The translations under genes and the position numbers were made by a program. The notes below the pieces were generated by a model. That model was given only the letters and a program-made list of their open reading frames with translations, had not been told where the DNA came from and ran no database searches. A stretch of DNA of 64,000 nucleotides, from NCBI RefSeq assembly GCF_002078875.1, contig NC_034438.1:19887965-19951964 (forward strand), given 5' to 3'. Shown here piece after piece: positions 1 through 64,000 of this stretch; positions within the stretch are counted from its first letter, which is position 1, and each line of letters starts with the position of its first letter. This DNA comes from Numida meleagris (Eukaryota; Chordata; Aves; Galliformes; Numididae).

Positions 1-993
1 GGGGAAAGGTTTGCTGAGGGGATATTATTAGCAGTCTACAAAAACAGTAACAGTGTAGCAAAAGTGATTTATACATTAAAAATCAAGGAAAAAATGGTGT
101 TCTTTTAAAAGCCAAGTTAGTTCAAACAAAGTATATATTTTTCTGTGTTATATAACTTGTGAAACTTTGTTAGTGGCCTGTAAGGAGGCCAGAAGTGATT
201 GAATACATTTATGGAAGATTCTTCTACTTCATTGTTGCCTTTTTTTCTAAAGATGGAAGTTTTTTGAAAATCTATTCTACAAAAGCCTTAACTGAAAAAC
301 AACAGTTTACAAATATCTGATAAAACTATTAGTAATTACACAAAAGTAGCGTTCAGCTAGGCTCAGTTTTCTCAAGTAGTGGTATTGCAAAATAGCCAGT
401 AGTTTCCAATTTAAGAATTCAAACCTTTGTAAAAATCATTCAACCAAAAAACAACAATAAAAACAACCAGAAACCTGTTATCAATCTGTGAATCTTTGTT
501 TGAGAACAAGAACAAAGATAAATCCTCCCCCTGATTCTCAGAATATATAAAAAGTTTCAGAGTGTGCTAAGATCCAAAGATTAACTTCTTTCTTGATGTT
601 TAACATAATTTAGGCATTTACTCATTTGTTATTTGTGAGAACTGTGGCTTTTCTGAGAAAGAGTATGTGAATTCTGAGAAAGAGACCAGTGAATATTGTT
701 TAGGGAGGTGTTTTGTTTAGAACTTTTTTCTTGCAGACTGTTGATAAGCTGCTCATTCCAAAAACAAACGAACAAACAAAAAAAAACCTTGCATAATTTT
801 CTGAAGACTTGTTGAGAGAAAACTCAAGCATTTTCATATATGAAATGAAGTTCAGTGTCTGATGTCTTAAATGGATGTTTACACATGTGAATAGAACAGT
901 ATCACAGATCTTTTTCAGTTCTATTCTCAAAATGCTTAAGTTAAGGTTTCTGAAGCATTTAAGCTTTCTAAAAATTGTTATTTACTGTTACAG
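1..993 (+). other. IPO11: IPO11 intron (3' part, upstream of first exon in window)
   Basis: AT-rich non-coding sequence that ends in a polypyrimidine stretch and a CAG acceptor at 991-993, directly before the first recognisable importin-11 exon. I see no coding exon, RNA gene or clear transposon in it. The donor lies outside the window. Confidence 0.8.
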
Positions 994-1109
994 GGCCTGG
1001 GAGCAGAAAGCAAAAATCTCTATCCTTTTCTACTTCCAATTATTCAGCTAAGTACAGATGTTTCCCAGCCTCCACATGTCTATCTTCTGGAAGATGGTTT
1101 AGAGTTGTG
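994..1109 (+). CDS. IPO11: IPO11 coding exon (window exon 1)
   Basis: Encodes [12 protein letters not shown]...LEDGLELW. The acceptor is tactgttacag and the donor is gtaagaat. It starts in phase 0 and ends with TG, which the next exon completes as TGG (Trp). The sequence matches the importin-11 HEAT-repeat region that contains the [15 protein letters not shown] motif. Confidence 0.96.
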
Positions 1110-4100
1110 GTAAGAATGTTCTTTTTCAAATTCTAAGTGTTTAATTTTTTTTATATCCCCAGAAGAAAAGAAGGAATATAACTCTTAATACAGTTAAGCC
1201 TTCTGTTTATGTTCTGGATGACTTAGCTCAACATCATCTTATATTTTCTCAGAAGAATCGAAGTTAAGAAGTCAATAAAAGAAGCATGATTAACTAGTTC
1301 AGTAGGAAATCCATTTTCAGATAGTTCGTAGCAAGCTATGGTTTTATATTGATGATAAGCAGCAAGACAAAGCTGAGACTCAGTGTAATGTGCATACTGA
1401 ACTAACAATTTGACACACTTGACTTGAGCACAGTAACCCAATGACTGTCAGAACTGGTTGATGGAAGAGATGCTGGAGTTCACATGGATAAAATGCAGAA
1501 GCTACTTTTACAGGTCTCATGCTCTCTGGTGACTGAAGATAAAAGGCAGCCCTGTTATCTGCTTGCTGTAGGGCTATTTTGCTAATGCTTCTGATGCAGC
1601 TGACATTCTGAAGGGAGGAAACTGTTATCTAGTCCAAATTCAGAACATTATTATTTTCCAGTAGAGTAAGCATGTATTGAGCTTGTCTTGAAATAGAAAG
1701 GGATTCCTGAGATCTGATTTGTAGATAAGCATTTGTAGTTCAAATGCCTAACCCCAAAAAGATCTATTTTATGTAAGGCAAAAGTAAGGTTTATAATGGT
1801 GTTGGTGAGAGGGGAACAACTTTGAAGTGCGTTACTTAAGTTTCAGTTCACAATATTTAAGACAAGATATAAGATATCAGATCAGGACTTCCGTGTTACT
1901 GATCTTGAGATGATTATTCCAATGCCTATGCTGGAGATTGTATACATGCTATTTTAAGATGTTCCAGAGCAGGCATGTCCAACCTGTGGCCCACATGTGG
2001 CCCTGGACAGGTAGTAATTAGCCCGGTCCCCTGTTGCTGCACAGTCATAGAGACTCTTCCCCACCAAGCGGCCTGGACCCAGACGGGGTGCCCATCACTC
2101 AGCAACAACCAAAACATCGGCCCATGTTCTAGAGCATCAGAGTGATCTGGCTGGAGCTGGCAGACGTAGATGGGACTCTAACTGCTTTCTAAAAGAAAAG
2201 CAGGAGGCCAACTAAGATATTTACATAACATAGAACACTGTATAAATTCAGTAATCCCACACCTAGTCTCTGAACATAAGCTGGAATACGTTGCTGTGGC
2301 TTTAAGCATGAATTTAATACATACTCTTCTCAAATGTGAGGAATTTTAAGCTGATATAAATTGTGGGACCATATAGTTCTGGTTTTATGGTAATCAATGC
2401 ATTATTTTAGGCCCCAAAAAATGTGGGGGAAAAAATTAGTCTTGAACTGTTTGCCACCACAGCTGTTCCTTGGAAGTGTGTAGCACTGCACATGCTGTCC
2501 TTACAATAGCAAAACACATCAGAACAGTGTTCCTGTTCTTGACAAGAGCCAAGCCTCTACCAATACTTATGCTGTGAAGAGCTTACAGTAGACTTGAAAT
2601 ATGCTTCAGGCAATTGTTACGCATTATTTGTGGTTCCTAGAAGGTACAGTACTTTACATCTGTCAAAGCAATTAGTTAATGTTTTTGTAAATCATATAAA
2701 GCATTTAATTTCATCTATTCTTAGGTTAGTGACATTGGAAAATAGCCCATGTCTTACACCTGAGCTCCTAAGAATATTTCAGAACATGTCAGCCCTTCTT
2801 GGTGAGTCTTTTACTAATAAAATTTCTGAATTTTTTCCTACCACTAGGGGTGTTCATGCATTAAATAATGCCACTGTGGGTGCAAGAGCTAAGGAGTTAG
2901 CAAAATTGTAACTATTCAGAAATGAGGAACAGGCTTTTGTTTGACTTTCTTATCTTCTTTAATATTTTTGTGTACTTGCTGGAATTGTGGGTTGTTGTTT
3001 TTTTTTTTTAAATTAAATTGAAGCTTCTTTGTACCAAGGAAACAAATTTCAGTTTGTCATTTGAGATTTTTAAAGAATTCCTGAAAATTTAACACAAAAC
3101 TTGCTGAGTTTATTGATACGGATTAATGGGGTATTTTGCTTGCTCTGTGTAAAACCAGTGATTTCCAGTCTGAAGAATTGAAGTTTGAATTAGGCTTTCC
3201 ATTATTCAGACAGTAACTATGTAGGAAGTTTTCAAACACTACAAACTTTTGAAATTGTGTTTGGCAAACAGCACTGAAATTAAAAACAGTCATTTTGCCT
3301 TGTTCCTTGTTCTGATTAATAAAAGTTACTGTATTATGCTGATAGCATAAATAGTACAGTTAAGTTAGGCCAGCTTTCCTTCAGGTGAGGTTTTGTACAG
3401 GCTTTTGTCAATATTTTTTCTGTCAGAGATGGAGTTGAGTGGTGAATGCACAACAGCCCTTGCAGTGTGTAGTTATAAACCAATTTTCTTCTGTACTACT
3501 TTACTTCTTGATGGTTTTTCTGAGAAACTTTTGTTTTCTGAGTATCCTGTCAGGCAGAAATTTTGATTTCTGTGGGCCAAAAAAGTGCATCCATTGGCTG
3601 GAAAACAGAAACCATTTTGGTACGTACTGGCCTTCAATTCGCTGTTATTTATATCAGGGGAATCTGTCTGAACTACCTCCACATATCATAAATATGACAA
3701 CGTGGTGTTGAGATTATACTTTGTTAAAACCTTGTAGTTATAGAAATGACAGTATTTCTAGTATCCCAGATCCTTTCTGAAAATGTGTTGATCAATGGTG
3801 ACTCTGCAAGTTAGTTATAGAACTAAGACTTAGTAGTTATTTAGTAGTTTCTCCAGTATACAAGTGGCTGAAACTTAAAACATTTAAGAAAAATCACTCC
3901 ATCCTCATCCTTCCCACCACAGTGATGTAACCGTCAGAACAAGGTAGTTTAACTGGGAAGGTTTGTTTTGTTTTATTTTCCAGATACATCTGAAAGAGGT
4001 TTTCATATTCAGTTCAGAGCCAAACTTAGCACAGGTGGGATCTCATGAGGGCAGACTATAAAAGAATTGCTAAATGTACTACCCAGGCTGATATATTGGA

Positions 4101-7100
4101 ATCTTTTGATGAGAGTGTTGGATAGATTACTTAAAAAATAGTCTCTTTTCAAGTCAAGATATTTAAATATTCAAAATGAGTGATAGCAAGGCATAACGTG
4201 TGCAAACACTGAGATATTAACATAGTTGTGCGTTCAGAGTTCTTGAGTGGCCTTGTCAGACAACAGACATCTTTCTTCTTTTCCTTCTCATTATAAAGAG
4301 AATTAACTGCTCAAAGTCCCTAGAACTTTTTCAGTGTTATAGTGGATAACCAGTCATGTTTCTGTCATAGGGTATTTTCTGTAGAAACTTTGCTTCATAT
4401 ACGTCATTAGATGTAAGCCACAGTTTCGTACAGACTGTGCGCATTTTAGCTGTGGAACACACACCAGTTCTTAGCCACCTGCTGGTGCTTGTTTAATCTG
4501 ATAAGGAATTCTAACCAAAACTTTTAATAAAATCTTTTCCTGTTCTCTCTCTCTTTTTTTTTTTTACCAGAATATTAATTAAAGGTGGCAGAACAGGACT
4601 CTGCGTAATTCACCAAAAAAAGTCTATCTCTTAGACTGTTTTTAAGCAAACGTAGCAAGCTGTTGAAGGTGTTTTGGTGTTCTGTTTTGTTCTCAGACAG
4701 TTTGTTCTCAGAAGGTTGTTGTCTGTCTCCACTAGCATGAAACTCCTTGTGAAGATTGGAAACCTTTAGTTTTGCTACCAATTCTGTTTTTGTTCTGGAG
4801 TGTTTTTTTTTAACAGTGTTTCAGATGCTGCCTGAGGACATCTGTTTCTTCCTCTCTTTCTTAAAACTGTTGCTGTATACCGCCTCTTAAATCTATATGT
4901 TTTCTTTACTGCAGTACTCAAGATATGGCCTAATGCTCAGTGTGTTTTAGTCTAGAAGCTCAATGCTATTTGGTTTTGTATCTAGATCAGAAGATCAGGC
5001 CTGCAATCATTACTTCACTCATTCTACTCAGCATTTGCTGACTCAAATATACTGATGCAAATAGGAGAGATGTTTTTTCAGTAGTTGCAGGTCTCTTAAG
5101 CATATGTTTCATTTGTTCTGTCTTCAATATCTTCTTAGCCAACTATCACAATGAAAACTTCATTTTCATTTTTTTCTTGATTAGAATTAGGTTTTGAAGT
5201 CATATTCTTGTGGTTCCATCTGAGACAATGATAGCTGAACTTGATAATCTCTTTTCTGATTTTCCCGTCAGGGAGACAGTACTTAGTCTAACAACTTTTT
5301 TTTCTATTTGTAATCATCTGGCACCTAAGTGCTATATGAGGAAAATCATTTTAGAAATGAACTATTTTCGTGGTATTTCAGTTTGAGTATGAGTTTCTGA
5401 ATTGTAATTTCTTTTTCTTTTCCAGAGCTGAGTTCAGAAAACCTCAAAAATTGTTTTAAGATCATCAATGCCTATGTTTTCTTATCATCAACTGAGTTTT
5501 TACAGGTACGTTGCCATTTTATAAATGCCACCATAGTCGAACTGGCAAGCTACTGTTTTTTCCTTTTTTAAATTTTTTTTTAAACTCATGTTGGGAAGCA
5601 TCAGTCATATACCAACATTTTTACTCTTGTTCATTTCTGTATTTATAAGCATGTTATTTGGGTGCAAGCTCTTCATGGCACATGGTGAACACCCAATAGA
5701 ATCAGATTTCAGAAAGATTAGAATTAATGTGACTAATTAAGTAGTTTCCTTCCTGAAAAGGTCCTTTGCAGAGTAGTAGTTGTTACTCTGTTAACAGATT
5801 AAAGTTATGATCGTAAATTCTATCAATAAATGAACAAGAGACATTATGCCATGTCTTCAGTCCTCCTCTGTTAGAAAATTCACTGAAATTGTTTTGGAAT
5901 TTATACACAGATATAAAATATATAATAGCTTATTTATCTTTTAATTTCAGACATATGCTGTTGACTTGTGTCGATCATTTTGTGAACTCTTAAAGGACAT
6001 AACTACTGAAGGTCAAGTTCAAGCTTTAAAGGTAGAGTACTGAGAAAATGATAACTACTTAGATATACATCTCTGACGATCTGCATTCTTGCAAGAGTTT
6101 TGTCAGAATTAAGCAATGTTTTTAAATATGGTGAATGTAGAACATGTAGAAGAAAACAGTTTATTTTACACTCTGTATTACCGGAGTCAGTAGCTTTTTA
6201 AACTACGCATAAAGTGTGTGTACTGGGAGCGAAGTAGACGTATATTAAAAAAAAAAAAAGACCCTACATGCATTATTTTTACCCAGAGGAGGATACTGTA
6301 ATCCCAAACAGAGCACTGTAAAAAATAAATAAATAAATAAATAAATCACCTGATATGCTGTTCCTGTACCATCTCTATAATGCTTTCTTTAAGTCATATG
6401 ATTCCACGGTTTTTTTTCTTAATATAATTCTAAATTAATCTGAGCCCTCTTTATAGATGGATTTAGATTAAGAGTCCATGAGATCTTTCCCACTTTATGT
6501 AGATTACTAAAGAAAGGAAGTTAGTGAGGTCTTGTACCCCTATGAAAGTGGGTTTTTCTAGAGCATGGTAGCAGCATATTTCAACAGCTATGTGATCAGT
6601 CCCTATGTGGCAAAGGTTATCTTATGCTTATAAAACCTTGAGGACACTGGTGCCACAAAACAAGAATTGTGTTTGGATCCAAGTAACCTGATTTAATGTG
6701 TGGCTGTCACTGCATTCATAAAAGTTGAAGAAGCTAATCTAGGCTGTTCAATTCTAGTTGAACTCTAAAATAGAGAGGACTACCAAAGCGTAAAATAAAA
6801 GGTGTTCACACTTATAATTGGATAATGAAAAGACAAAATTTATCGGACTGATTAGTTACAGAAGTTGTCCTTGTTTTTTAGCTTGTTTCAGAATTCAGAA
6901 AAAAATGTTTACTGTTACTTGAATCAGAATGCACCATTAAGAAGTGATTTGACCCAAAAAAAAATTTCAAAATTGTTCTCATGTATTATTAACCTTAGTT
7001 CATTTAGAGTGTTTCTAATCTTCATATGAAAAGGTAGATACTTGCCTAATTGCCATATCTAACCCTCCAGATCCTGAGATTCTTCTGTACCCTATAAGTC

Positions 7101-10100
7101 ATTATTGATCCCTTTGGTCATACAAACAACATTGGGAGCCTCTCTGGGCAGCCTGTTGCAGTGTTCTGTTAGCCTCACCATAAAGAAGTTTTTATTCATA
7201 TTTAAGTGGAACCTTCTATGTCCCATCTTGCACCCATTGTCCCTTGTCCTATCATTGGATGTCACTGAGAAGAGCCTGACTCCATCCTCCTGACACTCAC
7301 CCTTTACATATTTATAAACATTAATGAGATCAACCCTGAGTCTTCTCTTTTCCATGATAAAGAGACCCAGCTCCCTCAGACTTTCCTTGTAAGGGAGATG
7401 CTCCACTCCCTTAATCATCATTCTGGCTCTGTGCGGGACTCTCTCAAGCAGTTTCCTGTCCTTCTTGAACGGAGGGGCCTGGAACTGGACACAGTATTCC
7501 AGATGTGGTCTCACCAGGGCAGAGTTGACGGGTCACCAGTGCGGAGTAGCTCTTGTCTCTTCATCTCTGTCAGCAGTTTCTGGGCCAGTTCGGCCTGGTT
7601 CCGTGACTGTTGGAGTGGGGGGCCCACAGACCCAAGCCCCAAAAGAGGGAGAAAGCGGAAAAGTGGAAAAGGTAGGGAGATGGGCCTAAAAACAAAACAG
7701 CAGCAACGAGCTAAGAGAGAAAACTAATTTACTAAACATCCTATCAGAGCCTTACAGTATATGTGGTTTTAAAGGTTCAATTACAATTTTTATATGCACT
7801 TTTTGTCTAATTTATTTTTGTTCTTAAGGTCGTGGAAAATGTCCTAAAAGTAAATCCTATTTTGGGTCCTCAAATGTTCCAGCCTCTTCTGCCATCAGTG
7901 TTCAGGGGGATTATAGATGGGGAGGTAAGAGTCGCTAAACTTTTCTTCACTTTTCTTCACTTTTCCTTTTGACCAGGGAAGTACATTCCTTTGTCCAGCC
8001 CAGCTTACTCATGATGAAATTTCTCTTTTTCTCTAATTTTAAGAACATCTGGTAGATTTTTGACAGGTATTTTAAAAGTTCGTACATAGTAAAGTAGTTG
8101 TAGAAAAATTGAACATACTCATCACCAATTTTGTGATCTAGTTTTTATTTTAATGAAGTGCCACAAGTCTTATTTTGCTTTTCCTTCACTATTAACACTA
8201 AAAAGGTGCTATGATTACACTGGTAGCATTTAGTCAGATTCTTTATAGATGTTAAGGCATTTTGTCGTGCTTTTTTTAAAAAAATGATATACTACTTTTT
8301 AAGTGTATATGCACCAGAGAAAAATACGGTAGGAAGAAGATTGACTTGACCTTCTTTTTCTAATCGACATAACTAATATGAAGAGCTGAAGAATGTGAGA
8401 AGGCTTTGTGAGATGGAAGCAACTTTCTGATTTTGTTTATGTAGATGTCATTCTTCTTTCTCTCTGCATCCAACAAATTTGCATGTTGTGCAGAAAACAG
8501 TAAAATCTAATATGCTTCAACCTTGCAGTGCAAACAGGAGAAAAAAATTGTTCTACTGGCAGAATCAGTGAATGAAATTCTCTGTGTTACTAACTTTTGA
8601 TTAAAAAAAAAAATTCCACTTTTTTTCTTTTAAGTTGAAGATCTTCTCATGTCAGTATTTGACTGTTTTTGTATCCAACTAATACTACATAGCTATTTAG
8701 TTTTTGCTGTGCAAAACATATGAAAAAAGACTGTTTGAACAATCCTTTGTCTAGATGTTCTCAGGTATGTGTTTGCATTTTGGTTTTCAAGTAGGAAGTT
8801 CTGCAAAATCGTTACTGCTGTGTTATTAGACGCTGGATTTATCTGTAGCTTTTTGTAAAATGAAAAATGACAACAAAAGATAAACTAATGTTCATTACTC
8901 TATGTGTCTTAGGTTGCAACTATTTCAAAATTGGTTTTAACAGATTCTTATAGGTTCCCTCAGAAATAAGTGACTTCAGAAATTCTAAGCCTTTCTTAAT
9001 ATAACTAAAATTGTAAACAGTATTTTTAAACCATAATCAGTTTTAAATGTAATGTTCTAGCAATACAGTATGTTGCTCATTTTTAAGATGTAGGCTTTTT
9101 AATATAAATAACATCACCTTGCATGTTGTGGTAGCTATTTTGGAAGAAGCAGATCCTAGGTTGCCATAGTTTTCATATTGTGTCAGGAAATTTTCTGTTA
9201 ATGATAGCTCAATACTGTGTTTTGAGATAATTTTAAATTGTAATTTATAATTTAAAATACATAAGAGATGCATACAACTATTTTCCATATATTTTTGTGC
9301 TGTATGTTATTTTTTTAACATTTAATTGAACTATAAATGCTCTTTGTTCTGGTTGATTTTCATTTCAGAGATACCCAATGTTGATGTCTACTTATCTGGG
9401 GGTCATGGGTAGAGTTCTTCTACAAAATACAAGTTTTTTTTCATTGCTTTTGAACCAGATGGCATGTGAATCAGGCCAGGAGGTAAGGGTGTTTGTCTTG
9501 GTGTTTCAGCTGGATTGCTCATGGAAGTCACATTCGTTAAACTTGAAAGAACTTATCCCTGTGCTTTACATGTTTGTTCTTCCTTATTCCAAGCACATTA
9601 CCTTTCTCCTGCTTTGCTCCTTCTCCTGAACATCTTGTAACAAGTTTTCCATGTTCCTGCAATTTGCTTAAAACGTGTCATGAGAAATTTCATGCAGTCT
9701 GTAAATTCTCTTCCTGCTGCATCACACAGTAAACCATATAAGCTTGTTTAGTTTGCATTATGTTGCATGGTGAGAATTTATTTTTGTCCTGTCTTCAAGG
9801 GTTTTGCACCAGAGATAATGGTTTAGTCATCCTTCTGTGATAGATCCTAGGAACAGTTGGTTCAGTGTGCTCACTTTTCAGTGGAGTTCCTTTCCCAAAG
9901 TGTTTTGCTATGTTTTGTAGAAAAAATTATGAATTTTCTTATCCTAGGGTCTCAAACATTCAAAGGCAAGACTTTTTTAATCACTACCAGTGAAGATTGG
10001 GGGAAAAAAAAAAAAAAAAAAAAAGAGTAAATTTACACGTTTCAAGATTCTCATGTGATAACTGTTTGAGTAATTCAGTGTTCTGGCTCTGTGTTCTGTC

Positions 10101-13100
10101 TAGGAATTAAAAGCATTTCTAACTTCGAGGTTACAATAATAAGGGGTTCAGAGCCTCGAAGCACTATCATAAATAATTTAAGAAGAGGAAGCAAAACCAA
10201 ATTCATCTGTTGCTGTAGCTTCTGTCAGGTATACATAACTGTTTCTCATTGCAGTTGGACCAAATTCTTGGTAACATGATTGAAATGTGGGTTGATCGGA
10301 TGGATAACATCACTCAGCCAGAGAGAAGAAAACTTTCTGCTTTGGCACTGATTTCACTTCTACCTTCATTGAATAGGTGAGAGAATTTGAAATGCTCTAA
10401 AAAGGATACTTCAAAGCTGCTTAAGGTGGTTTATAAGACCTTTCACAATTCTGCACATTCATATTCAATTATAAGTGGTTTTATTACATCTTTATTTGGG
10501 GCTAAAGAAGCTTAAAATACAGAATTTTCATGCTACATACCTTGTATGGAACCTCACGGCAATATACCTATAAACTTTCTTCTGTTTCTTTCAAAATGTA
10601 ATTTAGCAAGAGTGAGGAAACAGCACAGTATTTTATTGCATATTCTCGTGTTAATATTTGACTAGCTACTTCTCTCATCTGTAGTTGTTTTATTTGGCTG
10701 ATTTGTCTTTTGGTGTCCTTTCCAGGGAGCAGTATTTGTTCAGTCCTGTTTTAAGTTGAGGGCAGATCTTAGTATTCATCCTGTTTTTCCACTTTATGAC
10801 GTTGAGTGGAAGAGTTGCTGTGAAAAGCTAAAAGAGTTTTTGTGCTGTTTAGCAAATAGCTTATCATATTCCCATTTGGCATGGTCATTAGTGGATAAAG
10901 GCATAAAAAAAATTATTAAATGAAAATTCTGAATAGTGTTACTCTGACATTGAAATTGTCACTAATGGGATTCTTGTGTAATTCTTGTTTAGATAAGAGT
11001 TCTGTTCATAATTATTTTCACATTATTCTTGTCTGCTTTAAAAGTCAGAAATACAGTATTGCATGAGTTTGTTTAATCTGACAAATTCCCTGAAAAATAT
11101 GAAGTATTTTCCAATAATAACTTAAGTGTTTCTTACAAATCACCAGGATAGACATCTAGCCAAAAGTGAACCAAGCAACTGCTTTCAGAAAGCTATTTTG
11201 TTTTTCAGTAAATGTAAATGTTATCACATATTTGAAACATTTTTTATAAGTTGTTTGTTAAAATCTAAATTGCTGAAATACGCACCTATCTTTCTACGAA
11301 GCGCTTTTCACAGAGAGGAAGGAAAAGAGTTTGTTTGGATAACGTTGTTATTTTGAACTACCTTAAGCTGATCTGAATTTCCTGCGGCATGAGCCAGTTA
11401 TTTCTGGCAGTTCTCAACATAATAAAACCTCTGCGAATGACGATTTTATTTTTCAGATATTCAAATTACTTAAGAATGCTTATTCTCCAGTAAAAACAGC
11501 TTCTTTTTACTGGACGTATCTCTGTAAAGGCTACAAACATTTTACTGGACAAGTAATAGGCTGCCAGAGCCAAACATCAATTCAGAACAAGTATGTGAAA
11601 CTGATTTTGTCGAGTGCTTGATCTTTCTACTGAACAGTGTGAGTCATTGTTCCGGACATTTCAGAGAAATTACATTACATATGCTTGTTGCATCTCACAT
11701 CTGAAGCTTCTGTTAAAATAAAATTTTTGAAAATTACACTTCTTTTGCAAGCCAATTTGCATTGCTTAAGCAAAAATATATTAAACTACAGTATTTAAGC
11801 TGGATATTATTTTTATTCATATAAACAACCTTCTCAAGAAAAGATGAGTAATTTTTCCTTTTGAAATACCTTATTAAGTAGATTCCTGATTAGGTATTTC
11901 TTCAGATATCCCCAGCAAGTACAAGATTTCTCAGCTGCAGAGGCAGAACAGGTTTTGTGTCCTGAGGATGGCAGCAAGGCTGGCTTTAGGGATAAAATGT
12001 TGGTGACTGTTCGATATTGTACCTCTAAACTGTATAGTGTTCATTCATTGTATTTAAGTAGTTTTCTAGTTAGTGGTCAAGTTCACAAGCGTATGTGGAT
12101 GGACTTGGGACTTTCTGCATTTTTGGTGAAGTGATAAGTACGATGGGAAATAGCTGCAGTGCAGTTGCAACTCACAGTTGTTCTCAGTCCGGTCGGTTGG
12201 CTTAAGCAGGTTATAAAGTGACAGTTTATTAGCTAAACTATAGCTTTCTTGTGTAGGCAATATCATTCAGTTGTAAGCAATGACCCCTTCCATTTATCAT
12301 GTGTGCATATAGTCCATCAGTCCAGCATCCTGTTTATCTTCCTGCTCGCAGCTGCACATTGTGGTAGGTTTTAGGAGTTCATATAAAAAAAAAAAAAGAA
12401 AAAACAAAGTAGAAAGAGCAATGATTGTGTTTCTTTCCTGAGTTCTGTGTTGCAGCACCTTTTCACTTAGCAGTAATTTCCTGGTTTTGCACGTTTGTTT
12501 TTTGCATAAACTAAATGCTACCCAATTACCTAATTATTTGCTTTTGCTATCTGAATCTGACCACTCAGATTGTTAGAATCTTTTGACTGAGACATTCTCC
12601 ACATTCATTTTTCTAGCTTTTTTTTTAAAAAAAGGATCTTTATCTGATTTGAGTAACTGTAGTGTCTAGCAAAAAGATTCAGACAGCAGGGTTACACTTA
12701 AAGAGTAATGTTCTCTCTGTGCGCGACACCTGAGGGGGAAATACATGCAGGCACACAATAGCTTGAATGTTGATGGGTGCTTTTTATTTCAAAAAGCATA
12801 GAAGGATTTTGATGGGAGAGAATCACGTCAGAGCTAGGATCTGAGACGTGAGAGGACCCAGCAACCAGCATTCCTGAGAATGAATACATTCCCAGATGTC
12901 ATTAATTCTTACTCAGATTTAGTCAAATTCTGGTTGTCTAAAATCTTAATTGTTTGTTTGTTATCCCAGCGTTTCAGGAATGTTCTGTTAATAGAGTACA
13001 TGTAATTGAGTTTGATTAGATATGCCCTTGCTCCCTAAAACAGTGGCTACTGAACATGATCAGGAGTAGCGGTGTAAGTCACTGCTGTGGCAGGGGCTAC

Positions 13101-16100
13101 ATTTTAAGATAAATTTCTTTAGCATTCTATTTCTTGAGATCAAAGTGGCTAAAATTGTTCCTCTTCTCATACCTATAAACTTGTGGATGTAATCAATACA
13201 CTAACTTTGTTTTTGTCCCTTTGTGTAGCGTTAGTATTACGTAGGTCCCTCCAAAAGTAATGCTTCCTATTTATTTCTATGGTAACTGCAACAGATGTTA
13301 AGAGCACAGTAACATTATTTGATAGAACAAATTGTCATCTACGAAGCACTATTTTTCAGTATAGTCAACGCCATTAGCTGTGCATTTTTGGCAGCAATGA
13401 ACAAGAGCCAGTATGCTGTGTTGGTAATAACTGCACCAGCGGAGGTGACCCACTGTTTCACAGCTGCTGTGATGACATCATTCTTAGGAAAACGTTTCCC
13501 GAGCAAATGGAAGTCAGAAGGAACCAAATCTGGACGATACAGTGGATGTGCTAGGACAGTCCAGCCAGTATACTGTTACTGTTACAGGAAACTGTTACCT
13601 TCAGCCTTGTATTGGATCAGTAGGTCCTGACAAACTTGGATATGGTGTTCTTTGTCTTGCTGCACGAGCATTCATGGAATCCAGTTGATACAGACTTTTT
13701 AATACTCCAACATAGCCACCATTGTTTCCAACACTTTGAAGTAGATATTCAGCTCCATACACAGTTCCCTGGTCACGATCTGCTGATTTGCATTATTGAG
13801 CTGATTGAGATACTCCTCATTTGGTTGTATGACAGCTGTGCCTGGTGTCCAGTATGTGGCTCATCTTTTATGTCGCTGTCACCGGTGCTGAAACACGCCA
13901 CCCACTGTATGACCCACTGTATGACTGTGCTGATATCCACTGTTCGGTCTCCATCGTTGTTCAGCAAGTGTCACTGAATGTCAGTGGGTGATGTTTTCTT
14001 TTTCACATGGAGGAATTCAGTTCCACACCCTTGCTTCTTACACACTTCCATGTCAGATGCCATTCTGTCAGACTGCCCCTCTGCTGCCATCTGTCACAAG
14101 GCAACAAAATGTAATGGAATACTGGCACGATGGTTCAACCTCTACTGCCATACCACCAACATCTGCTTCTGACATTGTGAGGCAAAATAATAAAATAGGA
14201 GGCATTACTTCTGGAGTAGCTCTCCTACTACATTTTGGAACATTGTAATTCCAAATAGTTTATAATCTATTTTTCAAATCGGAGGTTGTTTTAATTCTTC
14301 CAGTTACTATCTGCATGTCTTGTTAGAATCCAACTGACACTGAAAGGTACTAGGGAGCAAATGGAACATTTTAGCCTCTATTAGGAAATGTAAACAGCAG
14401 ATTGGAAAAACAGAGTAACGGTGAAAAGCTTAGCTTAGTGTGTTCCCTAACTGTAATCATGGGTAGCTTTTGTTGCACCGTGTTGAAAGATAAGCGCTGC
14501 TCTTTTGCTGGTATCATTATTGCTGTGCTTTTCATTCATGACAAGAGGATTACCGCCATTGCTTTTACTGAAAGCTCTTGAAATCTGGGTCATAATTTTA
14601 CATCTGTATTTCAGTCTAGTTTCAGTAGTCAGAGATTCTTGCGAAGTTTCTTTCAAGTCTCTTTGATGCCTGCTGGATAAGGCTGCTTCAGTGTCTGCTG
14701 CTTGTCCAGCAACAGCATTTTTCTTTATTCGCATCCTGGGCATTTGCAAGATCTCTTCAGTCTCAGAGTAACGCTGGATTAGAAAAGAATTCTCATGTCA
14801 CATTGTCTGAGAATATAGTATTAGCCTGTCTGTAGAAAAGAGATTGTTGTGGGTTGTGCTGCTAGGTGTAATGCTGTTTACACTGAGCAATGTCCTTGTG
14901 CATATCTGGGATTTGTAGTCCAAGCTGGACTTTTGAGGTTTCTCAGCTCTACTCGCTCTTCTTTCACTGGAAAAGGGAAAGCACAATAAGTGTGGTACAA
15001 CATACTATTCAATTGCCAGCCCTTCGTAGCAGTTTTAGACCATGTCTGAGTAGAATGGCTTTGTGAATTGTTCGTGTTTCATACGGTTGTAAAATCTTGC
15101 AGGTTTTTGTTGACTTTTGATGTCTATGTCCTTTAATAGAAAGTGCATTGTGATATACATGAAGAGGTGGCCATATAAAATGGACTCATTACCTACATAA
15201 GTTTTCTAAATCTGAATAGTGATATTTGTAACCCATTATTTGTTAATACTGATTCCTGGTGGATGCTTTCAAATGAAGAGTAGATGAGTGATGATTTCTA
15301 TTGCAAACTGTTGTGATTACTCTGTAAATTTAGGCTGTAGAAGCCTGTTAACACATTTGAATTTCTTGTTAAAAATTCTTGTGATACTGTGTGGGGAAAG
15401 ATGTGTTAGTTGCATATAATACTGTCAGTGGAGGTTAATGGAAAAGAAGAAGAACAAACTGTTATGTCAAAATACTAAGGACTTTAAAGGCAGTCACTCA
15501 AAGATTTAAGTAAGCGGATAGTAGTTTCTTAATAGGCTTCTTCCAGGTTTTACTGTTTTTGAGGATTTTTTTGCCTGTAATTTTATTCTGCTCTTATTTT
15601 CTTTGTGCTGTGAATTCTTGGAAGTGCCATCCAAAAGAGCTGACTAATTTTAACGATCATTCTCACTGGACTTACCAATGTAGAGTGAGTAGTACAGCTT
15701 GCAAATAGATGCAACTTTTGACGTATTGAACTTTTGAGTTTCTTATCTTTTTTCTTTGTCATTTTTTTGGTGCTTGAGTAGCTTGAATAGTATTCCAGTG
15801 TTCTTCTTTTGATTCAAATGTATGTATCTGGAAAAACTATTGTGAGGAAAAGGTTAAAAGCCAAAGACATTTTTCAGGTTTGTTCTGCTCATATCTAATC
15901 TTCATGTAAATGAATGTCTGCATTTTCTTACTGTATATCAAATCTGATATGTCACCCAGTGTGACTTCTGGCAATTATAATTGACATTCTGTGAGTACAA
16001 GAACTTATAGCATGCAATTATAAATCTTCATTAGGTTATTACATAAGTTAATTTTTCTTTGTCATTCTTTGAAGTTACTTTGTTAGAAAAACTTTCCTCA

Positions 16101-19100
16101 AGAAGCTGTCGATATGGAATGTTATGAAATGTCAAGAACGTGCCTGATACAATATTCTCCTTCAGAGCTGTTATATATTCCTCTGTAATATATTCCTCAG
16201 AATTTGTTACTTAACTGTTTTTTCATTCCAATAAAGAAAGAAGTATAAGATGTATTTTTTATATAAAGATTAAGTAGAAGCTAAGATACTTACCTGGCAG
16301 GGGAGACACCATGATCAGGCAGGTGGTTTTCCCAGGGCGAGGCTCATCCCCTGCAATCCGGGTGTGCTGACCCCTGCAATTTCCCCAAATGCGGGAAACT
16401 CGACTGCATAATTTGTGGTAGTGGGGGACTGCATTCTATGATTCTGTGATATTAGCTTCTTCTTTTGAAGCTAATACCCTGTCTTCCCCTCTTCTTATTT
16501 ATCTAGTCAAATGTGTGCTCAGTCACATGTTTAATTAAGTATTAGTATTAGAAGGATCTCTTCTAAGTTTTGTTTTTGCAGTTGTCATCCTTACTTGGCC
16601 TTGGGTTTGTATGGTTTGCCTGCCAGTGATAAAGGTGGCTGGGGTGTTAATCTGAGTATCAGTTTAGGTTGTCCAGAGTGTTATGTGTAGTAGGTACTGC
16701 AACTTCCTCAATTATAAGTCACATCATAGCATTGATAAGAAACTGTGGGTGGGAAATGACGTTTAATCTTCCCTTGTTCAAAATATTTATTCATTTTTTT
16801 CTCCTATGCCTAATTCTTTATTACGGACTGGTCAGGAACAAATTTTCATTCATGATATGGCGTTAAGGCTTGTTTACAAGAGAAGGTGTACCAAGTAATT
16901 GCAAGGGATTTTGTCATTAAATGCAGCAGAGCTTCTGCAGGAAAGCGTCAAGGTGGGTTTTGAATATCTCCAGAGGTGGAGGCTCTACAGCCTCTCTGGG
17001 CAGCTTGTTTCAGTGCTATCTCACCCTAATAATAATTTCTGTGGCCCACCAGTGGATTCTGTCTAGAAATTCTGTGTCTGTCTTGAACTGAGGGGCCCAG
17101 AACTGGACTGAGTACTCCAGATGTGGCCCCACCAGGTCAGAGTGGAGGGGAGGATCACCTCCCTTGACCTGCTGGCCACACTGTCAATGGCATCCCTGGA
17201 TACAATTGGCCTTCTTGGCCACAAGGGCACACTGCTGGCTCATGGCCAGCCTGTTGTCCACCAGGACACTCAGGTTCTTCACTGCAGAGCTCCTTTCCAA
17301 CAGGCTGTCCCCTAACCTGTACTGCTGCCTGCGGTTATTCCTCCCCAGTTGTAGAGCTCTGAGTTTGCCCTTGCTGTGCTGCATCAGATTCCAGAAAGGT
17401 AGCTACAGTGGTTGAAATTTGGGAATTATTCAAGTTTTTTAAAAATCTTTGAGGTTTAATTAAACTTGTATTAACTATGATTCTTCTCTAGTTTGAACAG
17501 TTTAGTAAATATTGTAGTGAATAGTGGAGGATAGGGCTATATAGAGATAGATAGATACAAATGCAATTTTTTCAGCATATCACGTCTGTATATCTCATTG
17601 ATGGTTAGTCTTTTTTGTGTTACTGTTTTACTTGCAAGCTTACTACTCGCTCTGTGGATACTTTGTTTTTTCTTGTTGGCTGGTATAACAAATATTTTTA
17701 TTGGTACAATAACTATTTGCTGTGAGGTGAGAAATTTACTTTCCAAGTGAGTTTATCGTTTCTTAAGCACTTTCTGTCATTTTTCTAGACTTCAAAAGGA
17801 AGTAAGATTTGTAAAAGGGAGACATATGTATTTTCTTAACCTCAATGGGAAAAGTAATACTGTAGTTTTCTTGTTGTTTCTCAGCATGTTGCAAGTCCTC
17901 CTTGATTCTGCCTGATTATTTAATAATAAAAATTGCCAAGGAAGGAAAGGAAAGTAAATTACAAAGATTTCTTCTAATTTTTTTTTTTTTTGGTGGTACA
18001 TACTTACATGTATAAATGTTTTGTACTGTGAGTTTATTAAACAGGAATGTTTCTGCTGGGTTATTAATTGCATGTTGCAGCTTCTGTGTCTCCCCTTCAT
18101 AACAACTACAGTTGCTATTATATGTGTTGAATAGTGCTCAGTGGAAAACAGAAATTTTCAGTTATTGAAGCAGCAAATGAAGACTTCCTTTTTTTTTTTT
18201 TTTTTTCCCCTAGGCAGCAATACTTGAAGGAATCTCTCCCATATTTTGGATATTTCCCTGATCATCACAGAGACTGTTCATAACTATTTCATTATTCAGT
18301 TTTCTAAGGATAATATGCCAATTTATTTTTATTTTACATAATTGCCTATGTAAAATACATTAAAATAAAGTCAAATTTGAAAATGAATATTTTTATTCTA
18401 AAGAACAGTCTGTTTTCCTGTTGGTTTAATGGTCTCAGAATAAGGAACCAAATGCTGTGCAAATTATGAGTCTTGTTTGATACAGACTATGGCTAAATTG
18501 GACCGTGGACCAACTTTACTGGTTCTACTGATGTTGATTTTTATTAGATATTTCAAGAGACATCAACACTGATAGAATTAAAGGTCATTAAATGGTTGTT
18601 TTTTAAACTTTACTCTCCATCTCAACTCTTGGGGCTTTTGGCCAGCTCTAGATGAAAAACAAAGGAGAATTTCAGTTGACATTGTTTGGTATTTTAGATT
18701 ACAAACATAAAAAACGCTATTATTTATGGTTAGAATATTTTTTTTTAAAGATTTAGAAATGTAAGTTTCTTTTGACAGAACTTGGAAGAACTCTGCTTCT
18801 AAATTTTGTCCCTGACCATCTATTCTGCTTCATTTGCTTGTGTGCTTCCTGCATTTAGGCTTAGATTATTGTCGACAAAGATGTTGAATGATACTTTGCC
18901 CCTCATGTGAACTTATGCTTTGATTCTAGTGTAGTGTCTTTTGTTTGATTGTGGCTATTCATGGGCTTTGGCATCATCATTTTGCTGTACAAAATGTCTC
19001 ATGTCAGTACAAATTCTTATTTTTTTAGTTCCAGTGCTATTTTTAGGCTTAATCTCTAATTTTGCATCTCTTTTTATTATTTCACCCTTTCCTCCTTTGA

Positions 19101-22100
19101 TTATGTCACTGAACTTTGCAGGTGTTCAGTCCTGTGACAGATAAGCTAAGGATGTAATGTCTGGTCCTGAAGTGAGAGGACTATTTATAGTGTACATGTG
19201 CACTAAGTCTTCATCTGCACCGGGGACACCGAGGGAAACTGAAGCCTTGTACCTAGGCTGTGGCTTTTATAGCATACACAGAGCTGTGTGGATAAGTTAG
19301 CTGAAAAAGGTGGCCTAAAGTGAAACTTAGCTACGTGCCTGGATCAAGTCTGAGATGCAACTTAAAAATGTATTATAAATACATAATATACATGTGCATA
19401 AATATGTATGTAAATTATGTATGTAATGTAAATGTTATGTACCGTGGCATGTCACAAAATTCTTACATCTGATATTTTTGAGGCTTCCTGGGTCGGCTGA
19501 GGAGGTTTGCCTGGCTGGCATGGCAGTGGTTCTCCAGGCCCTGCCTTCCAGAATCACTGTTCTCCTTTTTGCAATACTGTACTTACATGAAGAGTAGTTT
19601 TGTTATGCAGGTAGATGGAACAATATAAATTCCTGTTTATTTAATAAAACATTTTATTTTCTGTCTGGACAATAAAACTATTTACAGATAAGGCAATAGT
19701 ACTGTTACTAATAGGTATGCTTCATTGTAATACCTAACTATCTTGACAAACCTTTTTAGAGCTCTCCTATTTAAAAAAAAAAAAAAAATTTAAGGCAGCA
19801 GTTGCAGATTAAGATGGTTCTTGGTTTTCTAGAAAAAACTAGTTGAGATTTCCTTTCCAACAATACTTCTGAAGCACAGATAAAATGGCTTCCTGTCTGA
19901 CAGTTTCCTGTATCCATGGCAACCTCACTTTAACTACTTCTTACTTAGTTTCCTGAATGAACAGTTGAAAATCCGGGGGCAAAATGTGAGAGTTGTAGAA
20001 CACAGCAGTATCACTTTTCCAAGCGTTTCGCAGATGAGTATACTCAGCTGATAACAGCCTAACAAACTGCAAAACAACGAAATAACAAATAATGACCATC
20101 AGATTTGGGGTAAGGAGTTGTTTCTGATTATTTTGAATGTAATTCAACTTTTAAAAAGGCAAAATTCAAATTATAAATAAAAGGAAACTTGTTGGCAATT
20201 CTACTGGAAAGCTATTGAAAAAGTTCCTTGTCATTTTGAACTACTTAAAATAGTTAATATACAGTATTGTGAATTTACTACAAGCCATTATTTTGGCAGC
20301 TTTTATTGTATAACCAATTAAGTATTTTCCACCTATTTTGGCAGTATCATAGAATTATATGATCATATCGTAGAATCATCTGCTATTTTGGCAGTGATTT
20401 GTTTTACTTTTCATTTACTTTGAACTACATGGAAAAAAAAATCAAACTCGTCGAAATTGCTTATTTGGCCTCACAGGACAATGTATTTGAAATACCAATC
20501 TTGAAAGTAACACTTGTATTTTTAAAAAAAAATCCTTAAAATTTCAAATGAATAATATTCATGAACTTTTTTTATCTCTACTAGCAAAGTCAGAGATGAG
20601 TGAGAAGGCCAAAGACAGGGATATGTGTGGACTACAAAGTTTTCCACCCTGCACAGGAGCATTCCTGCATCTCCTTAGCGGTTTTCTTTTGTTGCTGCTC
20701 CAGAAGGAGGTTCTTGGCTGTCCAGCTGTTTGCCAGCTCTGCACAGGGAGGCAAGTTACCTGTCGTAACTTGGGTCTTTCAAGCATCCCTCGGAACTTCC
20801 CCAAAACTACAATTCTTGTGTACTTCAGTGGGAATAATATATCACATGTCATTCCAAATGAATTAACAGGCCTTCAGAAACTTGCTGCACTTTACATGGA
20901 TAATTCCAGTATTTCATATGTACACCCAAAAGCTTTTGTGGACCTTCCTAAACTGTGCTACTTGCATCTAAATAACAATAATATTAAACGCCTGGATCCA
21001 GGAATTTTTGAAGGTCTTTCCAATCTTCATTATTTATACCTTCAGAATAATCAAATAGCTTTTGTTCCCAGAGGATTATTTAGTGATCTCCTTTCTGTTA
21101 GATATTTAGCACTTCAAGGAAATTGTCTCAGCGTCCTTGGAAGTGGAACTTTCTTGGGAATGAGAAATCTTCAAACACTTAACCTAGCCAATAATAAGAT
21201 TTCGCGGATATCAGATGCAGCATTTTGTCATCTTGAAAATCTTGTATACTTGTTCCTTGAAGGTAATAATTTAACACTTGTGCCATCAAATGCCATTGGA
21301 AGGCTCGGAAATCTTGAAAGACTTTCTTTATCTCACAATCCTATTAGATCAATACAGTGCTTTGCATTTAAAGGACTTAACAAGCTTAGATATCTGTCTT
21401 TAAAAAGTGTACAGCTAAAACATATTGCTGTAAATGGATTTTTTGGATTAAGCAATCTTAGCCAGTTAATCTTAAGTTATAATTATTTAGAAAATATAAA
21501 TTCCAGTACTTTTACTTCTTTGAACAGTTTAAAGTATCTGCAGTTAGATCGAAATAAAATAACCAGTATTGGTAATGGTATCTTTGAAAAAATGGGACAG
21601 TCACTTAAAATTCTCAATTTAGCATTTAATAATATTACAGAATTGCAGCCTGAAGTGCTCAAGCCCTTAGTGTCTTTAACTCACCTACATGTAAATTTTA
21701 ATCCTTGGAACTGTAGCTGCAAAATGCTTGGGTTACTTAAATGGCTGGCATCATCTCCCATTTCTGTTAAAATTCTTTGTCAGAATCCCATCAGCATGCG
21801 TGGCAGACCTTTGCATTACATCAGATGGACTCAGTTTGCAAACTGCAGTAGCCTTACCGCCAGCCCAGAAGCAGCCTGGAATCTGGAATCTGCAGATATC
21901 CATCACAGCCCTACCACTTTGCTGATGGCATGGCATAAGGGAAACAGTCGCAACCCATTTGAGCAGTTTATTAAGGCAAATACAAAGTACAGTGCTCTCT
22001 GGGAAGGAACTGGAGCTACATTTGCTAGCCCTTTCCCTTACGGAGAAAATGCTGCTGGAACTCTTTCACAGGCACCTACAATACTGTCAGTTTTACCAGT

Positions 22101-25100
22101 ACAAATACCAGCACAAATTATTCCTGTTACCAGAACCATAGAAGCAAAAAGTTTGTTTCCAACAGATGCTGCTCCTGTATCATTACAGACATCCATACTT
22201 TGTACACAACAGGTTGAAAAGCTGAATCAGGCCTTTGATGTTTTGCTAGCCTTTTTCGTTCTGGCTTGTGCTGTGATCTTGTTCCTAACCTACAAAATCA
22301 TTCACTTTAGACAGAAACTAAAGGTGCTGGAAAACTCAGGGGAGAAGAGAATAGAATATTACGGTTTTTATCAACCTGGCAGATACAACATAAATGATGC
22401 AGTGCAGTCTCTAAGTGAGAGTTCAGTGGGAGATTCAGAACTGGACCAAATTAGGCTGCTAAAGCGAACAGCTTCTGAAAGTCAGGCACAGGTCATATTG
22501 TTTGAACATTCATCATTGTAATTTACCTCAGTTGATTTGATGTTAATTTTATTGCAATCTGAAATGTCAAGAAGTCAAGAATTCGATTTTCTAAAAAATT
22601 TTTCCACTGATTAGAATCAGCTGGTTGATAGAATTGTGGAAAATAGTATAATTTGCATTATTATTTGCTTTCTCAGTGTTCTAAAGTTCATTGATTTTTA
22701 TTAAATGTCATTTAAACCTGATATGGATTACCTATGTTCCTGTTGTAGAATTCTTTCACTTGTAACGCAAGTATGTGTTCAGTGGAAAGAATGTTCATAT
22801 TATTTATTTTGCAGTACTTATGGATATTAAGTTTTTGTAGAAATTACACAGCTAACTTGAAATTGAAGGTAACTGTAGCAAGATCATGAAGCCAAGAAAC
22901 CTGGGGGAATGAAAAGAGAACAATGCTTAATGTATTTATTGCGTACCCAGTTTCTGTTCTGCCTCAGTTAATCATCACAGTTAAAGAATGAACATATTTA
23001 CAGCTAGTATGTTGAAACTCATGATGGAAAAAAAAATGATAATGATTTTGTTCACATCTCACATTTTAACATAAAGATTTGTGTACTCAGCCTGTATAAC
23101 AAATATATTAAAATGTGATTTTTTTAATAGTATGCATCTGTATCATTTTATGCTCATAACTTATTAGGGGTTAATATGGAAGCTAAATAGCTATTGGATT
23201 CAAAAATTGATAAAGTTTATAATATCTTGGATAATTGAATTGGTTAATTGTTGTCTGTAAAAAGATATTCTTGTTTATATAATGAAGTTTGAGGGAGTCT
23301 TTGGCCAGGTGAGAGGTATAAACTGATGAAATCTACTGACGATACTTAAGTATTTGTATATTTTGAAGTGTTAGGTCAAAATATGTTTTCTTAGAGAAGA
23401 CTAAACTCTAAGATTGTGCTTGAAATGATGAATATTAAATGCAAACTACATGGTTTGGATGTTTTAACTTTTTCATTTTTATTTAGAATACTGATGTTCT
23501 GTTTACGTTATTGTTAGGTTACATCTAGTGTATTGTGAGTTTATTTTCAGCTTGAATTTCTGTGAATTTTTTTCTTGTTAATCCAATAATTCAAGCTTTA
23601 GGCAGGAAAAAGTTATAGAAATAGGTTACAAATGGTCCAATCCTGTAAGAATTTCAACTAGCTGGATGGGATTTACTTTTTGTAGATACTGCTCATCTTC
23701 TACAAGTATGTATCCTAGAGACTTCAGTTACTTGGTTTATCTGCAGCTCAATTTTCAGGTACATCGTTTTGCACAGGGAAAAATGCATAACAGTGTTTTG
23801 ATAGCCATAATGTTGATTCAGCTTCATACTTGCACAGAAATATCTTACGCTCCCAAGATCTAGCATGGAGACCTGAGTGTTCTTTAAATGTGTAGGATGC
23901 TGTAGGGTTTCTGGCTCCAGCCAGCCTTCTGCCAGCATCACTAATGTGCATGGTCATGTTGTTGCGCTCCCTATCATCCTGTTTGTCCGTTTCCCTTGCA
24001 TTTCCAGGAATGACAAGATATTTTCTTCTGCCTGTACAAATGTAGACCTCGACTATACGATTATGGGTGTGAATGTGGAAGTCTACCCTACGTGCCTCTG
24101 TTGTTGCTTGCTACATCTTTCTACTGGATGTAACAAAATATAAGTTTCATTGAGATTTACTTTCATTGTATCATAATGCTATATTTTACTCTAATGTATA
24201 ATAGATTAAATGTTTCTGTCTGATGGAACACTTAATTCTGCTAGTTGGGCAAAGGCTTAAACTGTTTTGAGTTTCATGACTAGAAACTTAAGTTTTACTT
24301 ACACTTTTATAGCCATAGATATTAAATGTTATGTGCAAGTTTTCTTGTTTGGTTGTTTTTTTTGGAGAGAAATTGCTAACGACTCTCAAATTCATGCTTA
24401 ATTTTTTACTCCAATGGAGTGCTTTACTCTTTAACCTCTTCTTGTCCCTCCTACATAATTCGTTGTGGCTAGTGTTAAATTTATTGGGCTTTTTTGTGTT
24501 TTGAGGTTGTTTTTGTTTTTGTTTTCGTTTAATAACACCTGCACTATGTATGATTCTACAGTAGTAGGTTTGGTAGTCTTAAGTCTTGTATCTCTAAACT
24601 GTCAATTTTATATGGATGTCTTCAGAAGTAGCGGACTTTATTAGCACCTATGTGATGATCATTCCAATCAAAGCCAGTTAACCAGGTTTTCATAAGTAGA
24701 AATGCTGATGTGCCCATGTGAGAGAGAATTTCCTGGGGAACGGGTGAAGACTGAGACAGAAAAAGCCCCATTCTCAAACATGGGAGGCTGTGTGTTCCTT
24801 ATCTGTTCTCAGCAGAAGACCACAGTTCCCTCCGAAGGTGTTTCCTTTCCACAGACAAGCTTCTATAGGAATCATTTTCCAGATGTGTGTCTTACCATTT
24901 CCAGTGGTGGAGTCTAAATTAAATTGCTACTGTCAATCATCATCTCTGTAAGCGTTGCTGGGACAATAGAAACCATCTTACGGAGAGGAATCATCCTCCA
25001 ATAACCAATTTACAAACAATTTCCAGCTTTGCTGTATCAAGGAATTGAGGGGTGTAGCTGTGGGAAAGTGCTTTTGTTTGGCAGTTGGTAACTAAATGTT

Positions 25101-28100
25101 ACACTAGGAAATGTTCACACTAGGAAACAGGAATGTTTTGTCTGCATGTGGTTCATATGTCTGTTTAAATCATTAAGAATAGAGAATTCAGAAGTCTTAG
25201 TAGTGCCTGCCCACATCAAGCAAAATAGTCTGTAGACTTCCACTTAGTCACAATCCATTATTAGATTCTCATTTGTAAAGTTCATTATCAAGTTTATAGT
25301 CAGCCATAGGATTCCCCTGGAAATCTTGTCTTAGATATGTCATTATCATTTTAGGAGCTCCATAGCACTGCACAGCATCTAGAGGAGAAAAAAGAATTCA
25401 TTTACATTGCTCATAGCACGTGTAAAGTAAACTCAGTTTCTCCCCTTCAACCTCTTCCCGTCGCTAATGAAATAAGAATAAATAAGTAATTAATCTATGT
25501 CGAATGACACCAGTAAAAATATGAAATGAAGCTCCTCCCTTTTTCTGTTTTTGCTGTTTCGTCCTGGCAAAAGAGAAAACCTTTTCCACTTTTCTCCTGC
25601 TTCCTGTTAATGTCTAGAAGACAAAAGTATGTTTGCAAATAGGTATATTTGCCAATAAGAATTTCTCCACCCTTTCTGATAGACCAAGAAAAATGTATAG
25701 GAGACAGGAAGACCATTTAATAAGTACTACTAGCAATTTGTTATCGTCTATGCTATTTAACTGAAATCCGCAATACTGAATTTTTGCAGGAAACACTGAG
25801 TAAAAATTTTGGATGGATAGCTTGGAAATGGCAGACAGAACTTTCTTTTATCTCACAGAATATGCAAACTTTGAAATGAAAGACATTCATGCTCAAGCTA
25901 CCATAAATAGGCTTGGTGCATTTTTTTTTTAATTAGAGACTAGATGATTTTTTTTTCTTTTTTAAGAAGGTAACATAAAAGATCCTTTTTCTGATGACAA
26001 AAATAAGATGTTAACTTCATCTTTGGAACTGGATCCTGGACTGGTTTAAATCCCAACTAACTACTTCGTAGAAGCTGTAAACCTCTAATTCTGGGCCTAT
26101 CTCTTGATAATTCTTGATGTATATACCAAACTAGGTTTTGTCCTGGTAACTTAATGAACCATACGGTAGTTAGAAAATCAGTTATAACTTCATGCTGTTC
26201 CTTGTTGTGTTGCTGATCTTGATTAGATGCAATTGAAAGGTGGAACTGCTTAAATGCTGCCTTCATCCCAAGCTGAGATTTTTTGTGTGAGCGGTATTAA
26301 CTGTTCAGTTCTGCAATGAAAGTTCTTCAAAATACATTGTCCCTTTCTTTTCTGAAGCCACTATTAAGAACTTTCCAGCACATTTCTTAAAACAACCAGT
26401 CTAATTTTAGACTTCTAAAAATAGATTTCCTTGATTTCCAAGGCCCTTTCCTTATCTTCCAATGGAATGATACCTGATGTCTCATTGTACTGCCACTGAA
26501 CTTCAGCCCAAGTTTTTTTTGGTTGTGGGTTTTTTTTTTTTTTCCCAAATCACAGTAAACATATGCTGCCTTTATTTTCCCCCCAGCATATGTCTTGTGT
26601 TCTAAAAATAGTTCTATTGTTTAATGATTCCGTGCTTGATAAACGTTTCAGGGAGTCTCTGGTAGGAAGAAACTTTGCCTCCTTTCAAGAGAAAAAGGAG
26701 AGGAAAGGAAAAAAAGATGGTATTATCTTCACTGAAAACTGCAGGTAGCTGTTACTTTATTTTGAAAGGCTTTCTGTATTCTGTGGCATTGTTTTCCTCA
26801 GAAGAATTATTGACTGTCAGCATTTTATTGACACTTCTATTATTCACTGCAAAAAGAATTAAAATAACATCTCTAATTTATGCTATAAGGTAAAAATAAC
26901 ATTTCCAAGTGAAGAAAACTCTTGATTTCTCAGTATGTTTTGCAGCTAACTATCATTATCTGTATTATGACTTTTTAGCCACCATCTTCAGTTTCTTCTA
27001 AATATGTCACAGTTCACTGGAGTCACGAGTTAACTGAAAAGGACCTCCCTCCCTGTGTGCTTGAGCTATCAGTCTGCAAGCCTGGCAAGGAGGGGAAAAA
27101 AAAATTAATAAGCACTATGCTTACCTTCTTATATTTTGGTTAATTAACGTAACCCGCCTGAATAGATAGGCCCATATCTGGCCCTTGCAGCAGATGAAAA
27201 GGCTGTGCCTACATTGGGTTAAACATTCTTCTCTCTTCTCTCCAATTAAAATTATGCAGTTCCTGTGGCAATTAGGCGTTCTTCATGCAGCTTGAAAGGA
27301 TCAAATTTAGCTACCAGGTAGCTGATAGCAACTATACTATTAATTAAAATGGTGCATACTTACAAAGCATAGCATTCTCCTCTGAGATGCAGTGTTCTTG
27401 GTTGAATTCCCCAGGTCCTCGTTTGAAATGAATGTGAGAACAGCTGTTTCCTTTCTCACAGTGGAAAATACTAACCACACTAATGGGGATTTTCCTAGAT
27501 GTATGTTGTTAAACAAAAAAAAGCTTTAATGAAGGTGTGCTTCATAGGAATCTAATTCAACTGAAGAAATCCCTTAACTCTGAGGGCTTATTCTGCAGTC
27601 TGCTAAATAGGCAGTGCTCATTTTCTGTAGGTTGTTTGCTTTCTGCTTTGGATGAGGTAGTGAAGCTGTTTGGCAAGGGAGAAAGTCTTTTTTGAAATGT
27701 AAGTGGCAACAATAAGAGGCCAGACTGAAGGAAAATTCCTTCAGTTTTCATCACAGAGAGTGCTGGAGTTTGAGCTTTCATCATTCAAATACAATTCTAT
27801 TCGTGGCCATTGACTGTAGCTGAATAAAATTTAAGAAAACTGTTCATTTGAAAACAAAATGTTCATGAGCAGAATCATAATCTTAATAATACAAATTTAG
27901 AAGAAATATTTTATATGCTTAATATTCTAACTTGATAGGCTTTTTTTTTCCCAAAGCATCTATTGCAGTACAGTCTGTTATGTATTTAAGACTTTGTATG
28001 ACTGCAGCAGCCATCTCCGGGAAAAATGAACCCTGAAATTCCAAAATAGTGCTAATTGAACTCATCAGTCAATAGCAGTGACCCATGAAAGAGTTGTCAT

Positions 28101-31100
28101 TTACCATCACTGATCAGACTTTTCCATTTCTTTGCCAGTAGCTGAAACTGTTCACCTGCAAAGTGCCTTCACCCTTCTGTAGCTCACAGGGTACGAGTCT
28201 GTGCACTGATAGCCAAACCCAGAATATCAGGGAATTCAGCAGAACTGACAGCAGTCAGAGCAACTTTCCCTTAACTAGAAGCTGCTGATGTGTGCTTTTT
28301 TATCCAGTCTGGGAGGTCGTGGTTCTTTGCCCTTCTCACACTAGAGGCACATGAATTCGCACGGCAGGGATGTGTGTCTAAATGATGTAGGAGATTAGTG
28401 TCATTCAGGGTGCTTAGAGTATCCAACCTGTCTTCAGCTTGTGTTGGAGAAAGGAAGGTGCTCATTAAAGAGATGCTTGTAAGGTTGAACAGAGAAAGCA
28501 AGAAGGAATGTACTGGCTTTACATGCTGTTCTTTTTAATCAGGTTTTGTATCAAATAGTGATGGTAGAAAATATGCCAATGTGTTAGAAGCAGAAGCAAG
28601 TACTCTGACCTTTCTAAATTTTCAACAATGACACATAACAATTCATTCTGTTAAAAATGCATCTGTTGTCTTTTTGATAACGTTAGGTCCCTTATTTAAT
28701 TAAAAGAAAGCTGGAATTAGCTGCTTGATAACATGCTCAGCTAAGTGGTGAGCAATGAAAGCACTGCTTGGTAAATGTGCCTTACAGCTATTGAACAAAT
28801 TTCCTATTCAGTTACTTTAGCTAAGACACTTTCCTGTTCTTTTCCAGTGTTATCCAAGATAAATTTTGTGGTATCATCCACGTTACATTGGAAGGTCTTT
28901 ATGATGTTATGACCGAAGATCCTGAAACAGGAACTTACAAAGAGTAAGTAAAATATGATTTGGGAGTTTTACAATAGTAAGGGTTTTAATATACAGCGTT
29001 TTGACAGGAAGACTCCAAAGGTGGTTGAGACCTGTGTAGAAGAGTCTGTTCTTGTGATTGTTGATGTTTTAGCAAGATTGGAAATGTCTGATCCTAAGAA
29101 GAATCCTTTAGGAGGCTGGGGGCAACATAAAATGGAAATTAATTTTATATTTCATATATTTATATTTTATGTATTTATAATTCTATATCATTCAAAAATA
29201 TATTAAATGATGGCTTAAAATATGAATATTCTTAGCATTGCTTTTTGTTCACCTGAGACCAGAGTTTCTTTGAATGTGACATCTAGAGTTTAACTGAGAT
29301 CTTTCCCTGTATGTGTCACATACATTGACTGTACCCAGCATACCCAGCTCTCTGTGGTGTGGAGGCACTTAGAAATCTATTTCTCAGGCACAGTTTTTGC
29401 CATTCAGTTGTTCCACCTAACATACCAGCCACTACAAAGCATATCTGAAAAGGCAGTTTTCTGAACTGGGAGAAAGGCTTGTTTATGGTGGGAAGACCCT
29501 GGGATGCTCAGAATGCACTGCCGCCAGCACTGTGCTCATTCGTCCTCTACTTTTTAGTGGTATTATAGAAAATCTGGAGAAGTCAAAAACACTGAATAAG
29601 GAGTTCTTAGGACAGAGATTTTGATGCTGTTTTTTTCTCTAAGATTACATAGTTTTAGAATGAAGAACAGTAAGGCAAAAATAACAACAATAAATGCTCT
29701 GCGGGACATCCTTACCCACATAATATATTCTGATAACAGTATTTACTGTGTGCTAAAAATCAAACACTTTCTAATTTTCAGATAATTCCCTGGTGACAGA
29801 ATAGTCTGTACCAGAAAGAACGGGTTTAATGATTAAGGGGATAATTTCTGGCCCTGAAGCCTGCTGATACAGTCCTCATGCATGCTTTAATTTCTCCTCC
29901 CCTTAAAACAGATGGGTTGCACACAAGTGTCTGAACGGTCCACACACACTAAACATAAACTGTGCTCATGAATTTCTTGCAGAATGCTGGCTGACCAATG
30001 CTGGGCATTTTTCCCCTTTTATCAGTATAGAAGATCTAACTGCAAAATCTGAGAATATGCTTTGATGCTGTGTTTTAATATACTATTAGAGTCAATGCTG
30101 TAAAATCCCTTCTGTTTCTGAAAGTGTTACTTTCTAACAATGTCGGAAAGTAACAAAACTTCATCATAGGTAATTTTGTATTTTAAGGTTGAAGTAGAAC
30201 TTCTTATTATACATTCCAAACTCTGGACATTGTTTTTTTATTAGAAGATGCAGGTGCACTGAACCAAGGACATTTATGTGGACAGATGCCACATGAGCTG
30301 TTCAAAAGATTTTGACATTCGTAAAAAAAATTTCAAAGTATTCCGAAAGTAAATAAAGCACTCATCTGGACTGATGTGTGCTGTTGTGTCTCTCCACATA
30401 TTTAAGCTTGGACAGGGACAGAAAAGGATTTGATTGTGCAGACCACTACTTTAGGAGGCAGGCTAAAAGAATATGCATGTTTAGTACAGGAAAATCAAGG
30501 CTGAGGAAATATAGAACAGCAGTCTATGAAGGATGAAATGAGGGTCAGCTTGCACAAGGAAAACTGTACAAGTGAAATGATAGCATCAGCTTGAGTGTAA
30601 GCTGACCCCAAACACATTTACACTAGAAACTTAAAGAAGTTGCTGTAGTTGCTGCAGTGAGGTTCTGGAAAAGCCTCTCCAAATACAGAGGCAAAGATCT
30701 CACCGGTTTACAGATGGGATTTTGATCAGGGTCTGAAAATGATTATAGTACCCTGACTTAAACTCAGATGGGTTTTATAGAATTTGTAATTGGCATTATA
30801 ATGATAATTAGAAGAAAGCTTTGTAGACCTCAGGTTTTCTGGAAGAGGGAGCATTCTGTTGTTTTAATATTGTCTCAACAATACCAAATAAAAATGCATT
30901 TTTCTTAAGTTTGTGATCTTGCACTGTTAAATTTTACTACCTCCTTATTTAGTTCTTGCAGTTACTCTTTGTGGTAAGTTTTTTCAGACCACAGGTTTAA
31001 TACAATTTTGTATAATTTGACATTTGACATTTTTATCTCTGTTTTTCTTTTTAATATGCTGAGTTGCAGGACCCCATGCTGTTTATAGGAGAGTGGACAC

Positions 31101-34100
31101 AAGAGATTTGCTGTATTTTTTTAATAGCTAACTCCTTTGCTTCTGTGTTAGCGTTCGACTATTCTGCTATGTTGTTTAGAAAGTGTTTCATACAGCTCTA
31201 AGCACACGTTAATAGAGAACTGAATATATAATCAGTGGAAGTCTTTACATTTTCATAAAATTCCAATTTTTTTTCTTTTTTTTTCATTTCATTCTAGTAA
31301 CAGTTATCCCTTAAAGCAAATAATTTGAATATAGCTGCAGGAACATTTCCCATGCTAGTAGAATAGATAGCACAGGAGTGTGGGCCAAGAAGAATTAACA
31401 ATATATATATCTGTAAATGTGGATTATTTGTTCTTCCTGTCAAGAAACATACCTAATACATGGTTGCAAGTTACTGCCACTTGAATGGTTTTACATCAGT
31501 TTTTAAAGTAATAGAATATTGGTGGGAAGGTTCAACCTCTGCTACAGAAGCCATGGGCTGAAGTAATAAAAGTAGGAGGCATTACTTTTGAAGCAACCCT
31601 TGTATTTACAGACTTTCTATACCCGAGACTTGCAGTTGTTGAAAAATTTCTGAATTGATATGCCCAGACAACAATGGCAAGTCTTTTTTTAATTCTCATT
31701 TTATTATTGGAATATAAAATATGTAGTATATTGCAAAACACTTGTACTTAAGGGTATTTATTTGTTTGGAAAATTGTTGCATTTCTGAAGATAGGCTAAA
31801 ATAATGTATATGATATTTAACATTATGTAACTACTTTTCTTCGTTCTCCAGTGTGCAATCTCTTGCCCCATTACTTGAATAAGAAAGCAAAATTCTTCCC
31901 ATTAACATTTTAATGTACACAATATTAAAAAATGTTGCCTGGAATATGAAACTTGTTCACTCTCCTATACTAAGGAAATAGAAATTCTATTTAATGGAGG
32001 GAGTGAGACTTTAGAAATGATCATCACTGTTCTGCCAGCGCATCTTGCTTTTCTTTGAAATACAGATGTCTCAATTAACTTGCAAAAAAAATGAATTTCA
32101 CTTAGACTCACTAAACATATGTGTTCTCTTCCTGTGGTCTGTATCAGATGCAGGGAAAAAAACATGTTTATTTTTGCATCTCTCTGGAAAACTGAAAACT
32201 AATATTTTTCTGTGATAGTGAAGATATCCTCTTAGGAAATCATTGTGTTCTGTGGTAAAAAGAAAGATTATTTGCAGGTTTATTCAGTTGGACAGTGGTT
32301 TTTGAAAGTAATCCTGAAGCCCTTTTTCTTGTACTGGTACAAACTAAAATATCAGACTGAGATTATTAGGTCAAAACTTCTAATGTTCAAACAACATTAC
32401 AAACATTCACAAACGACAACCTGATTTCTGCAAATGTATTTGGAAGTCTGATGACTGCTGCATTTTTTGGTACATGGCGTCGCTGGAGAGCCTTTTCAGC
32501 CTGCACCGGTCCATAAGGAAATATATTTTAATTTACCCTTGTCATCATTTCAGGATAGCTATTTTCCCATGGGATGTAATTTCTATTTTCAATTAAGAGC
32601 AAAATATATGTAATTGATTGCATCCTGTGTTTTTAATAATGTTTTAAAGTAACTTTTAATGACAGTGTGTACTGAAGCTATTTTTATTCCCATTCTTAGC
32701 TGCCTGTTGCTGTCTCATTTTGAAGAGCCCAAAGTTACAGAAGATGAGGAACCTCCCACAGAACAAGACAAAAGGAAAAAATTGGTAAGCTTTGGGTGTT
32801 ACTCAGTTATGGAACTAATAAGGTAATTCACTCATCCTAGACAAAATTCTTTTCCTTTAGGCTTGGTTCATTTATTGTTTTTGAACTCATCTCTTGAATC
32901 AAAAGAAAGAAAAAGCTCTGATGACAAACTTTGCAGCTATAACATTTATGCTTCTGCATTCCTGCCAAAGTAAACAATCTCATCACAGAATCTGAACATT
33001 GCAAAAAGGGTTTTTTGAAAAATGCAGGAAAATAAATCTCATCAAAATGTCATGGCTGGTGAAGTTTCCCAAATTTAAAACAAGCTCTTATTATACTGAA
33101 TTGTGTGTTTTGCTTGGAGAGCTATATGCCTGCATAAAACCTTTTTCTATCATAGAGAGCTCTCTGTGGACCTTTCCACAGATTGCACATCTGACCCAGT
33201 CTATGGACGTTTCACAGCTGAAGCAATTTTATAAGAGTTCAGCGAAACTGGTTCATCACTTGCACAGAAAGCTGCAGTGCACAAGGGCTGTAGAATAAAC
33301 TAGTCTGAACTACAGTGGTGTTGGGTAATTGCAAAATGTTGAATTGGTTGATAGAGTAGGTTTGTGTAGCCCTGTTGTGCACCGTTGCTCTTACTGACCT
33401 ACCTTGTTTTGTTAAGCTGTTTTTTGCCTTTCATTTGTTTTTCTTGGCTTTTAAATAGTAATCAATAAACAGATCCTTTTGTAACTAATTGCAGAAAATC
33501 TTGCATACGCTTCAGCTAATAGTGATGCCTTAAAGGAAACTCCTGGTGTCTTGCAATGCCTTATTTAAAGAAAATGTATTATATATTACCACAATTCAAT
33601 CACTCTTAGCATGTCCGGACTTGATTAAATTTGGTGTTCTTCCACCTTACAGGTTAAGTGAATCTGTGTGCTTGTTTCAAAATGATGGTATTCATTCTTA
33701 GTGATTTTGAAGTTTCATGAGATACATATCCATCTTATTTAGATAGATACCTACTTTGCTACAGATATCCTATCTCTACAGGTATATAGGATATAGGTGT
33801 CATATGTCACATGTCGAAATAATATACATGGATAGAGGTATGTTTATTGAGAGATCTCTAGGATCGCTTTATTGATATCTACAAATATAGATTTAAATAG
33901 ATGTGTATGCATTGAATTTGGTAATCAGATTTTAGAGAAATGAATTTAAATTTACATTCCTTTTGTGTTCTTAGTGTTCTTTGAAAATACTGAAACTAAG
34001 TATATTCTTTTGGCTAACACTTTCAACATTTCTTTTTAAATTTTACATTTACAGGTAGGATTTAGTAGTTTGGGTATGTATTTAGTAGTTTTGACATGGT

Positions 34101-37100
34101 AGCTCTAATGTGGGCTACTGTGAATACAGGTATATAGGAAGAATGAAGAGCTTGTTATTCTGTGGCCAGTATCATTCTTCCATCCTAAATGATACAATGC
34201 AGCAGCATCGTGTCCTAGTGAAGATGATGTTCTGGGATCACATTTAATATGAAGTCATTGGCCATGTGGGTAATTGTTTTTGTCTGTGATTAGAGAGAAG
34301 TGGCTGTGCTTTGGCAGTGAGGGTCTGGAACCTGTAATGACATGAGTCATGTTATATTTTACAAATGAGATGCATTTTCTTGAGCATTGCCACTTACATG
34401 CAACTTCAACATGCTGTCAGCCTTTGTTCCTTGAAAGTTTTACATAGAACATGCTATCATACATGAAAATAAGTGCAGAGGAAGCTGCACTAATCTCAAA
34501 ATCTAGACATATCTGTGTCCATGTTTTCTAGGTTCCTAAGCATTAGAAAATCCTTTCTCCTTTCAAGCCTCTGTTGTAAGAGGCTCGTCTTACTTATCTC
34601 ATTACCATACGTAGCTGATCATTCCTTATATATTTCAGACTTGACCTCTGTTGTTTATTCAGCTACTGTAAGTGTTTAGTCTGTTCTTACTCTGTTCTCT
34701 GCAATTTCTCACAGTTATTAAAGAAAGGAAGGTCTAACTGGTATGATAATCTGCTGGAAATTCATTCTGAGTCCCAGATGATATGACTTGGTATAATTTT
34801 TTTTCTGGATAACTGCATTTGTGAAAACTTCTGCTTATTTCAGATTGACTTGGTTTCAGCAGCACAAATGATACAGATCATTTGGATAGGTTATTGTTTG
34901 GCACCAGACTTTAAAAGCACAACTAGGATTTGATTTGAAAAACTGAATTAAAAATAAAATACCCAAGACCATTTCCATCCACCTGCACTGGAATCTTCTT
35001 CCTCTCTGTATCAGCGCCAGGATGCACAATTTGTGTGACATTTAGGACAACCATCAGTAGCAAATACCTCTGGTGAAACAAAGTGGGAACAAATAGTTGA
35101 GGTGAAAAGAGGAAGACCAGAAACCACCTAAAGAGAATCTGCAAATGATTTAAGAAGGCTTTCTGTCTTCTGTCCTGTTTTACTTTGGCAAGATGTTTAT
35201 ACCCTCTTACATGTTCTAATGCTGAATCAGGAGCTTGTATAGCAGGGTTCAAAAGTTCAAACCTCATAAGACAATATTGAAAAGATAAATGGGATTATCT
35301 CTTTCAAAATAATAAGATTTGCAAGGCCATAAAGGTGAGGAAAAACTGTCGTGGTCCATGTGAAGTTTCACTTCTTGATGTTTTCACAGGGTATAGATAC
35401 TTTTCTTTGATCTATCTCTTTATCCTGTCATTGCTACCTCTCTTCACTGTTTTGCACAGCTAATAATTACTAAAGGTAGTTTTAGTGCTTTAGAAGTTTA
35501 TGATAATTTTATGTAATCTACGTTTACCAAATAGTAGTGCAGTTTATTCTACTAGTGAATATATTGAGGAAAAATGTGACTAGATGGAGAGTGATTCATG
35601 ACCTTGCATTGCATATTGTGTATAGACAAAAGGTGTTTTTTATGTGCCCTTAAATATATGTTTTCATGAGCTCCAGTATCACTGGATCACAGATCACTTA
35701 TTTATTTTACCCTAGTGTAGAAAGAAACTGGTTAATTCAAGAATTGGTGTTCTGAGGAAAGTAAATAGATGAGTGATACTGCAGTAAATGAAATGAGCAA
35801 GTTTTATGTGGTAAAACTGCAGAACATTTACTGCAGTGTGTGGGGTATAGTTTTTTTTCCTATACATTTAGACCTGTGACTAATTTGTAGATTAATCCAA
35901 GGCCCACTGAAATTTGTGAAAAACTCATAGCATTAGTAGGAATCTATGACACATCTTTATATTGTCTGTATGCACTTTATATTCTTAGATCATTTCTAGA
36001 AGTAAAGGAAGAGTCACTTTCTAACGCTAAAACGATTGTATCCTACCTTTGAAATATAAAATAACTAAGTAGTATCAAATGGTAAGGGATCAAAGGCTAA
36101 GAAGACAGTATTATTAGGAATACAGAGGGAAGGATGAGATTTACAATATGAAAGTTGACCATAATAAAAAAAAGTATTTACTTTTGTGATAGTTACCAGG
36201 TTTTGAGGTGTTTTACTCTGTTTTTATTTTTGTAATAAACCACTAATAGGCAAACATAGTTATTTACAGTACAATAAGTGTTATGTTTTTGTGGTTGTTT
36301 CAGTCAGCATTTTCACCAGTTTTGGCTGTGGCATTATTTAGTAAATAAGTAAGTCTTGGAAGTTTAATGTCTTCCGCTCCCTTTTAAACTTCAAGTATTC
36401 ATTTCTTCCTATCATGCCAAAACAGAAAGAATTCTCTTCATGTTCGGTTGTAGTTTTTTTAATCTCAAAGTGTGCAACATTGTGGCATGTATGAATTATT
36501 TATGAAAGCACAATATAATATTTTTCTTCAAGGCTTTTGTTGCAGAATTAATCCATTAATGTTAAAAAAAAATGACACATCTCATTTGGTGAGAGTGACC
36601 TATGATTGCTGGTGTTAGAGAAAAATGAAAATTCAGTCTCAGGCTGTAGACATCTATGCTCTTACTGATGGCTCATCTGTGTTCAACTGTGTTTGTCAGG
36701 CCAGGTAGCTTATTAAATAAGGAGTACTTTCTATATTGCATTCCCATTTGATATAAACTCTATGTGATGCTAATTGTATCCCATAGCTCCTAGTAAGAGA
36801 AGAATTAAATGCCTTATTTCCTATTTTGATTCAACTTAGCAAGGAAATTTGATTGAAAAAATGTACATTACTGAAATGTAATGGGTTCCAATATATCCTT
36901 TTATGTAGCAAAAATCCTCTGTGCTTTTCACTCTGAGATTTTATGTGGTCGTTGCTAAGATAGTGTTGTAACTTGTTATGACTTGTGCTGTAAATGTCAT
37001 GAAAAAAGACTGAAAAGGAATAAAGTGTAGTTGTGCAAGTTGCACGTGCCCCATTTCTTTGGCAATTGCAGTATAGCAGAGAATCTGAGCTCAGAAAGTT

Positions 37101-37752
37101 TCCTTTCTCAGTAGGCTCTGAGCATTAAATTTTGCTGTCTGAGTTTGCAGCATTAATAATGCTTGATACTGAGGCAAGCAGATGTTCATCTGCCTGCAAT
37201 AGCTTTGTATTTATTTCAGTATCTTACCCCTTTGCAATTCCAGGTGTCCTCACCTCTTCTCTCAGCGTGCTTGGCTGAAGGACAAACAGTGTATAACATC
37301 CATGTCCCTAACCTGTCCACATCTCTCCTCTGACTTTAAATCATGAGTAGCTCTGTCAACAAAGTAGCTTTGAAATCATTTTGTCTTACAAAATGGTGTG
37401 ATCTTGCAGCATACTGGGTTCATGGTTTGAAACTTGTTTCCAGTAGCTTTAAATTGACATTTTTCCTTTTGCTTCTCAATTAATTCCAAGGAAAATAGTT
37501 CTGTCCTGGGCTCAGCTTACTGAAGAGATGAGCATTTGTAGAGTATTTTTGAAGTGCATTACATATTTTTTTTCTCTTTTTCTACAGCTTGCCCTAAAGG
37601 ATCCCGTACACACTGTGTCATTGCAACAGTTTGTCTATGAGAAGCTAAAGGCACAGCAGGAATTGCTGGGAGAACAAGGCTTCCATGCGCTTATGGAGAC
37701 TGTGGATACAGAAGTAGTTGCACAGCTGCAAGAATTTTTACAAGGCTTCTAA
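994..37752 (+). CDS. IPO11: Importin-11, C-terminal third (10 coding exons)
   Basis: Importin-11 is a karyopherin-beta family nuclear import receptor. It binds cargo in the cytoplasm and releases it in the nucleus on RanGTP binding; reported cargoes include UBE2E-class ubiquitin-conjugating enzymes and ribosomal protein L12. Exons at 994-1109, 2725-2801, 5426-5505, 5951-6031, 7829-7924, 9369-9482, 10255-10376, 28848-28943, 32700-32784 and 37588-37752 splice in phase to 1,029 coding bases (343 residues) plus TAA. The human protein is about 975 residues, so roughly the first two thirds lie upstream of the window. The translation follows vertebrate importin-11 closely, including [42 protein letters not shown] and the end LQEFLQGF. 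This C-terminal part is helical HEAT-repeat sequence; the N-terminal Ran-binding region is not in view. All introns are GT-AG. LRRC70 is nested in the 18.5-kb seventh intron. The frame is intact throughout. Confidence 0.97.
1110..2724 (+). other. IPO11: IPO11 intron between window exons 1 and 2
   Basis: 1,615-bp intron, donor gtaagaat and acceptor ttcttag. It contains a GC-richer island at 1,970-2,126 that resembles a short hAT-type DNA transposon (listed separately). The rest is AT-rich with no recognised feature. Confidence 0.85.
1970..2126. mobile_element. Putative short non-autonomous hAT-like DNA transposon
   Basis: A GC-rich 157-bp island in AT-rich intron begins CAGGCATGTCCAACCTGTGG. 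This resembles the CAGGGGTGTCCAACC-type terminus of hAT/Charlie elements. It is bounded by TTCCAGAG (1,962-1,969) and TTCTAGAG (2,127-2,134), an 8-bp direct repeat with one mismatch, and 8 bp is the target duplication length of hAT transposons. The right terminal inverted repeat is weak and there is no transposase. The family assignment is an inference. Confidence 0.45.
2725..2801 (+). CDS. IPO11: IPO11 coding exon (window exon 2)
   Basis: Encodes [24 protein letters not shown] after the split Trp codon and one Leu. The acceptor is ctattcttag and the donor is gtgagtct. It ends after the first base of a Glu codon completed by the next exon (G|AG). The reading frame stays open past the donor for 36 codons, but that extension is intron read-through and does not match importin-11. 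Confidence 0.96.
2802..5425 (+). other. IPO11: IPO11 intron between window exons 2 and 3
   Basis: 2,624-bp AT-rich intron with homopolymer T runs near 3,000 and 4,555. I see no transposon or RNA gene that I can name, and short open frames here lack protein similarity I recognise. Confidence 0.8.
5426..5505 (+). CDS. IPO11: IPO11 coding exon (window exon 3)
   Basis: Encodes [20 protein letters not shown] followed by SSTEFLQ. The acceptor is cttttccag and the donor is gtacgttg. It completes the Glu codon left open by the previous exon and ends on a codon boundary. Confidence 0.96.
5506..5950 (+). other. IPO11: IPO11 intron between window exons 3 and 4
   Basis: 445-bp AT-rich intron, the shortest here, with donor gtacgttg and acceptor tttaatttcag. 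Nothing else was recognised in it. Confidence 0.85.
5951..6031 (+). CDS. IPO11: IPO11 coding exon (window exon 4)
   Basis: 27 codons, [20 protein letters not shown] followed by GQVQALK. It is phase 0 at both ends, with acceptor taatttcag and donor gtagagta. It matches the importin-11 segment that includes FCELLK and ITTEGQVQ. Confidence 0.96.
6323..6346. repeat. (AAAT)n microsatellite
   Basis: About six uninterrupted AAAT units within an IPO11 intron. This is a simple sequence repeat likely to vary in length between individuals. Confidence 0.9.
7090..7530 (-). mobile_element. CR1 LINE fragment (3' end of reverse transcriptase ORF)
   Basis: The minus-strand frame at 7,092-7,514 reads [11 protein letters not shown]...KDRKLLERV and later [20 protein letters not shown]. 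This is the conserved C-terminal end of CR1 ORF2 ([29 protein letters not shown] in typical copies). The copy is 5'-truncated, has lost key positions and is not functional. It lies antisense to IPO11 inside an intron. Confidence 0.9.
7829..7924 (+). CDS. IPO11: IPO11 coding exon (window exon 5)
   Basis: 32 codons from [20 protein letters not shown] to the GIIDGE end. The acceptor is tttgttcttaag and the donor is gtaagagt, phase 0 on both sides. It matches importin-11 at [13 protein letters not shown]. Confidence 0.96.
7925..9368 (+). other. IPO11: IPO11 intron between window exons 5 and 6
   Basis: 1,444-bp AT-rich intron. Just after the donor are three tandem copies of a 10-bp unit (ACTTTTCTTC-like, about 7,938-7,968). 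No transposon or RNA gene was recognised. Confidence 0.8.
9369..9482 (+). CDS. IPO11: IPO11 coding exon (window exon 6)
   Basis: 38 codons beginning [20 protein letters not shown] and ending CESGQE. The acceptor is tttcatttcag and the donor is gtaagggt, phase 0. The last residues differ from the mammalian sequence, but the [17 protein letters not shown] core is typical. Confidence 0.96.
9483..10254 (+). other. IPO11: IPO11 intron between window exons 6 and 7
   Basis: 772-bp intron with a 21-base poly-A tract (10,004-10,024). The acceptor is tctcattgcag. Nothing else was recognised in it. Confidence 0.8.
10255..10376 (+). CDS. IPO11: IPO11 coding exon (window exon 7)
   Basis: Encodes [40 protein letters not shown], and the first two bases (AG) of a Ser codon completed 18.5 kb downstream by T at 28,848. 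The acceptor is cattgcag and the donor is gtgagaga. [20 protein letters not shown] is almost invariant in vertebrate importin-11. Confidence 0.97.
10377..13241 (+). other. IPO11: IPO11 large intron, 5' part
   Basis: The first section of the 18,471-bp intron (10,377-28,847) that hosts LRRC70. It is AT-rich single-copy sequence. A short stretch near 12,310-12,360 (gtccatcagtccagcatcct) faintly recalls old LINE sequence but is too degraded to classify. No exon or RNA gene was recognised. Confidence 0.75.
13242..14227 (-). mobile_element. Mariner DNA transposon with decayed transposase
   Basis: A roughly 986-bp element with imperfect terminal inverted repeats. The left end is TAGGTCCCTCCAAAAGTAAT and the right end, read in reverse complement, is TAGGAGAGCTACTCCAGAAG, followed by a shared GTAATGCYTCCTATTT core. 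Minus-strand frames give mariner-transposase-like pieces: [20 protein letters not shown] (13,773-13,967) and the C-terminal [13 protein letters not shown]...AVKQWV (13,339-13,527), where SDFHLFG is the family motif. Stops and frameshifts break the gene. A 12-bp in-frame duplication (13,901-13,912 and 13,913-13,924) repeats the IQWV residues. The element is antisense to IPO11 and inactive. Confidence 0.88.
14228..16284 (+). other. IPO11: IPO11 large intron, between mariner and U1 pseudogene
   Basis: AT-rich intronic sequence. The 100-codon minus-strand frame at 14,447-14,749 has no protein family signature I recognise and is most likely chance. I see no repeat or RNA gene here. Confidence 0.7.
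16286..16450 (+). pseudogene. U1 snRNA retropseudogene fused to a CR1 3' tail
   Basis: Positions 16,286-16,432 closely follow the spliceosomal U1 snRNA. The 5'-splice-site-pairing start ATACTTACCTGGCAGGGGAG, the GGTGGTTTTCCCAGGGCGAG stretch, GTGTGCTGACCCCTGC, the Sm site AATTTGTGG and GTAGTGGGGGACTGC are all recognisable. The loop I bases that bind U1-70K and the loop II bases that bind U1A are altered, and the terminal stem-loop 4 is cut after its first bases. U1 sequence then switches directly to ATTCTATG ATTCTGTG, the octamer repeat found at the extreme 3' end of CR1 LINEs. Upstream sequence lacks an evident snRNA promoter. This reads as a template-switch retrocopy made by CR1 machinery (inference), not a functional U1 gene. 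Confidence 0.92.
16452..16474. repeat. Perfect inverted repeat beside the U1 pseudogene
   Basis: ATTAGCTTC (from 16,451) and GAAGCTAAT (16,467-16,475) form a 9-bp perfect stem with a 7-base loop. The right arm also repeats GAAGCTAA at 16,277-16,284 just before the U1 start, so that pair may be an 8-bp target-site duplication. Confidence 0.7.
16930..17395 (-). mobile_element. CR1 LINE fragment
   Basis: The reverse strand carries the typical CR1 ORF2 C-terminal region and 3' flank. In the + direction it is recognisable as ggctctacagcctctctggg, gaggggcccagaactggact and ccagatgtggccccaccag. A minus-strand frame at 17,184-17,384 gives [20 protein letters not shown], matching the CR1 'K.LGVLVDN.L.MSQQCA' motif. 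It is 5'-truncated and internally damaged. It lies antisense to IPO11 in the large intron. Confidence 0.88.
17400..18213 (+). other. IPO11: IPO11 large intron, before the candidate alternative exon
   Basis: AT-rich intron ending in an 18-base T run (18,189-18,206) followed by CCCCTAG, which forms a strong-looking splice acceptor at 18,211-18,213. No transposon was recognised apart from the preceding CR1 fragment. Confidence 0.65.
18214..18369 (+). other. IPO11: Candidate alternative 3'-terminal exon of IPO11
   Basis: After the long-pyrimidine CCCCTAG acceptor, the reading frame that continues from the exon ending at 10,376 (AG|G) stays open for 23 codons. It reads [20 protein letters not shown] then DCS and stops at TAA 18,281-18,283. 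A consensus AATAAA follows at 18,364-18,369 with T/G-rich sequence beyond it. If used, this would make an importin-11 lacking roughly the last 124 residues. It is a prediction from splice and polyadenylation signals only. A 23-codon open stretch is common by chance, so the case rests on the paired acceptor and poly(A) signal. Confidence 0.3.
20333..20395 (-). mobile_element. Tiny CR1 3'-tail insertion flanked by 13-bp direct repeats
   Basis: CTATTTTGGCAGT occurs at 20,333-20,345 and again at 20,383-20,395. The 37 bases between contain ATCATAGAAT and ATCGTAGAATCAT, which are reverse-complement CR1 terminal octamers (ATTCTATG-like). A third partial copy, TATTTTGGCAG, lies at 20,289-20,299. The simplest reading is an extremely 5'-truncated CR1 insertion with a target duplication, but a local tandem duplication is also possible. 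Confidence 0.5.
20569..20584 (+). promoter_or_regulatory. LRRC70: Putative splice acceptor before LRRC70 coding exon
   Basis: A run of T and C bases (ttttttatctcta) is followed by CTAG, ending 39 bases before the chosen start codon. It suggests a non-coding upstream exon that splices to 20,585. Spliced instead from the IPO11 exon at 10,376, it would read SKVRDE and then stop, leaving LRRC70 as a downstream frame. This is an inference without transcript data. Confidence 0.45.
20623..22521 (+). CDS. LRRC70: Leucine-rich repeat-containing protein 70 (synleurin)
   Basis: A single uninterrupted frame of 632 residues (human about 622), nested on the same strand in an IPO11 intron. LRRC70 is a type I membrane LRR protein reported to make cells more responsive to cytokines and growth factors. 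Visible layout: a hydrophobic signal segment at about residues 12-27; LRRNT cysteines C33, C37, C40 and C47; about twelve 24-residue LRRs at roughly 61-357 (pattern LxxLxLxxNxI); LRRCT at about 360-408 starting NPWNCSC; a Thr/Ser/Pro-rich stem; a transmembrane helix at about 540-560; and a 70-residue cytoplasmic tail ending [12 protein letters not shown]. The tail end and CQLCTGRQ match the mammalian protein. The frame is open from 20,548, but I chose the ATG at 20,623 because MCGLQ aligns with the mammalian start and a splice-acceptor-like CTAG at 20,581-20,584 would place the first ATG in an intron. An ATG at 20,596 is the alternative. Confidence 0.96.
   Translation: MCGLQSFPPCTGAFLHLLSGFLLLLLQKEVLGCPAVCQLCTGRQVTCRNLGLSSIPRNFPKTTILVYFSGNNISHVIPNELTGLQKLAALYMDNSSISYVHPKAFVDLPKLCYLHLNNNNIKRLDPGIFEGLSNLHYLYLQNNQIAFVPRGLFSDLLSVRYLALQGNCLSVLGSGTFLGMRNLQTLNLANNKISRISDAAFCHLENLVYLFLEGNNLTLVPSNAIGRLGNLERLSLSHNPIRSIQCFAFKGLNKLRYLSLKSVQLKHIAVNGFFGLSNLSQLILSYNYLENINSSTFTSLNSLKYLQLDRNKITSIGNGIFEKMGQSLKILNLAFNNITELQPEVLKPLVSLTHLHVNFNPWNCSCKMLGLLKWLASSPISVKILCQNPISMRGRPLHYIRWTQFANCSSLTASPEAAWNLESADIHHSPTTLLMAWHKGNSRNPFEQFIKANTKYSALWEGTGATFASPFPYGENAAGTLSQAPTILSVLPVQIPAQIIPVTRTIEAKSLFPTDAAPVSLQTSILCTQQVEKLNQAFDVLLAFFVLACAVILFLTYKIIHFRQKLKVLENSGEKRIEYYGFYQPGRYNINDAVQSLSESSVGDSELDQIRLLKRTASESQAQVILFEHSSL
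22522..23112 (+). other. LRRC70: Probable LRRC70 3' untranslated region
   Basis: AT-rich sequence after the TAA at 22,519-22,521. No canonical AATAAA is close by. The variant signal ATTAAA occurs at 22,700-22,705 and again at 23,107-23,112. The true 3' end cannot be fixed from the sequence. Confidence 0.4.
23113..28847 (+). other. IPO11: IPO11 large intron, 3' part
   Basis: 5.7 kb of AT-rich sequence free of recognisable CR1 or DNA transposons, with homopolymer T runs near 25,920 and 26,530. The stretch around 27,120-27,360 has several TTAATTA/AATTAAAA motifs and a mixed, non-repetitive composition, so it is a candidate conserved non-coding element. No coding exon was recognised. The intron ends in tcttttccag. 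Confidence 0.65.
28848..28943 (+). CDS. IPO11: IPO11 coding exon (window exon 8)
   Basis: Begins with the last base of the split Ser codon, then encodes [20 protein letters not shown] and [11 protein letters not shown], and ends with GA of an Asp codon. The acceptor is tcttttccag and the donor is gtaagtaa, close to the consensus. [11 protein letters not shown] is a hallmark of importin-11. Confidence 0.97.
28944..32699 (+). other. IPO11: IPO11 intron between window exons 8 and 9
   Basis: 3,756-bp AT-rich intron holding a short mariner end fragment at about 31,523-31,604. No exon, RNA gene or other named repeat was seen. Confidence 0.8.
31523..31604 (-). mobile_element. Mariner right-end fragment
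   Basis: The stretch ggttcaacctctgctac...aaagtaggaggcattacttt repeats the right end of the mariner at 13,242-14,227, where the equivalent reads ggttcaacctctactgc and aataggaggcattacttctg. It ends in a similar terminal repeat (gaagcaacccttgta). Only about 80 bp remain, with no coding capacity, so this is either a truncated copy or an internal-deletion derivative. Confidence 0.75.
32700..32784 (+). CDS. IPO11: IPO11 coding exon (window exon 9)
   Basis: Completes the Asp codon and encodes [20 protein letters not shown] followed by EQDKRKKL. The acceptor is cccattcttag and the donor is gtaagctt. The acidic then basic [14 protein letters not shown] segment is characteristic of importin-11. Confidence 0.97.
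32785..37587 (+). other. IPO11: IPO11 last intron
   Basis: 4,803-bp AT-rich intron with a degenerate GATA/TATA-rich patch (about 33,720-33,910). No transposon, RNA gene or additional exon was recognised. The acceptor is ctttttctacag. Confidence 0.8.
33720..33910. repeat. Degenerate GATA/ATAT-rich low-complexity patch
   Basis: Scattered agatagata, gatatcc, ggatatagg and gatagagg motifs over about 190 bp suggest an old, decayed GATA-type simple repeat in the last IPO11 intron. Confidence 0.4.
37588..37752 (+). CDS. IPO11: IPO11 terminal coding exon (window exon 10)
   Basis: 54 codons from [20 protein letters not shown] to [14 protein letters not shown] [11 protein letters not shown] and TAA at 37,750-37,752. 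It is phase 0, with acceptor tttctacag. The open frame extends upstream to 37,528 but that part is intron. The extreme C-terminus LQEFLQGF matches the mammalian protein. Confidence 0.97.
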   Translation, partial: LALKDPVHTVSLQQFVYEKLKAQQELLGEQGFHALMETVDTEVVAQLQEFLQGF

Positions 37753-37945
37753 ATAAAATTAAAAAAAAAACCAAACACAAGATTTTGTATGTTCAGCTTA
37801 ACTTCCAAAAAACAGAAAAATACTCCAGCTATCTCTTGTATGAAAGAGCCGACTGAAAGCTGAAAATAGTTTGTGTTAAAAAAGAAAAGGTTCTTTTGTT
37901 TCTCACTGTAAGATTGATAGAATAAATGTAAGTTGGCTTCTGACT
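37753..37945 (+). other. IPO11: IPO11 proximal 3' UTR with poly(A) signals
   Basis: Two AATAAA signals are visible: one overlapping the stop codon (37,752-37,757) and one at 37,921-37,926, followed by T/G-rich sequence. The second is the likelier main signal and would give a 3' UTR of roughly 190 bases. More distal sites cannot be excluded. Confidence 0.6.
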
Positions 37946-38874
37946 AGAGTTTGCCAAGTGTTCTGTGTGTTATTTTTCTGTATATGAAAAGATGAATTGT
38001 ATAAGGAAATATGTGTAATAATATTTGTTTCCTGTTCTGTTGATGGTAAAAAAAAACAACAAACAAAAACAACCAACAACCATCAAAAAGAGCATTTGAT
38101 TCCACATTGAGGAGAAGAATCTGGTTTCCGATCAGTTATTAGCCTGAGTTCTGTGCCTTATACAGAATTACTAGTGACAGCATTTTTGTGCAGCTGCTTA
38201 AGTAGGGAACTGTTTCAGCAGGAAACACTCAGTTTTTAATTGGAACTTATTAAACATTATATGCTCACATAAACCTGCCTCTGTCTAAGGTACCCAGTCT
38301 TAAAAAAAAAATAATTGAACACTGCTTTTTCCTTTCAAAAAAAAAAAAGCTGCCAAATGTGAATGCTCTCACACACTGAGAGTTCACCTGTACTGTAGGT
38401 ATTTAAGCTATCAGTCTTAGTGGGAGTGGGTCCTACTTGGCACTGAGTGGCGTCCTTTTCAAAAGAGCAATGATATCCCAAATCTGTTGAGTCAGTTTTA
38501 TTTTTGGAGAAGGCCCTGTAGATGTAATGAGGATATTAGGCTCAAGAAAAATGATAGAGAAATCTTGAGGATTGTCAATGATTCAGAGGCAGTGTTCTTC
38601 ATTCTTGTCTCTTTCTCAACAGAGTAGTGAGGGGAAGGGGAACAAGGCCTATTTTAGTGCAGTTCTCCTATAGTGACTGACATCTTAGGTGGAGTGTCAA
38701 AATGGACAGAATGATTTCCATATATGTGAACTGTGCACAGCACATAACTGTTGAGTCCTTTGTTACCTGTGAGTTGTAAAACTGTACTGCAACTTATGAT
38801 GCTTTCAAAGAGGCAAACATAAAAGTGCCAGACTTCAGGAAGATGCCACCCTTCTGGCTTAGTTTATATGAATG
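37946..38874. other. Intergenic, downstream of IPO11
   Basis: AT-rich sequence with A-rich runs (38,049-38,080 and 38,335-38,348). No coding frame or named repeat was recognised. Confidence 0.7.
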
Positions 38875-39512
38875 CTGTGGCACCTTGACAGGCTCGGGCA
38901 GCGGGCCCAGGTGGTCCTCGTCAGGTTCAATAGATGCAAGTGCAAGGTCTTGCACCTTGGTTGTGGCAACCCGTCCTGCCCCTCTGCTCTGGTAAGGTCT
39001 CACCTGGAGTACTGCATCCAGATGTGGAGTCCTCAGTACAGCAGAGACATAGACCTGTTGGGGTGCGTCCAGAGGAGGGCCACAAAAATGATCCAAGGAA
39101 TGGAACACCTCTCCTGCTAGGACAGGCTGAGAGCTGGGGCTGGAAAAGAGCAGGCTACGGGGAGACCTGAGAGCAGCCTTGCAGTATCTAAAGGGGAACA
39201 ACAGGAAAGAAAGGGACAGACTATTCAGCAGGGTCTGTTGTGTTGGAACAAGAAGAAATGGTTTCAACCTAAAAGAGGATAGATTTACACTGGATATAAG
39301 GAAGAAGTTTTTACAATAAGGGTGGTGAGGCACTGGCACAGGTTGCCCAGAGAAGTGGTGGATGCCCCATCCCTGGAGATGATCTAGGTCAGGTTGGAGG
39401 GGGCTCTGAGCTACCTGATCTAGCTGTGGATGTCCCTGTTCATTGCAGAGGAGTTGGGCTAGCTGACTATTAAGGGTCCCTTCCAACTCAAACAATTCTC
39501 TGATCCTATAAA
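38875..39512 (+). mobile_element. CR1 LINE 3' fragment
   Basis: Plus-strand frames give FNRCKCKVLHLG-like sequence followed by VRSHLEYCIQMWSPQYSRDI, RATKMIQGMEHLSC and later sequence typical of the CR1 ORF2 end. The nucleotide 3' flank (agaagtggtggatgccccat, gggtcccttccaactcaaac) is the usual CR1 3' region. Sequence is missing between the LHLG and VRSHLEYC motifs (near 38,960-38,995). The antisense 240-codon open frame over it is a shadow. Confidence 0.92.
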
Positions 39513-42500
39513 GCACTACCTTTAATGTAGAGAATGATGCCCTCCTGCACTGACGTTATTGCATTTAGGAGGAATGACGTTCCTGTCACTTAGTCACTAC
39601 AGCTCATGTTGTCTTGAATTTTCCTCTTTTCTCTAAGAATGACTGAAAGCTTATTTGCATGAATTAACGTTCACACAGTTAATATTTTTATTGCTAATTC
39701 CAAAGCACATTGAAACAGAATCTATTTAATAGACTTTACTGGCTCACTTTCTGTAGAGTAACTTGCCTTCAATGAGATAGCAATGCACAAATAGACTTAA
39801 AGGTGAAAATACTCACAAAATGTCTCTTTCCAGATGGACTTTCAGTGTTAAATATGAAATTGAGTAGTTACTAAAATATTACAATTTTAGGTAGCTTTAC
39901 AGCTAGTTTTGCTTATTCCAGTCCCTTGGTTAATGTGTTCTACCTCAGCTTCTAGTGTTGAGGTAGAAGAAAAACTGTTGCCCATCCCAAATTTGTTGTT
40001 GCCATGAAACTAACTTTGGTGACACTGTAACATCAATAATGTTCTTATGGTTTTATCAAAGCAATGCTTCCATGACTGCATATGTGTTATATGCTGTAGA
40101 GTACCAGGTAGTGCTGGATTTAGTACCATTCCTGGCTTTTTGTTTCACAAAGTTATGTCATTCACTGAGAGACAGGAAGGAGCTTGATAAGATCTATCAA
40201 GAGGAGTGCCTCCTAACCCAGCAGTGTAATTCAGTATCATCAGCTGGTTGTTTTGTTGCTGTATGTTTATGACTTTCTCCCTGTCCTGCTACCATTTCCT
40301 CATTCAGCCGTACAAGCTCAAGGATGCAGTAAAGCAGTAAAGCTGTGAGCAGAAATATTCCTTCAGGAGAGAAGATAACTTCCATTTGATTTGTTTCAGA
40401 GAAAAAGAGACTTCGATTGTGACACTTAAATTGTATTTGTTGAGGTTCTAGTCAGTGTATAACTCTGTTCACAGTTGGAAGTTTTCATTTTTGTCACCAA
40501 ATTCATTATTATGAAAGTTTTCTTTCTGTCCTGAGTTCTTTCTATCTCTCCTTCATAATGCGGAGAAGCTCTGCAGGGGCTAATGGCTCACTAATTCCAG
40601 TCAACTGTGGGCTGTACTTGCACGTAAATCTGCTCTTATCCAGTGTCTCAGTTATTTTCTTTTTCATCAGACATCTCACCAGGGTACTTACTAATTGTTA
40701 CTGGGAAGTCTAAGGTCAGGTGGTCGCAATTCAAATAATTACCTACAGATGAGAGACTCAGATTGCATTAATTATTTGTTAGTTACCTGGACAACTGCAG
40801 GAATGACAGGGTAACTCTACTTCTTTCAGCATGCTTTTGTCTTTTCTATCGGGTTGCAGTGGGGAGAAGTCTGCTGTGTTTTGAGATTTTCCTTTAAAGT
40901 TCTTGTCTTCCACCTTCAGTGCTGAAGTGGACTTTGTTTGCCTGACTAAGGGAGAATTAAGCTGCTCTGACACGCTTTTTTTCCCCTAGAGATGATTAGC
41001 TGTTTAAAAGTAGAGATACCTTCATGCTTTTAAAAATCTTGCCAGAAAACCATATTCTTGTTAATATATTCATAACCATATGAGCTTTTTCCTGTACCGC
41101 TCTTTTAGAGAGAAACAGTTTTGAGAAGCTTTTTGCAGATGAAGTCTGACCATTCCCTGCTTTCAGTGGCAGAGGCACGTGGCTGCATCTGTCTGCAAAA
41201 GGTCTTTCATAACCCATTATTTCCTACTTTCTACCTGGGATCAGTGAGATTTTAGAAAAATTGCTGCAATTTGTCCGTACATTACCTGCACGTCACTTCC
41301 TCGTTCATCTTACAGGCATCAGTGTACCCAGTGTGGAGTTCTGGGTGATTCAGGACTTGAAAGGTGAAAGGGACTACAGAGCTGGTGGGATTGCACTGGT
41401 AGTGCCTATGTCACACAGATCTGCTGGGCCGTGCTAGTGCTGACACTGCGTGGCATCGCTGCACGGCATGCAGGGCGATCTCAGGTCACGCAGCACTACT
41501 TGTCACCTTTCAGCATGTTTCAGTAACATCCCTCGTGCATCTCCATGTGGTGCTCCCAGACACCTCAGGGGGAGGAAGGTGCTACCTACCTTCTCTGTCC
41601 TTGGGCAGAAGGATGGTCTGGTGTTAGGACCCTCTGCAGTGCCTGCATCAGGAGGGACCCATCAGCACTGCTGCATGCAGCTGAACCACACCTGTTCTGT
41701 TCTCTGCAGCGTTCCAGCCTCACATCACCCCATGTGGTGAAGTGCTAACAGCAGGTTTTTTTGGTGCATGTAACTAACATCAGCACAGGCGCTGTCAGGA
41801 GTGAGGGACGTACTTTTGGCTAATAACTGCATAATAACGTTGTGATTAACTTTCTGAGTAGTATTTCTGAATCAGCATTTTAATTTATTTTTGTATGTAT
41901 TTGGGCAGAAGTTAAATTTGTCACTGGATGTTTTTCTTATTGGAAGATTTTACTCCAGGACTTGGACTACAAATTAAAATAACTGTCATTGTTGTACTGC
42001 TTATCTGAAAATAGTTATCAGCATAATGCAAACAAGTGTCTGCCTGCACTCAGTACCATTCCAACACTGAAACAATGGATAAACTGAGAACTACAACAAA
42101 CTGAGTGAAACAAAAGCCATGAAGTAGCTTCTGAAGTTCTCCTGAGGAAGGATCTTTGCTCCTGCTGCCTTTTCAGCTTTGTTTTTTAAAGAAAAGGTTA
42201 AAATGAGGTGTTTGTTTTTCTTTCTATAGCATAATTGAACTCCTGAGGTTTACAGATTTTATCACTTTACCTTTCAGAAGAGGCAGTAGCTGTGATGCTG
42301 AAGACATGCCTCTTCTGTCTGATAAGAGCTCAGTGTCTGTGTGTGATGGGATGCAGGGGGAGGGGTGCAAGGTATGTGGAGATGCTGCAAAGCTCCACGT
42401 GGTCCCAGGCATTTGAGAAAACTCTCTTTGGTGTGAGGTGGGTGAAGTAATGCTCTCCGACTGGCAGGATGCGACTGGAAGAATTTGCAGAAGGAAGCCT

Positions 42501-45500
42501 GGCTCCAGCAGCACTCTCTGGAGACAGCAGAGGAGGAAAGTAGGGCTATGTCTTGCTGGGTTGTTGAAGTTTCTCTGCAGATGCATTATTCAGGCTACAA
42601 AGGAAAGGATGTCAGAGTGCTGAGATGTTTTCCTTCCTGCTTCAAAGTCATCTTGTCTGCCTTCCAAGGGTTGGAGCACAATTTTTGTTTTAAAATGGAT
42701 AGCCTCATAGTGTCATCTCCTTAACAAAACTGTTGATTAAAACTCTTTTTTCTTCTTTTCGGTCCCCACAGGTATCTTCTCTCAGGACCAGGAATGGTGA
42801 TCGAGGTCCTAACTGGAGGCACAGCTCCTAACAGCGATCCATACTAGATGGGTTCATTTCTTTGGTGGCTCAGTAATGAAAAAATTACTTCTATAGACCA
42901 TATCACAGACAAGCTACCAGATCTACAGTAAACAACATTCAGTAACTTTTACTATACGTTATGGTTTTTCATTTTAGCATAGTTCCAAACTCTTCTGATT
43001 CTCTTAAATTACAGACCATGGTATTCTTTGAACAACTACACATGCTGTATCTTCACTTATCAAATGCAGCACCTTTGCAATTAAGGCATGCATTTTGAAG
43101 GCTTTACAAATGCATTTGCTTGTCTTGCTTAAGTGCTGCTGCTTCAAAAAATAAATGATTAATTACTAATTTTAAAATGCTCATGATTGCCATCTTTCTG
43201 CTAGCTGTGATTAATAATGATGACTAATAATGAGATAATCGAATCTGAATGGTTCTGTAGAAACTTTTCGTAAGGAATGATAGTTTTTCATTTTATATTT
43301 TGCCCAGATGAAAACAAAATTGAGCTTACCCCCTTTAAAAAATTATTGGGGGATCACATGTTTGAAGTCACTGTGTTCTCTACATTCTACACTTGTTAGG
43401 CTAAACACATACTTCTGCCTTCACTATTGCTTACATTATTACATACTACTTAGATATTGATCATGAAGGAATTTCAGATTTACACAAAGTGATTTACATC
43501 GGTTTTCAAAGAGGGCACTAAAATAATTGTAAAGGAGCAAAAATGAATTTGCTGCTAATGAGGCAATTCTGCCACCAACATGCAGGTGTAACTAAAGTAT
43601 GGCTTTTAAAATAACACTTCACGGCAAGGGATGTTTCATGCCAGAAGTCAGCAGTGGCTGTCAGCTGGTGGCAAAATTGTCCCCTGGGCTGGAGCAGTGC
43701 AAGTAATTGGCTTTTTCACTTTCTTTGTGAAGAAATGAAAAAACTATGGCTTTGGGAAAAAAAAAAAAAAAAAAGAATATATGCATATATATATTAGGTG
43801 ACCCAAGATTTAATGCTGTATTTCTTTTTCAGATTTCTTAACTAGCTTTTAATAAAATGGCAGCATCTTTTGAAATAAATCTGTCACTTTTGAGCATGTC
43901 AAAAATCCAGAAGATTTAAAATAAATATTCTTAGGTGAAGAAATTTGCTGAACCCGCATGTTTTCTCACTAACTAAAACTCGTTTTCAGTTTCTGCATTT
44001 CATTAACCTCCAGAAGCTTACTCAATTCTATTATGGAATTTCGTATCAGTATAACTCTTCAGAGGTGGCAACACATCAGTATTTGAAACAACAGCAAAAA
44101 TAAGTATGATTGTGTCTTGTCATCACTTTCTTTGGTGATTTTTAACTGCTTCCTAGCAAGAAAGATCATTGAAGCAGCGTTCTGAAATAGAGAGAAGATG
44201 GTTAAATGATGTGATTGAACTGAAAGTTGATTTTTTCCAGTATTTGTGCTATCAATGTCTTTGATGTTACTTTGGGAGAATAATGGAATGTGTGTTGTTT
44301 GGTGTTTGTGCTTTAAGCTAAGAATGTGTTTCCCCATTTATTCAGGAAAAACAGCCGAAACAACCATACTCTGTAGACAAGTGTGATACCAGCTTAAGAA
44401 ATACGCAATTTCTGATAAGCAAATTCTCAGAGTGTCCAAATCTGTAGAATGATAATAACAGCTATTTTGCTGCATGGCCATGCTTCAGAAGCACGAGTCA
44501 TTTCTGAAGTAGTCCCTGAAGTATATGAAACCGAATATTCTTCTAGTTGGGGTACCCTCTTTATTCCAACTGTTACCTGATTTTTTGGTTAAATGAAATC
44601 TGACAGTGTATCTTCCAGGTGTTTTTTGCAGGTTGCCAAAGAAAACTGGAAATCCACATATAACAGGAATGTGACATTTTGTACATGTATGTAGAACTTG
44701 CGACCTTACAGAGGAAACAGGGACCCCCAAAATATCACCTTCACTGTGATGACGTTCCCACTTATCTTTAAACATCAAACAGATTGTGGAAGGAGGCATT
44801 CACGAATAAGCGGTACATTCACTAGAGTTTATTATTATTAAAATATCTTGGTCTCATCTGACTCATGAAATGCTCTGCTATTCATTTTCTCACTTCTTGC
44901 ACAGAGGGAACGATATCTTTTTTATATGTATAACAAATACATGGCAGTTCACTAGCACTCATATTTTTCAGTTTTTTAATATATAAATGAATACCTTGAG
45001 TATAAGGCCCTGAGCACTGCAGTCAAGGACAAGAAGATGAATTGATCCAATAGGCCTAGGTGTAGGAAGCAGTAAGAACCCTGTGTTGTCTTACTTATTT
45101 TTGATGCTTCCTACCCATTTTATTCAATGTTACTGTAATGCACAGTGTATCAATAGTTCCTGGATCCCAGGAGACCTCTTCTGGCTTTTTGTTCCTAGCC
45201 TTGCTCAGTTATTGAAGCATTTTGTTGTACTGTCTTCCTTTTGAAATCAACTTGCAACCCTACAAACAGAATTGTTCTGCTCTGCAGCAGTTCTCTTAAA
45301 TTTTGTTGATGGTGAGGAAGTGTTGATGAAGAGTTAATTGGCAAAAAATGCCACTGAAATAGGAACTGCAAGCTATGTAATTGAGCAGGGTGTTCTAGCA
45401 GTACAAAGGCAGATGAAGCTGGGAAAGTGTAATGAGCCTTGCAAGAGTTGTCCAGAGTCAGCCCTCATGTATGGCTGGTTAAAAGGAGGCCCAGCTACCA

Positions 45501-45615
45501 AGTGCAGGAAAAAGAGTTTGAACAAGGTCACTGAATTATGGATAAAAAGAGCTTTTACACAATTGGTTTTTGTCGCAAGGGATGTGTAGAGACCACCAAA
45601 CACACTCCTCCTTCT
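39513..45615. other. Intergenic single-copy DNA
   Basis: Mostly AT-rich with no recognised gene. A GC- and CpG-richer patch occurs at about 41,390-41,740. A poly-A run followed by an AT alternation lies at 43,757-43,794. Around 43,140-43,260 there are several ATTAAT/TAATAA homeodomain-like motifs. The short open frames are not supported by any protein family I recognise. Confidence 0.6.
43757..43794. repeat. Poly-A tract followed by (AT)n
   Basis: 18 A residues followed by alternating ATATATGCATATATATAT. Simple sequence in intergenic DNA. Confidence 0.9.
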
Positions 45616-45905
45616 CAAGTGAGGTCAGCTACATCAGATTGTGCAGGACCATGACCAGCTGAATTAGTCTGTTTTCACTGATGGAGACTCCACAATCCCT
45701 CTGGGCAACATGTTTGACTGCCCTCACAGTGAAAAAGTATTTCCTAAGGTTCAGGTGGAATTTCATGGGTTTAGGTTTGTGCGCATTGCCTTCTGCCCTG
45801 TCAGTGGACACCACTGAGAAGAGTCTGGTCCTTCTTATTTATTCCCTCTCACTGGACACTTACACACTTGCAAAAGACTCCCAGTTCTATTCAAATCAAA
45901 AGGTT
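45616..45905 (-). mobile_element. CR1 LINE fragment
   Basis: Reads on the + strand as tgatggagactccacaatcc, ctctgggcaacatg, gtgaaaaagtatttcctaag and gtggacaccactgagaagag, the reverse complement of the CR1 3' coding end. The minus-strand peptide MKFHLNLRKYFFTVRAVKHV corresponds to the FHLNLRKFF.VR motif. Truncated at both ends. Confidence 0.88.
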
Positions 45906-48030
45906 CTTATTGTTGAGAGGTTTAGGGGGAAAAATACAGTGTAAATAAAGGACTAGAAAGTCCTCCCTCTAAGGAAGGCAATATGAGTGAAACTCTGTGG
46001 AGGAAGGACTTGATCTTCTTACTGCTTGTTCTGGAAAAGAAACAAGAGCATTCCCGGGGTTGAACAGAGAACTTCTGAGATTTAGGGTCCAAGGGCTGGA
46101 CCCAAACTAAAAAGAGTGTAAGGATTCCCACAAGCTATAGGAGCGTTGCAAAAAATCTCTAATGAGGAAGTACAGATATCCGAACCTTATTAAATACAGT
46201 ATTTCAGGAGCATGAGCAAGAAGAGGAAAGGTTCTCTTCATAAGATGCACAGATCTATTTGTTTTATTGTAAACGGAAAAGTTCTGATTTGGTGAAAGGA
46301 AGAATGGACATAGAAGAGTTTTTGCCTGGAGGCTTTTGCCTGGTGGATTGCATCATTGCAGCAAGTTAATTTTGTGATTTGATCAAAAAAGACTAGATTT
46401 GTTCACAAGGTCTGAGTTGAGGTTGAACGATGAAAGATAGGATCATTTTGACTTGTTTTCAAAAGTTACCTTGCTTGGAGACAGGTGAACCTTGGAACTT
46501 TTCCTGTTTGAAGGCTCAGTCCATCGATTGAAGCACTTCATTGACCATCTCATATGCACACAGCCATGTGCACGCTTGTGTTGCAACTGACACAAAGCCA
46601 GCGGTGCTGGCTCTGATTGTTTGTAAAACTCTATAGAATGTATTAACCACAATTTGAGATGGAGTTATTGATAATTTTTTTCATTACAGTATGAGAAATC
46701 CAGTGGATCTCAGTCTCTGGAGTTCAAGGTCTTTGTTTTAATATGTAGGGATGTGTGGGTTTAACTCCGAAGACACACTGAAATATGTAGTACCTTATTA
46801 TCCACAGGTGCTTGAGTAAAATAACCTTAAAATAATTTGCAATTTATGTGAAATGTGTTTGTAAACAGTAAAATAATGCCACAAGACAGATTTAGAAGCT
46901 GTTGTTATTCTGTTCTGTCCCTTTCTCATTACTTCAATGCAACATTAAAGTTTTACAGAACAATTAAACCTAGCAGAGCATATCAGAGGCTGTTCTATTT
47001 TTGTATTTTTTGAACCTCTTTTATCAATTATTGTTATAAAGAATTCCATAATGTTGCTCCTGGTTGAAAACTGTGTTAGAATGGCATTTCCCTATTTAGG
47101 AAATTGAAAAAGAGAAATACGTGCCTGGTTGCTTTGGTGTTGTTTTTTTTTGTTGTTGTTGCTGTTGTTTGTTTGTTTCTTGTTTGTTTGGCTACTTATA
47201 ACACCTATTTGTCAGGCCATTACTAAAAAGCTTTATTGCAATTACAGATATATAGAATAAGCAAATTAGCCAAAAACTACAACTAGATAAACATCAATGG
47301 CATTAGAGAGCCTTGTTCCTTCAAGATCTTGTGAGTTTGATAGGCAGGTAGTTGGAAATTGAGGTGGAAATTTTCTCAGGCTTTCAGAAATGTCCCATAT
47401 TTCCTTTTATTTGCAGTATGGAGTGATTGCAGATGCACCTTTTCATTTGCTGTATTTTTAAATCAGTTCTCTGGTCTGGAGATTGAAATGGTAGCATGGA
47501 CCTCCCTCCTGCATCACTCCTGCAGGTTAATTTTATCCAAATTGCACATTACAGCCTGTGACTCTCAGCAGTCTGGACGTGACCTGTTTATGTTCTGTGC
47601 TGTGTGGTTTCACTGCATGGCTCAGAATGGGACAGTCTGAACTGCTTGCTTCCAAAAGGCAAATGCAGTAGTCAGAGGATGCCCTCAGAAAGAGTTCAAG
47701 AGAAATAGACTGCCCTAGGGAGGGAGAGGGTAGAACAAGTGAGCTATGGGGTAGAGACTGGGAAAGACAAAGAAAGAAGAAAACGATGATAGCTGACATG
47801 AAGACAAAGCTAAGAAATGAATGGTGGTGAGCTATGAAAATGATAAATACAAAAGGATGTAAAACAGGAAAAACAGGAGTGCTTGAAGCCCTGTTCACAC
47901 CATAGCAATCAAAACCATGACATATCTCATGCTGCTAGGAGTGCATTGAGAGGTCTTAAGAGAGGAACGGAGAAGTAAAATTTAAAGGTAGAACATGTCC
48001 TGCTCTGACAAATACTATCTATATTTTTTT
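45906..48030. other. Intergenic single-copy DNA
   Basis: AT-rich, with a TTG/TTTG-rich simple repeat at 47,139-47,191. The 121-codon minus-strand frame at 47,533-47,898 is low-complexity (His/Phe/Ser-rich), shows no family motif and is probably chance. Confidence 0.6.
47139..47191. repeat. (TTG)n / (TTTG)n simple repeat
   Basis: A T run followed by TTG triplets and then TTTG tetramers over about 50 bases. Confidence 0.85.
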
Positions 48031-48120
48031 GATTGGGTGATTCTGTGTGGAGCACAGAACTCAATGATCCTTAAGGTCCTTTCTAACTTGGGATTTTCTA
48101 TGATTCTGTGATTCTATATG
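48031..48120 (+). mobile_element. CR1 extreme 3' end fragment
   Basis: About 90 bp reading gattctgtgtggagcacaga, aatgatccttaaggtccttt, and then the terminal octamers ttctatg attctgtg attctatatg. It is a very short 5'-truncated CR1 insertion, + strand. Confidence 0.9.
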
Positions 48121-49244
48121 AAGTTACCACTTGGCACACTATTTGCATATGATGACCACCTATTTTAAATAGGAATTATGCTGTATTTGCTTAGACCACT
48201 ATTAACTCACAATGAAGATTCACAGGACTCCGGGGCTTCAGAGCTTGACATATCAGTGGTAAGTGAGTTACAGTAACACAAACGCTTCTGGTCATTTCCA
48301 CATGCCTCAGATAGGGGTGTCAAGTATTACCACTGAAAAACCTGGCTTTGAATCATGGATATGATCCTGTGGCATCAGCTGCCAGTCTACCAAACTCTAA
48401 ATCCACTCAGAGTTACTTTAACACCTCTTTGTGTAGAAGTGATATAATCTGCAGTCTATATCATTTCCGCTTGCCCACGGTTATAGCTACATTTCAAAAA
48501 GTCAGCAAAAACTCACAGTAATAAAAGAAAGTTCTTTCTGTGTGCAAGTTCCTCGCTAAATACAAGTTCTCACTCATCTTCATTCTGCAGAAAATTGAGA
48601 TAAAATAACACAAGCTGTGAGCCCATGAATAGTACAGATTATAATCAGAGTTCTTCCCCCTCTATCTGGAGGTACAATTTAGAGTGAAATGGCTATGCCA
48701 CAATAATAAACTAACACTGTCACTGTAATAAATTGCTAGCAACTGTGACTAAGGTAACTGATGCATCATCCAGGGCACCCCCTCCTCCCATCTGTTCCTT
48801 GTCATGGGAAATGACAAAACATAGCTTGGGAATAGCTCAATTATTTGTGCTTAGAGTAAGGGATGGAAAGATTTTTTTCTTTCTCTTCGGTTGTTTAGGG
48901 ACAGATAAAACAGAATAATTTTACAGTTTACTGCATTGATATTACCAGTTCTAGAGAGTCTAGTGAGTATCAGGCTTTGGGGCACTGAGTGGGTGCTGCC
49001 CCGCGTCAATCCTGCAGAGCTGGTTCATGTCCTGTGCTGGAGGACTTGGGCTCTGGGGCTCGTCTGCCTTCACGTCCATACTGGACATTGTCTGCTGCTT
49101 TGTGGGTAATGGGCTTTGTGGGAGCCAGCTCAGCCTGGCAAAACCAGCACTGAGTCCTGTGTAGTAAAAGTTCTGCAGCACAGCTGGGTTTGCTACAGAT
49201 GTTCTTGCACTGTGCTTGTATCTGGTAATTTCAAGCCAAGGAAA
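48121..49244. other. Intergenic single-copy DNA
   Basis: AT-rich to about 48,960, then a GC-richer stretch to the CR1 fragment at 49,245. No gene was recognised. Confidence 0.6.
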
Positions 49245-49405
49245 GTGGCCAAAATCCCAAAATGACTGAGGTTGGCAGGGACCACTGGGTCCATCTGACC
49301 CAACCCTGCTCAGGCAGAGACACCCTGAGCAGAGTGCCCAGGCCCAGGTCCAGAAACATTGCGTCTGGGTGGGTCTGCACAGCATCAGAGTGGGTCAAAT
49401 AAGGC
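49245..49405 (-). mobile_element. CR1 LINE 3' fragment
   Basis: The + strand reads actgaggttggcagggacca, ccatctgacccaaccctgct and gagtgcccaggcccaggtcc, the reverse complement of the common CR1 3' region. The ends are approximate and no coding motif is retained. Confidence 0.75.
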
Positions 49406-51097
49406 CTGCCCCTCATTGTACTGAAGCAGCATTAATGCTTATCATCTGCCAAAGTTAGCCTGAATTTATTAGCTATGCTTGAATTGCTTCATGTCTAAGT
49501 AAGCACTAAGAAACAAACACTCTTGAACTGACCAACAGCACAGCAATTTGAGTGTTTCTATACCTGCTACTTTCTTAATCCACAGCATGGTTATTATAAT
49601 TTGCAAGTGCAAACTGTGTCTCACCAAAGCTAAAGCCCAGTTAAAAATATAGTGCTGGGTTTGGTATGTACTTATAGAGCTGCCAAGGAAATGGATCTAG
49701 ACAACATAAATGCTTGAAGAATACACAAAAAATACTTTTATATGTGGCCCCTTCACCCAATTTTCTGCAAATACGAGTAGTGGAAATAAACTCTGCTGAG
49801 ACTTTGAAGTCTATCTCCCTGCCATGACTGTGTCAGTGACAAGGTGCATGAAGAGCAAGAATGGCTCTGCTCCTGAAACAAGAGGCTCTTACTGGAGCAG
49901 CAGAGGCAACAAAATCAGTGGATTGGGTGAACAGAGGAAGAATGAGGAAACTGCTTCCTGTTCACTCCTGTGGGCCCGATGTGGAGCTCGGGCTATACTG
50001 TACGTATGAGACTGCTGTTCACATGGGCATGCTCTGGCCATTTTGCCATCACTTCTGCCTTCAAGATAGGCAGATGCTGGGCATTGCAGGCTCCTGCTAG
50101 GGCTCCTGGCATCTTGTGATACACTCTCAGTGCCGTGCAGAGGCAGTGGTTAAGGCATTGCAGACCAATACTGCTCTTGTTAATATCATTTTTTGCTCCA
50201 TATTCTCCTTGTCCCTGATTACTGCTCCTTGGTGTAGGACACTGTGTTCCACTGTGTCATTCTTCACAAGTAGTGATTGTTACTGCTGAAATAGCCTAGC
50301 TAGCACTGTAAGACTCTTCTGCGTGAAAAGTAAAATCCAAAAAATTTATGCTTATTCTAGAGTTATTATATGATCCACTAAAAATACCAGGAGTATCAAG
50401 GCAAATTCCTCAGCTGGTTGTATTGCTATGACTTGTAGAAGACTGTGGCATCTGAGTTTTTTCTGGGTTGAAATGTGGCATGTATATTAGCCCCAGGTTT
50501 AGCTAGTTGCTGTAAAATTTGCCAAAAGAAAATGTCTGCATATTGTCACTGTGCAGCAGCAGAGCCTCAGCTGAGCAAAGCTTCCAATTTAGGGCTCTGA
50601 GAAAAGGAAGGACAAAAGCATTATAAATGGGATAATGACTATATCTAATAGCAATGCATGGAAGGAGGAAGAATAATCTTGTACAATTACTTTTAACAGA
50701 TGATAGTGAGTCCTAACAGCATGATGCTGTTTTCTGTCCCTGTAAGAGATGAATGGGAAGCCAGAACTAATAACTTTCTTCTGGGGTGAAATGTTCCCAA
50801 ATACAGAATGACAATTATACCTGAGAGTTTGTTGCTTTTGATGTGCAGGGGGGAGGAAAGGGGATAAATTGGATGGACTTGCTTACATTAGCAGCCTTTA
50901 CCAGAGCTCTTTTTTCAAGTCTACAGCTGAATATAGGCAATGCCATTAACCCCAGGTACTGCCAATCCATCATATTACGTGTTCCATTACACCACTGCTG
51001 CGGTGCTTCTGTAACAATACAGAACCTGCTAGCAGTTCTGCTAATTAAACAACCAGCACCAGGAACAGCAATGCAGAAACTTATACCTCCTTGCCTC
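49406..51097. other. Intergenic single-copy DNA
   Basis: No exon, RNA gene or named repeat was recognised. Open frames of 60-100 codons here have no family motif. Confidence 0.6.
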
Positions 51098-51103
51098 CAA
51101 AAC

Positions 51104-51448
51104 TGTTGGAGGACAGGTTGCTCGGCAGCACGTAGCTACTGATTTACTAATGATTTACGATGTAATCTTAGATGAAAGGGGCAAGTTATACTTGCATGGA
51201 ATGTGGTGTTTCTAGTAGAGTTCTGTACTTAACAACATGTACTGTACACAAAATTAGCCTGGATAACAGTATTGTTCTCTTATATGCTTGGTCGCATAGA
51301 CCCTGTATCCCTGGGAGCATGTATGCTATATAAGATGGTGTGTTGCTACAATAAAATCGGACGCATCTCATATTGAGTTGATCGTGCGTTCCCCACGCAA
51401 GTACCGGTAGGGCAACCTTTTTGGGGAAACTTGGGGCGCTCCCCAACA
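51104..51448 (+). mobile_element. Solo LTR of an endogenous retrovirus
   Basis: 345 bp beginning TGTTGG and ending CCAACA, a 6-bp terminal inverted repeat that includes the canonical TG...CA ends. It is flanked on both sides by CAAAAC (51,098-51,103 and 51,449-51,454), a perfect 6-bp target duplication. Inside are a TATATAA box (51,327-51,333) and AATAAA (51,350-51,355), spaced as in avian retroviral LTRs, which sets the + orientation and a short R region. There are no gag/pol/env sequences beside it, so it is a recombination-derived solo LTR. I did not assign a named avian ERV family. Confidence 0.85.
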
Positions 51449-51454
51449 CAAAAC

Positions 51455-51629
51455 ACTGTTTCATAAAATAGTAACATTTTCATCTGTGGGAAAAGTCTCT
51501 GATGGCAAATTGTCTCTAGACAACAGTTGTATTATTTATGAGCAACAAAGCAACTGCTTTTCCTGAGAATAAATTTTTGAAAGAATAGTAGTATGCAGCC
51601 TACATATAAATAGGGTTCTTGACCTCTAC
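51455..51629. other. Spacer between solo LTR and CR1
   Basis: Short AT-rich segment. Nothing was recognised in it. Confidence 0.6.
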
Positions 51630-52112
51630 ACAGAAGGTCAGGTACACTATTGCAGAGCGTCCAAAGGAGGACTACGATGGTGGAGAAGGGTCTAGAGGGC
51701 AAGGTGTATGGGGAGCGGCTGCGGCCCCTGGGTCTACTCAGCCCAGAGCAGAGGAGCTGAGGGGAGGCCTCATGGCGGCTGCAGCTCCTCACAGGGAGCG
51801 GAGGGGCAGCGCTGAGCTCTGCTCTCTGTGACAGCGACAGGGCCCGAGGGAACGGCATGGAGCTGTGTCAGGGGAGGGCAGGTGGGGGTTAGGAACAGGG
51901 TCTGCACCAGAAGGTGGTGGGCACTAGAACAGGGTCCCCAGGGCACTGATCATGACCCTAGATGCTGGAGTTCCAGGAGCATTTGGACAATGTTCTATGG
52001 TTCTATGTTCTCAGACACAAGGTTTGAATTTTGGGTGATGCTGTGTTGGGCCAGGAGTCCGACTTTGTGATCCTTGTGGGACCCTTCCAACTCAGGACAT
52101 TCTGTGATATTA
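51630..52112 (+). mobile_element. CR1 LINE 3' end (GC-rich subfamily)
   Basis: Contains cattatgg-type CR1 3' landmarks: gcagagcgtccaaaggagga, gaagggtctagagggcaagg, gcagctcctcacagggagcg, gctgtgtcaggggagggcag, ggtggtgggcactagaacag, tcggg-like acccttccaactcaggacat, and a terminal attctgtg octamer. It is 5'-truncated and encodes no usable reverse transcriptase. Confidence 0.88.
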
Positions 52113-52335
52113 ATTGCTCTAACTATACAGAATTTATAAGATGTTTTTTGAAGCTTCTGCAAGTAGCTTTTTATTCCTTATCTCTCTTTAGCAGTGTAAT
52201 GACTTCAGGACCAAAAGAAGGATCTGTGTGCTCCACAGAAAAACCCAAAGTAAAGATCCCTCAATTCCAAACAATCACAAGGAATGGAATTTTGAAGTTG
52301 TCTCTCTTTCAGTGAGTTCTACAAAAAGCCTTTAA

Positions 52336-52383
52336 CCAGTTGTTCTGATTAATAAACATCCAGTTGTTCAGATTAATAAACAT
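52336..52383. repeat. 24-bp tandem duplication
   Basis: CCAGTTGTTCTGATTAATAA plus ACAT is repeated at once with a single T-to-A difference. A recent local duplication. Confidence 0.9.
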
Positions 52384-55300
52384 TTGCTGTCAGTAAGAGG
52401 AAGGAATTGCTCAGAGCTGGGTAGCTATGATGTCTACGGTTGCAACATCTGAAGTATTGTGAACCATGTAATCAGATAAACACCAAATGCAACTTAACTT
52501 CCTAATTTTAACACTGCCCTCCACCAATGCATGAAGTAGATCCCAATTCATTGCAGGGTCATCATGGATCTCAGAGCTTTGATCAGAATTTACAAAGAAT
52601 ACACAATTTTTGATAGTGACTCTGGGTATTCTTGGCATATCTATAAATCCCTTTTCTCATCTTTTATTCTTGTCATCAGAGGTATCCTTTCCCATTGAAT
52701 TACCTTTTTATATGATGAGAGAAAAAGCTACAAAAATCATATTAAAAAAGCTGGGCTATCTTTTCTAGCAGCTGTGGTGTGTGAAAGAGCACATTAGGAA
52801 AACATGGCTCTGAGTTATTCAGTGGGAGGTTTCAGCAACACACAAGCTGGCAAGATTGTAAATGTCAGGGAGATGTCAGTCTTCTGAGCATTAATGAAGC
52901 AACAAGTAGGATGAGAACACTTCTGATAATGCAGGAAATGTCTTTGAGTTAAATGTGAGGGCCATGATGTGTAGGAGTAGATTTGTTCCTCAGGGGAATA
53001 ATTTGTGTCAAAAAAAAAAGCATCAGGCAGTGTGAACCAGTTGCATATACTTCTGAGGACTGTGCTTAAAAACGATAACAGGAAAATAAAAAATAGTGCC
53101 CCACAGAATATAGTGTGCATGTTATGAGCCTCTACAATATTCAGGAGAGATCCATTTTGTGTGGCTAGATTGTTAAGGCCTTGGTGAAGGCTGTGTGTCT
53201 GTTAAGTCTACTGTCAGAGATAAAAATTGTGATGTTTATCAAGCAAAACATTCTAAGCCAAATTGCCAATGTTTTCTTCCTTTTTCTTCTTTCCGCTCAA
53301 GAGTTTGACTGAGGAGAAGAGCAGGTTGTCACAATGAAGAGTGAGTTGTTGGGCATTTTTAGAAAGTCATTGCTCAGAAACCTGAGAAATGCAACTACGT
53401 TTATAGCTTTGGGTACTGCTTTGGAACCAATGTGTGGCATGTCTGAAAATAGCTGTACTTAGCACAGGGTTTTTTTTCTGTCACAAGTGTAGCTGTATGC
53501 AGTGTTCAGACAAGAATTTTCGTAGTTTACTTGGTTTGCAGCCATGAGTGTGTCTGGCCAGCCTTTTGAGATATGTGAATGTTTTTCATACACGGAGATA
53601 CCTGGGAGGCTTCATAACTCTTAACAAGGACGCACACACAGAGAGGAGGCTTGCCTGAATATAGATACCTGTAAAGCAGGTGTGTATTCATACGAGTTGG
53701 TCATCTTCTCTCATCTTCAGTCCCTGGAAAGGAACAGAAATCAGTTGGATGAAACGTGTGTCTCCAGAAGATATTCAGAGTTCTTTCATGTTTCCCTATG
53801 GCTGGTGAACTCCAAAAGGAAAGATAAAGTCATCTGAGCGTCAGCCCATAGTGATAACAGGGGCTGATTCCACTGATCTGTGCTCTGGTCCTTAAAGTTT
53901 ATGGATGCAATTCTTCATTCCCATTAACTGTTAATGCTCATTCTACATTTTAAACCTGTTCTTGCATGGGCAGAAATAAAACTTGCAGTTGTGTGTATCT
54001 ACCAGGCCTAAATGAGAAAATTACTCCAAAAATTTGTCAATAATGAGAAACTGATAACTAGTTTGTTCCATGTAATTCGCTCATTATACTTTTGCAAAAC
54101 CCTCCTTTGCTGTTTGTGAATCTCAGTCTTCTTCTCTCTAGTTTTACCATGTCCTGGAACAGCCCAGTCAGCTGTGCAGTTTGCTTGCAGTCCTTGTCAT
54201 GCAGAAACTGGGATTTTTTGAGACCCTTGCCTCTGAGCATGGGAAGTCTTTAGGGTGCCTACACAGTAACAACAAGCACTTGTTACTTGTGTTGTTATAC
54301 TTGTGCTGGAGAATGGTGTTTAGGCTCTGAGCCAAACACAAAGGCTCTAACAAAAGCTCTGTTACTAAAGAGAGAGATCAGCAACATCTGTGGCTGCTTC
54401 ACCTTAATTTCTCTCTCTTTTTTTTCCCAATTGTTTTGAAGACTTTGTGAGGCTTTTTTGTCGTTGTTGTACAATGGAGAGAATAATCTACGGACTGATG
54501 GCAGGGCTGAGGACTTGAAATTGAATACATAGCAGGATTTTCATCTTCAGTGAGCAAAAGCTGATGTTCAGACTTAGCAACTGTTTTTCTTGATAGGCTT
54601 TTAGTGAAAATATGATAGTATCAAAAAAGGTTGTGTAAAGATGAAAAATCAAAATAATTGCACATGAAAGTACAAAGGTCAAGCCATGCTTTGTTCTAAA
54701 AGCTGAGATTTAAGGGCAATCATGAAAAAAAGTCAAAAGATGGGAGTAAAATGTCCTTTTAGAAAACAAATAAAAGACTAAAGCCTTCTGAATTAAAATC
54801 TCAGCTGCTAAATTCCATTTGAATTATTTAAGTTGTAATCAGGATTTTGGCTAATATGTTAGTATAATTCTTAAAAAGTGGATAAACAGAAGTATTTTTG
54901 AAGGCTTAGAAAATCTGTGTCTCGTTGCTCTAGAACCTTTTGATGACTCTTGTCAAGAGCCCATTCTTCTTAAATACTATACATATATGTACATTAAAGT
55001 ACTATAAACACTTTGGACTTCTTACTATTTGCAGGTTTGTTTTTTTTTTTAAATAACAGCAACATGTGCATATGTTGAAGGGGTGGCTGATTGCTTTTGC
55101 TTCCGTACCTAGCATGGACACTCCTGTTTTTGTAGTAATGATTTGCTGGAGACAATTCTAAACCATTGTTAGTTTAGAAACCAAATAAACCTTCACTTTA
55201 TGCTGATGGCATTAATTGTTTGCAAATTAGAACAGAGATGGAGAGACTTCTGGAACAGGATCTTGGACACATTATTGATTATTCAGCCTTAGGAAAGCCC

Positions 55301-58300
55301 TCTTCTTAATTTGCAGTGTCCAGTAAATTACAGTAATGCTTGCCTAGGTTATATAATATTTTGAGGTTATTTTAGTTAGCTAGTGAAATTATGTGAAAGT
55401 ATCAGAATAAATTCATTTTTACTAGAAGATTTCAGGGATCGTGAAGTTTCACAAGGCAGTATAAGCTTTGATGGAACCAGCATCAGCTTTTTGGTTTTTG
55501 TTGTACTTAATGTCCACACTGGGTGAAAATGGGAAGAGACAGATAAAACAGCAAAAGACACATATGGGTAAAATAAACACTGGTGCGCTACTACATCCTA
55601 GTGTATGGTATCTAGAGAGAGTAAAAACAGGTGAAAAGAAGTGAAACTTTTCTTCTTTGGTCCAGTTTATGTGGGATAGGAAATGGTAGAAATATGTGTG
55701 GTGTTTGAGCTAGAGTGGAAAGAAAAAGACTTACTAGAGTGAATTCCAGTCGGAACCCAGTTCAGTTTTCAAGCCAGCTTGATTCTGTTGAATTTCAGAT
55801 AAACATCCAAAATTTGAGATCTTTGGTTACATTTCCTAAGCCATATAAATCTCACTAAATAAAACCTTGTGCTTTTTTTGCAATATGAACGCTGAGTGAT
55901 GAACATCTGGTGTGTTGGGGTTTGTTTGTTTTGACAGGCCAGCTTATGCCAGCAAGACTCAGGATTTTGAACCAGAAATTTCGGGTAAAGCCACAAAGGA
56001 TGGACTTATGCTTTCCTCTCCCTCCCTCTCTCTCTTTCTCTCTTTTTTCTGTTGTTTTTTTTTTAATAATCTTTTTTTTTCTGAAGCAGGAACCACTTTC
56101 ACAGCCTTTTTTCTTAAAATGTGTAATAACATTCATGGTTACTACCTGTAATGCTTTTGCCTTTATCAGATTTTATTTCCTTGCAACACAGTCTCATATG
56201 AACTGATATTTGAAGCTTAAAGCTGTAAGAAATTGGGTTTGAATATTTTCCTGTTCTGCAGAGACAGAGTAATTAATGTTTCCATTGGTTGATGCACATA
56301 TATATGTATATGTATAAATTTGTTTGTTTGTTTTTTTTAACAAAATTGCATGAATCAATAGTATAAAAAGGAAGTAACAGAGTTCAAAAGGTTTTCCATT
56401 GCCTGGGTTTATTTGATATCAGAACATCATATGGGAGGATCTTTAGAAACAGAATCCAGAGGTGAAACATCTATGTTTCTCTGTATTCATTTGTGCTTGG
56501 CTCTGGTCATATTCTATAAAACCCACTCTCCATTACAGCTGGCAAAGAACTGGTAGGTGTGAGACTGCCAGATAAATGTAGATGTTGCAGAAATTAGCAC
56601 TGCAGATGGTGTTTCTCACTGTGAAAGGTTTGGCTTGGCTTCTTTACATTGAAAAGGGGACTATGCATTGTGGGTGGAGGTACAAAGTGTGAGGCTGACA
56701 ATGCAGATGTCTGCAAGGTAGAGACTGTAAGATGAGAACCAGGCTGACCTTGCCATACATTTTGTGCCTCTGTATCATCAGCCTGATTTAGCTGAAAGCT
56801 CATTTGGTTGCTCTGTGATCTCATTTTCTTTGAAAAGCCTTGTTCCTGAGATGGTGCTGGTTCAAGGGAAGGAATGTGAAGGTACCAGGGACAGTCCTGA
56901 AGCCAGGAGGTAAAGAGTAGGCTCACTGTTCAGGTGCTGTGTTGGAGCTGCAGGGAGCGGTGATGGATGACCTCGTGGCAGCCAACCCAAGGCAGCAAAG
57001 AGCACAGCCTGTACTCAGGGACTGCAGCATGCAGGGGGTGCAGGATCTTTCTTTGATGCTGAAATCACATCTGGAGACAGTGTTTGTCCATAGCTTTACA
57101 CAAAACTCACTCAGCTCTAATAAGCTTATGACTTTTTGCTCTGCTCCACCGCTTGGCCTTGTCAGCTGGCCTCAGTCTAGCTAGATCTGACCTCTTCTTC
57201 TTCAGCATTAGACCAGTGAGGACTAAGGGGAGTCAGCAATCATATTGTGTTCCCATTTCCTCCAGATAGAAGGTATCAGCACAGAAAAATTGAAATTCAC
57301 TCAAAAGAACATTGCCTTTTCTTTTACTTCACCTCAGAAATGTAAACTGCAGCCATCATTGTAAACAATGAAAAAGTTACCATTTTTTTGATAAACTGAA
57401 ATTATGATTATAAGAGGAAATTGATAGTTCTCTGCAGATAAAGACACAAATAGGCTTTATTGCTCCAAGCTGTTCCTCTTCTGTGCCTTTCTGATCCTTA
57501 AGGTGAAGAAAGAAGCAGCAACAATAAAAGCAGCAAGAGAGAATTGTGTGAAGCGTGGGAAAAGATATTGAAGTTTCAGGGGAATTAGCTGGGAGGGATG
57601 AATACAGTGTTATAGCTCCAATCTCTCTCATTCTGAGCTTCTGGCTGCTGTTCTCCTAGCAGGCTCTAGATCAGACGTTTCGTTCAGAGTTCCAGCCTTT
57701 CCTGACCCTCCATTGCTCACAGGCATGTTCTTTACCCAACCATCCTGGCAGGATCAATAAGAGTAGCTTAAATGTCTGACTGCAAACACTGCAGTACACA
57801 GCGTGCTTGGAAAATCAATATAATTGGAAGGCATGCCTGCAGTGAGACTTGTGAGCTATCCAGCTATGAAGATCAAATTCTGATTTTGTACACTCTGTTT
57901 TCAAATATTCTGATGAGTTTGTTTGCTTTGTAACGATCAGTGTTCAGTTGTTAGAAGTAGTCCAAATTTATTCTATGTTTAGTTAAGCATGATCTGATCG
58001 TGTTAGTATCTAACCAAGCAAGCACTAACTGGAACCAATTTAAACTTTATTTTTCTTGGCTATATATATGTTCACATTGTCACCTTGCATGCACACATGC
58101 ACACAACTATCTCAGATTTCCTTGATTTTTTTTTTACTTTTAGCCAGCATTGTTTGCATCGTGCCTATAACACTTATGGCATGTGTAGTTGATGTTCAGC
58201 TTCTTTCCTAGCAAAGTGAAGTAGAGGTGTGAGGTTGTTTTGTTTTCATTGCTCAGTGGCCTGAAATGTCTCTGGACAATAGTTTTGAATCCCATCATTC

Positions 58301-59893
58301 AACTGACTTTTCCTCTGAGTGTAGATCTTGAAAAAATATTCTATGACAAGCTTCAGAAACTGAGCACTGAACTGAAAGAATCAAATGGGTGTGATCAGTG
58401 TCCAGCTTCATTTACTTTCAAAGTTAGTGGTTCCTCAGTTTTAACTCCATGTTCTGCTTTCCATTTTCATGTGGACACTCAGTTATTCAGCCTGCAGTAG
58501 GAGATACTTCTTATGTTCCCCTTGGTCAGGTATGAAGTCAAGGAGAAAGCATTGCTATAGTATTGCTCATCTAGAGTGTGTTCTCTGGCTTGCACAGCAT
58601 GGGAGAAGCAGTGCAGCTTTATCCAGCTGAAGGAACAAAAGGCTGGCTTGTCCCCTTCCTGGTGCATCTTTAGATGCACAAGATAGTGCATCTGAAGTAG
58701 TGCTGCTGATAGCAACACTACAGCTGTACTGTTATCTTCACTAGGCAGGGCAAGTGCTGGGCACTTTGCTCTTGTTCTGCTGCAACAGGAAGAAACGATG
58801 CTCGCATGTGTCACGTAAACATTGCCCAAGAGACTGTCTATGCTTGCTGCAGAGCTTCTGTGTTCCTGCTGGCTGACCTGGAGCAGCTTATGGAGAAAAG
58901 ACAGGTGCATCCTGCCAATAGAAAGGTCCATTTTGCAGCTGTGAGGAATTACTGCATATTTATGAAAGAGTAATGTGGGATCAGTTCACAAGTCTGCAAT
59001 GTATGCTTTGTACTAGTGATATCCTCATGTTTTTTTCCCCTACAAGGGTTTTTTTTTTATTCCACTGATGCTTCCTTGACATCAGACTTTCTCTCCATTA
59101 ATGCATTTTATATGAAAAGAGGGAAAACGTTGCCGTGTTAGTTTAGTTTGCACTTTCAGTCATGTTCTTAAATGCATCTAAGCAGCCCTCCTGAAGAATG
59201 TGTCTTGATGATGAAGAGCCCATGCTTCTTGGGACTAAACATTTGCCTTGAGGGAGGAAGCAGTGGGAAGAGATAGGAGAGAGCCCATAGCTGGAGGAAA
59301 CAGTGCTACTCCAAGCTGGCTGCTGCTGTTCTTGAAGTCCTGTGTCTGTCCCTTGAGGCTGTGGACTATTCATGTGATATTTTAAAGTGATTTTCATTCA
59401 TGCTGGGGTTAATGGAGTGTGCTAAAGCAAGTTCTTAATTATCTGCTCTGTAAGATTTCAATACTTTACCCTTAAATGAACAATAACGTATTTCACACTG
59501 TAAATCATCAGTATCATAAGAAGATAAGTGAATTTACATCTCCTGTGTTTTCCTTTGAGATTTTCTATCCGAAGGCTGTAACGTCCATTAATTGAGCAAG
59601 CTTCTCTCTCTTTTATGTTTTTTCTCCTGCTCCATCCTCAGATATCTGACATGATAGAGCCAGGAATTATTCAGCTGAAAGACATTACACTCATTTCAAC
59701 ACCATTCTTTACATAGATTCATAGAACAAGCTTCATAGATTTCGCGGATTTTTAACGCTGTTAACTTCTTAGATTTAGAGCTGATCATTTAATCATATTC
59801 TGCAGATTGCATCATCATGATTCCTATTAAGGAAAGTCAGCAGTTTTCTATTCTTCAGTTGGATGTCAACTGTACTAGCCCCTATTCTTCCTA

Positions 59894-59939
59894 TTTTGAA
59901 ATGTAGACACAGACTTCCCTTTTGAAATGTAGACACAGA
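59894..59939. repeat. 26-bp-spaced tandem duplication
   Basis: TTTTGAAATGTAGACACAGA occurs at 59,894-59,913 and again at 59,920-59,939, separated by CTTCCC. The copies are identical, which suggests a young local duplication. Confidence 0.9.
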
Positions 59940-60614
59940 AATAAGGTTTAGAGAAAACTCGGTGCATGGCTACTTGTACCGTATAAGTAGCTTACAACAA
60001 TGAAACCAAAATGGAAAAGGTGATGCTTCCAAATCTGAAGATAATAATGAGCTACTCCTCTTCTTTGACTCTTCTCATCTTCCAGCTGCCAGGTTCTACC
60101 CTACAATTTTTTTTCACTGTCAATGACAGAACCGCAGATTTACTGTTTCTCTTGTAATCCTGATGGCTTATACATTTCTTTGGAAATGCAGTTGCATTTA
60201 ATTCTGGGTCAGATATTTTGCTGTGCTTCAGACAAGTTATTTGCAGAACTGGTGGTCTTCTTGAAGGCTAAAATCAATAATAGGTTTCTACAATAAAGTT
60301 TAATAGGATTATGGAATACACAGTACATTAGCTGTTTCCCCGTTTCTTCCTAGGCTATGCCTATCATTTTCCCAGCAACACCATCCCTTCTTTTTCTGTT
60401 CAGTGCTTGCACCTGTTAGATGGAACTCATAATTCTACACTGAAGAAGCTCTGGGAAATAAAAACTCATATATTTCATACAAAACTTGACAAGCCTTAGT
60501 TCAGTGTTTCCCCTTCAATCAGATCATTACCATGCTCCTGGCATCACATGAGTACAACAACAATCAAGCACGGCACTAATAATTTGCTCTCAGGTTAGTT
60601 TTTTTTTTGCAGTT

Positions 60615-62470
60615 ATATTCATAGAATCTTGGAATCACCAAGGTAGGAAAAGACCTCAAAGATCATCCAGTCCAACCATCGACCTATCACCAATATTTCA
60701 CTAGCCCATGTCCCTCAGTACAACATCTAAATGTTTCTTCACCACCACCGGGGAACGGTGACTCTATCACCTCCCTGGACAGCCCACTCCAGCACCTGAC
60801 CACTCTCCAAGAATTATTTCCTAATGTCCAGCCTGAATCTCCCCTGGTGCAACTTCAGGCCATTCCCTCTAGTCCTCTCATGCAAGTAGCGATAGAAGAG
60901 GCTGACTCCCACCTCACCACAACCTCTCTTCAGGTAGGGATAGAGAGTTATAAGGTCACCCCTGAGCCGCCTTTTCTCCAGATTGAACAATCCCAGATCC
61001 CTCAGCTGCTCCTTCCTTGCCAGTCCCTTCTGAAGAGCTTGCAATCACCCACTGCAGCACTCCAGCAGTGGGAGCAATCCCACCAAGTTTCCATAATGGC
61101 AACTAAGTCATAGTTTGCCTGCTGCACAATGGCTTCCAGATCTTCCTGTTTGTTGCCCATGCTGCAGGCATTGGTGTAGATGTACTTCAGCTGAGCCCCT
61201 TCTCTTGCCCCCAGTCCCATCATCATTCCCCTAGGCTAATCTCTAGCATGCCTGGTTTTATCACCTTGCCCCTTCATTCCTAGTTTAAAGCCCTCTCAAC
61301 TAGCCCTGCCAGCTCCTGGACTAGAATCATTTCCCCCTTTGAGAAGGAGGGGAGACCCACCCACTGCCACCAGGCCAGGTGGCAAGTAAACTGCCCCATG
61401 GCCAAAAAAACCAGAATTCTTTCGTTTGCACCAGCCTCTCAGCCATGTATTTATGAAATGAGTTTTCCTGCTCCTTTCAGTATCTTTCTCTGCCACTGAA
61501 GGGATAGAGGAAAATACAATGTGTATGCCCGCTCCATCCATTAACCGACCCAGTCCCCTAAAGTCCTTTTTGATAGTCCTAAGGCTTCTTTCAGTGACTT
61601 CATTGCTGTCAGCATGAACTATAAATAAAGGATAATAATAAGAGGGGTAAATCAGACTAGGAAGTTTCCTAGGAATATCCCTGACCTGGGCCCCAGGGAG
61701 GCAGCACACTTCCCTGCAGGCAGGGTCAGGATGACATACAGGGCCCTCCATTCCTCTCAGAAGGGAGTTGCCTATGACAGTCATCCTCCTGTCCTTCTTG
61801 GTGGAGGCAGTCTTGAGGTGCAAAGCCAACTGCCTCAACCTAGACAACCTCAAGCGTGGACCTCCCACCACATCCTTACTCACTTCTCCCTCAAGTTCCG
61901 GAGCACTAAACTTACTACAGAGGAGCACCTGAGGAACCAAAGTAGGTCAGGATAGGGGTTGCCTGTGACATCAAGCTGGGACCTGTTTCCACTCCTCTTC
62001 CTTTAAATCACCTTCCTCTGCTCAGTGATGGCAGAGGAGGAGGTCCACCACCATGTGGACCTCCTTCTCACATGTGCAGCAGAAAGTTACTCCACCAATC
62101 TATCTCCTGCTTGCACTCTCCAATACTTCTTAATCTCTCCATCTCCTCCTTGAGCTTCACCACCATACTGAGCAGATCATCCAACCACTCACACCTCACT
62201 CAGGTGGAATCCCTGCCACTCTTTACCGGCAGCAACATGATCAGGCACTCTCTGCAGCCAGAGACTTGAACCACCACATTTTTAGGCAGGCACTCTGTCT
62301 GAGTCACCACATTCTTTCTTGACAGAGCTTTCTGCCTAGTGGAAACCATGGCTAGGTTTATCTGGGAGGCAACCAATAGGTGAGTCAGTCTCATGAGTGA
62401 ACAGAGATACTCCGCCCTCCTCACCCTCCCTGCTCGTCTGCCCTGCGCAAACTGCCTGCACAAATTATTC
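60615..62470 (-). mobile_element. CR1 LINE with ORF1 and internal ORF2 deletion
   Basis: Read on the minus strand from high to low coordinates. First comes ORF1 N-terminal-like sequence (62,200-62,487). Next is an ORF1 SGNH-esterase-like domain (61,296-61,940; MTVIGNSLLRGMEGPVCHPD, REVCCLPGAQVRD, YYPLFIVHADSNE). Then follows the ORF2 endonuclease start (61,002-61,226; YTNACSMGNKQEDLEAIVQQ, ETWWD). This jumps directly to the reverse-transcriptase C-terminus (60,814-61,044; [38 protein letters not shown]) and the 3' end (tcatagaatcttggaatcac on the + strand at 60,620). Most of ORF2 is deleted near 61,010-61,040. Frames are broken and the element cannot mobilise itself. Confidence 0.9.
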
Positions 62471-63002
62471 ATATATAGTAATGCCATTCAACACCACTCT
62501 CTGGGCCTGGCCCTCCAGCCAGTTCTTTATCCACAAAAGGCTATACCTGTTCAGACCATGGGCTGCCAGCTTCTCTGGGAGAATACTGTGGGAGACAGTG
62601 TCAAAGGCTTTGCTAGGTAGAGCAAACTTACCTACTTTGCTAGGTAAGTCAACAGTGTTTTCCTCATCCACTAGGTGAGTTATTCGATTATAGGAAATGA
62701 GGTTGTTCAAGCAGGACCTGCCTTTCATGAACCCATGCTGACTGGGCCTGATCCTCTGGTTGTCCCTCACATACTGTGTGATCTCACTCAAGATGATCTG
62801 TTCCATAACCTTTCCTGGCACCAAGGTCAGGCTGACAGGCCTGTAGTTCCCTGGATCCTCTTTACAGCTCATTCTTGTAGATGAGAGTCACATTGGTAAG
62901 CCTCCAATCCTCTGGGACCTCTCCAGTTGACCAGAAACACTGATAAATGTTGGAAAGTGACTTGGCAATCAACTCCTCCAGCTCCCTCATCACCCTCTGG
63001 TA
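62465..63002 (-). mobile_element. CR1 reverse-transcriptase fragment
   Basis: The minus frame 62,465-62,872 encodes SCKEDPGNYRPVSLTLVPGK, VMEQIILSEITQYV, QHGFMKGRSCLNNL, KAFDTVSHSI and NWLEGQAQRVVLNG. This is the fingers/palm N-terminal half of CR1 reverse transcriptase. The sequence stops at VVLNG, where ORF1-like sequence of the neighbouring CR1 begins. It represents either an older copy interrupted by the neighbour or a displaced part of one rearranged element. Confidence 0.88.
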
Positions 63003-64000
63003 GGTAAATTGTAATGATGAATAATTGTTTCATATATCTGCTGCCACGACTGTGCAGCTAACTGCCAAACAAAAGAGCAGTGTTAATGAGGCAGAGCAAC
63101 CGAAGTCTTTGGCATGGATAACCTGCCCATAACCATCTAGGATGTTACTTGTATTTGTGATTGTGCTTGGAATTTTGAAGGAATTGAAGAATTTTACATG
63201 TTCACTTGCCTTGAGTCATTCTTGTACCCTGAAAATCCCTCCAATAGAAGCAGAACAGCCTTTTAATTTTTCTAACTTCATCAAAACTATGCTGTGTGGA
63301 AACTGATTATTAATATCAGTGCTTCATTTATTTCATTTGAAGTTCTTGCTGATCATACTGGACCTTCGTTACATACTAAACTTTCAAAATGCAGCACTTC
63401 TATTTCCTGTTCTGAACTTTGCAACAGTCAGTCTTTGGTATGAGAAGATTTATTAGCAGTTGTTGAGACTTCAGATTTCAAAGAGATAAAATTATCAGTA
63501 GGTACATTAATTTTCGAAACTTCTTTCATTGATGTATTATTAGTAAGACTTGGAAGAGTTTGCAAGACCATCTGTCTTTTTGTGCCTACCTTCAGCTTAC
63601 TGCTTTTCTGTAAAAACCAATCAGATTTGGTCAAGTGAGACAGCTCTGACAAATGTTCACTGGTTGGTCTTTGGTTATCTACCTATTGGCTAGCTGTCCT
63701 AACAACCAATGCCATCTCAAGCTATGTGCTGAAAGCAAAACATCAAGGCTAACTTACTAGATACAGGTTAAGTAAAAGCAGCATTAAGAACTGATAGGTA
63801 TAGTGCTGTGAATCTCAGTGCTGCCTTTTACTGGCCAGAAATGCCTAAAGAGGAATTTAGTGACAGAATACTCATTTTCTGGTTCTAGCTCCAGGAAAGA
63901 TATAATACACGCAGAATTAAGCATGTCGTAAGTTCTGTTGGCCTAAGAAACGAGTTGCATTGGAGGATTCTGAACAAGGAATCAGCATATAGATAACTTT
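63003..64000. other. Intergenic single-copy DNA at window end
   Basis: AT-rich sequence after the CR1 block. No exon, RNA gene or repeat was recognised. The 74-codon minus frame at 63,428-63,652 has no known motif. Confidence 0.6.

What the first reader, a model, noticed from the sequence alone, without database searches (positions are those of the whole stretch)
16286..16450. U1 snRNA / CR1 chimeric retropseudogene
A near-complete U1 snRNA copy (about 147 nt from its exact 5' end) switches mid-stem-loop 4 into two CR1 terminal octamers, ATTCTATG and ATTCTGTG. In mammals, snRNA chimeras arise by L1 template switching from the element's 3' end to another RNA. A U1-first, CR1-tail-last structure is the expected avian counterpart, because CR1 primes at its octamer tail and the enzyme then jumps to U1 RNA. 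It would be direct evidence that CR1 reverse transcriptase mobilises small nuclear RNAs.
Basis: partly seen in the sequence, partly recalled or inferred. Interest (0 to 1): 0.75.

Follow-up and report, generated by a model that had tools for sequence, protein, structure and literature searches.

The report
U1 snRNA–CR1 template-switch retropseudogene
A stray copy of the splicing RNA U1 was pasted into this bird-like genome fused to the tail of the jumping gene CR1, and many other U1, U2 and 5S copies in the same genome carry CR1 behind them, which suggests that CR1's copying enzyme hops from its own RNA onto small cellular RNAs.

Summary
Confirmed and extended. Window 16286-16432 is U1 nt 1-147 (145 of 147 identical to the genome's U1 genes), broken near the loop of stem-loop 4 and continued by two CR1 octamers (16433-16448). 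The window's own 1.04-Gb genome was searchable. Of 45 other U1, U2 and 5S pseudogene-like places, 19 have sense CR1 starting within 45 nt 3' of the RNA copy, against 187 of 4000 random positions; one has antisense CR1. One U2 fragment clearly ends in bare octamers like the focal copy, a second weakly. Most likely: CR1 target-primed reverse transcription with a template jump. Unexpected: T-rich linkers often separate RNA copy and CR1 (T fraction 0.53 in 19 chimeras, 0.26 before 21 other CR1 starts), as if the enzyme adds untemplated A to its cDNA before jumping, which the R2 enzyme does in vitro (PMC8857657). A hairpin at the focal 3' junction may be a snap-back product. No other bird genome could be searched, so the empty site is untested; U6, U5 and U4 searches did not complete. 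Single-copy pseudogene; no function of its own is suggested.

The parts
16286..16432 (+). U1 snRNA copy, nt 1-147, exact 5' end, broken near the apical loop of stem-loop 4
   Evidence: Rfam RF00003, 127.9 bits; 145 of 147 identical to the genome's own U1 gene
16433..16448 (+). two CR1 3'-terminal octamers ATTCTATG ATTCTGTG
   Evidence: like octamers end other CR1 copies
16285..16285 (+). single extra G between the candidate target duplication and U1 nt 1 (cap-derived or untemplated)
   Evidence: sequence; the reading is inference
16277..16284 (+). candidate 5' target-site duplication GAAGCTAA
   Evidence: family D6
16467..16474 (+). candidate 3' target-site duplication GAAGCTAA
   Evidence: family D6
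16449..16466 (+). 18-nt filler holding an inverted copy of the target; 10-bp perfect hairpin (16450-16459 / 16467-16476) with T-rich 7-nt loop TTCTTTT
   Evidence: pair I4; 19 of 200,000 random sites show an 8-mer with both a direct and an inverted copy

Best explanation
One retrotransposition event. The CR1 endonuclease nicked the target; the CR1 reverse transcriptase primed on a CR1 RNA 3' end, copied only the two terminal octamers, then jumped to a U1 snRNA inside stem-loop 4 (nt 147) and copied it to its 5' end, after which the insertion was closed. The same enzyme made many U1, U2 and 5S chimeras elsewhere in the genome, with jumps at many CR1 positions. Shown: the composite structure, the exact U1 5' end, flanks unlike a U1 gene, recurrence and orientation bias. 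Inferred: the enzyme, the order of steps, and that T-rich linkers are untemplated A added to the cDNA before a jump. More speculative: the hairpin at the focal 3' junction is a snap-back of the target primer made before the octamers were copied.
For: U1 starts exactly at nt 1, and 300 nt upstream has no BLAST match (E<=1) to the upstream region of a U1 gene. Octamers exact and tandem. Sense CR1 within 45 nt 3' in 19 of 45 other places vs 187 of 4000 random positions, binomial p 4e-14 (12 of 26 U1, 5 of 15 U2, 2 of 4 5S); antisense there in 1 of 45. CR1 breakpoints range from apparently near full length (L036: endonuclease domains PF14529 and PF03372 in an ORF) to the bare tail. Octamer-only U2 copy L095. 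T fraction in the 15 nt before CR1: 0.53 in 19 chimeras vs 0.26 before 21 other CR1 starts, p 5e-5; vs 0.27 before the 18 left after dropping 3 doubtful ones, p 1e-4. R2 RT needs untemplated addition to jump and adds mainly A (PMC8857657, passages).
Against: No empty orthologous site was seen. The target-site duplication is only 8 bp and needs an 18-nt filler. The focal U1/octamer junction has no linker, and 5 of the 19 BLAST-called chimeras have linkers of 0-4 nt (L039, L042, L048, L097, L084); two of the 14 longer linkers are not clearly T-rich (L041, L092). 26 of 45 places fail the BLAST test. The L092 match is weak (65 percent, E 2e-7). Two chimeras (L037, L040) break within about 8 nt of each other in CR1, though their U1 ends differ (161 and 139). 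In vitro R2 additions are 3-4 nt while linkers here reach 43 nt. CR1 identity rests on copies in this genome, one Pfam-scanned copy and recalled CR1 sequence; no CR1 library was at hand.
Confidence: 0.88

Rival explanations
1. Two independent insertions: a U1 retropseudogene made by another enzyme landed exactly at a pre-existing CR1 tail, or a CR1 tail inserted later beside U1.
For: A later CR1 insertion into a U1 copy seems to occur: in L050 a CR1 splits a U1 copy (by eye).
Against: No CR1 match within 300 nt 5' of the focal U1. U1, U2 or 5S followed by sense CR1 recurs in 19 of 45 other places against 1 antisense.
Confidence: 0.04
2. The octamers belonged to the target site before insertion and U1 alone was inserted.
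For: None direct; the empty site could not be seen.
Against: U2 copy L095 shows the same octamer ending and many copies show CR1 at the same place.
Confidence: 0.04
3. For the linkers only: T-rich tracts are fossil oligo(U) tails of 3'-trimmed small RNAs (uridylation and DIS3L2 surveillance) rather than untemplated A added by the reverse transcriptase.
For: Seven CR1-joined U1 copies stop at nt 137-148 in stem-loop 4 (L036, L040, L041, L044, L046, L047, L050). DIS3L2-bound RNAs carry U tails, typically 6-8 nt, and truncated tRNA clones up to 12 U (PMC5069555, passages).
Against: Linkers contain 20 percent A; in L036, whose U1 part is 96.5 percent identical to the gene, the tract still holds several A. 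In that paper mature and partly trimmed snRNAs mostly lacked uridylation. The loop of the focal hairpin, on the target side of the octamers, is T-rich too.
Confidence: 0.25
4. For the 3' junction only: the palindrome was already at the target and the insertion landed at its centre.
For: AAGTAGAAGCTAAGAT and ATATTAGCTTCTTCTT flank the insert as inverted repeats (I1).
Against: The third copy GAAGCTAATA makes the snap-back reading about as economical; undecided.
Confidence: 0.5

Closest known systems
U6/L1 template-switch chimeras of mammals (Doucet et al. 2015, PMC4476161, passages seen; Buzdin 2002 seen only as a reference)
   Same: snRNA copy fused in sense to the 3' part of a LINE; same proposed template switch
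   Different: the LINE is CR1, not L1; the RNA is U1 (also U2, 5S). Doucet et al. report no U1/L1 template-switch chimera among 33 U1 sequences and one inconclusive U6 copy with a CR1-like element in turkey
tRNA-CR1 SINEs TguSINE1 and PittSINE of passerines (PMC5729268, passages seen)
   Same: small-RNA head plus CR1 tail; template switching by CR1 RT proposed for PittSINE
   Different: those are multicopy SINEs with tRNA heads; the focal chimera is single copy with a U1 head
SINEU of crocodilians (Kojima 2015; only the reference was seen; content recalled)
   Same: by recall, SINE heads from U1 or U2 snRNA
   Different: by recall, amplified families mobilised by Tx1 elements rather than CR1
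Template jumping with untemplated addition by the silkworm R2 reverse transcriptase (PMC8857657, passages seen)
   Same: the jump needs untemplated addition, mainly A on the cDNA, which is T in the sense strand
   Different: in vitro, 3-4 nt; the linkers here reach 43 nt and belong to CR1

Membership tests
LINE template-switch snRNA chimera | snRNA copy with its exact RNA 5' end and no gene-like upstream region | tested here: met
LINE template-switch snRNA chimera | fused in sense to LINE sequence that runs to the LINE 3' end | tested here: met
   16433-16448 octamers; only 16 nt of LINE are present
LINE template-switch snRNA chimera | target-site duplication | tested here: inconclusive
   8-bp GAAGCTAA, but with an 18-nt filler before the 3' copy
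LINE template-switch snRNA chimera | clean empty site in an outgroup | not testable with these tools
   no other bird genome is held; a search of the own genome for an allelic copy did not complete
LINE template-switch snRNA chimera | recurrence as independent events | tested here: met
   19 of 45 other small-RNA places, with differing CR1 breakpoints and flanks; L037 and L040 break close together
SINE (such as SINEU) | many copies of the same composite unit | tested here: not met
   none of the other 29 listed places matches the query to its end; the list is a lower bound
Functional U1 gene | complete stem-loop 4 and U1-gene upstream region | tested here: not met

The most novel reading that the evidence does not exclude
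Joining to CR1 is the main route by which U1 pseudogenes (and a good part of U2 and 5S ones) form in this genome, and their T-rich linkers, together with the focal snap-back hairpin, are an in vivo fossil record of untemplated A addition by a CR1 reverse transcriptase before template jumps, in tracts far longer than reported for R2 in vitro.
Probability: 0.45. Interest if true: 0.65.

Novelty: new variant of a known kind. Interest (0 to 1): 0.52.

Why it matters
It gives multi-locus sequence evidence that a CR1-clade reverse transcriptase can mobilise U1, U2 and 5S RNA by jumping templates, whereas L1 in mammals does this mainly with U6 and U6atac (PMC4476161, passages). It offers a set of natural junctions from which the chemistry of CR1 jumps (direct versus with untemplated A) can be read, and it shows the raw material from which small-RNA-headed SINEs could arise in birds.

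Tried and rejected
Decayed full-length U1: rejected, identity is 145 of 147 up to nt 147 and then stops. Duplicated U1 gene: rejected, the upstream 300 nt do not match and stem-loop 4 is incomplete. SINE family: not supported, no second copy listed. A 3' splice-site reading of the linkers (several end in CAG or TAG before CR1): looked at by eye and dropped, since the AG appears to belong to CR1 (by eye and recall). Linkers as a general feature of CR1 5' ends: not supported by 21 other CR1 starts. Those are BLAST starts, not proven insertion ends; three are doubtful (two in L036, one of them only where my reference began, and one in L050 that begins inside U1), and without them the 18 others give 0.27. 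One CR1 tail near L080 does have a poly-T run upstream without touching U1. Against L081 it is 110 of 119, so it is not used as a young copy.

What the 45 leaves out: 8 U1 places (6 intact genes, one cut by a gap, one at a contig end), 4 U2 places (3 taken as genes by score, 1 partial copy on a small contig) and 2 5S places taken as genes. L036, L050, L095 and L098 count as misses in 19 of 45.

Full report
What is there. The window holds one gathering-level Rfam match, U1 at 16286-16448. Against the genome's own U1 genes (six copies identical over 164 nt in a cluster on contig C3) it is identical at 145 of 147 positions from nt 1. After nt 147 it leaves U1 and reads ATTCTATGATTCTGTG, two CR1 terminal octamers. 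The 300 nt upstream have no BLAST match at E<=1 to the upstream region of a U1 gene.

The genome. The window is C35:19887965-19951964 of an unnamed 1.043-Gb genome in 2461 contigs. CR1 content and contig sizes suggest a galliform bird; I suspect helmeted guineafowl, but this is recall and untested. None of the other 29 places listed for the 181-nt query matches it to its end, so the focal chimera is not a SINE as far as the search shows (the tool calls such lists lower bounds).

Other U1 copies. together give 27 pseudogene-like U1 places including the focal one, after setting aside 8 intact, gap-cut or contig-end gene copies. By BLAST against CR1 segments of other loci, 12 of the 26 non-focal places have sense CR1 starting within 45 nt of the end of U1 (L035, L037, L039-L044, L046-L048, L053). 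Two more look CR1-joined but are not among the 12: L036, where U1 1-141 precedes an apparently near-full-length CR1 (endonuclease domains in one ORF; the ORF1-like ORF had no Pfam match and is so named from recall), and L050, with a short CR1 tail by eye, later split by another CR1 inside its U1 part. With the focal copy that makes 15 of 27. L045 has antisense CR1. Eleven have none within 45 nt: L031, L038, L049, L051, L052, L054, L074, L077-L080.

Other RNAs. U2: 19 places, of which 15 pseudogene-like ones were fetched. Five of 15 have sense CR1 within 45 nt (L087, L089, L090, L092, L097), L092 only weakly. L095 ends in ATTCTGTGATTCTATG, the focal arrangement again. L098 ends in a poorer octamer-like stretch seen by eye that the one-mismatch scan did not list. 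5S: 6 places; L081 and L085 were taken as genes (122 of 124 columns alike); of the other 4, L082 and L084 are followed by CR1.

Control. In 123,879 nt from the window and from flanks more than 1.5 kb from U1, 187 of 4000 random positions have sense CR1 starting within 45 nt, 61 of them at position 4-45 and the rest at position 1-3, that is inside or at the very edge of CR1; 19 of 45 small-RNA places do (binomial p 4e-14). Self-matches were removed for loci but not for the window, which raises the control.

Independence. CR1 breakpoints and 5' flanks differ between loci. L037 and L040 break within about 8 nt of each other in CR1 but at U1 161 and 139.

Linkers. Of the 19 BLAST-called chimeras, 14 have 10-43 nt between RNA copy and CR1 and 5 have 0-4 nt. 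The 14 linkers hold 278 nt, 62 percent T and 20 percent A; L041 and L092 are not clearly T-rich. In the 15 nt before CR1 the T fraction is 0.53 in the 19 chimeras and 0.26 before 21 other CR1 starts (p 5e-5); dropping three doubtful starts gives 0.27 for 18 (p 1e-4). I found no source for this sequence in U1 or CR1 by eye. The silkworm R2 enzyme needs untemplated addition for template jumping and adds mainly adenosines (PMC8857657, passages); A in the cDNA is T in the sense strand. I therefore read the linkers as untemplated addition. Fossil oligo(U) tails remain possible (PMC5069555, passages), although that paper found mature and partly trimmed snRNAs mostly not uridylated. The focal U1/octamer junction and L095 have no linker and look like direct jumps.

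Focal 3' junction. GAAGCTAA lies just 5' of U1 and again at 16467; between the octamers and the second copy lies an 18-nt filler with TTAGCTTC, giving a 10-bp hairpin with loop TTCTTTT. Of 200,000 random sites 19 show an 8-mer with both a direct and an inverted copy so placed, and 1637 a direct copy alone. One reading: the nicked target primer gained a short A-rich stretch, folded back, copied itself, and then jumped to the CR1 octamers. The other: the palindrome was there before. Only the empty site decides.

Known work. Doucet et al. 2015 (passages) report U6/L1 chimeras, no U1/L1 template-switch chimera among 33 U1 sequences, and one inconclusive U6 copy with a CR1-like element in turkey. 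The passerine SINE paper (passages) proposes template switching by CR1 reverse transcriptase for a tRNA-headed SINE. A 2026 catalogue of L1 chimeras contains none of the terms CR1, chicken, birds or U1 snRNA (term search). My paper searches listed no title or abstract reporting U1-CR1 chimeras in birds; the listings were partial and the library lacks most subscription papers and the SINEU paper.

The odds did not need to change.

Noticed in passing
L038 (U1 5-164) and L100 (U2 1-43), 3' flanks: Both small-RNA copies are followed by much the same T-rich, LTR-like sequence (TTTTATCTCAACCCAT...), by eye; perhaps small RNA joined to an endogenous retrovirus LTR. L038's flank also has a 70.7 percent match in L051.
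   Followed up: no
L050, about 1430-2530 of the locus: A CR1 seems to have inserted inside the U1 part of an older U1-CR1 chimera, with U1 sequence on both sides (by eye).
   Followed up: partly
L036, upstream of U1: An antisense CR1 copy lies within 300 nt 5' of the U1-CR1 chimera.
   Followed up: no
L080, about 150-230 nt 3' of U1: A CR1 tail preceded by a long poly-T run, not adjacent to U1.
   Followed up: no
L045, 3' of U1 1-145: U1 is followed at once by antisense CR1, as in twin-priming chimeras or insertion beside an older CR1.
   Followed up: no
window 20491-22521 +: 676-codon ORF of a leucine-rich-repeat protein; by recall it resembles LRRC70, but only matches far below cut-off to bacterial leucine-rich-repeat models were obtained.
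   Followed up: partly
window 16960-17392 -: A separate CR1 fragment on the minus strand about 0.5 kb from the chimera.
   Followed up: no
L082 and L083: Two 5S copies share sequence differences from the 5S gene L081 (by eye; counts), which hints at a second 5S variant as their source.
   Followed up: no
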